A stretch of 64,000 bases of DNA from Desulfobacterales bacterium. GTDB taxonomy: Bacteria; Desulfobacterota; Desulfobacteria; Desulfobacterales; JAHEIW01. The translations under genes were made by a program, and so were the position numbers. Shown piece after piece: positions 1 to 64,000 of this stretch. The stretch spans positions 1-64,000 of the forward strand of contig JASJAN010000002.1 in the NCBI GenBank assembly GCA_030066985.1. The letters are read 5' to 3'. Each line of letters starts with the position of its first letter. Positions within the stretch are counted from its first letter, which is position 1. Under the pieces are notes generated by a model, which was not told where the DNA came from, ran no database searches, and worked only from the letters and a program-made list of their open reading frames with translations.

Positions 1-501
1 CCCCCCGGCCTGGTCGTTGCCTTTGCATTGATTGGCTGGCATGTGCCCGGAGGCCTGGAATTAGCCGTTAAACCGGTCAAAGGCGGGCCACCGCTGCTGG
101 TGGTACCGCTGCAGCCAGGCGAGCGCTTTACCCTACACTATCATCATTCGGTGGAAAACGCCCCGATCTGGGAAGAACACAGCCTGGATGCCGAGGGGCG
201 TATTTTCATTGAAGAGGAGCGTTATTTGAAATTCGGCGCCGGCATGGGACGCATGCCCGGTGTGGGCCGCATGGTTAGGCGCGGCGACTATGAGGTCATC
301 GAAGATATGCACATGCCCACCGGTGACTTTATCCTGCGGGTGGGCAGCCCCGGGGTGGATCACACCGTGATCTGGCGCGGTCGTGAAAAAAACCTGTCGG
401 CAGTGGCACCGCACGTGGCGGTGCAGTTTGCAGCCCGACCGGTGAGCTGGCTGTATAGCCTGTGGCGCCGAATCTGGCCGCACCCGGCCACACCGCGGTA
501 A
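1..501 (+). CDS. DUF1850 domain protein, 5' end cut by window
   Basis: The frame is open from base 1, so the true start lies upstream. The first visible residues (PPGLVVAFALIGW) look like the end of a signal or membrane segment. The rest, about 155 residues, resembles the DUF1850 family: a conserved HHSVENAPIWE-like stretch followed by a beta-rich body. DUF1850 genes commonly sit next to TAXI-type TRAP transporter permeases, and the next gene is one, so an accessory role in that transporter is inferred. The biochemical function of the family is not known to me. A 231 bp palindromic repeat separates it from the permease gene. Confidence 0.75.
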   Translation, partial: PPGLVVAFALIGWHVPGGLELAVKPVKGGPPLLVVPLQPGERFTLHYHHSVENAPIWEEHSLDAEGRIFIEEERYLKFGAGMGRMPGVGRMVRRGDYEVIEDMHMPTGDFILRVGSPGVDHTVIWRGREKNLSAVAPHVAVQFAARPVSWLYSLWRRIWPHPATPR

Positions 502-520
502 GTATCTGAGTTTTATATTC

Positions 521-751
521 ACCGCAGAGACGCAGAGTTCGCAGAGTAAGTATTTTTTTCATTTGTCGCTGAGACGCCGACAAATGAAAACCACTCAACC
601 GCTTCGCGGCAAAACAATAAAGCTATTTAATATAGCTTGGTAAACAACGGAGCCCTTTATTCTTGCCGGAGGCAGATTTTTTTTGCTTTCCGTCCTCTCA
701 ACGGAAAGCAAAATTAAAAAATCATCTCTGCGGACTCTGCGTCTCTGCGGT
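521..751. repeat. Palindromic repeat, family A copy 1
   Basis: The ends are a perfect 17 bp inverted repeat: ACCGCAGAGACGCAGAG at 521-537 and its reverse complement at 735-751. Inside is a second hairpin (CTTTCCGT and ACGGAAAG around a CCTCTCA loop). A second copy lies at 31351-31625 with the same ends and the same inner hairpin. No coding potential was recognised. It fills most of the 502-815 gap. Confidence 0.85.
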
Positions 752-815
752 AAAAAAATTACATTTTTTATTTCGCGCGGCGGGTGGTGAAAAATCAATA
801 TAGCTGAATGCGACT

Positions 816-2741
816 ATGGACGAATCTAAAGCCACAGAAACGAATACCCCGACGGCCCGCATCATTGCCTGGTGTCTGACCGTTATCGGTGTGGGGCTTA
901 GCCTGTTTCAGCTGTACACCGCCGGGATGGTGGCCATGACCGCCATGCGGCATCGCTCTGTCTTTTTAACCTGCATTCTGGCATTGACCTTTTTAACCAA
1001 ACCCCTTTACAAAGGCGTCCGTAAAGATAAATTCAACTTTGCCATGCTCATCGATCTGATCTTGATCGCCATGGCAGTTTTCATCGGGCTGTACATTTTT
1101 ATCGATCTACAGGGTATTTTCGAACGCCAGGGGGAATGGAGCCCGTGGGATTTTCGAGTGGGGGTTGCCCTGGTATTGCTGGTGCTGGAGGCCACCCGCC
1201 GGGTGATCGGGCTGAACCTGACCGTCATTGCCATTATGTTTTTGCTGTTCGGCTATTTTGGCCCCTGGATGCCAGAGCTGATTGTCCACAAAGGCTACAG
1301 TGTTGAACGCATCGCCACCACCCTTTCGCTGACCACCGAGGGCATCTTCGGTCTGCCCCTGGGTGTTGCGTCCACTTTTGTTTTCATCTTTATCCTCTTC
1401 GGTGCATTTTTGGACAAAACCGGCGCCGGCAGCTTTTTTATCAACCTGTCTTATTCGGTAACCGGGCGCTTTTCGGGCGGGCCCGCCAAAACCGCTGTGG
1501 TGGCCAGCGGATTTATGGGCTCGGTGGCCGGCAGTGCCGTGGCCAACGTGGTGGCCACCGGCTCTTTTACGATCCCGATGATGAAAAAAATCGGCTACCG
1601 CAAACATGTAGCCGCCGCCGTGGAAGCCGCCGCCTCCACCGGTGGACAGCTGATGCCGCCGATTATGGGGGCCGGCGCCTTTCTGATGGCCGAATTTACT
1701 CAAACGCCTTATCTGGACATCATTAAAATAGCTTTCATTCCGGCGGTGCTTTACTTTTTTTCGGTGATTTTGTTTGTCCATTTTGAAGCCCAAAAACAGG
1801 GCATCTGGGGGCTTCCCAAAGACCAGCTACCAAATATTCTGCAGACCCTCAAAGACGGCATCCATTTCATTATCCCGGTGGCCATTTTGATCATCGTTCT
1901 AGTTATGAACTACAGCCCGATGATGGCCGGTTTCATCGCCATTTTAGCCGTCTATTTTACCGCCCTGCTGCGCAAAGGCTCCCGAATTTCTATTGGCACC
2001 CTGATCAAAACCCTGGAGCAGGGGGCCCGCAACGCAATTGTGGTGGCCGTGGCCTGCGCCGCCGCCGGTATCATTGTCGGTATTGTCAACTTGACCGGCA
2101 CCGGTCTGCGTTTTTCCTCGCTGGTGGTATCACTGTCCCAGGGAATTCCCCTGCTGGCCCTGCTGCTGGTGGCCCTGACCTCGCTTTTTCTGGGGATGGG
2201 GCTGCCCGTGACCGCTTCTTATATTGTGTTGATCATTCTGGCCGGCCCCGGGCTCATGGATCTGGGCATCCCGCTGCTCACCGCCCATATGGTGGTTTTC
2301 TGGTACAGCCAGGATGCCAACGTCACGCCTCCGGTGGCCCTGGAATCCTTTGCTGCATCCGGTATTGCCGGCTCAAGCCCGATGAAAACCGCCTTCACCT
2401 CATGGAAACTGGCCAAGGGATTGTATATTATTCCGATCATCATGGCCTACCACCCGCTGCTGCTGAACGGGCCCGCTCCCGAGGTCATCAAAACCGTTAT
2501 CTTTTCCATTTTATCGATCATTGCCTTTGTGGTCTGCATGGAGCGCTACTTTCTGACCCACCTGAACTGGCCGGAAACCATCCTGCAGGGCGCGGCTGCG
2601 CTTTTGCTCATCTGGGCCAATCCGCTTCTTAACTATATCGGCCTGGCGCTGTTCATCCTTCTGCTCATTTATCAATTGATCCGCAGAAAAAAATCCTCCA
2701 AATCATTATCCATACAGAAGCCATCTAACAAAAACGTTTAA
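816..2741 (+). CDS. TRAP transporter 4TM/12TM fused permease (TAXI type)
   Basis: At 641 residues this is a polytopic membrane protein with the length and composition of the fused small plus large TRAP permeases (4TM/12TM). The large-subunit part includes glycine-rich stretches such as GFMGSVAGSAVANVVATG and LGMGLPVTASYIVL, typical of DctM-like fused permeases. TRAP systems import organic acids using an ion gradient and a periplasmic binding protein. No binding protein gene is visible here; it may lie upstream of the window next to the DUF1850 gene. The substrate cannot be told from sequence. The ATG start has only a weak ribosome site. Confidence 0.9.
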   Translation: MDESKATETNTPTARIIAWCLTVIGVGLSLFQLYTAGMVAMTAMRHRSVFLTCILALTFLTKPLYKGVRKDKFNFAMLIDLILIAMAVFIGLYIFIDLQGIFERQGEWSPWDFRVGVALVLLVLEATRRVIGLNLTVIAIMFLLFGYFGPWMPELIVHKGYSVERIATTLSLTTEGIFGLPLGVASTFVFIFILFGAFLDKTGAGSFFINLSYSVTGRFSGGPAKTAVVASGFMGSVAGSAVANVVATGSFTIPMMKKIGYRKHVAAAVEAAASTGGQLMPPIMGAGAFLMAEFTQTPYLDIIKIAFIPAVLYFFSVILFVHFEAQKQGIWGLPKDQLPNILQTLKDGIHFIIPVAILIIVLVMNYSPMMAGFIAILAVYFTALLRKGSRISIGTLIKTLEQGARNAIVVAVACAAAGIIVGIVNLTGTGLRFSSLVVSLSQGIPLLALLLVALTSLFLGMGLPVTASYIVLIILAGPGLMDLGIPLLTAHMVVFWYSQDANVTPPVALESFAASGIAGSSPMKTAFTSWKLAKGLYIIPIIMAYHPLLLNGPAPEVIKTVIFSILSIIAFVVCMERYFLTHLNWPETILQGAAALLLIWANPLLNYIGLALFILLLIYQLIRRKKSSKSLSIQKPSNKNV

Positions 2742-2915
2742 TATCTCCCTTGGCCCATTGAACTGGTTAGGCCGACTTAACCGACACATTTTGTTCAATA
2801 AAATTGACGCCTTGTACACAAAATCAGACGGTTTTCTGACATTTAAACCTGGCAGCCGAGATCAAGTCTATATAACCTGCTGAAATTTCTTGGTTTAATT
2901 TTATCTGTGCCGTTC

Positions 2916-2931
2916 TGGAATGCTTCTTGCT
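2916..2931 (+). promoter_or_regulatory. Sigma-54-type promoter candidate
   Basis: TGG at 2916-2918 and TTGC at 2927-2930 (TGGAATGCTTCTTGCT) have the -24/-12 spacing: GG and GC are exactly 12 bp apart. A start near 2942 would give a short leader ahead of the VWA/OmpA gene at 3000. It is a single-site pattern match in a 240 bp gap, so a chance hit remains possible. No activator-binding site was identified. Confidence 0.45.
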
Positions 2932-2999
2932 GTATATGAGCCGTTAACTGAAATTTATATAAAAAAATCAACGATTAACATAATTTGGGAGGAAAAATG

Positions 3000-5864
3000 A
3001 TGAAGAACAAAATCGCCTTTCTGGTCGCCGGTCTTCTGCTGTTGTACTCGGCCAATTGCCTGGCGACAGAGCCAATTGAGGTCCTCACACCGAACCATGA
3101 AACCAAACTGACGCATCAGCCGGCCGGTGAAAACAGCCTGCTGATATCGGTGAAAGATGCCAACAACAACCCTATCAAAGGATTAATGCCCAAAGACTTT
3201 GTGATCAAAAGCGGCAAACGGGAGGCTCAGATCCAATCCATCGAATCGCTGGAAACCAGCGAATCCGTGCCGCTGAACATTGTAATGGTGGTGGACAATT
3301 CGTATTCCATGAGACAACGAAAGGCCATCAAACCATTGCTGGCGGCTTTGGATAAATTTTTTGACAGCCTGCGTCCGATGGACAATGTGTCCATCGTGAC
3401 GTTCAGCAAAAAAAGCGGCATGGATGTCAAGGCCTACTGGCTCCATACCCAAGCCGCCACCGCCAAGTCGATTCCGGAGCTAAAACAGTTTTTAAAAGAC
3501 GCCTTTGGCGATGGGCTGACCAGAACGACCTATCTGTATGAAGCCATGGTGGCCGGACTCAGCTTGATTCGCAAAATGCCCCCTGAAGAAAATAAATTTT
3601 TGGTGGTTTTTTCAGACGGCGAAGACCTCAACAGTAAATTTAAAAGCTTTGTGGTTGAATCCGAAGCCCACGACATCCGCAACCTGGAAGTTTTTGCGGT
3701 TGATTATATGCCCGGTCGAAAAATGGATAAGTTCCTGCAAGCGTTTGTTGAGAAACACAATGGGCAAATTTGGAAAGCCCATTCCGCATCGGAGCTGCTG
3801 CCGATCTTTCAATCCTTTTCCACCACCTTATTGCATCGCTATGTTGTCAATTACAAATTTTATCAGCCGCCCAGCGGCACTTTGAGTCTGCAGCCGGCTC
3901 AGCTAAATTTTGATATGCTAACCCTGCTGGATGGCTCTCCGGTGCTCAACCAGGTGTTTTTTAAAACCGGCAAAAGCGATATCTCCGACAACTATGTGCT
4001 TATAAAAGACCGTGCCCACACAGCGGCCTTTAATGAAAGCATACTGACCAACGCAACAGACCGTTACAAGAATGTGCTCAACATCGTCGGCCGGCAAATG
4101 ACCGCCGTACCAGAGGCGCAGATCAAAATTGTGGGCTGCAACTCGGATTCCGGCGTTGAGAAGGGCAACCTGGAACTTTCAAAAGCCCGGGCGGAATCGG
4201 TGAAAAGCTATCTTTCATCGGTCTGGGGCATCGACAGCTCCCGCATGACGGTCGAGGCCCGTAATTTGCCGGCACAGCCGGCACCGGCCGATAAGCTGGG
4301 CAGTCGGGCTGAAAACCAGCGCGTCGACATTATTTATGACTCCGGCGATATGCAGGCCATGGCCGCCAACCAGTTTATTGCCGAAAGCTCCAATCTAAGT
4401 GAGATAAAAATCCTGTCTCAGATTGAAGCCGAATACGGGATGGCGGACTGGGAGCTGGATATCCAGGGCGATCAGCAAACCATCAAGACCGTAAAAGGCG
4501 CCCAGTTGCTGGCGCCGGAGACCGCCCTTTCACTGGATGATATCGGCCGTGACAAGTTGGCCGCCTGCAGCACCCTGCAGGCGCGCATCAAGGTGACCGA
4601 CACCAATCAGGATACCTATGAAACCATGACCGCCACGTGTCCGGTTACAGTGACCCGCAGAGAGTTGATCCATGAACTGATTGGGCCGCCAAAAGGCACA
4701 GTGGCCCTTGAGCCCGCCAGGCTGACGATTGAAGAGGTCACCACCATCGACAGCTCACCACTGCTCAATTATGTCTTTTTTGAAACCGGTCAAAGCGACA
4801 TACCCGCCCGCTATGCAACCTTCAGCGGTCAGTCCGAGACCAAGTCGTTTAGCGAAAGCAAGTTAAAAGACACGATGGAAAAGTATACCCATACCCTTAA
4901 CATTATCGGGAAGCGCCTGCGCGACAACCCCGAAGCGCAGATCAAGATTGTGGGCTGCAACGCCCATCGGGATAAAGAATATAATCGCAAAGATCTGTCC
5001 CGCAGCCGCGCGGAATCTGTCAAGGCCTATTTAAAATACATCTGGGGCATCGAGTCTTCCCGCATGCAGCTTGAAGTGCGCAATCGACCCGCGGTGGCCA
5101 GCGCCAGCAGCGTGCCCGAGGGCCGCGCTGAAAACCAGCGCGTGGAAATCTATTCCGAATCCCCAGCCATCATGGACACCATCAAAAGCACCTATGTTGC
5201 CAAGATCAGCAACTCGGAACAATTGCAGGTCAAGCCCCAAATAGACAGCGGCTATGATCTGCAGCGCTGGAATGTGGCGCTGGTGGGCGATGGAACGCTG
5301 ATTGATTCGGCCTCGGGACAGGGCGATTTAATGTCCGCATACCAGTTTAACCTCAAAGAGCTGGGCTTGGGTAAAATCGGCACCTACGAGAATATCGGCG
5401 CCAACATTGAGGTCGAAGACCGCAAAGGCCGCGTTTATAAAACCCATGCCAGCACCAGCGTGCGCCTAATTAAACGCGAAGAGCGGTTGGCCAAAAAGGA
5501 AGGCTACAAAGTCATGGAAAAATACGCGCTGATTCTTTTTGAATTCAATCGCGCCGACATCAAAGAGCGCAACCGGGCTGTGCTGGATCGGATCATTGCC
5601 CGCATCAATGAAATTCCGACCGCCACAGTCTCTATCATGGGTCACAGCGATACCATCGGCAAAGAAGCCTATAACATCGATCTGTCCAAGCGGCGGGCCA
5701 AGGCGGCCTTTGAAATGATCATCGCCGGCGGCGGCATAAACAGCGGCAATATCTCTTATGACGGCGCCGGCCCGCACAACCCGTTGTTTGACAATGAGCT
5801 ACCGGAAGGCCGCGCGCTCAACCGCACGGTCACCGTCACACTCGAATACGAACGAAGCAACTAA
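3000..5864 (+). CDS. Periplasmic VWA protein with three OmpA-like domains
   Basis: The start is the second of two adjacent ATGs because GGAGG at 2988-2992 is then 7 bp away. An N-terminal signal peptide ends near CLA-TEP. Next comes a von Willebrand A domain (about residues 85-285) with a MIDAS-like DNSYSM. Three OmpA/MotB-like segments follow, each with the VFFxTG or ILFEFN strand, a G(C/H) turn and an arginine near the end. The first two are near-duplicates, sharing AQIKIVGCN, AESVK and RAENQRV. The third is closest to the classical peptidoglycan-binding form (SIMGHSDTIG, LSKRRA). A cell-wall-anchored adhesion or assembly scaffold is inferred. About 954 residues is unusually long for OmpA-type proteins. 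Confidence 0.8.
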   Translation: MKNKIAFLVAGLLLLYSANCLATEPIEVLTPNHETKLTHQPAGENSLLISVKDANNNPIKGLMPKDFVIKSGKREAQIQSIESLETSESVPLNIVMVVDNSYSMRQRKAIKPLLAALDKFFDSLRPMDNVSIVTFSKKSGMDVKAYWLHTQAATAKSIPELKQFLKDAFGDGLTRTTYLYEAMVAGLSLIRKMPPEENKFLVVFSDGEDLNSKFKSFVVESEAHDIRNLEVFAVDYMPGRKMDKFLQAFVEKHNGQIWKAHSASELLPIFQSFSTTLLHRYVVNYKFYQPPSGTLSLQPAQLNFDMLTLLDGSPVLNQVFFKTGKSDISDNYVLIKDRAHTAAFNESILTNATDRYKNVLNIVGRQMTAVPEAQIKIVGCNSDSGVEKGNLELSKARAESVKSYLSSVWGIDSSRMTVEARNLPAQPAPADKLGSRAENQRVDIIYDSGDMQAMAANQFIAESSNLSEIKILSQIEAEYGMADWELDIQGDQQTIKTVKGAQLLAPETALSLDDIGRDKLAACSTLQARIKVTDTNQDTYETMTATCPVTVTRRELIHELIGPPKGTVALEPARLTIEEVTTIDSSPLLNYVFFETGQSDIPARYATFSGQSETKSFSESKLKDTMEKYTHTLNIIGKRLRDNPEAQIKIVGCNAHRDKEYNRKDLSRSRAESVKAYLKYIWGIESSRMQLEVRNRPAVASASSVPEGRAENQRVEIYSESPAIMDTIKSTYVAKISNSEQLQVKPQIDSGYDLQRWNVALVGDGTLIDSASGQGDLMSAYQFNLKELGLGKIGTYENIGANIEVEDRKGRVYKTHASTSVRLIKREERLAKKEGYKVMEKYALILFEFNRADIKERNRAVLDRIIARINEIPTATVSIMGHSDTIGKEAYNIDLSKRRAKAAFEMIIAGGGINSGNISYDGAGPHNPLFDNELPEGRALNRTVTVTLEYERSN

Positions 5865-5883
5865 CCGCAAACCTCCCTTAAAC

Positions 5884-5928
5884 AAAGCGCCCGTTTTGAA
5901 CCGGCACTCGGTTCGAAACGGGCGCTTT
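5884..5928. terminator. Long hairpin terminator between convergent genes
   Basis: A 20 bp stem (5884-5903 with 5909-5928, one G-T pair) closes a GCACT loop. It lies just after the stop of the VWA/OmpA gene and upstream of the 3' end of the opposite-strand gene. The T-run is short, so it may work in both directions or act as an RNA 3' end stabiliser. Confidence 0.75.
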
Positions 5929-6000
5929 AGCTTGCCAATACTTCAACTATTTTATAACTTAAACATTGCGATCTTTGCTTGATGACAGTCTGCCTGAGGA

Positions 6001-6387
6001 TTATAAAAACTCTACTTTTTCAGTCGCTGATTTGACAACGAAAATTCGTTCATTGTTACCCTTCAGATCGGCCGGCGTTAAATAAAAACCCTGGCGATCC
6101 GGAGAATAGCCAAGGGTATAGCCGGTGATCTCCTCGCCATCGGAGAAACTAACTTTCATTTTTCGACCGCCGGCGGCAATTTCGTCAGCATAGTTATCCT
6201 TGTGCTCTTTGTTGCCTTCAAAATCCTTTACAAAAAATACGGCTTTTAGATCTTCCAGGTTAATTTCAAATATTTTCCCTTCAGCATCTTCCAGGTGAAA
6301 TTGATTTTTGTTGGGAAATAAGTCGTTGGTTTTGCCTTTCATGATGGTGTTGTCTTTGAATTTGACCACGACCTTATTGGGGGCCAT
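6001..6387 (-). CDS. Small beta-rich protein of DUF6982-like type
   Basis: 128 residues. It is built of two similar halves, each starting with a KV.FxDG(E/T)...G.T pattern (VVVKFKDNTIMKGKT and MKVSFSDGEEITGYT) and ending in an FxLxxxD/E segment. This resembles small conserved Desulfobacterota proteins of the DUF6982 type; that match is from memory and tentative. The ATG at 6387 is chosen because GGAGG sits 5 bp upstream. The longer GTG start would place that site inside the gene. It is probably cytoplasmic, as no signal peptide is seen. Function unknown. Confidence 0.65.
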   Translation of the reverse strand: MAPNKVVVKFKDNTIMKGKTNDLFPNKNQFHLEDAEGKIFEINLEDLKAVFFVKDFEGNKEHKDNYADEIAAGGRKMKVSFSDGEEITGYTLGYSPDRQGFYLTPADLKGNNERIFVVKSATEKVEFL

Positions 6388-6571
6388 TGCATCCTCCACT
6401 GAACAGTTAAGTCAAAATGATATATCGTTTGCCTGCGTCACTTTTTCAATGTAATTTCTATTTTAGCATATTTCCGGTTAAAAGGTGAATTTAAATGCTG
6501 GCAGATGCAAACCAGGAAAGGAAACGTATCGCATTTTATTTTAAGGAGGTAAGAATCGAAGAAGGAAAATT

Positions 6572-6903
6572 AAAAAGCGGGCTCAAGAAATAGCAGATCA
6601 ATTTATCAGGTTTGCCCGCTGAGTCCGCCTCCGGCGGATTGCGCCCGTAGGTATATAATGTAGAAAGATCTTATATAGAGTAAAAGCGGGCTTAAAAGTG
6701 TAGATAACGTTCCCCGCATGAATGCGGGATTTCACATCTGATCCATGCAAATTAAGGTGTTCAACAAAGCAAGGCGAAAACCGATTCAAAAGTGGAGTCC
6801 GCCTCCGGCGGATTAGTATTCAAGCATTTTGAAATCGGTTTTTAATCCGCCACGAATATTGGCGGACCATTGGGGGTTAAATGCATTTTTAAGCCCGCTT
6901 TTT
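6572..6903. repeat. Nested palindromic repeat region
   Basis: The outer ends are an inverted repeat (AAAAAGCGGGCT at 6572-6583 and its complement at 6892-6903). Inside are two copies of TCCGCCTCCGGCGGA (6624-6638 and 6798-6812). The second interrupts the loop of a family B palindrome core (about 6773-6842). The right end overlaps the stop of the neighbouring minus-strand gene. No gene is supported in 6400-6901. Confidence 0.7.
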
Positions 6904-7762
6904 AGTCGTGCTGGAGGATAAAATTAACTGCCTCATCCAAATCCGTTTGATCTTCCAGGGCCCTGGACACCCGCTCGGCCAGTTCACTTAATATTCTTCT
7001 CAAAGCCGTGGCCAGTTTGAGCGCATCAGCATCATTGTGAACATAAGATCCTTTGCTGATCGCCTGGTCCAGCAACGCGAGGGGATTGTAGCCATTAATT
7101 AAAAGGGCCTGCGGCATGGCATCGCTGATCAACGCCACCGCGTCTTTAAAGTGCTTTTCCTTCTTGGCTGATTTGAGCTTTTCGATTTTAGAGTCGGACG
7201 AACCGCTTCGACGCATCACCCGGATGATCTCATCAAAAATATGAACCTTTTGATTTCTAATCACCCTTTTATAATAGGCCAGCGCGCCGATACCCAGACC
7301 CTGAATTTCCGACCGGCGACCCATCAAGAACAAGTCCTTATTTTCTCCCAGGATAGAGATCACGCGGGGGGAAACTTTGGGCCCAAAGGGCGGCCATTCA
7401 CCGACTTTGATGGCTTCGCCTTCGTCATGGTCCGCATTCCAGCGCGCCATGATGGCAAATATTTTAGAATGGGTCCGGCAGTTGGCGCAGGAATAATGCA
7501 GAAAAATTCGGGACCACTTCTCGCTTAAAGGTAATTTTTTGGTCTGGTAGGAATCGAAAAACCGAACACCATTGCAAATGCTGTTGGGGCAATTCAGTTT
7601 TAGGCGTGGTTTAATTAAAATGGGCGTTGAATTGGGTGTTCGGCTGATCCCCAGATTAGAGATGATTTGGACTTCTCCGGGTGGGTAGTTGCTCAGAAAA
7701 TCTTCAAATTTGACCGATTCATTTCGGGCAAGAACTTGCTTTTCTGCAACGGCAGTATTCAT
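6902..7762 (-). CDS. Zinc-ribbon-containing protein of unknown function
   Basis: 286 residues from the ATG at 7762 (AAAGG 7 bp upstream; an ATG 8 codons earlier lacks a ribosome site). Two Cys pairs, CPNSIC and CANC about 36 residues apart (near residues 60-105), suggest a structural zinc ribbon. The C-terminal half is helical with a lysine-rich patch. No signal peptide or membrane segment is seen. I do not recognise the family. The neighbours are repeats on one side and an ABC binding protein on the other, which gives no functional clue. Confidence 0.6.
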   Translation of the reverse strand: MNTAVAEKQVLARNESVKFEDFLSNYPPGEVQIISNLGISRTPNSTPILIKPRLKLNCPNSICNGVRFFDSYQTKKLPLSEKWSRIFLHYSCANCRTHSKIFAIMARWNADHDEGEAIKVGEWPPFGPKVSPRVISILGENKDLFLMGRRSEIQGLGIGALAYYKRVIRNQKVHIFDEIIRVMRRSGSSDSKIEKLKSAKKEKHFKDAVALISDAMPQALLINGYNPLALLDQAISKGSYVHNDADALKLATALRRILSELAERVSRALEDQTDLDEAVNFILQHD

Positions 7763-7935
7763 GCTAAAGCCTTTATACAAAAGCACCTATGGAGTATCGA
7801 AAAATATTGAAACGCCAGTATTGTTTGGCGACTTAATATGATTACCCGAAGCATATAAGAAAGTCAAGTATTATAAATAGTTAGATCATTTTATCTCATA
7901 TAGTTTTCTACATTTCGACATATTAATTTAAATAG

Positions 7936-7965
7936 CAAAAAAGGGCGGCCATACGGCCGCCCCTT
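7936..7965 (-). terminator. Rho-independent terminator of the binding-protein gene
   Basis: The GC-rich stem GGGCGGCC and its complement close an ATAC loop. On the minus strand it is followed by a U-run (A-run at 7937-7942 on the plus strand). It lies 37 bp past the stop of the gene at 8002-8802. Confidence 0.85.
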
Positions 7966-8001
7966 ATCAAATGGATCATTTAAAATCAATCAGGCGCATT
8001 G

Positions 8002-8802
8002 TTATTTAAGATCTTTGATCCAGGCTGAATTTTGAAACCAGCGTTTATTGAGCAGCATCAGTTCACCACTGCCGTCGAGCATTTTCATATAGTTGGTCAA
8101 CCAGTTAATGAGCAATGTATCTTCTTTGACAGCGATCCCCAGGGGCTCAAAGGTAAGCCGCGACTGTCCGGCCACCAATCCTTTATCCTCATAACGGTAG
8201 GCCGTAAAGGCACAATACGGAAAGTCGGCGACGAGCACATCAATTTTATCCTCCATTAAAAAGCCCAAGGCTTCATCATAAGATTCGGCAAGCACCAGTT
8301 TGGCATCGGGAGCGGTCTTTTTAACAAAAGCCTCACTGGTCGAAGCTTTGAGGGCAACCACTTTAAATCGGGAATCGTTCAAACTGTCAGCCGCCTGCAA
8401 GGAGGCTATGGTTTTCGATTTGGTTAACATCCCTTTACCGGAAACGTAATAGGGGCCAATGAAAGCCACCTTTAAATTGCGTTTAGGCGTCATGGTCATA
8501 CTGGATATAATGATATCCACTTTATCTTTATGAAGCGCCGGAAGCAGCTTTGGAAACGGCATGGTCTTAAAACGCACTTTGACACCCATTCCGGCTGCGA
8601 TTCGGTTGGCGATATCGGCATCCAGGCCAATAATTTGACCATCCTTTGTCGTAGCGTTCAAAGGCGGTTGCGAGCCAGTTGTGCCAACGACCAACTCCCC
8701 TTTTTTCAAGATGCGGTCCATTACCTTTCCGGCCGGGGCGCTGGTAACACAGACAAATATCAGCACCGATACAAGTGCAGCTATGAAGATGGTCTTTCTC
8801 AT
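8002..8802 (-). CDS. Periplasmic amino-acid-type ABC binding protein
   Basis: 266 residues with a signal peptide (MRKTIFIAALVSVLIF to about SAPA-G). It has the SBP_bac_3 family pattern: LVVGTTGSQPPL, GLDADIANRIAAGMG, VDIIISSMTMTPKR. Members bind polar amino acids or related small molecules for ABC import, or act as sensor domains. No permease or ATPase gene is adjacent, so it is an orphan here. It has its own terminator and probably its own promoter. Ligand not predictable. Confidence 0.88.
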   Translation of the reverse strand: MRKTIFIAALVSVLIFVCVTSAPAGKVMDRILKKGELVVGTTGSQPPLNATTKDGQIIGLDADIANRIAAGMGVKVRFKTMPFPKLLPALHKDKVDIIISSMTMTPKRNLKVAFIGPYYVSGKGMLTKSKTIASLQAADSLNDSRFKVVALKASTSEAFVKKTAPDAKLVLAESYDEALGFLMEDKIDVLVADFPYCAFTAYRYEDKGLVAGQSRLTFEPLGIAVKEDTLLINWLTNYMKMLDGSGELMLLNKRWFQNSAWIKDLK

Positions 8803-8959
8803 GGGTGTTCTCCTCTCAGTTAGGTTATCCAGTTGAGCGCGTTAGAGATCGCAAAAGCCTCATCTTATTCTTTGACCGTCAAACGGGGCGATCCGCCAGA
8901 GGCGAACAAGCGGGTAACGGGTTCAACCCAAGAACTTTAGATGCCTTTTTAAATAGAAG

Positions 8960-9460
8960 TTAGTCTTTAAAGGTAAACCCTGTTAGATAATCTTCAAGTC
9001 CCTGGCGGGATTTCTTGGAAAGTTCGGTGCAGTCCGCTGGAACCTGAATGCCTTCTGCCAGGCGGGTGGCAAAGACCAGGCAGGTGCGCTGACCGCATTT
9101 GCGGCAATTGGTTTTGGGCAGCTGCCGCAGGATCTCAAGGACACCAGGCCGCGGTAATCCTTCGAAGCTCGGTTCGATGCCGTCTCGCGCTTCCCAGGCC
9201 GCATTGATCTCAGCCATCAGCCATTGTAATAACTTTTCGGCTTCGTCCGCGTCCTTGAGGGCATTGATAGCAATTTGACGCGCATGCAGCGTAATCAGGC
9301 GCCCCCGTGATTTTAAAATCAATGCCGGTGGATCGTTTAAGTATTCAAATCCGCCCAGAACGGTATTCAGATAAGGCAATACCAACGCGATATCCTGCTC
9401 CAGATCGGCAATGCAATGCAGGGATTCAAATTCCGGATTTTGCTCCGGCCTGAAAATCAC
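8960..9460 (-). CDS. (4Fe-4S) domain protein, CODH/ACS-like C-terminus
   Basis: 166 residues. The C-terminal 50 contain NCRKCGQRTC, FATRLAEG and a later ADC, the four-cysteine pattern of the small Fe-S domain also found in CODH/acetyl-CoA synthase gamma subunits. The N-terminal part is alpha/beta and unassigned. The start is GTG with AAAGG directly abutting, which is poor spacing. A CTG six codons upstream (giving LSGYKK) is an alternative but non-standard start. It is the last gene of a possible three-ORF unit with two tiny genes upstream. A redox or metal-linked role is inferred only from the domain. Confidence 0.7.
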   Translation of the reverse strand: MIFRPEQNPEFESLHCIADLEQDIALVLPYLNTVLGGFEYLNDPPALILKSRGRLITLHARQIAINALKDADEAEKLLQWLMAEINAAWEARDGIEPSFEGLPRPGVLEILRQLPKTNCRKCGQRTCLVFATRLAEGIQVPADCTELSKKSRQGLEDYLTGFTFKD

Positions 9461-9464
9461 CTTT

Positions 9465-9551
9465 TTATAGCCACTCAGTAAAGCGATGGGTGTTCTCCGG
9501 GTCCAGGTTTAATGGGTTAAAGTATTCCGGATCAAAGCAACCTAACATCAT
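9465..9551 (-). CDS. Tiny ORF (28 aa) coupled to its neighbours
   Basis: It starts MMLGCFDPEYFNPLNL and ends RFTEWL. Its ATG overlaps the stop of the preceding 53-aa ORF in a TGATG arrangement. Its stop lies 5 bp before the GTG of the Fe-S protein gene. The tight coupling on one strand is the main evidence. The peptide resembles nothing I know, and it could be a translational coupler rather than a functional protein. Confidence 0.35.
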   Translation of the reverse strand: MMLGCFDPEYFNPLNLDPENTHRFTEWL

Positions 9552-9712
9552 CAACTGTCGAATAGCAAATCGTTATTGATACCCGCTTGTTCTGCTAATG
9601 ATGAGATGTTGACATCTTCGCCGCTGTTTTCATCCTTTAAAAAATTGCACATCCCATTCAGAGCACACTTCGGGCAACCATCTAAAAACCTTGACGATAA
9701 CAAAGATCTCAT
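9551..9712 (-). CDS. Small Cys-motif protein (53 aa)
   Basis: It has a GCPKCALNGMC segment at residues 12-22, three cysteines that could bind metal, then an acidic tail. It overlaps the next tiny ORF by one base (TGATG) and lies upstream of the Fe-S protein gene on the same strand. No clear ribosome site precedes its ATG. An attenuator-like pair of hairpins precedes it (9774-9836). It may be a metal-binding partner of the downstream Fe-S protein. Reality of the gene is moderate at best. Confidence 0.4.
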   Translation of the reverse strand: MRSLLSSRFLDGCPKCALNGMCNFLKDENSGEDVNISSLAEQAGINNDLLFDS

Positions 9713-9773
9713 GGTATTTAGCGGTTGGAATTTCTAAACGCGCACCCCTTGTTAAGGGAATGTCATGAAACGA

Positions 9774-9836
9774 GTAAAAAAAACCCTGTTTTCTGATAGA
9801 AAGACAGGGTTCTGAGTTTGTAGCGCCTGCCCTGTC
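9774..9836 (-). promoter_or_regulatory. Attenuator-like hairpin pair upstream of the mini-operon
   Basis: Read on the minus strand, GACAGGG (9836-9830) can pair with CCCTGTC (9809-9803). The latter can instead pair with ACAGGGTT (9789-9782), which is followed by eight U residues. The two pairings exclude each other, as in a terminator/antiterminator switch. A -10 match TATATT (plus-strand 9845-9850) lies just upstream. No leader peptide or known ligand motif was found. Confidence 0.45.
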
Positions 9837-9901
9837 ACTGTTTGAATATAAGTAAAGTGGATTAGGGAACAACTTATCTGAAAATAATCCAGAGGGCGCA
9901 G

Positions 9902-10099
9902 ATGAAGCCATTACAGCTGGACGTCATATATAAGCTGTTGGGAACCCATAACATACCGGGCTCTCCCCAAGAACTCGAAATTTTGTCCATCCGGATTACG
10001 GAACTGGTTCAAGCCAATGGCGAGCAGTGGGTCCGTGAAAACCGCCAAAAGCTCATCGATGAATGGTACTATATCGTGCGCCAGGGAATCATCCATTGA
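9902..10099 (+). CDS. Small conserved-type hypothetical protein (65 aa)
   Basis: It has a GAGGG ribosome site 6 bp before ATG. It is predicted mostly helical, soluble and without cysteines (core LEILSIRITELV then WVRENRQKLIDEWYYI). It is divergent from the mini-operon at 8960-9712 across a short region, so the promoters may be shared. The family is not recognised. Good start signals and amphipathic composition support a real gene. Confidence 0.55.
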   Translation: MKPLQLDVIYKLLGTHNIPGSPQELEILSIRITELVQANGEQWVRENRQKLIDEWYYIVRQGIIH

Positions 10100-10168
10100 A
10101 ATCATAGTTTTAAACCTTATACTAATATCTAAATTGTGCATGAGTCGGAGGCTTTCATAGGCAACCCA

Positions 10169-10216
10169 TTTAAGGGCGAAGCTAACCGCCGAAGAGCGGA
10201 TAGCTTCGCCCTTAAA
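10169..10216. repeat. 16 bp perfect inverted repeat
   Basis: TTTAAGGGCGAAGCTA at 10169-10184 and its exact complement at 10201-10216 flank a 16 bp spacer. It sits between the small gene at 9902 and the oxidoreductase gene. It lacks a T-run, so a repeat element or bidirectional stem is more likely than a classical terminator. Confidence 0.6.
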
Positions 10217-10292
10217 CATCCGCCTGTGGCGGGCCTATAGGAGCCTCAAGGCGAAGACCAAAGGGTGAAATTTAGGTATCAAGGAGGAGAAG

Positions 10293-11402
10293 ATGAAATC
10301 CTTGTTCGAAACCTCTGAAATTAACGGTATGCAACTGCAAAATCGGTTTGTGCGCTCGGCCACCTGGGAAGGCCTGGCTACCGAAGACGGAAGCTGCACG
10401 CCACCATTGGTTGAAATGATGGAAGCACTGGCTGCCGGTGGTGTTGGATTGATCATCAGCAGCCATGCCTATATTCAAAAAGTCGGCCAGGCCGGTACCG
10501 GTCAACTGGGCATCCATAACGATGATATGATTTCAGGGCTCAAAGAGATGACCGCTGCCGTCCACGGCCAAAAAGGCAAGATTGTCTGCCAGCTGGCTCA
10601 TGCCGGCTTTTTTGGCAATGAGAAATTGTCCGGTCAAACGCCGATCGCACCTTCGGCTATAGACGGTATTGCCGAGGGCATGCGCAAGGAGATGACAATG
10701 GATGATATCCAGAGAGTGATCAGCGCCTTTGCCACGGCAGCCCGCAGGGCCAAAGTCGCCGGCTTTGACGGTATTCAGATCCACGGTGCCCACGGCTATC
10801 TGCTCAGCGAGTTCATCTCGCCCATGTTCAATCACCGCACGGATGAATATGGCGGTTCCATCGAAAATCGCGCCAGACTGCCCCTGGAAGTGCTGCGGGC
10901 CATCCGGGAGGCTGTCGGTGCCGATTACCCGGTTCTCATCAAAATGAATTGTAAAGATTTTAGCGACAACGGTTTACAACCCGCAGAATTTGTTCAGGTT
11001 GGAAAGATACTTGCAGATGCCGGTATTGACGCCATTGAAATCAGCGGCGGTCTGCCGATCAGCCCCAAGACCCGCCCAAGCCAACTGGGTATCAACAAAG
11101 AGGAAAAAGAGGCCTATTTTCAGGAAGAAGCCAAAGCGCTCAGAAAAGAATCCGATGTGACCCTCATACTGGTCGGCGGAAACCGCTCTTATCACGTCGC
11201 CGAAAACCTGATTACCGATGGCGTGGCGGATTATATTTCCATGAGCCGTCCGTTTATTCGGGAACCCCACCTGATCAACCGCTGGAAAGCCGGCGATCTC
11301 ACCAAAGCCACCTGTGTATCGGATAATATGTGCTTCAAGCCGGCCATCAAGGGCGAGGGCATCTACTGCCTCACCGAAGAACGGGAACAGGCCAAAGAAT
11401 AA
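10293..11402 (+). CDS. NADH:flavin oxidoreductase, old yellow enzyme family
   Basis: 369 residues, strong AAGGAGG ribosome site. It is an FMN-binding TIM barrel with the family hallmarks GVGLIISSHAYI, a QLAHAG strand, the catalytic-type HGAHGYLLSEF, then NHRTDEYGGSIENR. A C-terminal strand SMSRPFIREP precedes the phosphate-binding region, and three cysteines follow near the end (CVSDNMC, YC). Such enzymes reduce activated C=C bonds of enones or act as dienoyl-CoA-type reductases when fused to further domains. This one is single-domain. Physiological substrate unknown. Confidence 0.9.
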   Translation: MKSLFETSEINGMQLQNRFVRSATWEGLATEDGSCTPPLVEMMEALAAGGVGLIISSHAYIQKVGQAGTGQLGIHNDDMISGLKEMTAAVHGQKGKIVCQLAHAGFFGNEKLSGQTPIAPSAIDGIAEGMRKEMTMDDIQRVISAFATAARRAKVAGFDGIQIHGAHGYLLSEFISPMFNHRTDEYGGSIENRARLPLEVLRAIREAVGADYPVLIKMNCKDFSDNGLQPAEFVQVGKILADAGIDAIEISGGLPISPKTRPSQLGINKEEKEAYFQEEAKALRKESDVTLILVGGNRSYHVAENLITDGVADYISMSRPFIREPHLINRWKAGDLTKATCVSDNMCFKPAIKGEGIYCLTEEREQAKE

Positions 11403-11524
11403 GGTGTCAGGTGTCAGGCCACAGTATGTCAATCGCAGCCTGAAATCTCTCTCAAAATGCTTGTTGTCCACAGGTTTTAAGGCCAAAATTAGGCCCATCG
11501 GGCCAAAGACTGACACCTGACACC
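11403..11524. repeat. 15 bp inverted repeat flanking a 92 bp spacer
   Basis: GGTGTCAGGTGTCAG at 11403-11417, immediately after the oxidoreductase stop, is the exact complement of 11510-11524. The arms themselves contain a GTGTCAG direct repeat. This is a common form of intergenic repeat and could also stabilise the upstream mRNA. Confidence 0.6.
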
Positions 11525-11613
11525 CGAAACCTGACATCTCCATTAAATAGTAGAAGGCTATATAGCTGGAGCGAATCCCATTGATAGAAAGATCTATAAT
11601 GTAGACTTTAAAT

Positions 11614-12000
11614 ATGAAGACGGTGACGGCGGCGATATTGGAAAAAGACGGCAAGATCCTGATTGCCCGGCGCAAGGCCGATGACCGCCAGGCCGGCAAA
11701 TGGGAATTTCCCGGTGGTACGCTTGAAGCCGGCGAGACGCCGCAGGCCTGCCTGCAGCGGGAAATGAAGGAAGAATTCGGCATTGGCGTCACAGTCGGCC
11801 GATACTTTGGTCAAAGCGTCTATCAGTACGACCACGGTGCGATCAGGCTGATGGCGTATCGCGCAAGCTGGACATCCGGCAGCATCACTTTAAATGATCA
11901 TGCCGATTACAGGTGGGTATCCCCCGAACAGTTATCTAATTATGATTTTGCGCCGGCAGATATTCCTTTTGTCGACCAATTGCAGCGCAAGGATAAATAG
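11614..12000 (+). CDS. mutT: MutT-type Nudix hydrolase
   Basis: 128 residues, the usual size for MutT. It has a complete Nudix box: GGTLEAGE then TPQACLQREMKEEFGI, matching Gx5Ex7REUxEExGU. The likely role is hydrolysis of oxidised nucleotides such as 8-oxo-dGTP, which lowers mutation. The N-terminal ILIARRKADD and KWEFPGG are typical of MutT/NudG. It is a single gene, with the following gene convergent. Exact substrate within the MutT group is uncertain. Confidence 0.88.
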   Translation: MKTVTAAILEKDGKILIARRKADDRQAGKWEFPGGTLEAGETPQACLQREMKEEFGIGVTVGRYFGQSVYQYDHGAIRLMAYRASWTSGSITLNDHADYRWVSPEQLSNYDFAPADIPFVDQLQRKDK

Positions 12001-12015
12001 GACGCTTTTTTTCGG

Positions 12016-12828
12016 CTAATTGGATGGCTTCGCATTCAGCCGGTGGGCACCGCAGAAAATGTATAACCCCTCGTCGTCGACCAGAGTTGCCAGGGTCATG
12101 TTGAGTTGAGTGGCCAGATCAACAGCCAGCGCCGTCGGTCGCGATAATGCAAAAATGGCCGGAATGCGCGCACGGGCCGCTTTCTGTACCAGCTCGTAGC
12201 TGATACGGGATGACAAAATAACCAGCGCCGCGCTGTCAAGCTTTCCTTCGAGCAACGCCTTGCCAATGGCTTTATCCAGGGCATTGTGCCGCCCCACATC
12301 TTCAGCCACAGACAGCAACTCGTAATTTGAATCGTAAAGCACTGCCGCATGAGACGCTTTGGTCCGCCGGCGCAGGGTTTGCTGATCGGTAATATTTTCA
12401 AGACAGGCACAGGCCCGCTCAACATCCAGAGGCGATTCGTTTTTGACGGGTTCAATCAACTGGTAAAGCTCTTCGACCAGCTCTTTGCCGCAAATGCCGC
12501 AACTGGTCTGGCTGATGTAGCCGCGCCGATCAAGCGTATCCGGTATATTTTTTCTTCTGGCAGAGGTTAAGGTGACAGCAATCACATTGGTATCTTCGCC
12601 GTCGCAGAAGGCAATCGAGGTGACGTCATCCAGTGTGTCGATGATGCCTTCCCCCAGGCAAAATCCGGCCGCATGGGCTTTTTCATCTCCCGGTGTGCGC
12701 ATGATCACCGAATAGGGCTTTCCCTCCAGACGGATCGAGAGCGGTTCTTCGCCGACAAGGTGATTGCCGGTGGTTTTATGGGCCCCTTGATCCCAGAAGA
12801 AAATCTTATGATTGTTTGAATCGCTCAT
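12016..12828 (-). CDS. fdhD: Formate dehydrogenase accessory sulfurtransferase FdhD
   Basis: 270 residues. It carries the CGICG motif (in QTSCGICGKEL), the cysteine pair of FdhD that passes sulfur from IscS to the molybdenum cofactor of formate dehydrogenase. EDVGRHNALDKAIG and SSRISYELVQKAA are further family signatures. It is required for active formate dehydrogenase. No formate dehydrogenase gene lies in the window. It follows the HMG-CoA lyase gene on the same strand, about 100 bp apart, so co-transcription is possible but not functionally obvious. Confidence 0.93.
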   Translation of the reverse strand: MSDSNNHKIFFWDQGAHKTTGNHLVGEEPLSIRLEGKPYSVIMRTPGDEKAHAAGFCLGEGIIDTLDDVTSIAFCDGEDTNVIAVTLTSARRKNIPDTLDRRGYISQTSCGICGKELVEELYQLIEPVKNESPLDVERACACLENITDQQTLRRRTKASHAAVLYDSNYELLSVAEDVGRHNALDKAIGKALLEGKLDSAALVILSSRISYELVQKAARARIPAIFALSRPTALAVDLATQLNMTLATLVDDEGLYIFCGAHRLNAKPSN

Positions 12829-12932
12829 CGGTTTTTCCGAAAGACAGCAAAAATTGAAGCATCACCAGTGTCGGTGCTAAATTTAAGATAACGGTCACAA
12901 ACGACATTTTCAAGAGCTGCAACCGTTTAAGA

Positions 12933-13850
12933 TCACAGCAACTGAATATCATCCCTGGCCAGTAGGCGGTGCATCTTGCCGGCAAATTGTTTCTTGAAAA
13001 AGGATTCCAATTCCCGGCTGATGGCAGCAACCTTGCCGGCATCGATACCAGTATCAATCCCCATCTGAGATAGCATCCACACCAGATCTTCGGTGGCGAT
13101 GTTGCCGGAGGCACCTTTGATAAAGGGGCAGCCGCCGATGCCACCGAAGGTCGTATCGAAATGATCCACTCCAAGCGACAGCGCCGCCAGAACATTAGCA
13201 AGGCCTTTGCCTTCTGTATCATGCAGATGCAAAATCACCGGAGTCCCATTGGCCAGCTTAATGACCCGGGCGCAGATCTGTTGAATCGATTGTGGATTGG
13301 CCATACCGGTGGTGTCTGCCAGCACGATTTCATCAATACCCTGGTCGAGCTGCTCTTTGACGATATCAAAAACAACTTCAGGATCGATGGCCCCCTCGAA
13401 TCGACAGCCAAAGACACATTGCAGACCGCCACTGACGGTCAGCCCATGTGTTTTACCGATCTTGATCATGTCGGCAAACTGCCGTCGGGCATCGGTCAGA
13501 GAGGCATTGGCATTTTTGCGACTGTGGGTATCACTGGCGGAGATCGAAGCCGCAACGTGCTTTAGACCCGCAGCCGCTGCGCGCTCGATGCCTCTGGCAT
13601 TCAGCACCAGGGCGCTATAGGTCACGCCGGGCCGCTGTTTCAGGCCGGCACACAGCGCTTCGGCATCGGCCATTTGCGGCATCAGTTTGGGATTCACAAA
13701 CGAAACGATCTGAATACGCCGCACACCGCCATCGACCAGAGCGTCGATCAGCGCTAATTTCTTTTCGGTGGGCACGAGGGCTTTTTCGCTCTGCAGACCA
13801 TCGCGCAGCCCCTGCTCTTCAATGACCACCTTGGAAGGATGTTGCTTCAT
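12933..13850 (-). CDS. mvaB: Hydroxymethylglutaryl-CoA lyase
   Basis: 305 residues, normal length. It is a TIM barrel of the HMGL-like family with the N-terminal EQGLRDGLQSE (catalytic Arg-Asp). The metal and substrate site includes HLHDTEGKG, and the signature loop is GIGGCPFIKGASGNIATED with the catalytic cysteine. It cleaves HMG-CoA to acetyl-CoA and acetoacetate at the end of leucine breakdown. No other leucine-catabolism genes are adjacent. Related lyases acting on other 3-hydroxy-3-methyl acyl-CoAs cannot be excluded. Confidence 0.9.
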   Translation of the reverse strand: MKQHPSKVVIEEQGLRDGLQSEKALVPTEKKLALIDALVDGGVRRIQIVSFVNPKLMPQMADAEALCAGLKQRPGVTYSALVLNARGIERAAAAGLKHVAASISASDTHSRKNANASLTDARRQFADMIKIGKTHGLTVSGGLQCVFGCRFEGAIDPEVVFDIVKEQLDQGIDEIVLADTTGMANPQSIQQICARVIKLANGTPVILHLHDTEGKGLANVLAALSLGVDHFDTTFGGIGGCPFIKGASGNIATEDLVWMLSQMGIDTGIDAGKVAAISRELESFFKKQFAGKMHRLLARDDIQLL

Positions 13851-13944
13851 CGTCTTTACCGGCTATTAGGGCTGCTTCCTACAAGCAGTAGGGCAAACTA
13901 CATTTAATGTAATCAATCTTCTTTAAAAATGAATTCGTTAAAAT

Positions 13945-14075
13945 CACAAATTTCAAGCATCAAATAACAAATAAATCTCAATTCTCAATTTCTCAATGAC
14001 CCAAACATGTTTGATATTTTGAATTTTGGTCATTTGGATTTATTTGATATTTGAGTTTTGGGATTTGGGATTTAA
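13945..14075. repeat. AT-rich imperfect inverted repeat
   Basis: The 13851-14290 gap is AT-rich. The two sides of this part are loosely complementary (ATCAAATAACAAATAAAT against ATTTATTTGATATTTGA, with related TTTGGGATTT units). I see no gene in the gap. Confidence 0.4.
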
Positions 14076-14290
14076 TAATTTGTGTGTTTGGAAATTTTCC
14101 TCATTTAAGAATCAATGAAATGTTGTTATATCTTTAAGACCCATTAGGATCAACCTCTTTTGACTATCGCACCCCTGCACCCTCTCCATCATCTGCTTTG
14201 ACCTATTCCAATTTTTAATATAAAATTAAAGTTTATGGTTGAACAGATCCCTGGAACATTCCACACAGTTATACAACACTAACTTTGCAT

Positions 14291-14788
14291 ATGAAGCGAC
14301 GGAGCAAACATAAAGCATGCTGGATTATCGCGCTCTGCCTTTATGGCGCCATGATGCTGGCACCGGCTGCCATGCCGCTGGTCTGGGCCGAACAGAAGAC
14401 CAAAGAGGAAAAACAGCGGCAGCGCATGCTTAACCTGGAAGCCGCCAATGCACTCTGGCGATTGAAACGGGCCCTGGAAAAGGAAGGGTTTTACGCCGGT
14501 CGCGTCCGGCTCAATGTCTGGCGGGCGGCCGCCATCGATGCCGGCAAATTCGATCCCCAGAAATACGAAGAATTTAGGCTGCAGTTGTATCAAAAATCGG
14601 TAGACGTCTCCTTAGAATGTTTTGAATTTTACATCCAGCAGAACAGCCCGCATGATGCCAAAATGTGCCTGCAGACCTGGAAGGCGCACGCTCAGGAGAT
14701 TGACCAATTCGACGAGGACACTTACAACGAGCTCGACCAGCGTCTCGAGGATTTAAAAAATAATCCGCCCCAATCACCTTCCGAATAA
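14291..14788 (+). CDS. Secreted helical protein of unknown function
   Basis: 165 residues from the ATG at 14291 (a TTG two codons earlier is less likely). The N-terminus is basic then hydrophobic (ACWIIALCLYGAMMLAPAA) and ends near VWA-E, a classical signal peptide. The mature part is helical and charged, rich in Glu and Lys, with two cysteines (LECFEF, KMCLQ). It precedes the two lipoprotein genes and the caspase-like gene on the same strand. No family recognised. Confidence 0.6.
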   Translation: MKRRSKHKACWIIALCLYGAMMLAPAAMPLVWAEQKTKEEKQRQRMLNLEAANALWRLKRALEKEGFYAGRVRLNVWRAAAIDAGKFDPQKYEEFRLQLYQKSVDVSLECFEFYIQQNSPHDAKMCLQTWKAHAQEIDQFDEDTYNELDQRLEDLKNNPPQSPSE

Positions 14789-14913
14789 TATTCCGGCCCG
14801 GGCGGTAGGATTTGACAATCCCAGCTAATTTTTAGTAATTTAGCTCCTACCAGCAATACACCCATACCTTCTTCTAAATAACGCTTTTTTCTAGCCGGTC
14901 AGGAGGGCAATTC

Positions 14914-15729
14914 ATGCCAGACAAAACAGCCGGTTTTATCACTGCTATCCTATCCCTTGCCCTTTTCAGCGCCCTGCTGTCATGCGCCTCTGACAACGCA
15001 ACCTTGCAAATTGAAAACAGCCTTCCGCAAACTGAACTTTCTCATTACAATGATTCTTTTGATGAAATGCGCGAAGATCTGTGGGATAGAGCCGACCATT
15101 TGTATCGCGAAGAACAAATGCAAAATTTCAAACCGGCGGACATGTATTTTAAAGATGGCAAATTGTTGCTTCAAACCCGAACCGAAGGTTTCAGCAAAGG
15201 GGGGCTTGTTAGCAAGTACAGGCTCAGGGGGGATTTCGACATTCAGCTCGATTTCTTGATGGATTTTACCAGAGATACCGCTGTTGAATATATGGATCAG
15301 GTATTCCTTATAAGTGTATTCGACAATCGTGAGCAAATATCTAAAATCAATGCTGTAACGATCGGCCTGTCCATCAGATGGGGAGACGAGCAGGGCTACC
15401 TCTTCAGCTTAGGTTTCATCGATGGGAAAAGAAAAGGCAGCTTCGGGAATAGGAAACAAGGCTTCTCCGATAAAATCAGTAATTTCAAAGGATCGTTTCG
15501 TATTGTCAGAAGCGGGGAGTACATTAGCACCTTATATAAAGAGGCAGGCGCAACCGACTGGACCCAAAAACTCACAGCCCGCGTAAGCGCTAATGATATG
15601 CTGTTTGGCTTTCAGTTACGAAATTTTTTCCCGGAGAGCACCACTATACGGGCAAAACACTCGACAAAGGCAATGATTGATCGCTTTACCGTAAATGCTG
15701 CGCACAAAATAATTGAAGAAAAAATCTGA
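14914..15729 (+). CDS. Lipoprotein, first of a tandem pair
   Basis: 271 residues. The signal ends in a lipobox (SALLSC), so it is probably anchored to a membrane. The mature part begins SDNATLQIENSLPQ and contains DSFDEMREDLWDRA, then beta-rich sequence with repeated Phe and Gly (KYRLRGDFDIQLDF). The pattern suggests a jelly-roll or lectin-like fold, but I do not recognise a named family. The next gene encodes a close paralogue, so the pair arose by tandem duplication. GGAGGG lies upstream of the ATG. Confidence 0.7.
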   Translation: MPDKTAGFITAILSLALFSALLSCASDNATLQIENSLPQTELSHYNDSFDEMREDLWDRADHLYREEQMQNFKPADMYFKDGKLLLQTRTEGFSKGGLVSKYRLRGDFDIQLDFLMDFTRDTAVEYMDQVFLISVFDNREQISKINAVTIGLSIRWGDEQGYLFSLGFIDGKRKGSFGNRKQGFSDKISNFKGSFRIVRSGEYISTLYKEAGATDWTQKLTARVSANDMLFGFQLRNFFPESTTIRAKHSTKAMIDRFTVNAAHKIIEEKI

Positions 15730-15815
15730 ATTTGCATTTTAACCCGCTGTTTCACAAGCAGGGCTAACATGCATGATTATCGCGCTGATGCGCCTACCAG
15801 ACGGAGGCCTGCATA

Positions 15816-16604
15816 ATGAGACATAAAAAGACCGGTTTCATCATCGGGTCTCTGTCACTCACCATTCTCACCGCCCTGCTGTCATGCGCCACCGATAATG
15901 CGCCCTCGCAAATCGAAACCAGCCTGCCGCAAAGCGAGTTTGCCTATTTTAACGACTCGTTTGACAACATGCGAGAAGATCTGTGGGACCGGGCCGGATA
16001 TTTGTACCGCAAACAGCAAATGAAAAATTTTAAGCCGGCACATATGGGTTTTAAAGACGGTAAGCTGACGATTGAAACCCGCACCGGCGGATTCAGTAAA
16101 GGAGGCTTTGGCTCCCGGTTCGCGTTCAGAGGAGATTTCGACATCCAGCTGGATTGCCGTATGATTTTTAAAAAAGGCATCTACGGCATGGATCAAATGT
16201 TCGCTTTGGGCGTTGTCAGCACAGGCGCAAAAACGGGCAAATTAAGCTTTATGAGCATTGGCCTGTCCATGAAGGGGGGAACGAACCAGGCCTATCTGTT
16301 CTGCAATTACGCCGTGAATGAACGCAGGAAAAAAGGTTATTCGAAGAAAATTAAGTATTTCAACGGTTCATTTCGTATAATGAGAACTGGTATAAAGATC
16401 ATTACACTTTATAAAGAAAAGGGCTCCATCGAGTGGACAAAAATGAGCACCTTCAGCGTAACGGATGGTGATATGCTGGTTGGTTTTCAAGTTCGGAATT
16501 TCTTTGTTAACAGAACATCCATTCGGGCGGATTATTCGGTAAGCGCTGCGATCGATAGATTTCAAATAAATTCCGCCCAGCAAATAATTGAAGACGACAT
16601 TTGA
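15816..16604 (+). CDS. Lipoprotein, second of a tandem pair
   Basis: 262 residues, paralogous to the preceding gene along its whole length: lipobox TALLSC, FNDSFDNMREDLWDRAG, NFKPAHMGFKDGKL, FRGDFDIQLD, a YKEKGSIEWTK strand and a C-terminal AAIDRFQINSAQQIIE. It has shorter loops than its sister. The conserved N-terminal DSFD..REDLWDRA and the C-terminal DRF segment are the best markers of this family. Close spacing suggests one transcript with the caspase-like gene that follows 88 bp later. Confidence 0.7.
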   Translation: MRHKKTGFIIGSLSLTILTALLSCATDNAPSQIETSLPQSEFAYFNDSFDNMREDLWDRAGYLYRKQQMKNFKPAHMGFKDGKLTIETRTGGFSKGGFGSRFAFRGDFDIQLDCRMIFKKGIYGMDQMFALGVVSTGAKTGKLSFMSIGLSMKGGTNQAYLFCNYAVNERRKKGYSKKIKYFNGSFRIMRTGIKIITLYKEKGSIEWTKMSTFSVTDGDMLVGFQVRNFFVNRTSIRADYSVSAAIDRFQINSAQQIIEDDI

Positions 16605-16692
16605 ATTTAGATTCAATTGTGTCCGTTATGTTCAACTTATGCATGAGGCATTTGATATTCGATCAAAACAGGCGATCACTTAGGTCCAAGCA

Positions 16693-18207
16693 ATGTATTA
16701 TGTGAAGCTCATCGCGGTCTTTTGTTTTTTGTTTCCGTTATCGGCCGGTCAGGCCCAAGCAACTGACAGTGCAAATTTGCCGGCCGGATGCGGTGAGGCC
16801 TTGCATTTATTCTGGAAGGGCCGTATGGCCAAAGACGCCAACCGGGCCCGCCAGTATTTTGAGGAAACCATCAAATTGTGTCCGGGCTTCATCCGGCCCT
16901 ATGAACTTGTCGGCAATTATTACCGCAAAGAAAACCAGACGGGAGCGGCTATCGACTATTTTGAAAAAGCCGCCGAGCTGGGCACCACCAATTACAAACT
17001 GTACTATTTGTTGGCCAGTTTGCAATTTCAAAAAGGCGATATGGCGGCAGCTGATCACAACATCAAAAAATCTCTGAGCATCCGCAAAGATTACCCCAAA
17101 GCGCTAAAATTAAACCAGGAGATTGAAAAAGTCAGTGATAACGAAGGGCCTGAGATTATTTTGTACGAGCCTTCCACCCGGCGGGGGATGAAACTTGTTA
17201 AAACTTATGAAAACCTGACGGTGCGGGGGATGGCCAGCGACAAAAGCGGGGTGGCCTGGGTCAAGGTCAATCAACTGGAGGCGTCCCTGGATGAACACGG
17301 CAACTTCCTCAAAGACATCCCCATTCAACTGGGGACCAATACCATTCGGGTGGAAGCCGCCGATACGCTCGGCAATCGGTCGCATATCTCTATTGATATC
17401 GAGGGTGAAAAATACGCTCTGCCGCCGCTGACCCGGGTTGAATCCGCAACCCAGCAAAAAGCGCTTTACGGCCGCTCGTTTGCGGTGGTTATCGGTATTA
17501 ACCAATATGAAAAATGGCCGGGGCTGGAATTTGCGGTGGCTGATGCCCATGCGGTCAAAAATAGACTTCAAAAAACAGGCTTTGATGACATTACCATCAT
17601 CATGGATCAAGCCGCCACGCAGCGGCGGATCCTCAGCGAGCTTTTCCACGAGCTGCCGCAAAAAGTGGGCCGCAATGATCGCGTTCTGTTTTATTTTGCG
17701 GGCCACGGGCAAACGCAAGATATGCCCAGCGGCGGCAAAAAAGGCTACATCATTCCGGTGGATGCCGAAACCGACAGTTATGCCTCAAGCGCCATTTCGA
17801 TGGAGCAGATTCGCAGCCTTTCCAGCCGGATTGCAGCCAAGCACATCTTTTATGTCATGGATTGCTGTTATTCCGGTCTGGGGCTGAACCGTTCGGCCGG
17901 GGTTTGGCCGGGGATCAGCGATTATCTGCGCAAGGTATCGGCCATGCGCGTGGTTCAGATCATCACCGCCGGCGGCCAGGGCGAGCAGGTCCAGGAAAAA
18001 GAAGGCCACGGGTTGTTCACCACGTATTTCATAGAGGCCATTGCGGGGGCAGCCGATCTCAACAAGGACAACGTGGTTACGGGCACCGAACTGGGGGCCT
18101 ACCTGCGACCCACGGTGTCAAATGCATCCCGGCAAACGCAAACACCGCTGTTCGGACGCCTGGAGGGTGAAGGCGAGTTTCTTTTCTTTGTGGATCCCAA
18201 CCGCTAA
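16693..18207 (+). CDS. Secreted TPR and caspase-like (C14) peptidase
   Basis: 504 residues. The signal peptide ends near AQA-TD. Two to three TPR-like repeats follow (about residues 35-140), then an Ig-like beta segment (about 150-245), then a caspase-like domain from about residue 255. It begins FAVVIGINQYE and holds the catalytic dyad: His338 in FAGHGQT and Cys392 in DCCYSG. Such proteins cleave after basic or acidic residues, and bacterial ones are often regulatory. The C-terminal GLFTTYFIEAI and TGTELGAYL are typical of the family. The upstream twin lipoproteins may be partners or substrates; that is inference. Confidence 0.85.
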   Translation: MYYVKLIAVFCFLFPLSAGQAQATDSANLPAGCGEALHLFWKGRMAKDANRARQYFEETIKLCPGFIRPYELVGNYYRKENQTGAAIDYFEKAAELGTTNYKLYYLLASLQFQKGDMAAADHNIKKSLSIRKDYPKALKLNQEIEKVSDNEGPEIILYEPSTRRGMKLVKTYENLTVRGMASDKSGVAWVKVNQLEASLDEHGNFLKDIPIQLGTNTIRVEAADTLGNRSHISIDIEGEKYALPPLTRVESATQQKALYGRSFAVVIGINQYEKWPGLEFAVADAHAVKNRLQKTGFDDITIIMDQAATQRRILSELFHELPQKVGRNDRVLFYFAGHGQTQDMPSGGKKGYIIPVDAETDSYASSAISMEQIRSLSSRIAAKHIFYVMDCCYSGLGLNRSAGVWPGISDYLRKVSAMRVVQIITAGGQGEQVQEKEGHGLFTTYFIEAIAGAADLNKDNVVTGTELGAYLRPTVSNASRQTQTPLFGRLEGEGEFLFFVDPNR

Positions 18208-18227
18208 CCAAAATGAAATTTTAAACA

Positions 18228-19313
18228 TCAGGCTAAAGCCATCTTCGCCAGCACGGCAACGGTTAAATCCGAGGTGCTGGCATTACCGCCAAGATCCGGT
18301 GTCAGAACCTGCCCTTCTGCGGTAACCGCTTCAATGGCTTTCATCAAATCAGCGGCAGCAGCGCTCTGATTAAAAAAGTCCAGCATCATCACCACCGACC
18401 AAAGCAGGGCGATGGGGTTGGCAATTCCCTTGCCGGCGATGTCCGGCGCCGAACCGTGCACCGGCTCAAACATGGACGGATGGTTGCGCTCCGGATTGAG
18501 GTTGGCCGAGGGCGCAATGCCGATACCGCCGGCCACTGCCGGCCCCAGATCTGACAGGATATCACCAAACAGATTGCTGGCCACCACCACATCAAACCAG
18601 TCTGGATTCTGAACGAAATGGGCCGTTAAAATATCAATATGGTACTGATCGGCGCTGACATCTTTAAATTCTTTGGCGATGGTTTTAAAGCGCTGGTCCC
18701 AAAACGGCATGGTGTGGATAATGCCGTTTGATTTGGTGGCTGAAGTCAGATGTTTTTTCGGCCGGCTTTGCGCCAGTTTGAAAGCATAGCGCAAAATCTT
18801 ATCGACGCCCTGACGCGTAAAGATCGACTGCTGGACAACGATCTCGCGCTCGGTGCCCTCATACAGCCGCCCACCGATTTGAGAGTACTCGCCTTCATTG
18901 TTTTCGCGAACGATATAAAAATCGATGTCCTGGGGTTTTCGTCCGGCCAGCGGCGATCGAATGCCGGGCAGCAGGCGCACCGGGCGCAAATTAACATACT
19001 GCTCAAAATGACGGCGAATGGGAATCAACAGGCCCCACAGGGAGACGTGATCCGGCACATCGGGGTCGCCCACCGCCCCCAGCAAAATGGCGTCAAAAGC
19101 GCTCAACTGCACAAGGCCGTCTGCGGGCATCATCACCCCGTGCTCCAGAAAATGCTCACAGCCAAACGGAAAGCTGTCGAATTTGATGTCAAAACCATAC
19201 CGGGTGGCAAGGGCCTCGAGCACCCGCACTCCCTCGGGTACGACTTCTTTGCCAATCCCATCCCCCGGAATCAGCGCAATCTTAAAATTCTTCTTATTCT
19301 TCTTTTGATTCAT
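18228..19313 (-). CDS. Tartrate/isopropylmalate-type dehydrogenase
   Basis: 361 residues of the isocitrate/isopropylmalate dehydrogenase family: IALIPGDGIGKEV, the YVNLRPVRLLPG loop, ENNEGEYSQIGG, and DVVVASNLFGDILSDLG for metal binding. The NLRPVRLLPGIRSPL stretch and ENNEGEYS favour the tartrate dehydrogenase/decarboxylase subgroup over LeuB. It oxidises a 2-hydroxy acid with NAD and may decarboxylate it. No leuCD genes are near, which also argues against LeuB. It is convergent with the caspase gene, 20 bp apart. Confidence 0.78.
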   Translation of the reverse strand: MNQKKNKKNFKIALIPGDGIGKEVVPEGVRVLEALATRYGFDIKFDSFPFGCEHFLEHGVMMPADGLVQLSAFDAILLGAVGDPDVPDHVSLWGLLIPIRRHFEQYVNLRPVRLLPGIRSPLAGRKPQDIDFYIVRENNEGEYSQIGGRLYEGTEREIVVQQSIFTRQGVDKILRYAFKLAQSRPKKHLTSATKSNGIIHTMPFWDQRFKTIAKEFKDVSADQYHIDILTAHFVQNPDWFDVVVASNLFGDILSDLGPAVAGGIGIAPSANLNPERNHPSMFEPVHGSAPDIAGKGIANPIALLWSVVMMLDFFNQSAAAADLMKAIEAVTAEGQVLTPDLGGNASTSDLTVAVLAKMALA

Positions 19314-19465
19314 TTTATCGTATAGTGGCGCAGTAATAATTTATTACACTTCAGGAGATGCAAATAGTCGTTGCTCAATTGCTTTTGGATGAAAAAGGTA
19401 AACAGGATTAAGCGATTTGTTATGAATCTTATGTTTTTATGTTTATGGGGTTCAGAGGTTTACCT

Positions 19466-19648
19466 TCAATCGTCATCACCCTTAGAAGGAGGCATGTTTT
19501 TTTTATTTATTGCCTCCACAATAAAGGAAGGAACTGCAATAGCAAAGCCGATCCAACCGTATATTAAAGGTATAATCTTAAACCAGGTGAGTGCTATCAA
19601 AGCCAAACCAACCCACAGGCCAATCGATGTAATATTGTCGAATTTCAA
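19466..19648 (-). CDS. Small membrane protein (60 aa)
   Basis: Two hydrophobic helices (GLWVGLALIALTWF and GWIGFAIAVPSFIV) are followed by a polar, acidic tail ending KGDDD. The start is TTG with a good AGGGG site 9 bp upstream. The family is not recognised. The flanking 19649-19906 stretch is AT-rich and I see nothing in it. Confidence 0.5.
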   Translation of the reverse strand: MKFDNITSIGLWVGLALIALTWFKIIPLIYGWIGFAIAVPSFIVEAINKKNMPPSKGDDD

Positions 19649-19906
19649 TTTATTATTCCCCTGTTCATAGCATTGTGTTAGATAGCAAATTTTCCATCTG
19701 TTGTAATATCTTTATAGAAAAGTGGACAATACTGATCTTGTGATCTTTTGCCAGTATCACAAAATGACACAAATTTCATATACGTAAATGAAATCCCAAT
19801 AATTTTAATTCTCTAAAAACCTAAATTACCGTGCCGCAGCACAGCTTCGTCAAGTTTACATGTATATTAAGATAATCCAAATATTTCTGATATTCCATTG
19901 AATCAC

Positions 19907-20428
19907 TTATCGCCGGTGTTTTTCACAGCATGGAATACAGGTTGGCTTCCCACCCAGTTGATTTGTGCGTGATTCCATAACATTTTCACCGCAGATCGAA
20001 CATGGAATTGAATCTCGAATCTTGGCCGGTTCAGGTTCCGGGATAGATATTGGCTCTATAGAGAGAAGACTATCTCTGGGGGCTGACATGATCCATTTGG
20101 CAAGGGCGCTTTTGTCCTCGTGCAACTCCTCTGGAATTTCCTTGCCGTGGAAATATACACGAACGCCTGATCTTGACGATCGGCAGTATATCGTAAAGAC
20201 GTGTTTACCATAATCGCGAAATATCAAATTTCCCTTACCAAATGTGCAGCCAGTAACACACTGCAAAGCATCAACACCGCATGCGTCATTCTCTACGATA
20301 GCCACAATTTCTTCGTCTTCAGCACGAATCGAGTCAAGTTTGTTCATTGCAGCGGTGGCCATTCTATACCCCGTAGCTAGCCCAGGGCATACATGTCCGT
20401 GAAACTGAATAATCTCCTCATATGTCAT
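19907..20428 (-). CDS. FmdE family protein with C-terminal zinc ribbon
   Basis: 173 residues. The N-terminal FHGHVCPGLATGYRMA, ENDACGVDALQ and TGCTFGKGNL are FmdE-domain hallmarks, with the conserved His, Cys and Asp/Cys positions. A C-terminal CSICGENV...CIPCC pair forms a zinc ribbon. FmdE proteins associate with molybdenum or tungsten formylmethanofuran dehydrogenases in methanogens. In sulfate reducers they occur alone and their role is unsettled. No fwd/fmd genes are nearby, though fdhD lies in the window. Confidence 0.85.
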   Translation of the reverse strand: MTYEEIIQFHGHVCPGLATGYRMATAAMNKLDSIRAEDEEIVAIVENDACGVDALQCVTGCTFGKGNLIFRDYGKHVFTIYCRSSRSGVRVYFHGKEIPEELHEDKSALAKWIMSAPRDSLLSIEPISIPEPEPAKIRDSIPCSICGENVMESRTNQLGGKPTCIPCCEKHRR

Positions 20429-20451
20429 TTAAAATTTACCTCTTTTTTCTA

Positions 20452-20595
20452 GAAGCCATCTCAAAAATGCACCTAACGCTCAAGGGCTGTGTTCAAAACC
20501 GATTCAAAATGCTCGAATACTATCGTGTATGCTCCACTTTTGAATCGGTTTTCGCCTTGCCCTTGAGCGTGATCTACTATTTTTGAGACGGCTTC
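20452..20595. repeat. Family B palindrome, copy 1 (144 bp)
   Basis: The whole element is one long imperfect hairpin. Ends GAAGCCATCTCAAAAAT and its near complement; centre ACCGATTCAAAA and TTTTGAATCGGT. Copies lie at 44255-44400 and 54084-54227, and an interrupted core at 6773-6842. Confidence 0.85.
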
Positions 20596-20616
20596 AAATC
20601 ATTTTTTTATGGTTTA

Positions 20617-21450
20617 TTATTTACCGATTTCAAGAATTTCTCTGGCTTCATCACAGGTCGCCACTTCAAATCCCATCTGATGAATCAGCGACACGATTCT
20701 TTCGACCAGCTCGGCGTTTGTTTCAGCAGCTTTGCCCGACGCAAAATAGGGACTGTCTTCAAAACCCACGCGCACCACCGCAGCCCCCATGCCGATGGCG
20801 GTAGCCAGCAGGGAAAAATCCTTCATCCCAGCATGGATCACTCCCCAGGGCACATCTTTTTCGGGCAGCAGGGTTTTCATAAATAACAGTGTTTCAGCAT
20901 TGGCCGGCAGCGCCCAGCGCACCCCCAGGACAAACCCAATCGAATAGGGCGCTTTGAGCACCCCTTCTTCCAGCAGCTTGATGTAGGCGGGCAGCATACC
21001 GGCAGCAAAAATCTCAAGCTCCGGGACGACGTGGGACTCTTCAATGCGCCGGGCCCAGTAGCGAATATCCGGCATTCGGTTGACATAGACATCTTCACCG
21101 AAATTGATGGAGCCCATATTTAATGATGCCACCTCGACCCGGGCATCATCTAAAGCCACGCAGCGTTGCTCGAGGGTCAAATCAGTCAGACCGCCGGTGG
21201 AGCCCTGAATGACAATGTCCGAATCTTTGCGAATGAGATCTAAAGTTGCTGAGAAATCCGTGATATCTTCGGTCTGCTCCCCTTGCTGATCGCGCACATG
21301 CATATGCACCATGCTGGCACCGGCCTTTTCACAGGCGATTACCTGCTGCGCCACATCTTGCGGGGTCAAGGGATTGGTTGACGGCGGTTTAATTTTTTTG
21401 CCGGTCGGGGCAACGGCCACAATAATTTTGCGGGCTTTTTGATGTTTCAT
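20617..21450 (-). CDS. BKACE family beta-keto acid cleavage enzyme
   Basis: 277 residues from the ATG at 21450 (AGGAA 8 bp upstream); an ATG 32 codons earlier would add an unconserved tail. This is the DUF849/BKACE fold with zinc-site HMHVRD, a GSTGG loop, SLNMGSINFG, and a C-terminal VRVGFEDSPYF. BKACE enzymes condense a beta-keto acid with acetyl-CoA to yield acetoacetate and a new CoA ester; the founding member acts in lysine fermentation. Substrate specificity varies widely and is not readable here. The AEC permease gene is divergent next door. Confidence 0.88.
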   Translation of the reverse strand: MKHQKARKIIVAVAPTGKKIKPPSTNPLTPQDVAQQVIACEKAGASMVHMHVRDQQGEQTEDITDFSATLDLIRKDSDIVIQGSTGGLTDLTLEQRCVALDDARVEVASLNMGSINFGEDVYVNRMPDIRYWARRIEESHVVPELEIFAAGMLPAYIKLLEEGVLKAPYSIGFVLGVRWALPANAETLLFMKTLLPEKDVPWGVIHAGMKDFSLLATAIGMGAAVVRVGFEDSPYFASGKAAETNAELVERIVSLIHQMGFEVATCDEAREILEIGK

Positions 21451-21644
21451 TGCATCTATTCCTGGTAAGAAGTGTTGGGTTGGAAGTTTTGAAATGGTGT
21501 AGATTGGAACGCGACTACCTGTCAATACATAATCGGTAATTGGCATCGAAGATATCCAATTGGGGTTGCCACACAGTCAATTTGCTAGGTATAAGGCATC
21601 ACGTTAAAGCGCACGCCGGATTCTGCAAAAGAAAGCCATTGGGC

Positions 21645-22619
21645 ATGTCTAAATTTATCTATTCCTTCAGTATCATTTTATTCGGTTTGTCACTGGGATA
21701 CATCATTCAGATCCTGGTCAAACAACAGTGGATCAAGTTGCCCCTTCATATCGATGACCTCAGAAAGCTGCTGCAGCGCATTGCGCTTCTTTTTCTCAAT
21801 CCGATTGCTATTGTCGGCGCGATCTGGGTGGTGAGCTTAAAAAGTGTTGCCCTGGTGGCGCTGCCCTTTATCGGGCTTTTTGCGCTTCTGGCCGGCGGCG
21901 TGATGGCGCTGAGCGTCGCCCATATGTTGAAGCTGGAACCGCAAAAAACCGGCGCACTTTATGGATGCGGAGCGTTTACCAATATAGGTTCCATCGGTGC
22001 CATGGTGTGTTTTGTGTTTTTGGGCGAGAAGGGATTTGCCCTGGTGCCGATCTATAAACTGTTTGAAGAGCTGTCCTATTATTCGATTGGATTTCCAATT
22101 GCCAAATACTACAGCAGCAGTTCGAGCAAAGAGCACATCAGTGATCGGATTAAAAGCTTTACCCGGGATCCGTTCATTCTGGTGGCGGTTTCCAGTATTG
22201 TCATCGGTGGTTTACTCAATTTTAGCGGTGTTCAACGGCCAGATTTTTATAAAAACGTTATTTCGGTTTTTGTTCCGCTGGGTACCATCTTGCTGTTGAC
22301 TTCCATCGGGCTTGCCCTGAAATTCAGAAAAGTGCGTGATTATCTCAAAGAGTGCATGTCGATTTCAGTTATCAAATTTATCCTGGTGCCCATTTTGGCA
22401 ACCTCACTGGCCTACCTATTTGGTTTCAGCCAAATCGACAACGGCCTGCCGCTAAAGGTCGTTATGATTCTGGCCTCTATGCCGGTGGCATTCAATGCCC
22501 TGATCCCACCCTCGATTTATGATCTGGATCTGGATCTGGCCAATTCATGCTGGTTTTTTACTACGGCGCTGCTCATTGTCGTTTTGCCGGTTTTATTGAT
22601 CCTCATTACCTGGATATAA
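21645..22619 (+). CDS. AEC-type (auxin efflux carrier family) permease
   Basis: About 324 residues, start taken at the ATG at 21645 (MSKFIYSF). The longer ORF adds a polar, non-conserved tail. There are about ten membrane segments. The pattern of two five-helix halves, the polar link in the middle (SSSSSKEHISDR), and the C-terminal half with conserved ASMPVAFNALIPPSIYD fits the AEC family. Members carry organic acids such as malate or malonate. It is divergent from the BKACE gene, so a beta-keto or dicarboxylate substrate would fit. Weak ribosome site. Confidence 0.7.
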   Translation: MSKFIYSFSIILFGLSLGYIIQILVKQQWIKLPLHIDDLRKLLQRIALLFLNPIAIVGAIWVVSLKSVALVALPFIGLFALLAGGVMALSVAHMLKLEPQKTGALYGCGAFTNIGSIGAMVCFVFLGEKGFALVPIYKLFEELSYYSIGFPIAKYYSSSSSKEHISDRIKSFTRDPFILVAVSSIVIGGLLNFSGVQRPDFYKNVISVFVPLGTILLLTSIGLALKFRKVRDYLKECMSISVIKFILVPILATSLAYLFGFSQIDNGLPLKVVMILASMPVAFNALIPPSIYDLDLDLANSCWFFTTALLIVVLPVLLILITWI

Positions 22620-22790
22620 GTTTTATATCTATAATCCGGGATGTTACCAGCCGACCTGCCATCTTCTATTGGGTGTAATCCGTATCTTCATCAAAGCCAT
22701 CGAGCATATTGACGCTTACAATGACAGATTATCTGCAAAAAATCTTTTATCTTACTAAAATTATTAGCTATACGTTATATAAAATATTTC

Positions 22791-22839
22791 TTGACAATAA
22801 GGCCCCAAAACGGTATTAAATTTTGCATACAAAATGCAA
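22791..22839 (+). promoter_or_regulatory. Promoter and operator of the GntR gene
   Basis: -35 TTGACA (22791-22796), 17 bp spacer, -10 TATTAA (22814-22819). Just after the -10 is TTGCATACAA (22823-22832), close to the TTGTATACAA-like palindromes bound by FCD-type GntR regulators. It also sits inside a second inverted repeat, TTGCAT and ATGCAA (22823-22839). A regulator bound here would block transcription start, which suggests autoregulation. Confidence 0.6.
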
Positions 22840-22951
22840 AATACAAAATTATCCTGCATGCGGCACTCTACACCTCTGAATCCATGAACCAATTTCAACC
22901 TTCCCAGCCGCTGAACATGCAATCCGACCAGACGTGTGAAAGGATAAGGCG

Positions 22952-23656
22952 ATGAAAAATCTAGGCGCAGAGCATGAAAATTTAGATCAAAAGGCCTATG
23001 AAATCGTCAAGCACATGATCACCGAACGCCAGATTCTGCCCGGCGAAAAAATCCCCCAGGAAAAACTGGCCCAGGAGCTGGGTATCAGCCGCACTCCCCT
23101 GGTCAGTGCCCTTAAATTTTTGGAACATGAAAAATTGGTGGAGTCCAAGCCCCGCCGCGGGTATTTCGTGCGCCTGTTTTCCAAAGAGGAGATGGTCAGC
23201 ATATTTGAGCTGCGCGAAGTATTGGAGGGTCTGGCAGCCAAACGGGCAGCGGCCAACATCACCGATGAACAAATCGACATCCTAAGGGGTTTTTTCAAAT
23301 CCTTTGCCGAATATAGCGACATTACCGATTTTAGAGCTTATGCCAAAGAAGACCGTCGGTTTCATAATTATATTACCGAAATCGGCGCCAAGGAATTTTT
23401 AAAGAGCATCCTGCAAACCTACAACTTTATCACCGCCAGTTATCAATACCTGTCGACTGAAGGGTTGGTCAGGCCGCCCAATGAAACCATCGAAGAGCAT
23501 CTGGCCGTGATAAAGGCCATCAGCGAAAGGAATCCGGAGGCGGCCGAAATTTTAATGCGGCGGCATTTAAGAAAGACCATTGCACACCTCAGACAGGATA
23601 TTAACGATGAACAACAGGAATCTGACAGTGATAACATTATCCGGCCGTCATTTTGA
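22952..23656 (+). CDS. GntR family regulator with FCD domain
   Basis: 234 residues. The N-terminal winged helix-turn-helix (LAQELGISRTPLVSALKFLEHEKLVE, then RRGYFVRLF) is followed by a helical FCD ligand-binding domain with metal-type positions in EDRRFHNYI and EEHLAVIKAI, then RRHL. FCD regulators sense organic acids or sugar acids. It heads the sugar-acid locus running to about 34.4 kb and most likely controls it. A short acidic tail follows the FCD domain. Confidence 0.9.
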   Translation: MKNLGAEHENLDQKAYEIVKHMITERQILPGEKIPQEKLAQELGISRTPLVSALKFLEHEKLVESKPRRGYFVRLFSKEEMVSIFELREVLEGLAAKRAAANITDEQIDILRGFFKSFAEYSDITDFRAYAKEDRRFHNYITEIGAKEFLKSILQTYNFITASYQYLSTEGLVRPPNETIEEHLAVIKAISERNPEAAEILMRRHLRKTIAHLRQDINDEQQESDSDNIIRPSF

Positions 23657-23686
23657 TCTGACACCCGGGCTTTGAAGGAAAGTGAT

Positions 23687-24673
23687 ATGGAATACCGTCG
23701 GCTGGGACGATCCGGCCTAAACATTTCCAAACTGGCGCTGGGCACAATGAATTTCGGCAATCCAACCGATAAGACCGAAGCATTTAGCATTATCCATGCG
23801 GCCTTGGATGCCGGGGTTAATATCCTGGACTGCGCAGATGTTTATGCAGACGGAGAAAGTGAACGCATCCTCGGCAAAGCCCTGGCTGACAATGGCAAAA
23901 GAAACGAGGTGTTCCTGACGTCGAAAGTATTTTTACCCACCGGCAGCGGGCCCAATGATGCCGGAAATTCAAAGCATCATATTATCAGCGGCTGCGAAAA
24001 CAGTTTAAGACGACTCAAAACCGACTGGATCGATATTTATTTTCTGCACCGCACTGATTTTAACGTGCCCCAGGAAGAATCGCTGGCAGCCCTGGATTTG
24101 CTGATGCAGCAAGGCAAGGTGCGCTACATCGGCTGCTCAACCCATCCGCCCTGGCGGACAGTGGAGGCCTGGTGGATCGCCGACAAGCACCATTATCCCA
24201 AATTCATTTGCGAGCAACCCCCCTATAACCTGCTCGATCGCCGGGTTGAACAGGAGATCGTGCCCATGTGCAAAGCCTATGATATGGGCATCATCTCCTG
24301 GTCGCCGCTGGCCCAGGGTGTTTTAGCCGGCCGCTACCAGGATGCGGCTGATATACCAGCGGGCAGCCGGGGGGCTTTTAAGTCGATTTATGCCGAACGC
24401 ATCACCCAGGCGGGCATTGAAGTCGCTCGGCAGCTGGCCCGACACGCTGCAGACAAAGGCTGCAGCCTGCCCCAGCTGGCGGTGGCCTGGGTGCTGCATC
24501 AACCGGGGATAACCGCCTCGATTATCGGCCCGCGCACCCTGAATCATTTAAATGAATTACTTCTGGCAGCTGATCTTGATCTCGATGATGCCGATTTGGC
24601 ACTTTGCGATCAGCTGGTAGAACCCGGTGGATTTGTATCGAATCATTTTAATACAGCCGGCTGGCGCACCTAA
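23687..24673 (+). CDS. Aldo/keto reductase
   Basis: 328 residues from the ATG at 23687 (AAGGAAAG upstream). TIM barrel with DCADVYADGESERILGKAL holding the catalytic Asp and Tyr. FLTSKVFLP carries the catalytic Lys. IYFLHRTD has the catalytic-type His. The C-terminal IIGPRTLNHLNELL is for cofactor binding. NAD(P)H-dependent reduction of a carbonyl is expected, as in YajO/Gfo-like sugar aldehyde reductases. It lies between the GntR gene and the transporter, with 280 bp of gene-free sequence after it. Confidence 0.9.
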   Translation: MEYRRLGRSGLNISKLALGTMNFGNPTDKTEAFSIIHAALDAGVNILDCADVYADGESERILGKALADNGKRNEVFLTSKVFLPTGSGPNDAGNSKHHIISGCENSLRRLKTDWIDIYFLHRTDFNVPQEESLAALDLLMQQGKVRYIGCSTHPPWRTVEAWWIADKHHYPKFICEQPPYNLLDRRVEQEIVPMCKAYDMGIISWSPLAQGVLAGRYQDAADIPAGSRGAFKSIYAERITQAGIEVARQLARHAADKGCSLPQLAVAWVLHQPGITASIIGPRTLNHLNELLLAADLDLDDADLALCDQLVEPGGFVSNHFNTAGWRT

Positions 24674-24953
24674 ACCAAGGTGACCGCCGGAGCGAACAGA
24701 AAGTGGTCTTAGCTAAAATTGATGTACACTGAAACCCGTTAAGGCCGGTTGGTCGTGAGTAGCCGGCATCATGCAGAAAGGAGGTATAAAAAAAGCGTAT
24801 CCTAAAGGCGTTTGGTTTTGCCTGAAATTTAATTCCTGGTGAAATCGGCAGCGGAGCGTATCGATCACCCGATATCGTGCAGCAGGCTGCCAAACATTAG
24901 ATGGGCCTAAACGGTCCAGGAAAACCAACACATCAAAAAAGGAGGGTTAGGCA

Positions 24954-25958
24954 ATGAAAAAGGTATTGTTTATTGGTCTAGTAATACTGCTGGCCATGGC
25001 AACCGGCGTTCACGCCGCTGATAATTTTCCAAAACGCAACATCACCAATGTGGTCGTCTGGGGCGCAGGCGGCGGAACCGATACCTGCAACCGCATCATC
25101 TCCGCTGAGATGCAGAAATTTTTAGGGGTCAACATCAATGTGATCAACAAAACGGGTGGAGTGGCCGGTTCGGTGGGTATGATGTACGGTTTTTCCAGAC
25201 CCCACGACGGATACACCTTAACCGGTCTGTCTGAATCCAACGTCACCGCCGGTGTGCAGGGTGGCTGGGACAAAAATTTTAACGTTTGGGACGTTTTTAT
25301 CGTTGGCGGTTCACCGGATATCATTTCGGTCACCCCGGACACGCCCTATAAGACGCTTAAAGACCTGATCGAAGCCGCCAAAGCCAAACCCGGCAGCATT
25401 AAAGCAGCGGCCAGCGGTGCCGGCTCCATCCATCATCTGAATCTGCTGGCAGTGGAAAACGGCTCCGGCGCTGACTTTAACTTCATTCCTTACAAAGGTT
25501 CGGCACCCAGCCAGAATGCGGCCATGGCCGGTGAAGTATCGGTGGTGGTCACCTCTTTGGCCGAGCAACAGCAACTGCTGCGCGGCGGCAAATTAAGAGC
25601 TCTGGCCATGCTGATTCCGCAGCCGTTTGAAGTCGAAGGACTGGGCACGATCCCTTCATCGTTTGATTCATATCCGAACCTGTCCAAGTACCTGCCCATC
25701 TCCCAGGCCATCGGATTTGCGGTTCCGGCCGATGTTCCCGAAGACCGTAAAGCTGTTCTGGTGAAAGCGTTCAAACAAGCCATGGCCACAGATAAGGTCA
25801 AAAACTGGGCCAAGGAAAATTACTACCTGCTGTCGGGCAAAACCGGCGCAGAGTCAAGAAAAGTATTTGACGCCCTGCAATCCAATTTTGCCTGGACCCT
25901 GTGGGAGCTGAAAGCGGCTAAAGTAGACCCGGCAAGCCTCAACATACCCAAACCATAA
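24954..25958 (+). CDS. tctC: TTT transporter periplasmic binding protein (TctC)
   Basis: 334 residues. The signal peptide (LLAMATGVHA-AD) is followed by the Bug/TctC fold: KRNITNVVVWGAGGGTDTCNR, INVINKTGGVAGSVG, DYNFIPYKGSAP-like FNFIPYKGSAPSQNAAMAGE. TctC proteins capture carboxylates or amphipathic acids for tripartite tricarboxylate transporters. A GGAGGG site is 8 bp upstream. tctB and tctA follow in order, separated by an RNA hairpin. Ligand unknown; context suggests an acid sugar. Confidence 0.9.
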   Translation: MKKVLFIGLVILLAMATGVHAADNFPKRNITNVVVWGAGGGTDTCNRIISAEMQKFLGVNINVINKTGGVAGSVGMMYGFSRPHDGYTLTGLSESNVTAGVQGGWDKNFNVWDVFIVGGSPDIISVTPDTPYKTLKDLIEAAKAKPGSIKAAASGAGSIHHLNLLAVENGSGADFNFIPYKGSAPSQNAAMAGEVSVVVTSLAEQQQLLRGGKLRALAMLIPQPFEVEGLGTIPSSFDSYPNLSKYLPISQAIGFAVPADVPEDRKAVLVKAFKQAMATDKVKNWAKENYYLLSGKTGAESRKVFDALQSNFAWTLWELKAAKVDPASLNIPKP

Positions 25959-25968
25959 ACATTGAATG

Positions 25969-26006
25969 TGTCAGAGGCAGGTATTGGAAAATACCTGCCT
26001 CTGACA
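25969..26006 (+). terminator. Perfect 17 bp intercistronic hairpin
   Basis: 17 bp stem (25969-25985 with 25990-26006) with a GGAA loop, directly after tctC. The T content downstream is modest. Such hairpins after binding-protein genes usually let more binding protein than permease be made, by partial termination or by blocking 3' decay. Confidence 0.75.
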
Positions 26007-26070
26007 ATTCTTAATTTGGAACAGCCGAGCGCCTAGCGCTCATTCGGTATAATATAGAAGGTCGTTCATC

Positions 26071-26835
26071 ATGCTGGAAAAAGAAAAACTTCGTAAGGCA
26101 GATGCCTACTCGGGCATCATCATTGTTTTGTTCGGCGCCTGGGTGGTCTGGCAGGCGTCTAAAATGCCCATGAAAGACAGCTGGGGCGGTGTGCAGAATG
26201 TCTGGTTCGTTTCGCCGGCCCTGTTTCCGCTGTTTGTCGGCGGAATGATCATGTTGCTGGGTCTGCTGCTCGTTCGAACGGCGCTGAAAACCATTGGTCT
26301 GAAAGCCTTCGGCAACACCCTGCAATGGCTGTTCAGCAAAGAATTGCTTCAGTTTTTAAACACCATGTCCAATTTGCGGTTTTATGCGATTGCCGCGCTT
26401 TTTTTGGCACTGGTTTACCTGTATATCCCGCGAATCGATTTTTTTCTGAGTGCGTTTCTGTTTTTAAGCGTTTTTATTACAATGTTCTACTTTGATGAGC
26501 CTGAGCTTCTCAAAAAACTCTTCTTTTTCTACCTGGCCGGAACGGTCTTTTTTATCATTTACTTTGCAGCGCGAATAGACGGGTTGCTCAGCCAGGCAGT
26601 GCCCTTCGCAAAAGACATTCTGGCTCTGTTGTTTATCCTTGGATACTGTTTTTATGCCTGGCGGCTGACTCGAAGCAGTCCGGTATTGCGCAGGAAATAT
26701 CGAATTGGTCTGATTGTTGCCATTGTGGCGCCCCTGCTCGTTGGTGCGATTTTCAAATATTTTCTGCTGGTGCCCATGCCCGCCGAGGGTATGGTGGTCG
26801 CCCTGTTGGATGCGATTTGGTACTTTGAATTTTAA
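26071..26835 (+). CDS. tctB: TTT transporter small membrane subunit (TctB)
   Basis: 254 residues with about six hydrophobic helices, longer than the usual 150-residue TctB. The N-terminal KADAYSGIIIVLFGAWVVWQ and PGLFP-like SPALFPLFVGG are the TctB hallmarks. It pairs with the large TctA subunit to form the membrane complex. It lies between tctC and tctA, with 20 bp to tctA. Confidence 0.8.
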   Translation: MLEKEKLRKADAYSGIIIVLFGAWVVWQASKMPMKDSWGGVQNVWFVSPALFPLFVGGMIMLLGLLLVRTALKTIGLKAFGNTLQWLFSKELLQFLNTMSNLRFYAIAALFLALVYLYIPRIDFFLSAFLFLSVFITMFYFDEPELLKKLFFFYLAGTVFFIIYFAARIDGLLSQAVPFAKDILALLFILGYCFYAWRLTRSSPVLRRKYRIGLIVAIVAPLLVGAIFKYFLLVPMPAEGMVVALLDAIWYFEF

Positions 26836-26855
26836 TATAAGGGAAGCGTTTTTTC

Positions 26856-28421
26856 ATGGTGATTTTCGAAAGAATCGGGACCTATTTCCAGATGGTATTT
26901 CATCTGGCATCAGACCCGTTAAATATATTGATTCTGCTCAGTTCTGTGATGATGGGCATTATGTTTGGCGCCATGCCGGGACTAACGTCCACTTTAGGAG
27001 TTGCGCTGTTAACGGCCTTGACCTACGGCATGGACACCCCCACCGCCATGCTCTGCCTACTGGCGATCTATGTCGGTGGGACCTACGGCGGATCGTATGC
27101 CTCCATTTTGATCAATATCCCCGGCACAGCAGCTTCGGCCGCCACCGCTCTGGACGGCTACCCGCTGGCCTGCAAAGGTGAGGGCGGTCGCGCCATTGGC
27201 CTGACCACCACCGCATCGGCCATCGGTACGATTATCAGCATGCTGTTTCTGGTCAGTATATCGCCACTCATTTCGTTTTTTGCGCTTCAGTTCACGTCAT
27301 TTGAGTTTTTCCTGCTGGCATTTTTCGGCATTCTGATCAGCGGCACTCTGACCAGCCCGGATCTGGTTATTAAAGGATGGATCGCGGGCTTTTTGGGACT
27401 TTTTATGGCCTGTGTCGGCCGCGACCTGCTGCAGTTTTATCCGCGGTTTACTTTTGGCATACCAGAACTGGACAGTGGCATTGAAGTGGTGCCGGTGCTG
27501 ATTGGTGCTTTTGGCATACCGCAAATCATTCAGGTTCTAAAGGACCGCTTCCAGATCGGTGAGACCCAGAAGTTTCAGCGCATCCTGCCTGAGTTTGGAA
27601 CTATTGTGCGCAATATTCCCCGAATTATTCGCTCCGCCCTTATCGGTGTGGGAATTGGATCGGTGCCCGGCATCGGCGAAGACATTGCCGCCTGGGTATC
27701 CTACGGCACGGCCAAAAACACCTCCAAGCACCCGGAGCGCTTTGGCAAAGGTGAAATTACCGCTGTTCTGTCCACCGAGGTGGCCAACAATGCCTGTGTG
27801 GGCGGCGCTATGATCCCGCTGCTTAATCTTGGCATTCCAGGCAGCCCGCCGGCGGCCATGCTGCTTGGCGCTTTAATGCTGCACGGCGTCACACCCGGTC
27901 CGATGATTACTTTTGAGCACCCCACTTTTATTATGGAGGTGGCGGCCATCCTGCTGCTGGCGTCATTGAGCATGTGGGTGGTGGGCATGCTGCTGGCCAA
28001 ACAAGTGGTTAAGGTACTGCGCATCCCGGTTCAGCTGTTTATGCCCATCATCGGCATTTTGTGTATCATCGGCTCCTATGCGCTGGGTATCAATATCTGG
28101 AATCTGTACTTGATGCTGCCGGTGGGCATTATCAGCTATTTTCTAATCGAAATGGGCTATCCGATTGCCCCGCTGGTCATCGGCGTCATCCTGGGGCCTA
28201 TGGCCGACGAGAATCTCAGACGGGCGCTGATGGTATCTCAGGGCAGCTTTCTGCCGGTTTTTACCCGACCGGTTTCGCTGATTCTTTTTCTGGTGATTGT
28301 CTGGACCGTGGTCAGCCAGTTTCCGGCCTACCGTAATTTTAAAAATAAGTTGATGGACAAAATTTTCCGCCGCAAATCTTGCGAGGCTGACTTCGAGGTC
28401 GATGTACCCGATGAAGGCTAA
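26856..28421 (+). CDS. tctA: TTT transporter large permease subunit (TctA)
   Basis: 521 residues, about 11-12 membrane segments. The conserved GAMPGLTSTLGVALLTALTYG and GGTYGGSYASILINIPGTAASAATALDGYPLA define TctA. NNACVGGAMIPLLNLGIPGSPPAAMLLGAL is a second signature. It drives uptake with a proton or sodium gradient. It overlaps the upstream extension of the next ORF, but the next gene most likely starts after it, at 28441. Confidence 0.93.
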   Translation: MVIFERIGTYFQMVFHLASDPLNILILLSSVMMGIMFGAMPGLTSTLGVALLTALTYGMDTPTAMLCLLAIYVGGTYGGSYASILINIPGTAASAATALDGYPLACKGEGGRAIGLTTTASAIGTIISMLFLVSISPLISFFALQFTSFEFFLLAFFGILISGTLTSPDLVIKGWIAGFLGLFMACVGRDLLQFYPRFTFGIPELDSGIEVVPVLIGAFGIPQIIQVLKDRFQIGETQKFQRILPEFGTIVRNIPRIIRSALIGVGIGSVPGIGEDIAAWVSYGTAKNTSKHPERFGKGEITAVLSTEVANNACVGGAMIPLLNLGIPGSPPAAMLLGALMLHGVTPGPMITFEHPTFIMEVAAILLLASLSMWVVGMLLAKQVVKVLRIPVQLFMPIIGILCIIGSYALGINIWNLYLMLPVGIISYFLIEMGYPIAPLVIGVILGPMADENLRRALMVSQGSFLPVFTRPVSLILFLVIVWTVVSQFPAYRNFKNKLMDKIFRRKSCEADFEVDVPDEG

Positions 28422-28440
28422 TGCAATCAAGGAGGATGAA

Positions 28441-29406
28441 ATGTTAAAGATGGGTATTATCACTGGGTTTTTGTCCCAGACAAAAGACCGCTTTCATGAA
28501 TACAACAAGCCGTTAGATCTGGATCAAAAATTTAAGCTAATGACCCAGATCGAGGGCTATGACGGTGTGGAGATCGTTTATCCCTACGAGGTCAGCGACC
28601 CCAAGACCACCAAAGAGATTTTAGACAAATACAATCTGAATATCGCCGCCGTGAATGTGAATGTCAAAGCCGAGCCCGAGTTTCGCAACGGTGGCTTGAC
28701 CTCCCATGACAAGGCCGTGCGCGATAAGGCCGTGCGCTTTATCAAAGAAGCCAAGGATTTTGCAGAAGCCGTCGGGGCCGATAAGGTCACCTGCTGCCCG
28801 CTGGGGGATGGCTATGAGTTTTCGTTTCAGTATGACTACGCCACCACCTGGAAATATTTGATTGAAACCTTTGGCGAAGCCGGTAGCTATAAAACCACCG
28901 TACCACTGTGCATCGAATATAAACCCAGTGAAACCCGCGGTCGCTGTTTTGTGGACAATGCGGCCAAAACCCTGTGCCTGCTCAACGATATTCAGTGCAA
29001 AGACATGGGGGTCACGTTGGATTTCGGGCATTCCATGTACGGCAACGAAAATCCGGCCGAAGCCGTATCGTTGCTGGCCAATAGCCCCTACCGCTACTAC
29101 ATTCACGTCAATGACAACGATGGTCGCTGGGATTGGGACTATTTTTGTGGGACCAAGCATTTTTTAGAGTATGTCGAGTTTCTGTATTACCTCAAAAAAT
29201 ACAACTACAACGATTACCTGACCTCAGACACCTCGCCAACCCGCTGGGAAATCAAAGGCACCTTTGAAGCCAACAGCCGGTTGTCCAACCGAATCTGGAA
29301 GCTATTCGAGCAAATTGACATGGATGAGTTTGAGGGATTAATTGCCGGAAGCGATTATCTGCAAACATGGCAATTCATTGAGGCCAACATTTTCTCGTTA
29401 AAATAA
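28441..29406 (+). CDS. Xylose isomerase-like TIM barrel enzyme
   Basis: 321 residues from the ATG at 28441 (GGAGG upstream). It is a TIM barrel of the sugar-phosphate isomerase/epimerase superfamily. Likely metal ligands lie in CIEYKP, TLDFGHS, HVNDNDG and the later DTSPTRWE. Members epimerise or isomerise ketoses, cleave, or decarboxylate keto sugar acids. Position between TctA and a split transketolase suggests it makes the transketolase substrate. I cannot name the substrate. A 3-oxo-isoapionate decarboxylase-like role is one possibility because a DUF1537 kinase is in the same locus. Confidence 0.75.
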   Translation: MLKMGIITGFLSQTKDRFHEYNKPLDLDQKFKLMTQIEGYDGVEIVYPYEVSDPKTTKEILDKYNLNIAAVNVNVKAEPEFRNGGLTSHDKAVRDKAVRFIKEAKDFAEAVGADKVTCCPLGDGYEFSFQYDYATTWKYLIETFGEAGSYKTTVPLCIEYKPSETRGRCFVDNAAKTLCLLNDIQCKDMGVTLDFGHSMYGNENPAEAVSLLANSPYRYYIHVNDNDGRWDWDYFCGTKHFLEYVEFLYYLKKYNYNDYLTSDTSPTRWEIKGTFEANSRLSNRIWKLFEQIDMDEFEGLIAGSDYLQTWQFIEANIFSLK

Positions 29407-29428
29407 AAGCAAAGGAGTTTAAATTACA

Positions 29429-30256
29429 ATGTCTTCAGAACCTATGAGCATAGAAGAACTCGAAAAAATGGCGGTGGCCGTCCGCTGTGACATCATCGAT
29501 ATGATCTGCACCGCGTCGGCCGGTCATCCGGGCGGCTCGCTTTCAGCCACTGATGTGGTCACAGCGCTTTACTTCCGCGTAATGCGCATCGATCCCGAAA
29601 ATCCGGACTGGCCCGACCGCGATCGCTTTATTTTATCCAAAGGCCATGCCTGTCCGGTCTGGTATGCGGCTCTGGCCGGGCGCGGCTATTTTGACAAATC
29701 GCATCTGAAGACCCTGCGCCAGATGGGCAGCATCCTGCAAGGCCATCCGGACATGAACAAAACCCCCGGGATCGATATGACCGCCGGCTCTCTGGGTCAT
29801 GGGCTGTCAGCCGGGCTGGGCATGGCGCTGAGCGCAAAGCTGCAGAAAAAAGATTATCATGTCTTTGTGGTCATTGGTGACGGTGAATCCCAGGAAGGAT
29901 CCATCTGGGAGGCCGCCATGGCGGCACCGCGCTTCAAGCTGGATAATCTGACCGCCATTTTAGATTACAACCACCTGCAAAATGACTACAGCGTGGATGA
30001 TATCATGCCCATTGATCCGGTGGCCGATAAATGGCAGGCCTTTGGCTGGAACGTGATCGACATTGACGGCCATGATATGGCGCAGGTGGTGCAGGCGCTG
30101 GAGGAAGCCAAATCCCACCAGGGCGCTCCGACCATCATCGTAGCCAATACGGTCAAAGGCAAAGGGGTGTCATATATGGAAAATGTATGTGAATGGCACG
30201 GCAAGGCACCCTGCCAGGAAGAAGCCGATCAAGCCTTAGAAGAGCTTAGGAGGTAA
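29429..30256 (+). CDS. Transketolase N-terminal subunit (split)
   Basis: 275 residues, the usual size of the N half of split transketolases. TPP motif GDGESQEGSIWEAAMAAP with a later YNHLQND, plus SAGHPGGSLS and SKGHACPVWYAAL near the N-terminus. It works as a complex with the C-subunit gene 5 bp downstream. It transfers two-carbon ketol units between sugars. Being in a catabolic operon rather than with Calvin or pentose-phosphate genes suggests a specialised substrate. Confidence 0.92.
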   Translation: MSSEPMSIEELEKMAVAVRCDIIDMICTASAGHPGGSLSATDVVTALYFRVMRIDPENPDWPDRDRFILSKGHACPVWYAALAGRGYFDKSHLKTLRQMGSILQGHPDMNKTPGIDMTAGSLGHGLSAGLGMALSAKLQKKDYHVFVVIGDGESQEGSIWEAAMAAPRFKLDNLTAILDYNHLQNDYSVDDIMPIDPVADKWQAFGWNVIDIDGHDMAQVVQALEEAKSHQGAPTIIVANTVKGKGVSYMENVCEWHGKAPCQEEADQALEELRR

Positions 30257-30261
30257 TTAAC

Positions 30262-31287
30262 GTGGCAATTAATCAATATCATTATCTTAGTCCCGAAATC
30301 GTGTCGCTGCTGGCATCTGATGAAGTGTTCGCCAAAACCGAGCAGCAGCCAACACGCTATTCCTATGCCGAAGCCATGCTGGAGCTGGGTGATAAAAATC
30401 CCAAAGTCGTGGTGCTCGACGCGGATGTGTCCAAATCAATTAAAACCAACGAATTTGCCGATAAGTTTCCGGATCGCTCATTTAACTTCGGCATCGCCGA
30501 GCAAAACATGATGGCGGCGGCGGCCGGCATGGCAACCACCGGTTTGATTCCCTACGCCACGACCTATGCCGTATTTGCCAGTATGCGGGCGTTGGACATG
30601 GTGCGCAACAGCATCCACTACCCCAAACTCAACGTCAAAATCGCCGCCAGCCACGGGGGCATCACGCCGGGGCCCGACGGCGTCACCCATCAGGGGCAGG
30701 AGGATTTGTCCATCATTCGCGCCATCGCCAATTCAACCATCATCGCACCGGCCGATCCGGCAACCACCAAGTTGGCCACATGGGCGGCCGCTGATTATCA
30801 AGGACCGGTTTACCTGAGTTTTACACGCGATCCGGTGCCGGCTATTTTTGATCTCAACTATCCTTTTGAAATCGGCAAAGCCGTTACCGTGCGCGATGGC
30901 AGCGATGCGACCATCATCGCCAACCGCGACCTGGTGGTGCAGTCGTTGATTGCCGCCGAACATTTGTCCCGAAAGGGGATAGACGTTCGTGTGATCGATT
31001 GCCACACACTCAAGCCCCTGGATGAGGAAGCAGTGCTTACGGCTGCCAGCGAGACCGGCGCCATTGTGACCGCTGAGAACAACGTCTTCTACGGGGGGTT
31101 GGGCAGTGCGGTGGCCGAGGTTCTGGTGGAAAATAATCCCATTCCCATGAAACGCATCGGGGTGCGCGATACCTTTGCCGAGTCCGGCCCTTATCTGGAT
31201 TTGCTGGAAAAATACGGGCTTTCCGCCAATCATATTGAAGCCGCAGTCGAAGAAGTCATCAGCCGCAAAAATTTTCATCAAAATTAA
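30262..31287 (+). CDS. Transketolase C-terminal subunit (split)
   Basis: 341 residues. GTG start with GGAGGT upstream. It contains the pyrimidine-binding and C-terminal transketolase domains: LDADVSKSIKTNEF, FNFGIAEQNMMAAAAGMA with the catalytic Glu, ATTYAVFASMRALDMVRN, then THQGQEDLSIIRAI. The C-terminal part has ENNVFYGGLGSAVAEVL. Translation is probably coupled to the N subunit. After its stop, 437 bp of repeat sequence separates it from the dehydrogenase gene. Confidence 0.92.
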   Translation: MAINQYHYLSPEIVSLLASDEVFAKTEQQPTRYSYAEAMLELGDKNPKVVVLDADVSKSIKTNEFADKFPDRSFNFGIAEQNMMAAAAGMATTGLIPYATTYAVFASMRALDMVRNSIHYPKLNVKIAASHGGITPGPDGVTHQGQEDLSIIRAIANSTIIAPADPATTKLATWAAADYQGPVYLSFTRDPVPAIFDLNYPFEIGKAVTVRDGSDATIIANRDLVVQSLIAAEHLSRKGIDVRVIDCHTLKPLDEEAVLTAASETGAIVTAENNVFYGGLGSAVAEVLVENNPIPMKRIGVRDTFAESGPYLDLLEKYGLSANHIEAAVEEVISRKNFHQN

Positions 31288-31350
31288 TGCGAAGTTTATT
31301 TGATTTTTTCACCGCTCGTTGTGCTCAAGGCCTGAAATAAGAGATATTTT

Positions 31351-31625
31351 ACCGCAGAGACGCAGAGATCGCAGAGAGAAAAGTTTCTTTGCCTTGTCGC
31401 TGAGACGCCGACAAGGCAAAACTATCTCAACCCTGCGGGTTATAAAAAATTAATTCTCAGCTGTATAAATAGTTGAGCCTCTTAAATGTTACCAAAATAG
31501 CAGTATTATGGATGATGTTTATAATTTGTATAATATTTGCCGAAGGCAGATTGTTTTTTGCTTTCCGTCCTCTCAACGGAAAGCAAAAAGAAAAAACATC
31601 TCTGCGGCCTCTGCGTCTCTGCGGT
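31351..31625. repeat. Palindromic repeat, family A copy 2
   Basis: Same 17 bp ends as copy 1 (31351-31367 and 31609-31625). The right half is nearly identical to copy 1, including the CTTTCCGTCC hairpin. It is 44 bp longer than copy 1, the difference lying in the middle. It interrupts the catabolic locus between transketolase and hydroxypyruvate reductase. Confidence 0.85.
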
Positions 31626-31724
31626 GAATAATTAAAAAGTGGCAGTTGCATTAAACCACTTTGATTGCTAAGTTCTCTGTGATAGATAGCGTTGACAATT
31701 TGAACTTTCAAGGAGGTTTGCATC

Positions 31725-32876
31725 ATGGGCGCAAAAAAATGGCGGACCCATAACCCTTCAGGCAAAAAACGTGTGATCGTCACCAAAGAGCTGCCCGGCG
31801 AGCGCTGGCTCAATATTCTGACTGCTGCCGATTGCAAAATCGAGATCTGCACCTCACCCGATGTGCTCAGCAGCGAAGAGATTATCGCGGCCATCGGGGA
31901 TTCATGTGACGGCGCTATCGGCCAATTGACTGAGCCCTGGGGTGATGATCTGTATGCCGCCCTTAAAGCCGCCGGCGCCACGGCCTACAGCAACTATGCC
32001 GTGGGCTTCAACAATGTGGACGTGGATGCTGCTACCCGGCACGGTATCCCGGTGGGCAACACCCCGGGGGTGTTGACCGAAACCACCGCCCAAATGGCGG
32101 TGGCATTGACCTTTGCCGCCGCCCGCCGCGTTGGTGAAGCCGAACGGTTTCAAAGAGAGGGCAAATACAAAGGCTGGCTGCCATCGTTGTTTATGGGTAA
32201 TCTGCTGTGGCGCCAAACAGTGGGGGTTATTGGCGCCGGTCGCATCGGCGCCGCCTATGCCCACATGATGGTCGAAGGCCACAAGATGAATCTGGTCTAC
32301 TATGACCCGCACAAAAATGAAGACCTCGAAAATCATGTGGCAAATTACAGCAAATTTTTAGAATCCCAGGGCCAGGCGCCGGTATCCTGCAAACGCGCAG
32401 AAACTGTTGAAGAATTGTTGCAGGAAGCCGACTGTGTCAGTATCCACACGATTTTAGATGACAGCACCCACCACTTAATCAATGCCGAGCGCCTGGCGCT
32501 GATGAAAGCAGATGCCATCATCGTCAACACCAGCCGCGGGCCGGTCATCGATGAGGACGCACTGGTGGCGCATTGCCAAAAAAATCCGGAATTCAAGGCC
32601 GGTTTGGATGTATTTGAAGATGAGCCCGAAATGAAACCGGGTCTGGTGGAGCTCGATAATGTCGTGATCGTGCCGCACATTGCTTCTGCCACCAGCTGGA
32701 CCCGCCAGGGCATGGCCACGCTGGCCGCCAGTAACGTGGCCGCTATACTGCAAGGCTATCCGGCCTGGCAGCGACCGGACATTTCCGTATTTTTAGAAGG
32801 CGAGGCGCCAAAGGCGGCGCCCAGCATTATCAACGCCGAAGAGTTGGGTATTTCAATATACGAAGACAATAAATAG
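31725..32876 (+). CDS. Hydroxypyruvate reductase / D-2-hydroxyacid dehydrogenase
   Basis: 383 residues, AAGGAGG site 8 bp upstream. Two-domain dehydrogenase with Rossmann GVIGAGRIGAAYA, catalytic Arg in NTSRGPVIDEDAL, Glu in FEDEPEMKPGL and His in VPHIASATSWTR. Its length and C-terminal tail resemble plant-type glycerate dehydrogenase (peroxisomal HPR) more than short PdxB/SerA forms. It likely interconverts hydroxypyruvate and D-glycerate. Hydroxypyruvate is also a transketolase donor, which links it to the neighbouring genes. Confidence 0.85.
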   Translation: MGAKKWRTHNPSGKKRVIVTKELPGERWLNILTAADCKIEICTSPDVLSSEEIIAAIGDSCDGAIGQLTEPWGDDLYAALKAAGATAYSNYAVGFNNVDVDAATRHGIPVGNTPGVLTETTAQMAVALTFAAARRVGEAERFQREGKYKGWLPSLFMGNLLWRQTVGVIGAGRIGAAYAHMMVEGHKMNLVYYDPHKNEDLENHVANYSKFLESQGQAPVSCKRAETVEELLQEADCVSIHTILDDSTHHLINAERLALMKADAIIVNTSRGPVIDEDALVAHCQKNPEFKAGLDVFEDEPEMKPGLVELDNVVIVPHIASATSWTRQGMATLAASNVAAILQGYPAWQRPDISVFLEGEAPKAAPSIINAEELGISIYEDNK

Positions 32877-33003
32877 TCTTAGAAGTCATTTTTCGCGGTT
32901 CGACCGGTCATGTCCGATAAAAAGCTGAAGATAGATCGAAGAATCCTTGGTCATTATTCAAATCAGCATATTTTCGATATACGATATGAATTAGCTACCC
33001 ACT

Positions 33004-34419
33004 TTGGACTATCAACGACTGCCAAAAGATCAACTGCTCAACAGCCTGCTGCCGGAATGGCCCCAGGATTTGAGACCGGCCATTCAAAAACAAATCAAAG
33101 CCGATGGCCGCAAGGTGGTGGTTTTAGACGATGATCCCACCGGTACCCAGACCATCCACGGCCTGCCGGTGCTCACCCACTGGTCGACGGAGGCGCTGGC
33201 GGCTGAGCTGCAAAACGACCTGCCCGCATTTTACATCCTGACCAATTCCAGAAGTATGACCTTGCCGAAAGCGCAGGAGGTCAGTGCCGAAATCGGTCAC
33301 AACCTCGCGGCAGCCACCGCTCAGACCCGGCGAGAGTTTGTGGTCGTCAGCCGCAGTGATTCGACCTTGCGGGGCCATTTCCCCGGTGAAGTCGCCGCGC
33401 TATCGGATGCTCTGGGCCAGCCCTTTGACGGGTGGTTGATCATTCCGTTTTTTCTGGAAGGCGGCCGCTACAGCATCGATGACGTGCACTATGTGGATGA
33501 GGGAGAGATTCTGGTCCCGGCGGCCCAGACCGAATTTGCCCGCGATCGCGCATTTGGCTATATGGCATCAAATTTGCGCGACTGGGTTGCCGAAAAAACC
33601 AACGGGCAAATGGCGGCTCAAGATGTGGCCAGTGTTTCGATCAGCATGCTGCGCAGCGGCGGGCCGGAAGCCGTAACCGACTTGTTGATGACGTTAGATG
33701 CCAGTCGCTGCTGCGTGGTCAACGCCGCCAGCTACCGCGATCTGGAGGTCTTTGTGCAGGGGTTGTTGGCAGCCGAAGCCCGCGGCAAACGCTTTTTATA
33801 TCGCACAGCGGCTTCCTTTGTGCAGGTGCGGGCCGGCATTTCCCCGCGCCAACTGCTAATACAAAAGGATTTGCAAATGCCGTCTACCGGTGGAGGCCTG
33901 ATAGTGGTCGGCTCTTATGTGCCGCGCAGCACCCAGCAGATTAAGGCGCTGCTGCCTGCAACCGATATGTCGCAAGCCGAAGTAAACGTCAACGCGCTGC
34001 TTAGCGATGAGCTGCGCAATGCTGAAATCCGGCGGGTGGCCCGAAAAGCCGAGCAGGCGCTCAAACAGGGAAACGATATGCTCATATTCACCGGCCGCCG
34101 GCTGATCACCGGCAAGGATGCAAAGAGCAACCTTCACATCGGGCAAAAGATCTCAGAAGGCCTGATTGACATCGTGCTGCACATTGAAGCCACGCCGCGC
34201 TATATTCTGGCCAAAGGCGGTATTACCGCCAGCGATATCGCCACCCGGGCCTTGATTGTCAAAAAAGCCATGGTGCTCGGCCAGATTCTGCCGGGAGTGC
34301 CCGTCTGGCAGCTGGGAAGCGAAAGCCGCTTTGCAGGTATGGCTTACATTGTATTTCCCGGCAATGTCGGTGATGAGCAAGCGCTGTTCAAGGTCGTGCA
34401 GCAGCTAAGACCGGCGTAA
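33004..34419 (+). CDS. DUF1537 four-carbon acid sugar kinase
   Basis: 471 residues. N-terminal domain VVVLDDDPTGTQTIHGLPV and SRSDSTLRGHFPGEV bind the acid sugar. The C-terminal domain LAKGGITASDIATRAL and the PVWQLG/GMAYIVFPGNVGD region binds ATP. The family phosphorylates four- to six-carbon sugar acids such as erythronate, threonate, denudate-type compounds or 3-oxo-isoapionate. The only in-frame start is TTG at 33004, after an upstream TAG, with no clear ribosome site, so expression may be weak or the start non-canonical. It closes the GntR-led locus. Confidence 0.87.
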   Translation: MDYQRLPKDQLLNSLLPEWPQDLRPAIQKQIKADGRKVVVLDDDPTGTQTIHGLPVLTHWSTEALAAELQNDLPAFYILTNSRSMTLPKAQEVSAEIGHNLAAATAQTRREFVVVSRSDSTLRGHFPGEVAALSDALGQPFDGWLIIPFFLEGGRYSIDDVHYVDEGEILVPAAQTEFARDRAFGYMASNLRDWVAEKTNGQMAAQDVASVSISMLRSGGPEAVTDLLMTLDASRCCVVNAASYRDLEVFVQGLLAAEARGKRFLYRTAASFVQVRAGISPRQLLIQKDLQMPSTGGGLIVVGSYVPRSTQQIKALLPATDMSQAEVNVNALLSDELRNAEIRRVARKAEQALKQGNDMLIFTGRRLITGKDAKSNLHIGQKISEGLIDIVLHIEATPRYILAKGGITASDIATRALIVKKAMVLGQILPGVPVWQLGSESRFAGMAYIVFPGNVGDEQALFKVVQQLRPA

Positions 34420-34475
34420 GATGAATTTTACAAACTATTTCATCTTTTTTTAATTCAGCGCATAATAGTATGAAG

Positions 34476-34688
34476 GATCGCGGAATAAATTATTAGCAGC
34501 GCCATCGTGCACTGTCTGAATGCATTAGGGCGCGTTGCGAAAGAACATCCATAGCCTCAATGTAGCTTTATGAGCCCCACGTTGATTTTAAATTAACAGT
34601 TGATTTTGTATTTGATCTTTGTTCTTTCGTTACGCTCCTTTATGCATGAGTTTGCACGATGCAGTCGCTGATATTTTATTCCGCGATC
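34476..34688. repeat. Family D palindrome, copy 1 (213 bp)
   Basis: About 70 bp at each end are imperfect inverted repeats (GATCGCGGAATAAA...GCGAAAGAAC and its counterpart). The middle is unrelated AT-rich spacer. A second 213 bp copy in the opposite orientation is at 52894-53106. No ORF inside. Confidence 0.85.
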
Positions 34689-34738
34689 ATCGATGGTTTG
34701 ACAAAGAATTTTCGTCCCCAAAATGAAAAGATCAATCG

Positions 34739-35623
34739 ATGCATAAAATCGGATATCTGTATGTTTGTTTGGCGGCCGTGTTGTGGGCGGCTGCCGGCAG
34801 CGGGGCCAAATTCCTGTTCAACAGCGGCATGACGCCTTATCAGCTGATTCAGCTGCGGGTCACGCTGGCCTTTGGCGGCTTGTTGCTGTGGCTGGTCGGG
34901 CGCAACCGGCAGCTGTTAAAAATCGACGTTAAAGATCTTTTTTACTTTTCTCTGCTAGGCATCCTGGGCATCGGTGCCGCCCAGTTTTTTTACCTGTTTG
35001 CCATCAGCAAGATCAAGGTGGCCGCTGCTATTTTACTGCATTACACCGGCCCGGTTTTTGTGGCCTTGTATGCCGCTGTTTTCCGGCATCAAAAATTGAC
35101 GCTCAAAAGCGGATTGGCGCTATTGGGAACTGTGGCGGGCTGCTTTCTGGTGGTCGGAGCTTACAACCTGGACCTGTTTGCCCTTAATCGCGCCGGCATA
35201 ATCGGCGGACTTCTGGCAGCGGTAGCCTTTGCCACCTATACCCTTTTGAGCGAATACGGCATGGCAAAATACAGCCCCTGGACGGTTTTGCTCTACGGGC
35301 TGCTGTTTGCCGCCCTGGCCTGGAATCTCCTGCATCCCCCGCTGGAAGCGCTTTTGCGATCCTATACCCCGGCCGTATGGTTCTGGATTTTATTCATTGC
35401 CGTCTGCGGCACGATCCTGCCTTTTGGGCTGTATTTTGAGGGCGTCAACCGTATTCGTTCCACCCATGCCAGTATTACAGCCACACTGGAGCCCATCACC
35501 GCCAGTGTTATTTCAGCGCTCTTTTTAGGGGAGATGCTCAGCCCGCTGCAGGTGCTGGGCGGCCTAGTGGTGATCGCATCGATTATACTGCTGCAATGGG
35601 AAAAAGAAAGGGATGGCCGTTAA
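34739..35623 (+). CDS. DMT superfamily (EamA) transporter
   Basis: 294 residues with about ten membrane helices in two EamA halves. Marks are the N-terminal WAAAGSGAKFLFNSGMTP, PYQLIQLRVTLAF, and the C-terminal RSTHASITATLEPITASVISALFLGE. These export or exchange amino acids and small metabolites. Substrate unknown. It follows the sugar-acid locus after a repeat and may be an independent gene. Ribosome site weak. Convergent with the PilZ gene 17 bp downstream. Confidence 0.88.
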   Translation: MHKIGYLYVCLAAVLWAAAGSGAKFLFNSGMTPYQLIQLRVTLAFGGLLLWLVGRNRQLLKIDVKDLFYFSLLGILGIGAAQFFYLFAISKIKVAAAILLHYTGPVFVALYAAVFRHQKLTLKSGLALLGTVAGCFLVVGAYNLDLFALNRAGIIGGLLAAVAFATYTLLSEYGMAKYSPWTVLLYGLLFAALAWNLLHPPLEALLRSYTPAVWFWILFIAVCGTILPFGLYFEGVNRIRSTHASITATLEPITASVISALFLGEMLSPLQVLGGLVVIASIILLQWEKERDGR

Positions 35624-35640
35624 GCTTGGCGATGTTGGTG

Positions 35641-36270
35641 TTAGCTGGCGTCTTGCTTATCAATACTTAAAAATTTGAGCCCGAATCCATCGGGGCCGGA
35701 CCAGACGACTTCACCTTTGACAATGGCCTTCTGGTCGTTTTTTAACGGCAGCACAAATGTAATGCTTTGCCCGGCGGATATGTGCGAGTCGACTTCAATA
35801 AAACCACCGGCAGTGCTGATATTTTTTACGAGCCCATTGAATATGCGGTCATCGGCGGCGAACTGAACGGATTTGATGTAGGTTTTGCGTTGATGCCGCC
35901 GAATATCTTGCCACTCTCTGGTTTCGTCTTCTTTCAAATTGACTTTATGGTGATCAATGGTGTGCTGAGCCCCATAGCCATAATAATATACCGATTTTTT
36001 CAATTCCTTGCGCCAAACAATTTCAACCCGATAGCATTCGTAAAGGCCCTGCTCGGTTGCGAAAGGTGAATTATCGATTCCGACAAAAACCTCTTCACCG
36101 GGCTGCAACAGATTATCAGCCTCAAAATATAATCCCGTGGCGCTGAAATTGAGCATCTTGGCTTTGTGAATCGTGCCGGCCTTTAAATTTTCAATTGTCA
36201 CCAGGCATTGATGCTCGATGCGGGCGTTCTCTCTTTTTTCAGGGTTTTCTTCCATGTCGCTATATAACAT
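35641..36270 (-). CDS. Double PilZ domain protein
   Basis: 209 residues with two PilZ-like units. The first has RENARIEHQCLV then NFSATG. The second has RRHQRKTYIK then NISTAGGFIEV, matching the (R/Q)xxxR and (D/N)xSxxG c-di-GMP signature. The first unit is less canonical and may not bind. A c-di-GMP effector role in motility or surface behaviour is inferred. A second in-frame ATG 5 codons later is an alternative start. It lies 15 bp after the helical protein gene on the same strand. Confidence 0.82.
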   Translation of the reverse strand: MLYSDMEENPEKRENARIEHQCLVTIENLKAGTIHKAKMLNFSATGLYFEADNLLQPGEEVFVGIDNSPFATEQGLYECYRVEIVWRKELKKSVYYYGYGAQHTIDHHKVNLKEDETREWQDIRRHQRKTYIKSVQFAADDRIFNGLVKNISTAGGFIEVDSHISAGQSITFVLPLKNDQKAIVKGEVVWSGPDGFGLKFLSIDKQDAS

Positions 36271-36285
36271 TCAAAGGATTACCGA

Positions 36286-36945
36286 TTAAGCTGATTTCTC
36301 AACAATATAAATGGGTAGATATTTTTTTCTTAGATTGTCCAACTCGGCTCTGACCATGGTGAACATTTTGATAATAATGGCATTCATTTCCTGCAAGGCC
36401 TCCAGTTGGGCCACGACTTCAGGGTAATAATGTTTTCCCCGCACCCGTTTGAGCTTTTTCAACAGCTTGGGGGATAGCATTTCAAATCCGGGGGGCGCGT
36501 TTAAGATCGCATCCAGCAACAACTGATTGCTGCCCTCCATCAGCGATTTTTCAAAATGCGACAGTATCTGTGATTCGGTCATACCGGCCAGACGGTCCCG
36601 GACCTCCCGTTCCTTTAAAAATCTAAGCAGGCGATCACCATTGGCTTCCGGATCTTGCGATAATTTTTCTTCCAGTCGCTCAAGCAATTCCGCAGCACTT
36701 CGGCGCGACTTTAGCATTTCAAGTTTGGTGATGGCCTTCTCAATGACCTGGCGTCGCGCAATATTTCGATCATTCTCGTTTAGATTCTTATCATCCTGGA
36801 TTCTTTGGAATTCATTCATAGTGTAATCGCGCATCAACAAAATGTCATTGTACACTTTTTCAACGGATGCGGCGATATCTTCCGGCAGTACTTTATGCGC
36901 TTTGGCCAACTGCAATCGAAGTTTGGGTATTAGGTTGTCCAGCAT
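36286..36945 (-). CDS. Helical protein of unknown function next to PilZ
   Basis: 219 residues, almost entirely predicted alpha helix, rich in Leu, Glu, Lys and Arg, with long heptad-like stretches (ITKLEMLKSRRSAAELLERLEEKL). No cysteine, no signal peptide, no membrane segment. It is transcribed just upstream of the double PilZ gene and may be its partner. Family not recognised. The 36946-37225 stretch upstream is AT-rich without a gene. Confidence 0.6.
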   Translation of the reverse strand: MLDNLIPKLRLQLAKAHKVLPEDIAASVEKVYNDILLMRDYTMNEFQRIQDDKNLNENDRNIARRQVIEKAITKLEMLKSRRSAAELLERLEEKLSQDPEANGDRLLRFLKEREVRDRLAGMTESQILSHFEKSLMEGSNQLLLDAILNAPPGFEMLSPKLLKKLKRVRGKHYYPEVVAQLEALQEMNAIIIKMFTMVRAELDNLRKKYLPIYIVEKSA

Positions 36946-37225
36946 TTTTAACCGTCGTTGGTGGTTAATAAATTAAATAGTTACATTACGTTATACCTTA
37001 ACTTCTTATCGGCACAATCCAATAAAAGATTAAACCATAATAATTTATGCAAAATTTATGCGAAAATCGCAAGTTTGTTTATAATTTATTTTTATATTAA
37101 ATATCAAGCGGTTATAAAACTGCCTTATTTATGCCGCGTAAGGTGTGAAAAATATTATCCAATTTGTTGAAGTTTACCTCACAATTTTAAATGTGCCTCA
37201 TTTATTAAAAATTGGTTTGAATTAT

Positions 37226-37254
37226 TTGACTTAAATTCATAAATTCTTTATACA
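37226..37254 (+). promoter_or_regulatory. Sigma-70-type promoter candidate
   Basis: -35 TTGACT (37226-37231), 17 bp spacer, -10 TATACA (37249-37254). It lies upstream of the single-PilZ gene at 37390 in an AT-rich gap, the right place for its promoter. A 15-codon ORF with a GGAGG-type site (37278-37325) sits in the resulting leader; its meaning is unclear. Confidence 0.5.
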
Positions 37255-37389
37255 CATATTGGAGGACATCCAAATTTATGGCGAATTCTGGACGAAATCG
37301 CCCAAAAGCTCAGCAGCCGGGCTGAAAATGAAATTCTGGAATTGGCGCTAGTCAGGATGTGAACGGAGGTAAAAGAGCAGAATAGTGGC

Positions 37390-37851
37390 ATGAGATCTAT
37401 CGCAAAACAATACACGCAAGCAAAATTTGCGGAGCCAGTCGTGAAGGCCGCTAGGGTTAAACAAAAACAGGACCCGAGACGCTATCCCCGCAAACCCTTC
37501 TTCAAATCCATACTTATCACTTATAACGATCAAAAATATAGAGGCGTCATTAAAAATGTCAGTCGCGGTGGCGCTTTTATTGAAACCCGAGCCAAATTTC
37601 TGTTTGGTGAGGTCATTGATCTGATCGTTCCCAGTAATGGATATTATAAGGGTAAACGAATCCGCGGCTGGATGGTGCACTCGGGGCAGCGGGGCATCGG
37701 CGTTACCTTTAAACGCATATTTGACAGAAGGTCCGGCAAAGAGCGCAGACATGCCATCGATCGCAGAATCGGCCTGGATCGCCGCAAAAGGCTAAAACCA
37801 AGAGACCGTCACCGCGAAATGAACCTCTTAAGCCCCAGTATCAGACTCTAG
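37390..37851 (+). CDS. PilZ domain protein with basic tail
   Basis: 153 residues. One PilZ unit: RRYPRKPFFKSILI, then KNVSRGGAFIET, matching RxxxR and (D/N)xSxxG. After the domain comes a very basic tail (RRSGKERRHAIDRRIG), which might touch nucleic acid or membrane. A c-di-GMP receptor role is inferred. The nearest strong ribosome site is rather far upstream, so the exact start is uncertain. Confidence 0.75.
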   Translation: MRSIAKQYTQAKFAEPVVKAARVKQKQDPRRYPRKPFFKSILITYNDQKYRGVIKNVSRGGAFIETRAKFLFGEVIDLIVPSNGYYKGKRIRGWMVHSGQRGIGVTFKRIFDRRSGKERRHAIDRRIGLDRRKRLKPRDRHREMNLLSPSIRL

Positions 37852-38055
37852 TCATGGTTGCGGGCGCAAATCGCGCCTGTAGCCGGCCACTCTCCTTTTA
37901 CTTTCCACCGAATTTACATCGCCCGACGCACAAAAACATGACATTGTTAGGTAAAATCGACTAAACCCTCCAGCTTTTACGCGGCACGGCTGTCATCGAT
38001 GGAAACTTTTGACTGCGCGAACCATTCCCTAAAGTTGGCGTTCAAATATTTTTGC

Positions 38056-38084
38056 TTGACAATTGCGTGCGCATTCTCTAAATG
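38056..38084 (+). promoter_or_regulatory. Promoter candidate of the trp operon
   Basis: -35 TTGACA (38056-38061) is perfect. The -10 region is weak (TCTAAA at 38077-38082 or TAAATG at 38079-38084). Transcription from here would begin within a few bases of the leader peptide ATG (38093), giving a nearly leaderless mRNA. An alternative -35 TTGACT lies at 38009-38014 with TAAAGT at 38030-38035. Confidence 0.4.
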
Positions 38085-38092
38085 AAGACCCT

Positions 38093-38179
38093 ATGATTAG
38101 CGAACAAAAAAATATCTTTATAAATGCTTTGAGAAATTGGTGGTGGCTCAGCTCTAAACTGGGGGCGAGCCTGCCATGA
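38093..38179 (+). CDS. trpL: trp operon leader peptide (28 aa)
   Basis: A 28-residue ORF with three consecutive Trp codons (38138-38146), in the segment LRNWWWLSSK. It lies upstream of trpE and is followed by two tandem terminators. A Trp-codon segment (38141-38149) can pair with 38167-38176. Part of that (38172-38178) can pair, with a bulge, to the terminator arm 38209-38216. Stalling at Trp codons when charged tRNA-Trp is scarce would favour readthrough, as in classical trp attenuation. Ribosome site is weak. Confidence 0.85.
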   Translation: MISEQKNIFINALRNWWWLSSKLGASLP

Positions 38180-38207
38180 TAGTGTAGTATTATAATTAAC
38201 CAATAAA

Positions 38208-38242
38208 CCGTGGGCACCTCCAGAAGGTCCCACGGTTTTTTT
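38208..38242 (+). terminator. trp attenuator terminator 1
   Basis: CCGTGGG (38208-38214) pairs with CCCACGG (38229-38235). An inner ACCT/AGGT extension follows across a one-base bulge, then seven T residues. It lies 28 bp after the leader peptide stop. Confidence 0.88.
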
Positions 38243-38257
38243 ATTTGCAAACTTTTA

Positions 38258-38290
38258 GGCCGAGGGACCATTCGTCTCTCGGCCTTTTTT
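38258..38290 (+). terminator. trp attenuator terminator 2
   Basis: An 11 bp stem (38258-38268 with 38274-38284, one G-T pair) is followed by six T residues, 16 bp before the trpE start. Two terminators in series would tighten shut-off. The same doubled design is found in the aro and phe leaders. Confidence 0.85.
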
Positions 38291-38305
38291 ATTAGGAGAA
38301 TCAAA

Positions 38306-39793
38306 TTGAAGATAAAACCGACTTTTTTAGAATTTAAACAGATGGCGCAATCGGGAAACCTGATACCGGTGCATCAGGAATTTCTGGCAGATACCGAGAC
38401 GCCGGTGTCAGCCTATCTGAAGTTGAAAGACGATTCATACTCTTATCTGCTTGAAAGTGCTGAAGGTGGAAAGCGTTGGGGACGCTACAGTTTTATTGGC
38501 CGCAAGCCTTATCTACGCGCCACATCTCGCGACAGCCAAATGGAAATCTGGGCAGTTGACGAAGAAAAAGTATTAGAGAACGTCGAGAATCCTTTGAATG
38601 TCATGCGAGATCTGTGCGCACAATACAAACCGGTGGCAGTCAATGATCTGCCGCCGTTTCAGGGCGGATTTGTGGGATTTTTTAACTATGATCTGATCAG
38701 AAAATGGGAACATCTGCCCCATATTTCGCCGACAGATAGAATGCGTCCGGAAGCCGTTTTTATTGCCTGTCGTCATTTGGTAGTCTTCGATCATTTTACC
38801 CATTCAATTAAAGCAGTGGTCTTGGCCCATCTTAAAGAAAATGAAGATTTAAAAACAGCCTACTCACGGGCATGCCAGGAGGTTGAGCAGATAACGGCAA
38901 AACTGCAAAGCCCCTTATCACCGGTTTCAAAAAACGGTTCATTAACCCTAACTGATCTTAAATCCAATTTTTCAAAAGCTGACTTTGAAGATGTCGTCTG
39001 TAAAGCCAAGGATTTTATCGTTGCCGGTGAAGCCATCCAGATCGTTCTATCCCAAAAATTTTCGGCAACGGTATCCGGTGAAGACTTTGCCCTTTACCGA
39101 AGCCTCAGGAGCGTCAATCCATCGCCATATATGTTCTATTTAAATTTCGGCGATATTAAACTTATCGGTGCTTCTCCGGAGATACTGGTGCGTTTAACAG
39201 ACGGCAGAATCGAACTTCGCCCCATTGCTGGTACCCGGCCCAGAGGTGCAACTCCTGAGGAAGACCAGGCATTGGAAAAGGATCTTATTACCGACCCCAA
39301 AGAACGCGCCGAGCATATCATGCTGGTTGATCTGGGTAGAAATGATGTCGGCAAGGTGGCGGCCTCCGGATCTGTATCGGTGCCGCGGCTTATGGAAATC
39401 GAGCGCTATTCACACGTGATGCATATCGTATCCCGGGTCGAAGGCATCTTGAAATCAAACGCAGACTGCTTTGATGTGTTTATGTCCGCATTTCCCGCCG
39501 GAACCGTCAGCGGCGCTCCCAAGATCCGTGCAATGGAAATTATCAGTGAATTGGAGCCCTGTGCACGGGCGTCATACGCTGGAGCGGTCGGCTATTTCGG
39601 GTTCAACGGCAATATGGATTTTTGCATCACCATCCGCACCATTGCGATTATGAATAACAGGCTGTCCGTTCAAGTCGGCGCCGGTATTGTGGCCGACTCG
39701 TCTCCTGAAAACGAGTATGAAGAGACCCTGAAAAAGGCCGGCGCCATGTTTAAAGCCATCGAAAAGGTAAAAGACAATGATATTGCTAATTGA
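38306..39793 (+). CDS. trpE: Anthranilate synthase component I
   Basis: 495 residues from a TTG start with AGGAGA 6 bp upstream. The longer ORF would run through terminator 2. It makes anthranilate from chorismate with ammonia supplied by TrpG. Marks are PIAGTRPRG, LITDPKERAEHIMLVDLGRNDVGKV, and GTVSGAPKIRAMEII. The N-terminal LLES (residues 48-51) is the site used for tryptophan feedback in known TrpE, so feedback inhibition is expected on top of attenuation. The end overlaps trpG by 17 bp. Confidence 0.95.
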   Translation: MKIKPTFLEFKQMAQSGNLIPVHQEFLADTETPVSAYLKLKDDSYSYLLESAEGGKRWGRYSFIGRKPYLRATSRDSQMEIWAVDEEKVLENVENPLNVMRDLCAQYKPVAVNDLPPFQGGFVGFFNYDLIRKWEHLPHISPTDRMRPEAVFIACRHLVVFDHFTHSIKAVVLAHLKENEDLKTAYSRACQEVEQITAKLQSPLSPVSKNGSLTLTDLKSNFSKADFEDVVCKAKDFIVAGEAIQIVLSQKFSATVSGEDFALYRSLRSVNPSPYMFYLNFGDIKLIGASPEILVRLTDGRIELRPIAGTRPRGATPEEDQALEKDLITDPKERAEHIMLVDLGRNDVGKVAASGSVSVPRLMEIERYSHVMHIVSRVEGILKSNADCFDVFMSAFPAGTVSGAPKIRAMEIISELEPCARASYAGAVGYFGFNGNMDFCITIRTIAIMNNRLSVQVGAGIVADSSPENEYEETLKKAGAMFKAIEKVKDNDIAN

Positions 39794-40358
39794 TAACTAT
39801 GACTCCTTTACCTACAATCTGGTCCAGATCCTCGAGCAGCTTGACTACGAAGTAAAGGTCTTTCGAAACGACTGCATCGATATTCAGCGCATTTCAGCAC
39901 TGAAGCCCTCAGCCATAGTGGTCTCGCCGGGTCCGGGCACACCTGCCGATTCGGGAGTTTCCATTAAGGCCATCGCGCATCTGGGGTCAACGATTCCGAT
40001 TCTGGGCGTATGCCTCGGACATCAGGCCATTGCCGCATCATATGGCGCAAAGGTGGTCAGGGCTGAACGTATCATGCACGGCAAAACCTCCATGATCCAT
40101 CACGACGGACGCAGTGTCTTTAAAGGTCTGGCCAATCCATTCAAGGCGGTACGTTACCATTCCCTTATCGTGCAAAAAGACACGGTCCCCAATTGTCTTG
40201 AAATCAGTGCCTGGACAGCAGATGGGGAGATCATGGGCTTAAGGCACTGCCAATACCCAGTGGAGGGTGTCCAGTTTCACCCCGAATCCATTTTGACCGA
40301 AGCAGGGTCAAATCTTTTAGAAAATTTTTCAACAAACGGAGGAAAACACCATGATTAA
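39777..40358 (+). CDS. trpG: Anthranilate synthase component II (glutamine amidotransferase)
   Basis: 193 residues, class I glutamine amidotransferase. Catalytic Cys in [11 protein letters not shown], His and Glu in VQFHPESIL. It starts [15 protein letters not shown] as in TrpG/PabA. It overlaps trpE by 17 bp and trpD by 8 bp, so translation is coupled. TrpG/PabA sharing with p-aminobenzoate synthesis is possible. Confidence 0.95.
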
Positions 40359-41430
40359 AGAATTAATTTCAAAAGTCGTTAAAGGCGAAGATCTCACAGA
40401 GGCTGAGATGGAAAAGGCCATGGCAGAGATAATGACCGGAACCGCCACCCCGGCACAAATCGGAGCGTTCATCACTGCCTTGAGATTCAAAGGCGAGACC
40501 GTTGATGAGATTACCGGTGCAGCCAGGGCCATGCGGGCCAGGGCCACAAAAATTAACGTCAACAATCATCTGGTTAACATTGATCGCGATGAGATCAATA
40601 TCGATGACGAGACAATCCTCGATATTGTCGGCACTGGTGGTGACGGAACGCGCACGTTTAATGTATCCACGACAACGGCATTTGTGGCCGCGGGCGGCGG
40701 TATAAAGGTGGCCAAGCACGGCAACCGGGCGGTCTCCAGCCTGTGCGGCAGTGCAGACGTGCTTGAAAACCTAGGTGTGAATCTGGAGGTGACCAGTACC
40801 GATGTTGAAAAATGCATCAAGGAGGTCGGTATCGGATTTCTCTACGCCCCTATATTTCATGGGGCGATGAAACATGCTGCCGGCCCCAGGCAGGAGATTG
40901 GTATCCGCAGCATTTTTAATCTCCTGGGCCCTGTAACCAATCCGGCCAGTGCTTCGGTTCAGGTGCTGGGTGTCTACGAACAAAGCCTGACAGATAAAAT
41001 TGCACTGGTTCTAAAGCGGCTGGGAACCAAAGAAGCCTTTGTGGTATGCGGTGAGGGAACATTTGATGAAATCAGCATCTGCGGACCGACACAGGTTGCC
41101 CATCTTAAAAACGATACTGTCAGCACATTTCAGATGACGCCGGAAGAGTATGATTTTGAAAGAGCGGGGCTGGATGACATTGTCGGCGGCGACGCAAAGG
41201 AAAATGCCAATATTACCCGCCAGGTCCTGAGCGGAGAGAAGAGTCCCAAAAGAGATATGGTATTGCTGAATGCATCGGCCGCTTTTGTGGCCGCGGGGTT
41301 GTGTACGGATTTCAAAGAGGGCATCCAGATCGCAGCAGATTCGATAGACTCCGGCAAAGCGCAGGCTAAACTCGATCAATTGATTGAATTCACCCGTCAC
41401 TGCAAGCCCTTTGTTCGCAGGGAACCCTGA
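40351..41430 (+). CDS. trpD: Anthranilate phosphoribosyltransferase
   Basis: 359 residues, normal plus slightly long. It joins anthranilate to PRPP. The glycine-rich [22 protein letters not shown] and [18 protein letters not shown] bind PRPP and anthranilate. FAPIFH-like [13 protein letters not shown] and [21 protein letters not shown] follow. Magnesium-site acidic residues lie in [10 protein letters not shown]. Overlaps trpG by 8 bp. Confidence 0.95.
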
Positions 41431-41440
41431 GGAGATTCGT

Positions 41441-42229
41441 ATGCATGATCGACTGATTGAGATACTCGCTCAAAAACGGGATGAAGTGACCCAACTGAAA
41501 AGGTCCATGCCAGACAACAAGGACAAAGAGGGGCCGCCCCTGAGGGATTTCAAGGCCGCCATATCAAGACCGCAGCAGATCAGCCTGATCGCTGAGATCA
41601 AGTTTGCCTCGCCTTCAGCCGGACTTATCCGCGAAAAGGCCAACCCCGCCGCTATTGGCCGCATATATGAGGAAGCCGGGGCGGCAGCGATCTCATTGCT
41701 CACCGATCAGCGGTTTTTTAGGGGTGATCTGGCGCAACTGCCAGACCTGAAAAAGGCGATCTCTTTGCCCATCCTGCGAAAGGATTTTATTATCGATGCG
41801 ATTCAGATTTGGGAAGCTTTTCTTTACGGCGCCGATGCCCTTCTTTTGATTGCGCGCATTTTGTCACAACAGCAATTATCTGAATACATCATGCTGTGCC
41901 GCGAGCTGGGCATGGCCCCTTTGACCGAGGTTCACAGCAAAGAGGACCTTGAAAAAGCCCTTGCCTGCAAAGCTGAAATCATCGGCATCAACAATCGCGA
42001 TCTGGACAGCTTTATCGTTGATATGAATACCACTTTTGAGCTGGCGTCACTGATACCAAATCATTGTGTTAGCGTTAGTGAGAGCGGCATCAATGGAGAA
42101 GACGATATGATCGCGTTGAAAACAACCGGCATTGACGCGGTGCTGGTCGGCTCGTCATTGATGCGAAGCAAGGATCTGGGGCACAAAACCCAACAAATCG
42201 TTAATGCCGGCAAGATGAGAAATGGATAA
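41441..42229 (+). CDS. trpC: Indole-3-glycerol phosphate synthase
   Basis: 262 residues from the ATG at 41441 (GAGGAGA upstream; the longer ORF reads through the end of trpD). Single-domain TIM barrel, not fused to TrpF. LIAEIKFASPSAG, LRKDFIIDAIQIWEAFLYGADALLLI and GINNRDLDSF hold the catalytic Lys and Glu residues. It closes the indole ring from CdRP. Overlaps trpF by 8 bp. Confidence 0.95.
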   Translation: MHDRLIEILAQKRDEVTQLKRSMPDNKDKEGPPLRDFKAAISRPQQISLIAEIKFASPSAGLIREKANPAAIGRIYEEAGAAAISLLTDQRFFRGDLAQLPDLKKAISLPILRKDFIIDAIQIWEAFLYGADALLLIARILSQQQLSEYIMLCRELGMAPLTEVHSKEDLEKALACKAEIIGINNRDLDSFIVDMNTTFELASLIPNHCVSVSESGINGEDDMIALKTTGIDAVLVGSSLMRSKDLGHKTQQIVNAGKMRNG

Positions 42230-42836
42230 CGTAAAGGTAAAAATTTGCGGCATCACCAATGCGGCGGATGCATCGGCTGCGGTCGAACTCGGGGCCAATG
42301 CCCTTGGTTTCATTTTTGCCGATAGTCCCCGTCAAATGACGCCACAAAAGGTGCGCACAATCGTTCGCATGATTCCACCATTTGTTAAGACAGTGGGCGT
42401 CTTTGTCAATGAGACAGCAACCACTATAAGGGACGTTAGGCAGTATTGCGGTCTTGATCTGGTTCAGCTGCACGGAGATGAGTCGCCGGCTTTTTGCGAT
42501 GAACTGATGCCTTACGTGATAAAGTCATTGCGAATAAAAGATGACTCGTGTCTGCAAACAAGCCGTGCATATCAGGGAAAAGTCAGAGCCCTGCTCCTGG
42601 ATACGTGGGCCAGGGAAAAGGTCGGCGGTACTGGGAAAACATTTGATTGGCAGCTTGCCATAAAAATCAAAGAAATAGGGATTCCGATCATTTTAGCGGG
42701 CGGGCTGCGACCGTCAAATATCAATTCGGCCATTCAGACCGTAAATCCTTATGCGGTTGATATCAACAGCGGTATTGAAGAATATCCCGGCAAAAAGAAT
42801 CCTGCGCTGATGAAGGCTGTGATGGAAGCACGGTAG
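42222..42836 (+). CDS. trpF: Phosphoribosylanthranilate isomerase
   Basis: 204 residues, normal size. VKICGITNAADASAAVELGANALGFIF has the catalytic Cys near the N-terminus, and VQLHGDE and LAGGLRPSNI are further family segments. The catalytic Asp is in LLDTWA. Performs the Amadori rearrangement in tryptophan synthesis. After it comes 370 bp with no gene where trpB would be expected. Confidence 0.95.
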   Translation: MDNVKVKICGITNAADASAAVELGANALGFIFADSPRQMTPQKVRTIVRMIPPFVKTVGVFVNETATTIRDVRQYCGLDLVQLHGDESPAFCDELMPYVIKSLRIKDDSCLQTSRAYQGKVRALLLDTWAREKVGGTGKTFDWQLAIKIKEIGIPIILAGGLRPSNINSAIQTVNPYAVDINSGIEEYPGKKNPALMKAVMEAR

Positions 42837-42938
42837 ACCCTGATGTCAGGGGTGGGGGGATGTTCAACTTCTGACAATAACCAAATGAGTTGCCGGGCAT
42901 GTCAATTTCTGTAAGGCGCTATGATTTTCAATGTGCCT

Positions 42939-43019
42939 GTGCCGCGATATTTGGGATTCCACCACCGCCATGGGTTTTATCAAATGCTGTGGTGCCCGTC
43001 ATCCCAAATATCGCGGCAC
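42939..43019. repeat. 19 bp perfect inverted repeat in the trpF-trpA gap
   Basis: GTGCCGCGATATTTGGGAT (42939-42957) and its exact complement (43001-43019) flank 43 bp. It occupies the place between trpF and trpA where trpB is usually found. Another small hairpin (TGTCAG and CTGACA) lies at about 42843-42877. No trpB remnant could be recognised in 42837-43209. Confidence 0.7.
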
Positions 43020-43209
43020 GGTGTTGCTCGGGGGGGTAATCATCGCCATAGCGCCATACAAAAAACGACATGTCCGGCTGACAACCGCAGCCATTGAGAT
43101 TAAATGAGGGGACCGGAATTTCGTTGATCGGTCGCTCCATGAATCATTAGCGACTTTCAGATGTTGCACAAAATACTTCTCGACCCCTTGATTATATAAG
43201 AGGAACGCG

Positions 43210-43971
43210 GTGCTTGAATCATATATCAGGAAAAGACTTGAAAAAAAGGATATTCTGCTGATGACCCATATCGTCCTGGGATATCCCAGCTTTGACGATA
43301 ATATGAGGATCATCGAGGCAATGACGGCGGCCGGTGTGGATCTGATGGAATTACAGATCCCATGTGCCGATCCCCATGCCGATGGTCCTGTTATTGCGCG
43401 CGCCAATCAGCAGGCGTTAACAGGAGGGGCGACGGTAGAGAAGTGTTTGAATCTGGCCAAAAAAGCCGCCCGCACGTTTAATATCCCTTTTTTGATTATG
43501 ACCTACTACAACGTCCCTTTTAAATTCGGCGTGGACCGTTTTATAGCCGCCATGTCGCAGGGCGGTCTGCGGGGTGCCATCATACCGGATCTGCCCAAGA
43601 AAGATGGGCGCTTATATTTGGATGCCATGCATGCCCACAACCTGGCGCCTATCCTTATTTTTTCACCATCCACAACTCTCAAGGGCATGAAAAGCATCGC
43701 CGCTTCCGGCGGTGGTTTTATCTACTGCATTGCCAGAGAAGGGGTCACCGGTGAAGCCACGGATTTCTCAGAAAAACTGGAAGCATATCTGCATAAATGC
43801 CGCCAAAGCACTTCGCTTCCCTTGGCCCTTGGTTTCGGAATCAGAAAGAAATCCGACATTGATTTCCTGAAGGGCAAAACGGATATTGCCGTTATCGGAT
43901 CTCAAATGTTGCGCCTCGTGGAACAAAAAGGTGTTGCTACGGTGGGAGACTTTGTTCGCAGTCTGCGTTGA
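43210..43971 (+). CDS. trpA: Tryptophan synthase alpha chain
   Basis: 253 residues, slightly short for TrpA (usually about 265). GTG start with GAGGAA upstream. The catalytic Glu is in LMELQIP and the Asp in PHADGP. YYNVPFKFG, AIIPDLP, FIYCIAREGVTG and LGFGIR are the other TrpA positions. Some loops are diverged (LQIPCADP in place of LGVPFSDP). It splits indole-glycerol phosphate to indole. No trpB is present here, so its partner must be encoded elsewhere. Confidence 0.88.
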   Translation: MLESYIRKRLEKKDILLMTHIVLGYPSFDDNMRIIEAMTAAGVDLMELQIPCADPHADGPVIARANQQALTGGATVEKCLNLAKKAARTFNIPFLIMTYYNVPFKFGVDRFIAAMSQGGLRGAIIPDLPKKDGRLYLDAMHAHNLAPILIFSPSTTLKGMKSIAASGGGFIYCIAREGVTGEATDFSEKLEAYLHKCRQSTSLPLALGFGIRKKSDIDFLKGKTDIAVIGSQMLRLVEQKGVATVGDFVRSLR

Positions 43972-44007
43972 GAAAAATGCATCCGCAGGCGGCTGTTGAC
44001 AAAACCC

Positions 44008-44034
44008 TTGACACCCCTTATTTGTTGATATAAT
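44008..44034 (+). promoter_or_regulatory. Promoter of the aro operon
   Basis: Perfect -35 TTGACA (44008-44013) and perfect extended -10 TGATATAAT (TATAAT at 44029-44034). The 15 bp spacing is short but the extended -10 compensates. The start would be near 44041, leaving about 34 nt before the leader peptide ATG. Confidence 0.75.
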
Positions 44035-44074
44035 AAGTTTCGAACTATTTTGGTGTTAAAAGGATTCAAAAATC

Positions 44075-44152
44075 ATGACGCAATCAGCAGGCAGAACCTT
44101 TTTTTATTTCTGGTATTTTTATTACGGTACCGGTCTGCCTGGAGTACGCTGA
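44075..44152 (+). CDS. Aromatic amino acid leader peptide (25 aa)
   Basis: ATG at 44075 with AAGGA 10 bp upstream. Residues 9-17 are FFYFWYFYY: four Phe, four Tyr and one Trp codon in an unbroken run (44099-44125). The tail is GTGLPGVR. The RNA can form 1:2 (44089-44098 with 44132-44140, one bulge), 2:3 (44132-44140 with 44188-44196) and 3:4 (44182-44188 with 44203-44209). A ribosome stalled in the aromatic run would free segment 2 to form the antiterminator. The leader thus reads charged Phe, Tyr and Trp tRNAs together. It controls DAHP synthase and the shikimate/tyrosine genes. Confidence 0.9.
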   Translation: MTQSAGRTFFYFWYFYYGTGLPGVR

Positions 44153-44181
44153 TTTAGCACACACATTTAAATAGCGATATC

Positions 44182-44214
44182 AGCCGCGGGCAGACCCAAG
44201 CTCGCGGCTTTTTT
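44182..44214 (+). terminator. aro attenuator terminator 1
   Basis: AGCCGCG (44182-44188) pairs with CGCGGCT (44203-44209), followed by a T-run. Its left arm abuts the antiterminator segment (44188-44196). Confidence 0.88.
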
Positions 44215-44221
44215 GTTTTAA

Positions 44222-44254
44222 AAAGCCGCGCTTATAAAATTCGCGGCTTTTTTT
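44222..44254 (+). terminator. aro attenuator terminator 2
   Basis: AAAGCCGCG (44222-44230) pairs with CGCGGCTTT (44242-44250), followed by T residues. Alternatively the right arm of terminator 1 and the left arm of terminator 2 can form an 11 bp hairpin (44203-44213 with 44220-44230) that would break both terminators at once. Confidence 0.82.
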
Positions 44255-44400
44255 ATAAGCTATCTTAAAAATGCATCTAACGCTCAACGGCTTTGTTCCA
44301 AACCGATTCGAAATGCTCGAATACTAGCGTGTATGCTCTGCTTTCGAATCGGTTTGCGCCGCGCCCTTAAACGTAATCTGCTATTTTTAAGACAGCTTAT
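44255..44400. repeat. Family B palindrome, copy 2 (146 bp)
   Basis: It starts directly after the second aro terminator and ends about 35 bp before the DAHP synthase gene. Ends ATAAGCTATCTTAAAAAT and its near complement. The centre (ACCGATTCGAAA, TTTCGAATCGGT) differs from copy 1 at paired positions, so pairing is kept while sequence changes. Confidence 0.85.
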
Positions 44401-44434
44401 ACTATAAAAAAGTAGAAGAATTGAGGGGAAGAAA

Positions 44435-45502
44435 ATGAAATCCACGACTGACGACCTGCGAATTAAGGGATACCAACCGCTGACAGCGCCGCACATTTTA
44501 AAAAATGAAATACCTATCAGCAACGCGGCCCATGAAACGGTTGTATCCGGAAGAAAAGACATTGAAGCGATCTTGCAGAAAAAAGATCGACGCCTGCTGG
44601 TGATTGTGGGGCCGTGCTCCATCCATGATGAAAAAGCCGCCCTGGAGTATGCATCCCGCTTGAACCAACTGCGCCAACAGGTGGCCGATACACTTTTGAT
44701 TGTCATGCGGGTCTATTTTGAAAAACCCCGCACCACCGTGGGGTGGAAGGGAATCATCAACGATCCCTACCTGGACGGCACCTGTGACATGACGGCCGGT
44801 TTGCGCAAGGCGCGCAATCTGCTCAAGCAAATAAATGGAATGGGATTGCCCGCCGCCACCGAGATGCTGGATACGATCACCGCGCAATATGTGGCCGATA
44901 TGGTCAGCTGGTCGGCCATCGGGGCCCGCACCGCCGAATCACAAACCCACCGGGAGCTGGCCAGTGGCTTGTCCATGCCGGTGGGGTTTAAAAACAGCAC
45001 AGACGGCAACTTATCAACGCCCATCAATGCACTGATGGCGGCCCGCGCTCCGCAAAGTTTTTTAGGGATCGACCAGGACGGCAAAACCTGTGTGGTTCAA
45101 ACCAACGGCAACCCCTGGGTGCATATTGTTCTGCGGGGCGGCAAACGACCCAATTACGATCCCATCAGCCTGGAAGAAGCGCGCTTGAGACTGATAGAAA
45201 AAGATCTGCCGGAAGCGATTATGGTCGATTGCTCGCATGCCAATTCGATGAAAAAATTCCAGGGCCAGTCGGTGGTCTGGAAAAGTGTGATTGGTCAGTA
45301 CCTGGACGGTAACGAAGCCTTGATCGGCTTGATGCTCGAAAGCAACCTGCATGAAGGCAACCAGCCTTTCACCGGCGATGCATCCACTTTAAAATATGGC
45401 GTGTCCATCACCGATGAATGCATTTCGTGGGAAACCACCGAGCAATTGCTGCTATGGGCGCATGAAAAACTGAAGGGTTATTTGAGATCAGCTGCAGCAT
45501 GA
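44435..45502 (+). CDS. aroG: DAHP synthase, type I alpha (AroG/F/H family)
   Basis: 355 residues, the size of the E. coli-like enzymes. VIVGPCSIHDEKAALEYA, RVYFEKPRTTVGWKG and IGARTAESQTHRELASGLSMPVGFKN are conserved and hold the PEP and erythrose-4-phosphate sites. MVDCSHANS carries the metal-binding Cys-His. First step of the shikimate pathway. Which amino acid inhibits it cannot be read safely. First structural gene after the aromatic-run attenuator. Confidence 0.94.
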   Translation: MKSTTDDLRIKGYQPLTAPHILKNEIPISNAAHETVVSGRKDIEAILQKKDRRLLVIVGPCSIHDEKAALEYASRLNQLRQQVADTLLIVMRVYFEKPRTTVGWKGIINDPYLDGTCDMTAGLRKARNLLKQINGMGLPAATEMLDTITAQYVADMVSWSAIGARTAESQTHRELASGLSMPVGFKNSTDGNLSTPINALMAARAPQSFLGIDQDGKTCVVQTNGNPWVHIVLRGGKRPNYDPISLEEARLRLIEKDLPEAIMVDCSHANSMKKFQGQSVVWKSVIGQYLDGNEALIGLMLESNLHEGNQPFTGDASTLKYGVSITDECISWETTEQLLLWAHEKLKGYLRSAAA

Positions 45503-45510
45503 AATATTAG

Positions 45511-45525
45511 TCCGCCTCCGGCGGA
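45511..45525. repeat. TCCGCCTCCGGCGGA palindrome
   Basis: The same 15 bp unit as at 6624-6638 and 6798-6812, here between the DAHP synthase and aroB genes. It is a REP-like short hairpin. Confidence 0.6.
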
Positions 45526-45563
45526 TGCAAACGCATACATCAGCAAAAAACTATTAATAAAAT

Positions 45564-46586
45564 ATGAAAACCATTGCCATCAACATAGATTCCAGCCCAT
45601 CGCGCATTTTAATCGCCGAGCGACTAGAGAATCTACAGCGTTACATTCCGGTGGCCAAGCCGATTATCGTCACCGATGTGAATGTCGGCAAACTGTATCC
45701 CCTGGATGCCATCGCCGGAGGCGTGATTACCATCGGTACCGGGGAGACAATTAAGACCCTGGACACCGTTGAAGACATCTACGCGCAGCTGCTATCTTTG
45801 CAGGCGGACCGCTCCGCGTTTATCGTCGGTGTTGGCGGCGGCATTGTCTGCGATATTACCGGATTTGCGGCATCTACGTTTATGCGTGGGGTGCGGTTTG
45901 GTTTTGTGGCCACCAGCCTGCTGGCCCAGGTGGACGCCAGCGTGGGCGGCAAAAACGGCGTTAATTTTCAAGGATACAAAAATATGGTCGGGCTATTTCA
46001 TCAGCCGGAGTTTGTCATCTGCGATCTTGAGGTATTAAAAACCCTGCCGCCCAGGGAAATTTCGTGCGGTTTGGCTGAAATCGTTAAACACGCGGCCATT
46101 GCGGATGCAGACCTTTTTGCCTTTTTAGAAGAACAAGCGGAAAGCGTACTGGCATTAGATCCCGAGGCGATCGAAAAGCTCGTGCTGAGATCGGTGGAAA
46201 TCAAATCGGCGATTGTCAGCCGCGACGAAACCGAAAAAGGCGAGCGCCGTTTGCTGAACTTCGGTCATACCTTTGGGCATGCTATTGAAAAGGTCAGCGG
46301 CATATCGCACGGCGAGGCGGTTAGCATCGGCATGGTGATGGCCGCGGCTTTATCGGTCAAAAGAGGTCTGCTGTCAGCACAGGAAGACCGGCGGCTGCGC
46401 GATCTGCTTGCAAAGCTGCAGCTTCCCAACGGCTTTGCTTCTGATCCGCAAAAAATTCTGGATGCTGTTACCAAAGACAAAAAAAAGGCCGGAGACCGCA
46501 TCCATTTCATTTTGCTCGCTGGAATTGGCAACGCCGTAGTGGAGCCCATCGCCATTGAAGAACTCGAGGAGGCCCTGTATGCCTGA
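45564..46586 (+). CDS. aroB: 3-dehydroquinate synthase
   Basis: 340 residues. NAD and substrate segments VGGGIVCDITGFAASTFMRG and VATSLLAQVDASVGGKNGVNF. The zinc ligands are in GLAEIVKHA and FGHTFGHAIEK. Converts DAHP to dehydroquinate. It overlaps the chorismate mutase gene by 8 bp. The N-terminus is shorter than in E. coli AroB but contains the nucleotide-binding half. Confidence 0.95.
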   Translation: MKTIAINIDSSPSRILIAERLENLQRYIPVAKPIIVTDVNVGKLYPLDAIAGGVITIGTGETIKTLDTVEDIYAQLLSLQADRSAFIVGVGGGIVCDITGFAASTFMRGVRFGFVATSLLAQVDASVGGKNGVNFQGYKNMVGLFHQPEFVICDLEVLKTLPPREISCGLAEIVKHAAIADADLFAFLEEQAESVLALDPEAIEKLVLRSVEIKSAIVSRDETEKGERRLLNFGHTFGHAIEKVSGISHGEAVSIGMVMAAALSVKRGLLSAQEDRRLRDLLAKLQLPNGFASDPQKILDAVTKDKKKAGDRIHFILLAGIGNAVVEPIAIEELEEALYA

Positions 46587-46893
46587 TTCAACTCTCGACA
46601 AACACGACAGCCAGCTGCAAGGCGACATTCCAACACTGCGCCTGGCCATCGATGAGATCGACGCGAAAATTTTGGATTTGATCAATCAGCGGCTTTTGCT
46701 GGCACAGCAAATCGGCGCGGCGAAAAAACAGGGCGGCATTCAGGTGACCGATCGTCAGCGCGAAAAAAACATCCTGGATCGTCTGCGACAAAAAAACAAC
46801 GGACCATTGGATGGCGATAGCCTGCAGGGTATTTTTGAAGCCATTATTGCCGCCGGCCGCAGTGTCCAAACAACAGGTCGAGGGTCAAAATGA
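46579..46893 (+). CDS. Chorismate mutase, AroQ class
   Basis: 104 residues from the ATG at 46579 (GAGGAGG upstream). All-helical CM_2 type: LRLAIDEIDAKILDLINQRLLLAQQIGAAK, then a distal RQREKNILDRLRQ helix, matching the active-site Arg/Lys/Glu pattern. It supplies prephenate for the tyrosine branch, since the TyrA here has no mutase domain. A separate mutase is fused in PheA. Overlaps aroB and abuts aroE. Confidence 0.88.
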   Translation: MPDSTLDKHDSQLQGDIPTLRLAIDEIDAKILDLINQRLLLAQQIGAAKKQGGIQVTDRQREKNILDRLRQKNNGPLDGDSLQGIFEAIIAAGRSVQTTGRGSK

Positions 46894-47705
46894 TCGATGC
46901 CCATACATCCCTTTTTGGCCTGATCGGCAACCCGGTGGCGCACAGCCTCAGCCCGGCAATGCACAATCAGGCGTTTGCAGCCACCGGCTGCAACGCGGTT
47001 TATCTGGCATTTTGCGTCTCAGACCCGGGTGCCGCAATCAAAAGCTTCAGGGCATTGAATGTGAGGGGACTCAGCGTCACCCTGCCCCATAAAGTGGCGG
47101 TTATGGAATCTCTGGATGACATTGATCAAACGGCTGCCGACATCGGCGCAGTAAACACCATCGTCAATCACAACGGCAAGCTGATCGGCTATAACACTGA
47201 CTGCCAGGGCGCTATCAAGGCCTTGCAGACCCAGACCACCATAGACGGAAAAGCGGTGGCGGTCATCGGTGCCGGCGGGGCGGCCCGGGCCATCGGCTTC
47301 GGGCTGGCAACTGTTGCCGAACGCCTGACAATTTTGAACCGCACCCGCAAAAGCGGTGAACGTCTGGCCGCCGATCTGCAGGCCGAATTTTTACCCATAA
47401 AAGAATGCCAGCCGAACCGTTATGACATACTGATCAACACCACACCGCTGGGCATGCATCCGGATACTGCGGCAACGCCGATCGCGAAACAAGCATTATC
47501 CAAAGAAATGGTGGTCATGGATATTGTTTATAATCCATTGCATACCCAGCTTTTAAAAGATGCCGCCGCTAAAGGATGCCGCACCATCGCCGGTCTGGAC
47601 ATGTTTGTCTTCCAGGGGGCGCTGCAATTTGAGCTGTGGACCGGCAAACAAGCACCGGTGGAAGTCATGCGAGCGTCAGTTTTAAAGGCACTAGCAAACA
47701 AATAG
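46890..47705 (+). CDS. aroE: Shikimate dehydrogenase
   Basis: 271 residues. Substrate motifs NPVAHSLSPAMHNQAF and LSVTLPHKVAV (catalytic Lys), the NTD motif in GYNTDCQGA, and the NADP Rossmann VIGAGGAARAIGFGLA. Reduces dehydroshikimate. The start ATGA overlaps the mutase stop. Confidence 0.95.
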   Translation: MIDAHTSLFGLIGNPVAHSLSPAMHNQAFAATGCNAVYLAFCVSDPGAAIKSFRALNVRGLSVTLPHKVAVMESLDDIDQTAADIGAVNTIVNHNGKLIGYNTDCQGAIKALQTQTTIDGKAVAVIGAGGAARAIGFGLATVAERLTILNRTRKSGERLAADLQAEFLPIKECQPNRYDILINTTPLGMHPDTAATPIAKQALSKEMVVMDIVYNPLHTQLLKDAAAKGCRTIAGLDMFVFQGALQFELWTGKQAPVEVMRASVLKALANK

Positions 47706-47766
47706 ACATCCAGTATGTTTTAGATAAGCACAAAGACAAGTGCGCTAAAGTTGGGAGTGATCTAAA

Positions 47767-47837
47767 GTGACTAAAGTTAAGGAATTCTGTCGTTTTTATA
47801 AAAAGATGGAGCAAAGCGACACATTAACTTTAGTCAC
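47767..47837. repeat. 14 bp perfect inverted repeat
   Basis: GTGACTAAAGTTAA (47767-47780) and its complement (47824-47837), with further CTAAAGTGA units around it. It fills the gap between aroE and aroA. No T-run follows, so it is more likely a repeat element than a terminator. Confidence 0.6.
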
Positions 47838-47902
47838 TCTAGGCCCTTTAGCTCATTTTAGTCACTTCATCTAAGAAAGCTTTAGGATTAACTTGAAACT
47901 AT

Positions 47903-49162
47903 ATGAAAAAGATAAAAACACAAAAGATTGCCAATTGTCGCGTGGCGGTTCCCGGCTCAAAGAGCTATACACACCGCATGCTGATTGCCGCAGCTTTGGC
48001 AGACGGGGTGTCTGCCGTTAAAAACGCACTGATTAGTGAAGATACGCTATTGACCATGGAGGCCCTGCGGCAAATGGGGATTCCAATTGCCGTCAATGGT
48101 ATCGATGTGCGCGTTGAGGGTACCGGTGGTTGTTTGGCATCCTGCGCTGCGCCGATTGATCTGGGCAACTCCGGCACGTCCATGCGGCTGCTTGCCGGTG
48201 TGGCTGCGCTGGGCAAAGGAGCCTACATTCTGACCGGCAATGCCCGCATGCAAAAACGGCCGATACAGGATCTTCTAGATGCATTGCAACAAATGAATGT
48301 TCAGGCCCGATCGGTTAACGGCAACGGCTGTCCACCAATTGAAGTGAACGGCGCAATGATAAATGCTAAAAAGGTGGAGATTAACTGTCAAATCAGTAGC
48401 CAGTATCTTTCCGCCCTGCTGCTGATGGCACCACTCACTGCACGGGGACTTGACATTGAGGTGGTCGGCGGTCCGGTGTCCAAGCCCTATGTCGATATGA
48501 CCGTGGCCCTGATGGAAAGCTTTGGCATTGCGCTGGATCGCAAGGGCTATCAAAAATTTTTCATCCCCGGCGGGCAATCCTATCGTGCCGGCCGATACGC
48601 AGTTGAAGCGGATTGCTCCCAGGCAGCCTATTTCTGGAGCGCGGCCGCCATCAGCGGAACCCAAATAAAAGTGACGGGCATCAACAGCGCTTCACTTCAA
48701 GGCGATGTGCACTTTGTCGATTTGCTCGAACAGATGGGGTGTGGCGTTTCCAGGGAATCAGACGGCATTGCGGTTAGCGGTGGGTCGCTAAAGGCGATTG
48801 AAGCCGACCTGGCCGATATGCCCGACCAAGTGCCCACCCTGGCTGTAGTGGCCGCCTTTGCCCAGGGGACCTCCGTTATCAAAAACGTGGCGCATCTGAA
48901 ATCAAAAGAAAGCGACCGTTTAAGTGCCACGGTAACCGAGCTGAACAAAATGGGCATCGAGGCCAGCTGCACCCAAAACAGTTTGACCATCAGGGGAGGC
49001 CGGCCGCAGGAGGCGGTGGTTGAAACTTACAATGACCATCGCATCGCCATGAGTTTTGCCATCGTAGGTTTAAAGGTGCCGGGGATTCGTATTCGAAACG
49101 AAAGCTGTGTCGAAAAATCCTTTCCGACCTTCTGGCAAGTTTTTGAGGAATTATATCAGTGA
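47903..49162 (+). CDS. aroA: EPSP synthase (3-phosphoshikimate 1-carboxyvinyltransferase)
   Basis: 419 residues. VPGSKSYTHRMLIAAALA (the Lys/Ser/Arg of the PEP and S3P sites), GNSGTSMRLLAGVAAL, PDQVPTLAVVAAFAQG with the catalytic Asp, and LKSKESDRLSATVTELNKMG. GNSGTSMRL has Gly-Thr where class I enzymes have GNAGTAMRP; with the other motifs this points to a class II-type enzyme. Overlaps aroK (TGATG). Confidence 0.95.
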   Translation: MKKIKTQKIANCRVAVPGSKSYTHRMLIAAALADGVSAVKNALISEDTLLTMEALRQMGIPIAVNGIDVRVEGTGGCLASCAAPIDLGNSGTSMRLLAGVAALGKGAYILTGNARMQKRPIQDLLDALQQMNVQARSVNGNGCPPIEVNGAMINAKKVEINCQISSQYLSALLLMAPLTARGLDIEVVGGPVSKPYVDMTVALMESFGIALDRKGYQKFFIPGGQSYRAGRYAVEADCSQAAYFWSAAAISGTQIKVTGINSASLQGDVHFVDLLEQMGCGVSRESDGIAVSGGSLKAIEADLADMPDQVPTLAVVAAFAQGTSVIKNVAHLKSKESDRLSATVTELNKMGIEASCTQNSLTIRGGRPQEAVVETYNDHRIAMSFAIVGLKVPGIRIRNESCVEKSFPTFWQVFEELYQ

Positions 49163-49695
49163 TGAACCTTTTTTTGATCGGGTACCGCTGCAGTGGTAAA
49201 ACCACGGTCGGCAAATCGATTGCCAAAAAGCTTGGCTGGGCCTTTGTCGACGCAGATGCGATGCTGGTCGCAGCAAGCGGAAAAAACATTAAGGACATCA
49301 TCGACATCGATGGCTGGGCGTCTTTTCGCCGTATGGAGCATATAACGCTCACGCAGATCTGTGCAAAGAAGCGGCAGGTGGTGGCCACCGGTGGCGGCGT
49401 GGTACTCGATGCCGCCAACATCGCGGCCATGAAATCCAGCGGCCAGGTGATCTGGTTAAACGCAACGGCAGACACCATTCGCTCCAGGATGCAGGCAGAT
49501 GCCAACACCGAGCATTTACGACCGGCGCTGACCGACAGAGGAGCGCTGGCAGAAATCGAAAACCTGTTAACGGAACGCCGCCCGCTTTATGAACGTGCCA
49601 GTGATGTTCTTGTTCACACAGACGGCATCCCGGTGGCAGAAATTGCCAAACGGATCCTTGACAAGTTAAATGAGGGAAATGCTGATAAGCGTTAG
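49162..49695 (+). CDS. aroK: Shikimate kinase
   Basis: 177 residues from the ATG at 49162 overlapping the aroA stop. Walker A GYRCSGKTTVGK, DADAML for shikimate and magnesium, RRME (Arg for substrate), and ATGGGVVLD. A C-terminal LTERRPLYERASDVLV is typical. Phosphorylates shikimate before AroA. Here it follows aroA, as in many operon arrangements. Confidence 0.94.
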   Translation: MNLFLIGYRCSGKTTVGKSIAKKLGWAFVDADAMLVAASGKNIKDIIDIDGWASFRRMEHITLTQICAKKRQVVATGGGVVLDAANIAAMKSSGQVIWLNATADTIRSRMQADANTEHLRPALTDRGALAEIENLLTERRPLYERASDVLVHTDGIPVAEIAKRILDKLNEGNADKR

Positions 49696-49746
49696 GGTTA
49701 GAGCTTTATAAGAATTTTGATTTACGGGTTCGAATTCCCTGGCTCG

Positions 49747-49870
49747 CTGTAGCCTATTTTGATGTTTCTAAGGCTTGCTACGGGCGCCCTGAAAACTCAC
49801 CGAAAAGGTTCAAACAGTTCAGGGCGCTTACCTGCGCTTCGCCAAGAAACATAACAAAATAGGCTGCAAT
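49747..49870. repeat. Imperfect palindrome, family F copy 1
   Basis: AGCCTATTTTG (49751-49761) and its complement (49855-49865) enclose GCGCCCTGAA and TTCAGGGCGC. Its centre (AAACTC...TTCAAACAGTTCA) resembles the centre of the 53614-53798 palindrome. It lies between aroK and aroC. Confidence 0.6.
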
Positions 49871-49941
49871 GCGAATCCAGGAAATCCAAACCCTTAAATG
49901 ATTTGATTTAAGCGCTGTCAAATATTAGGAGGAAAAAGTAT

Positions 49942-51036
49942 ATGTCCAGTTCATTTGGCACCTTATTTCGCGTCACCACTTTCGGTGAGTCTCACGGTCA
50001 GGGCGTCGGGGCCGTGGTTGACGGTTGCCCCCCGAGAATATCGCTAAACGATGCCGATATCCAGCCCCAGTTGGACAGGCGGCGCCCGGCGCAGAGCAAA
50101 TTAACGACTTCAAGGGAAGAGGCCGACCGGGTTGCCATACTGTCCGGGGTCGACAACGGCATGACCCTGGGAACGCCCATCGCATTAATGGTTGAAAATA
50201 CCGATCAGCGACCGGGGGATTATCGCCAGATGCGCTCGATACCGCGACCCTCGCACGCCGATTATACCTACCAGATGAAGTACGGTATCCAGGCTTTGAG
50301 CGGCGGCGGGCGCGCCAGCGCCAGAGAAACCATCGGCCGTGTGGCCGCCGGTGCCATTGCCGAAAAATTTTTGAGCGAGCAATACGGGATAGACATTGTT
50401 GCCTGGGTCAACTCTGTTTCTAAGATCGAGGCGGCGCCGGCGGACATGTTGAATATTACACGCAATGATGTCGATCAGAATGCGGTGCGCTGCCCGGATG
50501 CATCCACAGCGGAAAAAATGATCACCGCGATCGAAAATGCAAAGGAGGCCGGCGATTCGCTGGGTGGCATTATTACGTGTGTCTGCCGCAATGTTCCCGC
50601 CGGGTTGGGCGAGCCGGTGTTTGACAAAGCAGAAGCCATGCTGGCCCAGGCCATGCTGTCAATTCCGGCGACCAAAGGCTTTGAAATCGGTTCGGGTTTT
50701 GCCGGTTCACGCATGCGCGGATCTGAACATAACGATGCTTTTATAAAAAAAGGGGCTCGACTGGGCACTGCAACTAATTATAGCGGGGGCATGCAGGGCG
50801 GCATCTCCAATGGTGAGCCGATTATTTTCAGGGTCGCCTTCAAACCCCCGGCCACCATTAGCCTACCGCAAAAAACCGTCGATTTTGAGGGCGCAGATAC
50901 GGTTCTGGAAGCCAAGGGGCGTCATGATCCCTGTGTGGTGCCGCGCGCCGTCCCCATTGTCGAAAGCATGGCGGCATTGGTGCTGGTCGACCTTACCCTG
51001 CGACAGAAGATGCGGGCCAATGAAACTATCAAATAA
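49942..51036 (+). CDS. aroC: Chorismate synthase
   Basis: 364 residues. Signature segments [18 protein letters not shown], the FMN loop [19 protein letters not shown], and [16 protein letters not shown]. Final step of the shikimate pathway, needing reduced FMN. GGAGG site 8 bp upstream. Overlaps the aminotransferase gene by 17 bp. Confidence 0.96.
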
Positions 51037-52150
51037 AATAAACGCCATATCTGGTTCACAAACTGTGGCCTTTACCACCCTGATTCAACAGTTGCAGCAG
51101 GAGGGCCGGCAGGTGATCGACCTGGCCGTGGGCGAGCCGCAGCTGGACACACCGGCAGCAGTGATCGAAGCCACCCAAAATGCGCTGACCGCCCAAAAGA
51201 CCCGCTACAGCCCGGCAAACGGTCTTTTAGAGCTTCGAACCCAGCTGGCACAGCAGTTTGACGGATGGGGTCTGGACAACATTCTCATTACTAACGGCGC
51301 CAAACAGGCCTTGTATATGATATTCCAGACAATCTGCGATTTTGCCGATGAGGTGATTGTCCCGGTGCCTTACTGGGTGAGTTTTGTCGAGCAGGTCAAA
51401 CTGGCCGGTGGCCACCCAGTTTTGGTGGCAACCCAGCATCATCAGCTCAATATCGCCGCCATTGAACAGGCGCTTACCCCGCGCGCAAAGGCCATTTTGA
51501 TCAACTCACCCAACAATCCCAGCGGAGCGGTCTATCCGATTGAGGACTTGCAACAAATCGCCCGGCTGGCGGCGGATCGCGACCTGTTTATTATCGCCGA
51601 TGAGGCCTATAACGCATTTGTTTATGACGGGGCTGTCGATAGGAGCATGTTCGACATCGAGGCCGCTCGCGACCGGTTAGTCGTGACACGCAGTTTTTCA
51701 AAAAGCTACAGCATGACCGGATTTCGCATCGGCTATGTTGCTGCACCGGCTGAAGTCATTGCCGCCCTGTCTAAAATTCAAAGCCATTTGACCGGCAATG
51801 TCTGCACCTTTGCCCAATACGGTGCCCTGGCAGCCCTGGCATTGGAAAAACAATGGCTAGCCACCCGGCAAGCAGACCTGCAGCATAAAAGAGATATGGC
51901 ATATGAACGCGTTTCCCAGATGTTCGACTGCCTGCAACCGCAAGGCGCCTTTTATCTTTTCCCGGACGTATCAAAGGCTTTAAAAAATGATGAAACATCG
52001 GAGGCGTTTGCTCGGCGAATTTTAGCGGAGGGCGGCGTGGCGGTGGTTGCCGGTGAGGCCTTTGGCATGGCCAAGCATCTGCGCATTTCCTTCGCGGTTT
52101 CAGAGGAAAATCTCATCAACGGACTAAAACGTATAGCAGAGGTAATATGA
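51020..52150 (+). CDS. Class I aminotransferase (aromatic or prephenate)
   Basis: 376 residues from the ATG at 51020 inside the end of aroC. PLP Lys in [27 protein letters not shown] and DEAYNAF. AspB-like fold I. By position with tyrA and chorismate mutase it probably transaminates prephenate to arogenate, or 4-hydroxyphenylpyruvate/phenylpyruvate to Tyr/Phe. Sequence alone does not decide. Overlaps tyrA by 4 bp. Confidence 0.85.
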
Positions 52151-52869
52151 TCGGCATTATTGGATTCGGACGTTTTGGAAAACTGGCCGCCAGGTATCTG
52201 GCCGAAGATTTTGAGGTCATGGTTTACCATCGAACCGACAAATCAACCGAGATCAAAAAATGCGGCGCCCGCACAGCTTCGCTCAAAGAGGTTTGCCGCC
52301 AGAAAATTATTATTTTATGTGTCCCGATTTCCAAATTGCAGGAGGTGCTCGTAGACATCGCACCGCTTCTGAAAGAGGGGGCTGTGGTTGTCGATGTCTG
52401 CTCGGTAAAAGTCTATCCGGTCCAGTGGATGCAGGAAATGCTGCCGAAAACGGTTTCGATTCTGGCCACCCATCCGATTTTTGGCCCCGACAGCGCTGCG
52501 GATTCTTTAAAAGGCCACAAAATCTTTATCAGCCCAATCCGTATCGATACCAACCATTATCAAAAGGTCAAAACCTATCTGGCATCAAAAGAATTGGTTC
52601 TAATCGAATCTACCCCGGAGGATCATGATGAGCAGATCGCTGTCAGCCTGGCGCTGACCCATTATATCGGCAGAAGCCTATCAGAGTTTGGCGCAGCGCC
52701 GCTCGGTATCGACAGCGAGGGGTATAAACGCTTGCTGCATATCCTGGAGGTGGTTGAAAACGACACCTGGCAACTGTTTCATGACATGCACCATTATAAT
52801 CCGTATGCCCAGGAAAAACGGGTCACGTTTATGCAGGCTATGCGAAAAATTGATGATCAGTTAAATTAG
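52147..52869 (+). CDS. tyrA: Prephenate/arogenate dehydrogenase
   Basis: 240 residues, short for TyrA (usually 280-370). NAD-binding [29 protein letters not shown] and ALTHYIGRSL with the catalytic-type His. No chorismate mutase or ACT domain. The free mutase gene and an aminotransferase are in the same operon. The small size resembles arogenate-type or minimal dehydrogenases. Substrate choice unresolved. Confidence 0.85.
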   Translation: MIGIIGFGRFGKLAARYLAEDFEVMVYHRTDKSTEIKKCGARTASLKEVCRQKIIILCVPISKLQEVLVDIAPLLKEGAVVVDVCSVKVYPVQWMQEMLPKTVSILATHPIFGPDSAADSLKGHKIFISPIRIDTNHYQKVKTYLASKELVLIESTPEDHDEQIAVSLALTHYIGRSLSEFGAAPLGIDSEGYKRLLHILEVVENDTWQLFHDMHHYNPYAQEKRVTFMQAMRKIDDQLN

Positions 52870-52893
52870 CTGAGCGTATTATATTGTTGATTA

Positions 52894-53106
52894 GGTCGCG
52901 ACATAAATCATCAGCGACTCCATCATGCAAACTCATGCATAAAGGAGCGTAACAAAAGAACAACTATCATATTTAAAAAAGGGCTCAATTACAAAATCCA
53001 CATTGAGCATATGAACTACTTCAAGGCTATGGGTAGTTCTTTCGCAACGCTCCCTAATGCATTCAGACAGTGCACGCTGACGCTGCTGATAATTCATTCC
53101 GCGACC
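52894..53106. repeat. Family D palindrome, copy 2 (213 bp)
   Basis: Opposite orientation to the copy at 34476-34688 and the same length. Left arm GGTCGCGACATAAATCATCA matches the reverse complement of the other copy's right end. It lies between tyrA and aroQ. The centre differs between the copies. Confidence 0.85.
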
Positions 53107-53156
53107 GTTAAGGATTGTTAGCAAATACTTTTCTTAGTTAAACCAGGAGCAAAACG

Positions 53157-53615
53157 ATGCCTGACAATGCAAAGCATTTAAAAATCTTAGTTATTCATGG
53201 ACCCAACCTCAACATGCTCGGCATGCGGGAGCCGGAAATATACGGCCATCAAAGCCTGGAGGAAATAAACGAAGCACTACGGGCGCAGGCAAAGCAGCTG
53301 GGTCTGGCGGTGGAAACCTTTCAGTCCAATCATGAAGGCGAAATGGTCGACCGGATTCAGAAGGCAAACGACGCCTTTGATGGCATAATTATCAATCCGG
53401 CGGCCTACACCCACACCAGTGTCGCCATCCGGGATGCGCTTTCGATGCTTACGATACCGATTGTTGAGATCCATCTTTCCAACATCAACAAACGGGAATC
53501 TTTTCGGCATACCTCCTTGATGGCCGATATTGCCACAGCCCGCATTGCAGGATTCGGGGCCCAGGGGTATCAGCTCGCACTGGAAGGGGTGGCACATTTG
53601 CTGTACGTGGATTAG
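53157..53615 (+). CDS. aroQ: 3-dehydroquinase, type II
   Basis: 152 residues. Signature HGPNLNMLGMREPEIYG (active-site Tyr and Arg), QSNHEGEMVD, NPAAYTHTSVAIRDAL and EIHLSNINKRESFRHTS (His). A dodecameric class II enzyme that dehydrates dehydroquinate. It supplies the step missing from the operon before it. CAGGAGC ribosome site. It may be co-transcribed across the family D repeat or have its own promoter. Confidence 0.96.
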   Translation: MPDNAKHLKILVIHGPNLNMLGMREPEIYGHQSLEEINEALRAQAKQLGLAVETFQSNHEGEMVDRIQKANDAFDGIIINPAAYTHTSVAIRDALSMLTIPIVEIHLSNINKRESFRHTSLMADIATARIAGFGAQGYQLALEGVAHLLYVD

Positions 53616-53798
53616 AAGCCATTTTAAAACCCCTTTCGGCCGGTTTGCGGCTTTTGTAAAGCGCTAAGCTCGTTGCGCTAAATCTTGCAAACTCGGGCGA
53701 ATGCCCTCAAACAGTTCAAGATTTTTCGCTTCCCTTCGCTAAGCGCTTTTAGACAAAAAGCCGCAAAATTAGCGCCAAAGCGGCTTTAAAATAGCCTC
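53614..53798. repeat. Imperfect palindrome, family F copy 2
   Basis: Long near-complementary arms (AGAAGCCATTTTAAAACCCC and the right arm ending TTTAAAATAGCCTC, with GCGGCTTTT and AAAAGCCGC inside). The centre resembles the 49747-49870 element. It follows the aroQ stop at once and may act as its 3' end. Confidence 0.6.
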
Positions 53799-53841
53799 TT
53801 ATCAAAACGGTTCGGGCCGTTTGTTAATTAACAAAAAACCA

Positions 53842-53875
53842 TTGACAATTAGGTCTAAAAACAGATATGTAGACC
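53842..53875 (+). promoter_or_regulatory. Promoter of the phe operon with overlapping inverted repeat
   Basis: -35 TTGACA (53842-53847) and a weak -10 TATGTA (53866-53871), 18 bp apart. GGTCTA (53852-53857) and TAGACC (53870-53875) form an inverted repeat spanning the spacer and -10, a plausible operator. No regulator is identified. Confidence 0.5.
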
Positions 53876-53898
53876 AAAACTTTGACTAGGCAGACAAC

Positions 53899-53982
53899 AT
53901 GACTATCATCACCAACACAAATGGATTATTTAATTTCGGACGCTTCTTTTTTAGCTTTAGAGGCGTCCATCCGGTTGTCTGA
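53899..53982 (+). CDS. pheL: Phe leader peptide (27 aa)
   Basis: Six Phe codons in the segment LFNFGRFFFSFRG (53926-53964). The RNA forms 1:2 (53938-53943 with 53963-53968), 2:3 antiterminator (53967-53974 with 54008-54015, 8 bp, one G-T) or 3:4 terminator. A ribosome stalled at the FFF or final Phe codons would open 1:2 and free segment 2. Upstream of the ACT, DAHP synthase and pheA genes. AGG lies 8 bp before the ATG. Confidence 0.88.
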   Translation: MTIITNTNGLFNFGRFFFSFRGVHPVV

Positions 53983-54005
53983 CGCACAGCGTTAAGCGTT
54001 AATAC

Positions 54006-54038
54006 CCCCGGGTGGACTTGAGCCACTCGGGGTTTTTT
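54006..54038 (+). terminator. phe attenuator terminator 1
   Basis: A 10 bp stem (54006-54015 with 54023-54032, one G-T) followed by six T residues. The left arm is the 2:3 antiterminator partner. Confidence 0.9.
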
Positions 54039-54047
54039 ATTGTTATG

Positions 54048-54079
54048 AGCCTCGAGATCAGTAATCTCGGGGCTTTTTT
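54048..54079 (+). terminator. phe attenuator terminator 2
   Basis: An 11 bp stem (54048-54058 with 54064-54074, one G-T) followed by five T residues, nine bp after terminator 1. Confidence 0.85.
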
Positions 54080-54083
54080 ATTG

Positions 54084-54227
54084 GAATATGTCTCAAAAAT
54101 GCATCTTACGCCCAATGCCTGCGTTAAAAACCGATTCAAAATGCTCGAATACTGTCGTGTATGCTCCACTTTTGAATCGGTTTTCGCCTTGCCCTTGGAC
54201 GTAATCTACTATTTTTGAGACATATTC
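54084..54227. repeat. Family B palindrome, copy 3 (144 bp)
   Basis: It begins 5 bp after the second phe terminator. The ends GAATATGTCTCAAAAAT are a perfect 17 bp inverted repeat. Between attenuator and gene, as with copy 2. Confidence 0.85.
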
Positions 54228-54329
54228 AACTAAAATAACCAGCTGGCTATCACAGATACCTATTCGTATTTTTGAACTTATAAATTGCTTAACTTTTGAT
54301 TACTAAATTCAGAGAAGAAGGAGAACACA

Positions 54330-54773
54330 ATGAAACTGAAACAAATTTCCGTACCCATTGAAAATTCGCATGACAGACTTTATGAGATTACAAAAGCGCT
54401 GGCGGGCAAGGGGATTACACCCAGGGCGTTTACGCTGGTTGACAAAGGCAATTACGGGGAGCTTCGCCTGCTGGTTTCGGACTTAATTGCCGCCCGGCAA
54501 ATTTTAATGCAGATGGACATCCCCGGGCACATCGACGATGTGGTGGCCCTTGAAATCCAAAACGAACCCGGGCATTTATCTCAAATCATCGCAGCCTTAA
54601 TGGAAGCTGACATTACCATTAAATACAGCTACGCTTATGCGGGCAACCATTTGGGCAAAACAGTGATGATCTTTTGTTTCAGTGATAATGACAAAGCCCT
54701 GCAGGTTCTGGCCCAAAAGCGCATCCACGCTTTGGATTATCTGACCTTTGACATGCTGGAAGATGCGGCCTAA
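54330..54773 (+). CDS. Tandem ACT-domain protein
   Basis: 147 residues. Two ACT units: the first QISVPIENSHDRLYEITKALAGKGI, the second VVALEIQNEPGHLSQIIAALMEADI with SYAYAG. No catalytic domain. ACT domains bind amino acids. In Desulfobacterota such proteins often lie by phenylacetate-CoA ligase genes. Here it heads a phenylalanine operon, so a regulatory subunit for DAHP synthase or PheA is inferred. GGAG site upstream. Confidence 0.8.
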   Translation: MKLKQISVPIENSHDRLYEITKALAGKGITPRAFTLVDKGNYGELRLLVSDLIAARQILMQMDIPGHIDDVVALEIQNEPGHLSQIIAALMEADITIKYSYAYAGNHLGKTVMIFCFSDNDKALQVLAQKRIHALDYLTFDMLEDAA

Positions 54774-54843
54774 GGGGTCGACGGTAATTTGAGCGATGCT
54801 CAGATCGGCACTTCCGAAGTTATTTAGATAAAGGATTGTTGTT

Positions 54844-55689
54844 ATGAAAAATCTTAAACTGGTCGCCCGCGAAACCAAAACGCGCACGGTGGTCAATGTA
54901 TCCGGAATTGAAATCGGCCGTGATTTTGTTGTGATCGCAGGACCCTGCAGCGTAGAAAGCGAAATGCAGCTGCTGGAGACCGCCAGGGCTGTCAAAGCTT
55001 CCGGTGCGGATATGCTGCGCGGTGGCGCTTTTAAGCCGCGTACCTCACCCTATGCCTTTCAGGGGCTCGGTATTCAAGGGCTGAAAATTCTGGATAAAGC
55101 AAGGCAGGAAACCGGACTGCCGATTATTACCGAGGTGGTCGATCCCCGCGATGTGTCCTGGGTGGCCGAGTTTGCCGATGTGTTGCAGATTGGCACCCGC
55201 AACATGCAAAACTTCTCCCTTTTGAAAGAGGTCGGCAAATCAGGACGGCCGGCACTGCTCAAACGCGGCATGTACTCCACCCTCGAAGAATGGCTCAATT
55301 GTGCCGAGTACATTTTAAGTGAGGGCAATCCGGATGTGATTCTCTGTGAGCGCGGCATCCGGACCTTTGAAACCTACACTCGTAACACACTGGATCTCAG
55401 CGCGGTACCGGCTATCAAGGAACTCAGCCATCTGCCGATCATTATCGATCCGACCCACAGCACCGGCCGCATCAGCCTGATTGAGTCGATGAGCATGGCA
55501 GCGGCCGCCGCCGGTGCCGATGGCATGATCGTCGAAGTGCATCACAAACCTCAAGAGGCCCTGTGCGATGCGGACCAGGCCCTGACACCGGATAGTTTTG
55601 CAACCATGATGAAGCGTCTGAGACCGCTGTCATCTTTTCTGGAAAGCCTGCCATCGGCGCCAACCGCTAAAACCAACCGGATAAAGTGA
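54844..55689 (+). CDS. aroF: DAHP synthase, type I beta (KDO8P-synthase-like)
   Basis: 281 residues without an N-terminal regulatory domain, the short I-beta form. [45 protein letters not shown] and [15 protein letters not shown] hold PEP and metal sites. It differs clearly from the I-alpha enzyme at 44435. Lacking its own ACT or ferredoxin-like domain, it may be controlled by the ACT protein in front of it. Confidence 0.93.
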
Positions 55690-55695
55690 GCAAAA

Positions 55696-56757
55696 ATGAA
55701 ACCGGAAGAAATTCGGAAAAAGATTAGCAAGATTGATCGCGAGCTGCTGGTATTGCTGCAGGAACGAATGGGGCTGGCTCTGCGATCCAATAAATTCAAA
55801 GAGACCCTGAGTGACCCGCAGCAGGAAAACGACATGCTGGCACGCGCCGAGCGTTTAAACCTGGATTTGATCGAAAGCACATTCACCCGACGCCTGCTGC
55901 ATACCATTATTGACGAAACCAAACGGTTGCAGGATGAAGACCGGTCTCTGGCTGCTTTTCAAGGTGAACACGGAGCTTACGGTGAAGTGGCCGCCCGGCA
56001 GCTGGTCCCAAAAGGCGCCTATATCCCCTGTCTGGAGTTTATCGACGTTTTCCGCGGCGTTGAAGACGGCTACTTCGATCTGGGGGTGGTGCCGGTGGAA
56101 AACTCTTTGGAAGGCGCCGTTACGCAGGTTAACGATCTACTGACAACCACCGATCTGAAAGTCATCGGTGAAGTCAAGGTGACCGTCAGCCATTGTCTGC
56201 TGGCTACCGAGGAAACCGACTATCGTGAAATCCGCCAGGTCTTCTCACACCCACAGGCTTTAGCTCAGTGCCGCAATTTTTTGATGCGCAACAAACTTGA
56301 AGCGCGCCCGTATTATGATACCGCCGGCGCGGCCAAGATGCTCGCCCGCGAAAATCCCAAAGCGGCGGCAGCCATTGCCAGCTCTTTATGCGCCGAATTG
56401 TACGACCTTGAAATTATCAAAGAAGGCGTTGAAGATGGGCCAGCCAATTCAACACGATTTTTGCTGCTGGCCCGGGAGCCGCATCCCGACAACGGTGATA
56501 AAACTTCCATCATCTTTGCCGTGCCGCACGAGGCAGGGCGATTGTACGCGGTGCTCCGACTGTTTGCCGATGCCGGGGTCAACCTGACGCGCATTGCTTC
56601 CATGCCGCTGCGCTCGGATCCGGGCAACTACAGTTTCTTTCTCGATTTTGAAGGGTCGGATAAGCAGGAAAAGATTGCGACCGTTTTAAAGGAAATGCAA
56701 GGCCTCACCAAATGGATGAAATATTTAGGCAGCTATCCTGCTGATCGCGATCGTTGA
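55696..56757 (+). CDS. pheA: Bifunctional chorismate mutase/prephenate dehydratase
   Basis: 353 residues. Helical mutase domain (1-90: IRKKISKIDRELLVLLQERM). Dehydratase domain (about 90-265: AAFQGEHGAYGEVAARQ, VVPVENSLEGAVTQ, the catalytic NSTRF at 251-255). C-terminal ACT domain (from about 270). The Phe-binding ACT motifs are altered: GALx is GRLY (281-284) and ESRP is ASMP (301-304). This suggests weak or altered Phe feedback, with attenuation or the separate ACT protein taking over. Makes phenylpyruvate. Confidence 0.93.
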   Translation: MKPEEIRKKISKIDRELLVLLQERMGLALRSNKFKETLSDPQQENDMLARAERLNLDLIESTFTRRLLHTIIDETKRLQDEDRSLAAFQGEHGAYGEVAARQLVPKGAYIPCLEFIDVFRGVEDGYFDLGVVPVENSLEGAVTQVNDLLTTTDLKVIGEVKVTVSHCLLATEETDYREIRQVFSHPQALAQCRNFLMRNKLEARPYYDTAGAAKMLARENPKAAAAIASSLCAELYDLEIIKEGVEDGPANSTRFLLLAREPHPDNGDKTSIIFAVPHEAGRLYAVLRLFADAGVNLTRIASMPLRSDPGNYSFFLDFEGSDKQEKIATVLKEMQGLTKWMKYLGSYPADRDR

Positions 56758-56880
56758 CAACGATGGCTTTTCAGCTATTCTTAATTTACGAAATAATGCC
56801 CATCCGACTTGACAGGCGCGGCATAACAAGGATATTTTCTGATGAGTCTCTTGATCCTCCGACTTGAAAGGAGAATTAAA

Positions 56881-57408
56881 ATGAGAATCAAAACCACTGT
56901 TTACATCGTCATTTTAAGCTCGCTTTTCATTTGGGTCAGTGCTTCCTATTTAGCCGCCGCGGAAATCTACACCTGGACCGATAAAGACGGCAATATGCAC
57001 ATTACCAAATACCCGCCACCCAAAGGCGCCAAGCTCAAAGATGTGACGGAATATACAAGTGATGCCGAAAGACAGGAATTCAATAGCCAGGAGCCGCAGG
57101 GTAGTCGACCAGTTACAGAACGTGATGCGACAGAAGCTACGGAGGCCCAGCGCAAGGCGGACATAGCGGCTAAAAAAGCCGAAGAGGCCAATATCAAGGC
57201 ATCTAAAGCAGCTCAAAAGGCCTATGATACAAAATACAAAAAAGCGATTCAGGAAAGACAACAGCGCCAGGGTCGGATAACTGAAGATGATGTCATAAAG
57301 GCCGAAAGTGAGGCCGCCCAGGCTGCGGAAGAAGCAAAAAAGGCCTGGGAAAAAGCCCAAAAGGCCAGAATTAAGGCTAAAGAAGCGCAAGAACGTGCCA
57401 ACCAATAG
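56881..57408 (+). CDS. DUF4124 secreted protein with coiled-coil tail
   Basis: 175 residues from the ATG at 56881 (AAGGAG upstream). Signal peptide (VILSSLFIWVSASYLAAA). DUF4124-like EIYTWTDKDGNMHITKYPP near the N-terminus. The rest is Ala/Lys/Glu-rich helix (KKAEEANIKASKAAQKA), probably coiled coil. Periplasmic, function unknown. It ends at a clear terminator. Not part of the aromatic pathway. Confidence 0.75.
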   Translation: MRIKTTVYIVILSSLFIWVSASYLAAAEIYTWTDKDGNMHITKYPPPKGAKLKDVTEYTSDAERQEFNSQEPQGSRPVTERDATEATEAQRKADIAAKKAEEANIKASKAAQKAYDTKYKKAIQERQQRQGRITEDDVIKAESEAAQAAEEAKKAWEKAQKARIKAKEAQERANQ

Positions 57409-57434
57409 AATTCAGCCGGACAATTTAAATCAGC

Positions 57435-57460
57435 AGCCGGATCTTTATCCGGCTTTTTTT
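57435..57460 (+). terminator. Rho-independent terminator
   Basis: AGCCGGAT (57435-57442) pairs with ATCCGGCT (57447-57454) around a CTTT loop, followed by a run of T. It ends the DUF4124 gene. Confidence 0.9.
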
Positions 57461-57621
57461 GTCCGCAAAGCGCTGCCTCTGAATGCATCAGGGGCGTTGT
57501 GAAAGAGCAGCGAGAAGCGTATAGTGCGCTTTAAAACCAAATGCAAAGCTTTGGTAAAACCCCTTTTAAAAGCGCTGGCCGCCAAACATTTGCATCATCA
57601 TAAATAGGAGAATTTTTCTAA

Positions 57622-59040
57622 ATGTCATTTTTATCGGATGCTCAAATTGTTATCACCGCACTGGAAAAATACCATCAGGAGTCCATCAGCCGGCAAAAAC
57701 CGGTTATCCATCAGCCCCCGCTGGAAGCATTGGCTTCGGATCTGGATTTAAGTGCTTACATAAGCGACGGCCGTTTAAGCGGCGAACGCCTGGCGCAATT
57801 TTTAAGCAAATATCTGGAATCCACCACCCGCCTGCTGCATCCGGCTTATCTGGCCCACCAGGTGGGCACATCCCATTATGCCGGCGCTCTGGCCTCGCTT
57901 ATCGACGGCTTTACCAACAACCCCATGGCCATTTATGAAATGGGCCCGGGAGCCGCCAGTATCGAGTGGACCATTGTCAACTGGCTGCTCACAAAAGTGG
58001 GCTGGCCGCCACAGCCACTCAAGAGATCTCAACAGACGAATCAGATTTTTGGTGGCGGTGTCTTGACCCACGGCGGCTCGCTGGCCAATTTGACCGCTTT
58101 GGTGGCAGCGCGCAGCCGGGTGGCGCCGGATGCCTGGCAGGAGGGCAACCCCGGCAATCTGGTCATACTGGCACCTGCTGAAAGCCATTACTCAATCGCC
58201 CGCGCAGCCGGTATTATAGGCCTGGGCTGCAATGCCATCCGCACCATGGCAGTGGATGATCAAGGTGTCGTCATTCCCGAAAAATTACCAGAGACGTATG
58301 CGCGCTTAATGGATGAGGGCAAAACCGTTATGGCAGTCGTTGCCAACGGCTGCAGTACCGCGGCCGGGCTCTATGATCCCATCCGCAAAATGGGTGAATT
58401 TTGCAATGCACAGCAGGTGTGGTTTCACATCGACGGCGCCCACGGCGCCAGCGCGTTGCTCTCAAATAGACTTAAAGAGCGGCTCGATGGCGTGGAACTG
58501 GCGGATTCACTGATCTGGGATGCCCACAAGCTACTGCGCACACCGTCATTATGCACGGCCGTTCTGGTCAAAGACGCCCGCACCATTGATCAGGCCTTTC
58601 AGCAGGATGCCAGTTATATCTTTCATGAGAAAGATCAGCCCGGTTTTGATTTTATCCACCGTACGGTTGAATGCACCAAGGCGGGTTTGGGACTAAAATG
58701 GTTTTTCGTGCTGGCCGCACTCGGCGAGCAGGGACTGGCCAAGCATGTCGACGATCAATATGACCGCGCACAGCAGGCCTATGATTACATTGAATCGCAA
58801 CCGGCGTTTAGCTGCGCTGTTGCACCGCAAAGCAATATTCTCTGTTTTCGAGTCGATGGCAGTGATGCGCTCCAGCTGGAGATAAGAGACAAACTGATCT
58901 CACAGGGGGACTTTTATCTGTCAACCACCGAGTTTGGCGGCCGCCGATATTTGCGCCTGGTGTTTAACCACCCCGATACCAGTCTTGATGACATCAAGCA
59001 ATTGATTCAGAATATTCGTCAACTCGTTAATGAAAGTTAG
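57622..59040 (+). CDS. PLP-dependent group II decarboxylase
   Basis: 472 residues. PLP Lys in DSLIWDAHKLLRTP, HIDGAHGAS with the metal/PLP Asp and His, and ESHYSIARAAGIIGLG. The family includes 2,4-diaminobutyrate, glutamate, tyrosine and aspartate decarboxylases. Length and motifs resemble diaminobutyrate-type enzymes most. Which amino acid is used is unknown; an aromatic one would fit the neighbourhood but is not shown. GGAG site upstream. Confidence 0.82.
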   Translation: MSFLSDAQIVITALEKYHQESISRQKPVIHQPPLEALASDLDLSAYISDGRLSGERLAQFLSKYLESTTRLLHPAYLAHQVGTSHYAGALASLIDGFTNNPMAIYEMGPGAASIEWTIVNWLLTKVGWPPQPLKRSQQTNQIFGGGVLTHGGSLANLTALVAARSRVAPDAWQEGNPGNLVILAPAESHYSIARAAGIIGLGCNAIRTMAVDDQGVVIPEKLPETYARLMDEGKTVMAVVANGCSTAAGLYDPIRKMGEFCNAQQVWFHIDGAHGASALLSNRLKERLDGVELADSLIWDAHKLLRTPSLCTAVLVKDARTIDQAFQQDASYIFHEKDQPGFDFIHRTVECTKAGLGLKWFFVLAALGEQGLAKHVDDQYDRAQQAYDYIESQPAFSCAVAPQSNILCFRVDGSDALQLEIRDKLISQGDFYLSTTEFGGRRYLRLVFNHPDTSLDDIKQLIQNIRQLVNES

Positions 59041-59066
59041 AGATTATTGTACCCCTGCAATAGGTC

Positions 59067-59253
59067 TCACGCAAAGGCGCAAAGGCGCTAAGAGATTTCT
59101 AAGCTGAAAGTTATAGTCCTTTGTGCTCTTTGTGTCTTTGTGGTTATATGCGCACTCGGTTTTCACCACGAAGAACACGAAGCCCGCGAAATTCATAAAA
59201 GGACTAATCGTTTTTATGATTATTTTTCTTTGCGGCTTAGCGTCTTTGCGTGA
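59067..59253. repeat. Palindromic repeat with CGCAAAGG units
   Basis: Left end TCACGCAAAGGCGCAAAGG, right end CTTAGCGTCTTTGCGTGA, imperfect complements. Inner CTTTGTGCTCTTTGTG and CACGAAGAACACGAAG also mirror each other. It is similar in style to family A. It fills the 59041-59310 gap. Confidence 0.65.
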
Positions 59254-59310
59254 AAATTTATTAAAAAAACAGAATTCCTTTGTAAACTTGAAACAGAAAG
59301 GAAAAAGATT

Positions 59311-59721
59311 ATGCCAACCGTGAAATTAATCGAATACGAGGAGGCCAGCCCCGAAGTAAAGGCAGTTTACGATGACATCATGGCCACGCGCCAAATCGAC
59401 TGGGTCAACAATTTCTGGAAGGCACTGGCAGTGCAGCCGGCGCTTTTGCGGCGCACCTGGGAAGGGGTCAAAGAAGTGATGACACCCGGTGCGCTTGATC
59501 CGTTAGTTAAAGAGATGCTCTATGTTGCGGTCAGTGTCACCAATGGCTGCGCCTATTGCATTAACAGCCATACCGCGGCGGCCCGAAAAAAAGGCATGAC
59601 AGATGAAATGCTGGCCGAGTTGATGGCGGTGGTGGGCATGGCCAACCAGACCAATGCTATAGTCAATGGTTTTCAAGTAGAATTGGATGAAGTCTTTAAA
59701 GACGGCGGGCGTCAGACTTAA
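59311..59721 (+). CDS. Carboxymuconolactone decarboxylase/AhpD-like protein
   Basis: 136 residues. All-helical CMD domain with the redox CxxC plus His: NGCAYCINSHTAAARKKG. Such proteins act as alkylhydroperoxidase-like reductases or have unknown roles. ATG with AAAGGA upstream. MsrAB, another oxidative-defence gene, is the next gene on the opposite strand. Confidence 0.85.
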   Translation: MPTVKLIEYEEASPEVKAVYDDIMATRQIDWVNNFWKALAVQPALLRRTWEGVKEVMTPGALDPLVKEMLYVAVSVTNGCAYCINSHTAAARKKGMTDEMLAELMAVVGMANQTNAIVNGFQVELDEVFKDGGRQT

Positions 59722-59841
59722 GGCAAATCGCCAAATGGCTTTGGTCAGCATGAAAAGGGAATCCAATGGGACGGATTCCCTTTTTGAATTTGAATCCGTA
59801 TTTAAGGGCGCCCTTGTAAAGATAGCATTTGCGGCAAAGCA

Positions 59842-60990
59842 CTAATTGGCTGTTTGAACAGACTCAAACAATTTGGTGTATTCGCCATAGCCTTCTTTTT
59901 GCAGTTCTTCTCTGGGAACAAATTTCAGAGCGGCCGAATTGATGCAATAGCGCAGGCCGGTAGGTGCCGGACCATCCGGAAACACATGCCCCAGATGCGA
60001 ATCCCCATGTTTGCTGCGAACTTCGGTTCGCACCATGAAAAACTTACGGTCTTCATGTTCGACGATATTTTCAGGTACCAGCGGTCGCGTAAAACTGGGC
60101 CAGCCGGTTCCCGAGTCAAACTTGTCTGTCGAAGCAAACAACGGCTCACCGGAAACGACGTCCACATATATCCCTTCTTTTTTGTTGTCATGATATTCGT
60201 TATTGAAGGGCGGCTCGGTACCGTCTTTCTGGGTGACCTTGTATTGCATGGGCGTTAACTGCTGTTTGAGCACCGCATCGTCGGGTTTTGAATATTTGGA
60301 ATTATCGCCGGATTTCATCGATTTGGCGGCGGGCTTGGCCTCATCGCCCCACTTGCTTTTCAGAAATTGATCGCGGCCTGATCCGTAACGATACATTTTA
60401 TAGCGCAATGGGTTTTTGCTGTAATAGTCCTGGTGATATTCCTCAGCCGGATAAAATTTGGTCAAGGGAACAATTTCGGTGGCGATCGGTTTGGAGAAAC
60501 GTCTCGATTTTTCCAATTCCGCTCTGGATTCCTCCGCAATGCGCTTTTGTTCTTCATCGTGGTAAAAAATAGCCGGTCGATACTGGGAGCCGCGATCGAC
60601 GAACTGCCCGCCGGCATCGGTGGGATCCATATGTCGCCAAAGCACATCCAGCAGTTCTTTGTAAGTGATTTTGTCTGGATCGTAAGTTATCTGAACCGCT
60701 TCGGTGTGACTGGTGCCGCCGGACGCTACCTGCTTGTAGGTCGGATTGGGCTCTTCACCCCCGGTATAGCCGGATATAACCTCGATGACACCGTCGACTT
60801 TTTCAAAATCCGATTCAACACACCAAAAACAACCACCGGCAAAAGTTGCGGTTTTATAGCCTTTGGATTCTGTTTTCATAAGGGTACTCTTTTCTTCGTT
60901 TTTAGCTTGTTTATCATTTGATTTTTGAAATCCGAATAGGACAATGCCTATCAGCAATATAGCGCTTATCGTAATAATTGTTTTCATCAT
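59842..60990 (-). CDS. msrAB: Methionine sulfoxide reductase MsrA-MsrB fusion
   Basis: 382 residues from the ATG at 60990 (GGAG 6 bp upstream). N-terminal signal or membrane anchor ([18 protein letters not shown]). MsrA domain with [17 protein letters not shown] and [15 protein letters not shown]. MsrB domain from about residue 240 with [17 protein letters not shown] and the catalytic RYCINS. MsrB lacks the zinc CxxC pairs. Repairs oxidised methionine outside the cytoplasm. Order A then B. Confidence 0.92.
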
Positions 60991-61099
60991 AATGAACTCC
61001 ATTCAAAACGATGCGTTTTAAGTTTTACAGCAGAAATATAAGCATTAATTGGTTAAAAGTCAGATTTTTGTTGCCTTAGTCGTAACAGGTGGCGGGACA

Positions 61100-62542
61100 T
61101 TACAGATGGGTTCTGCTTTTGGGGAACAAACTGGCCACAACTCCCTGATATTGATCATAAAATCCAACTCCCAAAACAGCATTTTGATGGCGAATCAACA
61201 CATAACCGCTGCCGTTGCAGGACTGGATCTGGTCCTTTTGAAGAGTAAACGGCTTGCGGGCTAAGTAAGAATGCAGCTGGTCGCAAGACGCATTAATGAC
61301 ATTGCGATCGGCCTTGCGGCCAAAGGCGGTGGCACATGAGGTGGTCAATTTGGGGTATTTAAAATGAAAATGAAACAGCGGTAGTCCGCTGATGCATTTG
61401 GCCATATGTGGCGGTCGGTGATCGGCGGCTACAGCGTAAATATCGCGCCGGCTTTTATTGAGCAGTTGCAAATTATCAAAGGCACTACGATCGATACCGA
61501 ATCGCGTGCTAAGGATGTTAAACATCTGCTCAGCGTCGTTCAAGCGCTGTTGGGTGCTGCCGGAAGCGGTCTCAAAATCAGGGTGACTTAATTCGAGCGG
61601 CTCGACCGCTTTGTGAGCAACACCGTCGATCTTTTCCAGGAGAGCAATATAAAATCCGCCGGTATCGTTTAAATGCGGCCAAATCCGAATCGAGTGCCGC
61701 AGATCGTCGTGAAAGGTTGCACCTGCCCAGGACGTCATACCCGGAGCGCTGTTTAAGCCCGGCAGGTTGACCGGTAAAAAGCGAACCACACCGGGCATTT
61801 TTTTTAGAACAGCGTCGACAATAGCCTCATTTTCTTCCGGCGCATAGGTGCAGGTGCTATATAGTATGCGGCCCCCGACCCGGCAGCGGCGGATGGCGGA
61901 TTCCAGCAGCAGCTGTTGCTTGTGGAAGCGTTTCGGCATTGGTTGGAAGGGCGCCCGATTTAAAATACCCGGATGGCGTCGACTGGTGCCTTCGCAACTG
62001 CAGGGCACATCCACCAGAACACAATCAAAATCCCCGGCCGCTCGTGGATAAGCGGTGCCGTCATGGCAGGTCACACTGACATTCATCAACCCCAGCCGGT
62101 CTATGGCCGAGCGCAGCGGCCGGATACGTTCCCAGAAAATATCGTTGGCTATCACGGTGCCGCGGTTTCCCAGAGCCTGGGCCATCAAAGCGGTCTTATT
62201 GCCCGGAGAAGCGCACAGGTCCAGAACACGCTCACCGGGCTGCGGATCCAGCAGCAAGGCCGGGATCATTGAGCTGGCCTCCTGAATGTGAAACCACCCG
62301 GCCAGATAGGACCAGTGGCGCCCCAAACGCCTGTCTCCATTTTGACTGCAAACGCGATAGGCCTCTGAATGCCACTCGAGCGGGGTCAGTGTGTAGCCGT
62401 CCGGTTCGAGGACATCGACCAGTTGCCGGGTGGTGGTGCGCAGGGTATTGGTCCAGGCAAACAACGGCTGGGGCCGGCTGGCCGCCTCTACAAAAGCATC
62501 AACATCATCAACAATCGAATAATACCGCTCTAAGGTATTCAT
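61100..62542 (-). CDS. RsmB/NOP family RNA (cytosine-5) methyltransferase
   Basis: 480 residues. SAM-binding VLDLCASPGNKTALMAQALG, catalytic pair in DVPCSCEGTSRRHP and ILYSTCTYAPEENEAIVD. A C-terminal domain of about 170 residues follows, as in RsmF/YebU-type enzymes (PUA-like). Methylates cytosine in rRNA or tRNA. Length and tail favour RsmF-like. The ribosome site AAGG abuts the ATG. Confidence 0.88.
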   Translation of the reverse strand: MNTLERYYSIVDDVDAFVEAASRPQPLFAWTNTLRTTTRQLVDVLEPDGYTLTPLEWHSEAYRVCSQNGDRRLGRHWSYLAGWFHIQEASSMIPALLLDPQPGERVLDLCASPGNKTALMAQALGNRGTVIANDIFWERIRPLRSAIDRLGLMNVSVTCHDGTAYPRAAGDFDCVLVDVPCSCEGTSRRHPGILNRAPFQPMPKRFHKQQLLLESAIRRCRVGGRILYSTCTYAPEENEAIVDAVLKKMPGVVRFLPVNLPGLNSAPGMTSWAGATFHDDLRHSIRIWPHLNDTGGFYIALLEKIDGVAHKAVEPLELSHPDFETASGSTQQRLNDAEQMFNILSTRFGIDRSAFDNLQLLNKSRRDIYAVAADHRPPHMAKCISGLPLFHFHFKYPKLTTSCATAFGRKADRNVINASCDQLHSYLARKPFTLQKDQIQSCNGSGYVLIRHQNAVLGVGFYDQYQGVVASLFPKSRTHL

Positions 62543-62637
62543 CCTTAATAAACCTGCTTTAAAAGCGTAAAAGCGGGACGCCCATAAAATTATAAGTTTC
62601 TATCATAATCGTACAAATCTTTATCATGGAATGACCG

Positions 62638-64000
62638 CTAGCCACCCCATTCTTTGACCAGCGCATTAAATGCCTGGGCGCCGGAATCCAAGCACGGCTG
62701 GAAGCCGCCTCCCGGATTGCTCCATGCCGACGCCAGATAAAGCCCCTTGAAGGGCGTTGTATTTTCAAGCCTGTTCATGTAGGCATTGTTCATTGCCTGC
62801 TCATAGCCGTAAATGGCACCTTCCGGGTTGCGGGTATAGGTAATGTTGGTCAAGGGAGAGGCCGCCTCAACAACTTCAATCATGGAGCTGAGCCCGGGAA
62901 TCACACGCTGTTCGGCCTTTTTGATAAGAGCCTCCGCAATTTGTTCTTTTTGCATATTGTAGGCTTTTTTACGGCCTGCAAAATAATCACCTGCATACGG
63001 TTTCCAGGGTTCGTAACCGCTGAGTATCAGCAACTGAACGGTTGAAGTGCCCGGTTGTGAGTAACCATCAAAAGCATGGTCGTAAATGGTAACGCCCAGC
63101 CCACTTTTGCTTGGATCGCAGGCCAAGCATGCTTGATAGCTTCGTTCCGGATCGTAGTGCTCGCTGAAAAAAATTTCATACCCGTTGACCGATTTTCTGA
63201 TGTCACGGTTCAGACCCAGCCAGACTAGAAATGTAGATAAAGACGGGCGATAGTCCTTTATCTTCTCCGCATAGGACTTTGCCTTACGCGGCAAATCTTC
63301 AGGTGCTGTATCGCGTGTCAGCAAATCCAGTGTCGCAGGTACACTGGCATTAGAAATAACTGCTCTGGCGGTGATTTTTTTCCCATTGTCAAGCACCACG
63401 CCAGTAACTGCTCCCCTTTTCAGGGTAATGGCGATTGCCTCGGTGCCCAGCAGCATTTGCCCGCCGGCGCCGTCTATGGCCTGCACTAAAGCATCACTTA
63501 AATCCTGGGAGCGGTGTTTGATGTAATGACCGCCGAATCGAATATAGGCCGCGGTAGCAACAGCGTAATAAAAGCCGGATAGCTTAGATGGAGGAAGCCC
63601 ATAGTAAGGCCAGAAAGTTGATAAAATACTCCTAAGCTTGGGATCCTGGGTATATCGATCGAGAACCTGCGCTAATGTATCTTTGCGGATGGCCCACATA
63701 TTTTTATGAGTCATCGGAAATCGAATTAAATCCCACCAGGAATCTCGCTCAAACGGTTTTATGGCCTCATCGATGACACCTAAAATCTCATCGAAAAATC
63801 CCTGAATTCCTTTGGCTTCATCAGGAAAAAGCTGAGTCAGCTGTTCTACAATGGCTACTGGATTCTTCTGGGGCCAGGTCATGTCATGATCGGGTGTTAT
63901 AATGCGGCACAGCTCGGGCAATTCGACAGTCTCGACTTTTTCCAGCACACCGGCGCCCTCAAGGGAGTCTTTTAATCCACCCCGGGCACTTAAGGTGGCA
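62638..64000 (-). CDS. CrtI-type NAD(P)/FAD oxidoreductase, 5' end cut by window
   Basis: The frame runs open to the window edge; a GTG at 63948 is internal to it. At least 454 residues. Resembles phytoene desaturase/carotenoid isomerase-like oxidoreductases: ELCRIITPDHDMTWPQ near the start of the visible part, GGHYIKHRSQDLSDAL, and a C-terminal YLASAWSNPGGGFQPCLDSG for the FAD. The N-terminal Rossmann motif is outside the window. Substrate unknown; many bacterial members do not act on carotenoids. Confidence 0.82.
   Translation of the reverse strand, partial: ATLSARGGLKDSLEGAGVLEKVETVELPELCRIITPDHDMTWPQKNPVAIVEQLTQLFPDEAKGIQGFFDEILGVIDEAIKPFERDSWWDLIRFPMTHKNMWAIRKDTLAQVLDRYTQDPKLRSILSTFWPYYGLPPSKLSGFYYAVATAAYIRFGGHYIKHRSQDLSDALVQAIDGAGGQMLLGTEAIAITLKRGAVTGVVLDNGKKITARAVISNASVPATLDLLTRDTAPEDLPRKAKSYAEKIKDYRPSLSTFLVWLGLNRDIRKSVNGYEIFFSEHYDPERSYQACLACDPSKSGLGVTIYDHAFDGYSQPGTSTVQLLILSGYEPWKPYAGDYFAGRKKAYNMQKEQIAEALIKKAEQRVIPGLSSMIEVVEAASPLTNITYTRNPEGAIYGYEQAMNNAYMNRLENTTPFKGLYLASAWSNPGGGFQPCLDSGAQAFNALVKEWGG

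Follow-up and report, generated by a model that had tools for sequence, protein, structure and literature searches.

A conserved leader rich in aromatic codons upstream of the DAHP synthase gene of a Desulfobacterales bacterium: a probable ribosome-mediated attenuator of the common aromatic pathway

Introduction

The attenuators of the Escherichia coli operons pheA (leader pheL), pheST and trp (leader trpL) are built on one plan: a leader, a helix 1:2, an antiterminator 2:3 and a terminator 3:4. Leaders of the ilvGMEDA type contain several branched-chain codons, through which more than one amino acid is sensed for a shared pathway.

As far as the aromatic pathway is concerned, the following systems are closest to the one treated here: (i) in Corynebacterium glutamicum, the aroR leader with the residues Phe-Tyr-Phe precedes the DAHP synthase gene aroF (PMC11802643, PMC4046766), and aroR is reported to respond to Phe, the availability of Tyr being without effect (PMC11802643); (ii) in Acholeplasma, the upstream ORF uORFC-13-1, which contains Phe, is described before aroF (PMC8632094); (iii) for E. 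coli aroF, an attenuator was hypothesised by Camakaris in 1980 (cited in PMC2659441 and PMC8632094); and (iv) in a survey of proteobacterial regulons, attenuation is mentioned for the trp and pheA genes of gammaproteobacteria, E. coli included (PMC5343134). The first two are alike to the present case: aroR-aroF, as described, combines Phe and Tyr leader codons before a DAHP synthase gene with ribosome-mediated attenuation, and uORFC-13-1 is presented as a Phe-bearing ORF that is followed by a terminator and a gene for DAHP synthase (PMC8632094).

The present work concerns a stretch of 64,000 nucleotides (hereafter, the window) of contig JASJAN010000002.1 from the Desulfobacterales assembly GCA_030066985.1, in which an attenuator with mixed Phe, Tyr and Trp codons had been predicted before aroG from the letters alone. 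The window has the aroR-type trait: the leader that precedes its DAHP synthase gene contains both Phe and Tyr codons. The original prediction held that known attenuators respond to Trp or Phe and drew its novelty from this, a statement which is too strong in view of aroR and uORFC-13-1.

The Leader Region in the Window

In the window, a trpE-G-D-C-F-A cluster (38.3-44.0 kb; trpD, C, F and A named by eye) is followed by a gap of 463 nt between trpA and aroG, and then by the aro cluster (Table 1). The aromatic leader sits inside this gap: an ORF of 25 codons, from an ATG at 44075 to a TGA at 44150-44152, which reads four Phe, four Tyr and one Trp codon without interruption, exactly as predicted in both sequence and coordinates. 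From the leader stop to the aroG start there are 282 nt. The ribosome site and the extended -10 element that had been claimed can likewise be read directly from the sequence; the spacing between TTGACA and the extended -10 element, measured by eye, is 15 nt, and the promoter scan, which covers spacings of 16-18 only, does not list it. Regarding the "complete shikimate operon" of the prediction, the gene content is right (aroQ being named by eye), but the operon itself is a predicted one.

Table 1. Position of the leader elements and of the aro genes in the window.
Feature	Position	Strand	Basis
Promoter-like TTGACA (44008-44013) and extended -10 TGATATAAT (44026-44034)	44008..44034	+	Read from sequence
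Shine-Dalgarno-like AAGGA	44060..44064	+	Read from sequence; 10 nt 5' of ATG
Leader peptide ORF, MTQSAGRTFFYFWYFYYGTGLPGVR then stop	44075..44152	+	ORF list and translation; upstream ORF conserved in relatives
Arm 1 (protector; partner arm 2)	44089..44098	+	Whole-leader fold; covariation analysis
Sensor run F F Y F W Y F Y Y	44099..44125	+	Nine aromatic codons
Arm 2 (partner arm 1 or arm 3)	44132..44140	+	Complementarity; covariation of 2:3 and 1:2; geometry
Terminator 1 (44182-44191/44200-44209 and T run)	44182..44214	+	Terminator scan; helix 3:4 covariation
Arm 3, antiterminator part (partner arm 2)	44188..44196	+	Helix 2:3 covariation
Terminator 2 (44220-44230/44242-44252 and T run)	44220..44254	+	Terminator scan; folds
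aroG, DAHP synthase type I-alpha	44435..45502	+	TIGR00034, 474 bits (cut-off 173)
aroB	45564..46586	+	Family scan
Chorismate mutase (CM_2)	46579..46893	+	Family scan from 46597; start uncertain
aroE	46890..47705	+	Family scan
aroA (EPSP synthase)	47903..49162	+	Family scan
aroK	49159..49695	+	ORF list, family scan
aroC	49942..51036	+	Family scan
Class I/II aminotransferase	51020..52150	+	Family scan from 51026; start by eye
Prephenate dehydrogenase-like (tyrA)	52147..52869	+	Family scan
Probable type II 3-dehydroquinate dehydratase (aroQ)	53157..53615	+	ORF, named by eye

The helices share their arms. Helix 1:2 (44089-44098/44132-44140) contains a single bulged A; helix 2:3 (44132-44140/44188-44196) consists of nine pairs, including one G-U; and helix 3:4 (44182-44188/44203-44209) can be extended to the ten pairs of terminator 1, after which comes the T run. 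The 5' arm of terminator 2 (arm 5) is, besides, complementary to arm 4 over 11 pairs (44203-44213/44220-44230). Three mutually exclusive hairpins had been predicted: helix 2:3 indeed excludes both 1:2 and 3:4, but the latter two coexist in the fold of the whole leader, which is 1:2 + 3:4 + 5:6. This region is more stable than expected (z-score -4.2, a stability equalled by none of 200 shuffles). When arm 1 is masked, the window folds into 2:3, and when arm 2 is masked, into 3:4 + 5:6. As long as no ribosome is present and arm 4 has not yet been made, 2:3 rather than 1:2 is the fold of minimum energy. A further, inner antiterminator helix (44148-44153/44179-44184) can be drawn in the window and was rejected as a general feature, given that only 52% of its cells are paired and that it displays no covariation.

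No Rfam family reaches its gathering threshold in the window, T-box included. Of the matches that fall short, Leu_leader (24.8 of 50 bits, E 0.006) covers the tandem terminators only (44178-44254), and Thr_leader and the trpB motif stay at 15.1 of 55 and 21.6 of 59, respectively. On 12 related loci, the same scan returns a cobalamin riboswitch only.

Other elements of the window deserve description. A palindromic, MITE-like repeat of about 148 bp is present in three copies (44254-44401, 20450-20594 and 54091-54222; 83-86% alike to the first), each directly after a T-rich stretch and two of them behind terminator-like hairpins. Its first copy lies between terminator 2 and aroG and may thus explain the longer distance between leader and aroG in the window. 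Before trpE, a classical trpL, MISEQKNIFINALRNWWWLSSKLGASLP, is found (38093-38285) with three Trp codons (WWW). Two terminators come after it, near 38208 and 38258, and by eye the 5' arm of the second is approximately complementary to the 3' arm of the preceding one, a feature shared with the aro leader. Between trpF and trpA (42837-43209), no trpB-like ORF was found. The best match to TIGR00263 in the whole genome (144 bits, cut-off 392) is located on another contig (G000 C37:1422-2453), and upstream of this gene there is an ORF of 17 codons with four aromatic codons in nine (TFFFNKRF) and no Trp run.

Conservation of the Leader Upstream of aroG

A protein search of 40 genomes, that of the window included, yielded 17 aroG genes in 16 genomes. 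Upstream of 15 of these 17 loci (the window counted) lies a Phe/Tyr-rich leader, with runs such as FFYYGYFYF, YYFYFWYYF and FYFYFWYFYF in the relatives. The two aroG genes without a leader directly adjoin coding sequence which reads, by eye, as aroC and aroB, so that they are apparently placed inside operons.

A wider scan was applied to the best 80 of 144 aroG loci from named genomes, mostly records of Desulfobacterales, Desulfobacteraceae and "Deltaproteobacteria". A leader was defined as an ORF of 12-45 codons, at most 600 nt upstream, with at least six aromatic codons in nine, for which at least 150 nt of upstream DNA are required. Among these best 80, such a leader is present at 73 of 79 loci, compared with 5 of 79 on the reverse strand and 4 of 395 mononucleotide shuffles; the remaining six loci stay below six aromatic codons in nine, and four of them have four or fewer. 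The leaders before aroG in related genomes that the original prediction called for have been found in both samples. In addition, the box TTGAC occurs within 100 nt upstream of 68 of 73 aroG leaders vs. 6 of 73 reversed sequences (one of the 74 aligned rows, with short upstream DNA, being left out).

A covariance model, R1, was built from the 15 aroG leaders, the window among them; in this alignment, one row (L002) starts within its start codon. With E up to 0.01, R1 has a plus-strand match in 76 of the best 80 of 144 loci, and 75 of these 76 begin at most 450 nt before the aroG match, the one at L065 being located some 1.7 kb upstream of its aroG. All 15 weak minus-strand matches overlap plus-strand ones.

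Covariation and Geometry of the Stems

Among the 15 leaders, helix 2:3 is 93.9% paired with three double-change pairs, and helix 3:4 is 95.3% paired with five. The larger alignment contains 74 leaders (73 distinct sequences), namely the window and 73 of the 80 loci, seven below E 1e-6 being left out; they partly share genomes with the 15 that built R1. This alignment was fitted to helices 1:2 and 3:4. In it, double changes are distributed as follows: (i) helix 3:4, 96.0% paired, has them in 6 of 10 pairs and 59 cells (17.9 in shuffles); (ii) helix 2:3, 91.3% paired, in 5 of 9 pairs and 18 cells (6.2 in shuffles); and (iii) helix 1:2, 83.2% paired, in 4 of 6 pairs and 20 cells (5.3 in shuffles). 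None of 500 shuffles reaches these cell counts in any of the three helices; the number of double-change pairs is reached by 77 of 500 shuffles for 1:2 and by 38 of 500 for 2:3.

When the partners are slid against each other, pairing falls to 25-52% across the three helices (29-46% for 1:2). Slid versions of 3:4 and 2:3 give at most eight double-change cells. For 1:2, a slide of +2 gives 18 cells and one of +3 gives 17, vs. 20 in the true register, and the covariation score is higher at +2 (0.149) than in register (0.138). Since these slid controls covary as much, helix 1:2 rests on its pairing percentage. As helix 2:3 was absent from the aligning model, its covariation is not an effect of the fitting. 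The covariance check proposed for the three stems has succeeded for 3:4 and 2:3; 1:2, which a slid control equals, is less clearly supported. Covariation thus links arm 3 to arm 2 as well as to arm 4, the behaviour that a switch should show.

The position of the run relative to the arms was followed in 70 of the 74 rows, aligned on the Leu codon of arm 2, in which at least five aromatic codons are found among the 18 before that codon in an open frame (L103, L065, L121 and L092 were left out). Aromatic residues reach 40-93% at positions -3 to -12, i.e., 9-36 nt upstream of the Leu codon, but 1-4% at the two positions next to it (-1 and -2); farther upstream, at -13 to -15, they amount to 16-27%. 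In 59 of the 70 leaders, the stop codon starts 15 nt downstream of the first base of this Leu codon. Given the size of the ribosome footprint, stalling at most positions of the run would place the ribosome over arm 1, with arm 2 left free, and a ribosome at the stop would lie over arm 2.

Tandem Terminators and Folding Order

A second terminator (hairpin and T run, by our own criteria) is present in 31 of the 74 aroG leader loci. In these 31 tandem-terminator loci, the fold with arm 2 masked displays 3:4 + 5:6 in 29, and the equilibrium fold with arm 1 masked contains 2:3 in only 15, the terminator outweighing 2:3 in stability in most of the other 16. Given that many loci lack 2:3 at equilibrium, antitermination would have to be kinetic, and the switch would depend on the order of folding.

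It may be speculated that one antitermination event disables both terminators of the window by a relay, in which 2:3 would free arm 4, arm 4 would pair with arm 5, and terminator 2 would be pre-empted. The minimum-energy fold of the window with arm 1 masked is indeed 2:3 + 4:5 (-46.6 kcal/mol), and in its own genome of 5 Mb the stem pattern used matches solely these two terminators. Duplexes between arm 4 and arm 5 average -16.1 within genomes vs. -14.8 between them, a difference reached by none of 500 shuffles in a statistic that ignores kinship. The relatives lend the relay weak support: its fold is seen in only 6 of the 31 loci, the window included, and controls in which the second hairpins are swapped give 3.0 on average and at most 6.

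Spread of the Leader and Genes Behind It

With E up to 0.001, R1 has a match in 161 of 395 genomes sampled from the phylum, including two (G000 and G015) used in building it. In the phylum of a SAR324 record, 3 of 52 genomes are matched, and in that of a Hydrogenedentota record none of 68, an empty result which alone shows little. The three SAR324-phylum matches are strong (75-92 bits; L253 from G430, locus L105; L250 from G436, locus L097; and L260 from G482) and possibly reflect transfer or binning.

An ORF with at least five aromatic codons in nine accompanies 100 of the 110 best R1 matches. Named by their best BLASTP match to 19 reference proteins, the genes behind these 110 belong to the chorismate pathway in 84 cases: ADHS (32), I-beta DAHP synthase (26), aroG (12), aroK (12), aroC (1) and chorismate mutase (1). 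The rest comprises ABC transporter binding proteins (10), aminotransferases (2) and 14 genes unassigned by the 19 references. One example of each of the two commonest was checked against NCBIfam, and both exceed their cut-offs: ADHS with TIGR01949 (373 bits, cut-off 299) and I-beta DAHP synthase with TIGR01361 (404 bits, cut-off 268). The ORF after ADHS, cut by the end of the locus, matches 3-dehydroquinate synthase II below cut-off (278 of 392).

The leader counts for I-beta DAHP synthase come from matches chosen by R1. For ADHS, a sample independent of the model was taken (every third of the first 115 listed; 37 of 38 usable, one being short of upstream DNA): 20 of 37 have at least six aromatic codons in nine, whereas the reverse strand gives 1 of 37 and the shuffles 0 of 185; 12 of the 37 genes have three or fewer.

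Five operons were compared gene by gene. L267 reads leader, aroG, aroB, chorismate mutase, aroE, aroA, aroC, aminotransferase and tyrA. L264 and L265 read leader, ADHS, DHQ synthase II, chorismate mutase, aroE, aroA, aroK, aroC and a tyrA-like gene, and L266 reads leader, ADHS, DHQ synthase II, aroE and aroA, with no match to chorismate mutase. L268 has the leader and aroG without the remaining operon genes. With R1, which was built from aroG leaders, the ADHS leaders score 120 bits at L264 and 105 bits at L265, and both end in TGLPxVR. Judging from these sequences, a like leader and operon backbone carry either aroG plus aroB or ADHS plus DHQ synthase II, the entry module belonging to the alternative pathway. 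AroG and I-beta DAHP synthase are distant relatives (24-25 bits), and ADHS matches aldolase families. The presence of such leaders before alternative entry enzymes, the other operon genes being kept, suggests a regulation that outlived the enzymes regulated. The most far-reaching reading, a single phylum-wide sensor of "any aromatic short" for the trunk, kept while the entry module is swapped and extended in the window by a relay that disables both terminators, is put forward tentatively and is, taken as a whole, rather unlikely.

Some leaders precede genes of other kinds. Phe/Tyr-rich leaders are found before an ADP-forming acyl-CoA ligase-like gene at L140 (partial NCBIfam match) and, by eye, at L154; before metallo-hydrolase-like genes at L171 and L193 (by eye); and, at L207, before a protein without NCBIfam match.

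Codon Content and the Signal Sensed

Of the 70 aroG leaders, 64 contain both Phe and Tyr codons, and 34 contain a Trp codon. For both amino acids, one codon is more dominant in the leaders than in the aroG genes: TTT vs. TTC is 212 vs. 33 in leaders and 337 vs. 225 in aroG, and TAT vs. TAC is 241 vs. 67 in leaders and 325 vs. 287 in aroG. The mix of codons tracks the downstream gene. Mixed Phe, Tyr and Trp codons precede the genes of the common pathway (the trunk); the leaders of ABC transporter binding proteins contain 47 Phe, 5 Tyr and no Trp codons (in the 7 of 10 leaders that pass); a WWWW leader precedes a TrpB-like gene (L195); and another lies upstream of an indolepyruvate:ferredoxin oxidoreductase alpha gene (L181), 366 nt away, with an ORF of 101 codons in between. 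That codon content follows the downstream gene speaks for a real sensor, the likely input being Phe and Tyr and, in many of the genomes, Trp as well. Sensing of all three amino acids is plausible from the codons, Phe and Tyr being the best supported of the three candidate signals. "Senses all three at once", as originally worded, is overstated: the Phe and Tyr part agrees with the 64 of 70 leaders, but Trp is found in only about half of them, and Tyr is reported without effect in C. glutamicum.

In practice, the same attenuator could answer to one effective signal, either Phe alone or Phe together with Tyr, in which case the Trp codon would be incidental. This possibility is to be taken seriously, even if we hold it to be somewhat short of an even chance. 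It agrees with the reported behaviour of aroR (Phe-Tyr-Phe), which responds to Phe and not to Tyr, with the absence of a Trp codon from 36 of the 70 aroG leaders, and with the separate WWW leader that Trp has before trpE in the window. However, Trp codons recur among the best R1 matches (21 of 24 leaders of I-beta DAHP synthase, 10 of 12 of aroK, 9 of 12 of aroG and 13 of 29 of ADHS), and the Trp codon of the window is placed in the middle of the run, where a stalled ribosome should cover arm 1.

As to the transporters, Phe-dominated leaders stand before an ABC transporter substrate-binding protein at L036, L132, L133, L142, L146, L153, L180, L192, L205 and L209, of which three have fewer than five aromatic codons in nine; the binding protein at L036 matches the branched-chain type far below cut-off (51 of 477 bits). 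These leaders suggest an aromatic amino acid transporter, and the WWWW leaders at L181 and L195 hint at a biosynthetic role of indolepyruvate:ferredoxin oxidoreductase.

Proposed Mechanism and Alternative Explanations

In the window, a run of product codons in a short ORF, a terminator 3' of this ORF and before aroG, and an antiterminator that uses one of the terminator's arms are all found. The leader, its run, the arms and terminators, their conservation, the covariation of 3:4 and 2:3, the placement of run and stop, and the phylum-wide location before pathway genes are taken directly from the sequences; we infer from them that transcription starts at the window promoter, that the leader is translated and the ribosome stalls, in which order the helices fold and in which direction the operon responds. 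The original prediction of ribosome-mediated attenuation is strongly supported by conservation, covariation and position, and the aro leader is very probably a transcription attenuator that couples the expression of the operon to the charging of aromatic tRNAs.

Transcription would start between trpA and aroG, and a ribosome would translate the leader. Two situations can be foreseen: (i) with plentiful charged Phe- and Tyr-tRNA (probably Trp-tRNA as well), the ribosome would reach the stop and cover arm 2, terminator 1 (3:4) would form and transcription would end before aroG, terminator 2 acting as a back-up; and (ii) if one charged aromatic tRNA were short, the ribosome would stall in the aromatic run and cover arm 1, arm 2 would then pair with arm 3, terminator 1 would be blocked and the operon transcribed. 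Without translation, 1:2 would form first and termination would follow.

Besides attenuation in cis, the terminated leader RNA or the peptide might additionally act in trans, as is reported for peTrpL of Sinorhizobium (PMC7298713). Working attenuation should always yield a short terminated RNA, but the leader peptide differs between genomes, and such an added function is improbable. Still less probable is a TnaC-like arrest by the nascent peptide, in which the C-terminal TGLPGVR or the aromatic peptide would stall the ribosome and a free metabolite would be sensed: the C-terminal residues do recur across many leaders, but the TGLPGVR stretch is encoded by the DNA that forms arm 2, the pairing of which accounts for this conservation, and the aromatic positions swap F and Y between leaders. 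Finally, that the tandem terminators 3' of trpA only insulate the aro genes from the upstream trp operon, the ORF being a chance open frame, is hardly credible, for although the neighbourhood is rich in terminator-like sites (37 in 17 kb vs. 22.2 in shuffles), the aromatic upstream ORF at 73 of 79 loci, the recurrent TTGAC box and the covarying antiterminator all speak against it.

Ribosome-mediated attenuation thus read would provide a concrete, testable regulator of the aromatic trunk in a large group of anaerobes, for which no attenuator is described in the literature searched. Leaders with mixed codons offer a way to ask how one ribosome-based sensor integrates several amino acids. Besides, the class could receive a family model of its own and could suggest an aromatic connection for poorly named genes (of transporters, aminotransferases and acyl-CoA ligases) that lie behind leaders of this kind.

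Comparison With Known Systems

The aro leader shares its architecture with the pheL, pheST and trpL attenuators of E. coli. These respond to one amino acid each and control terminal branches or a synthetase, whereas the aro leader stands before the common trunk and carries mixed codons. Leaders of the ilvGMEDA type differ from it in that they belong to another pathway and another phylum.

Within the open-licence PMC literature searched, the class is undescribed; the papers in which an earlier account is most to be expected (Lopatovskaya 2010, Neshat 2014, Vitreschak 2004) lie outside that scope. The main text of Naville and Gautheret 2010 (PMC2965389) contains none of the terms Desulfo, Geobacter, aroA, aromatic, phenylalanine and deltaproteobacteria, and the available portions of PMC1262725, PMC1183508, PMC4162548 and PMC4833913 hold no description of such leaders.

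The two nearest relatives differ from the class as follows: (i) C. glutamicum aroR, set apart here by its published description, carries Phe-Tyr-Phe and belongs to another phylum, whereas the class of the window mostly has 6-9 aromatic codons in nine; and (ii) uORFC-13-1, according to the available account, is characterised by at least one Phe residue, comprises 24 unique sequences and belongs to another lineage (PMC8632094). In any case, the mechanism is a classical one; the features that appear to be new are a multi-aromatic input at the level of the trunk, a distribution across the phylum and the association with alternative entry enzymes.
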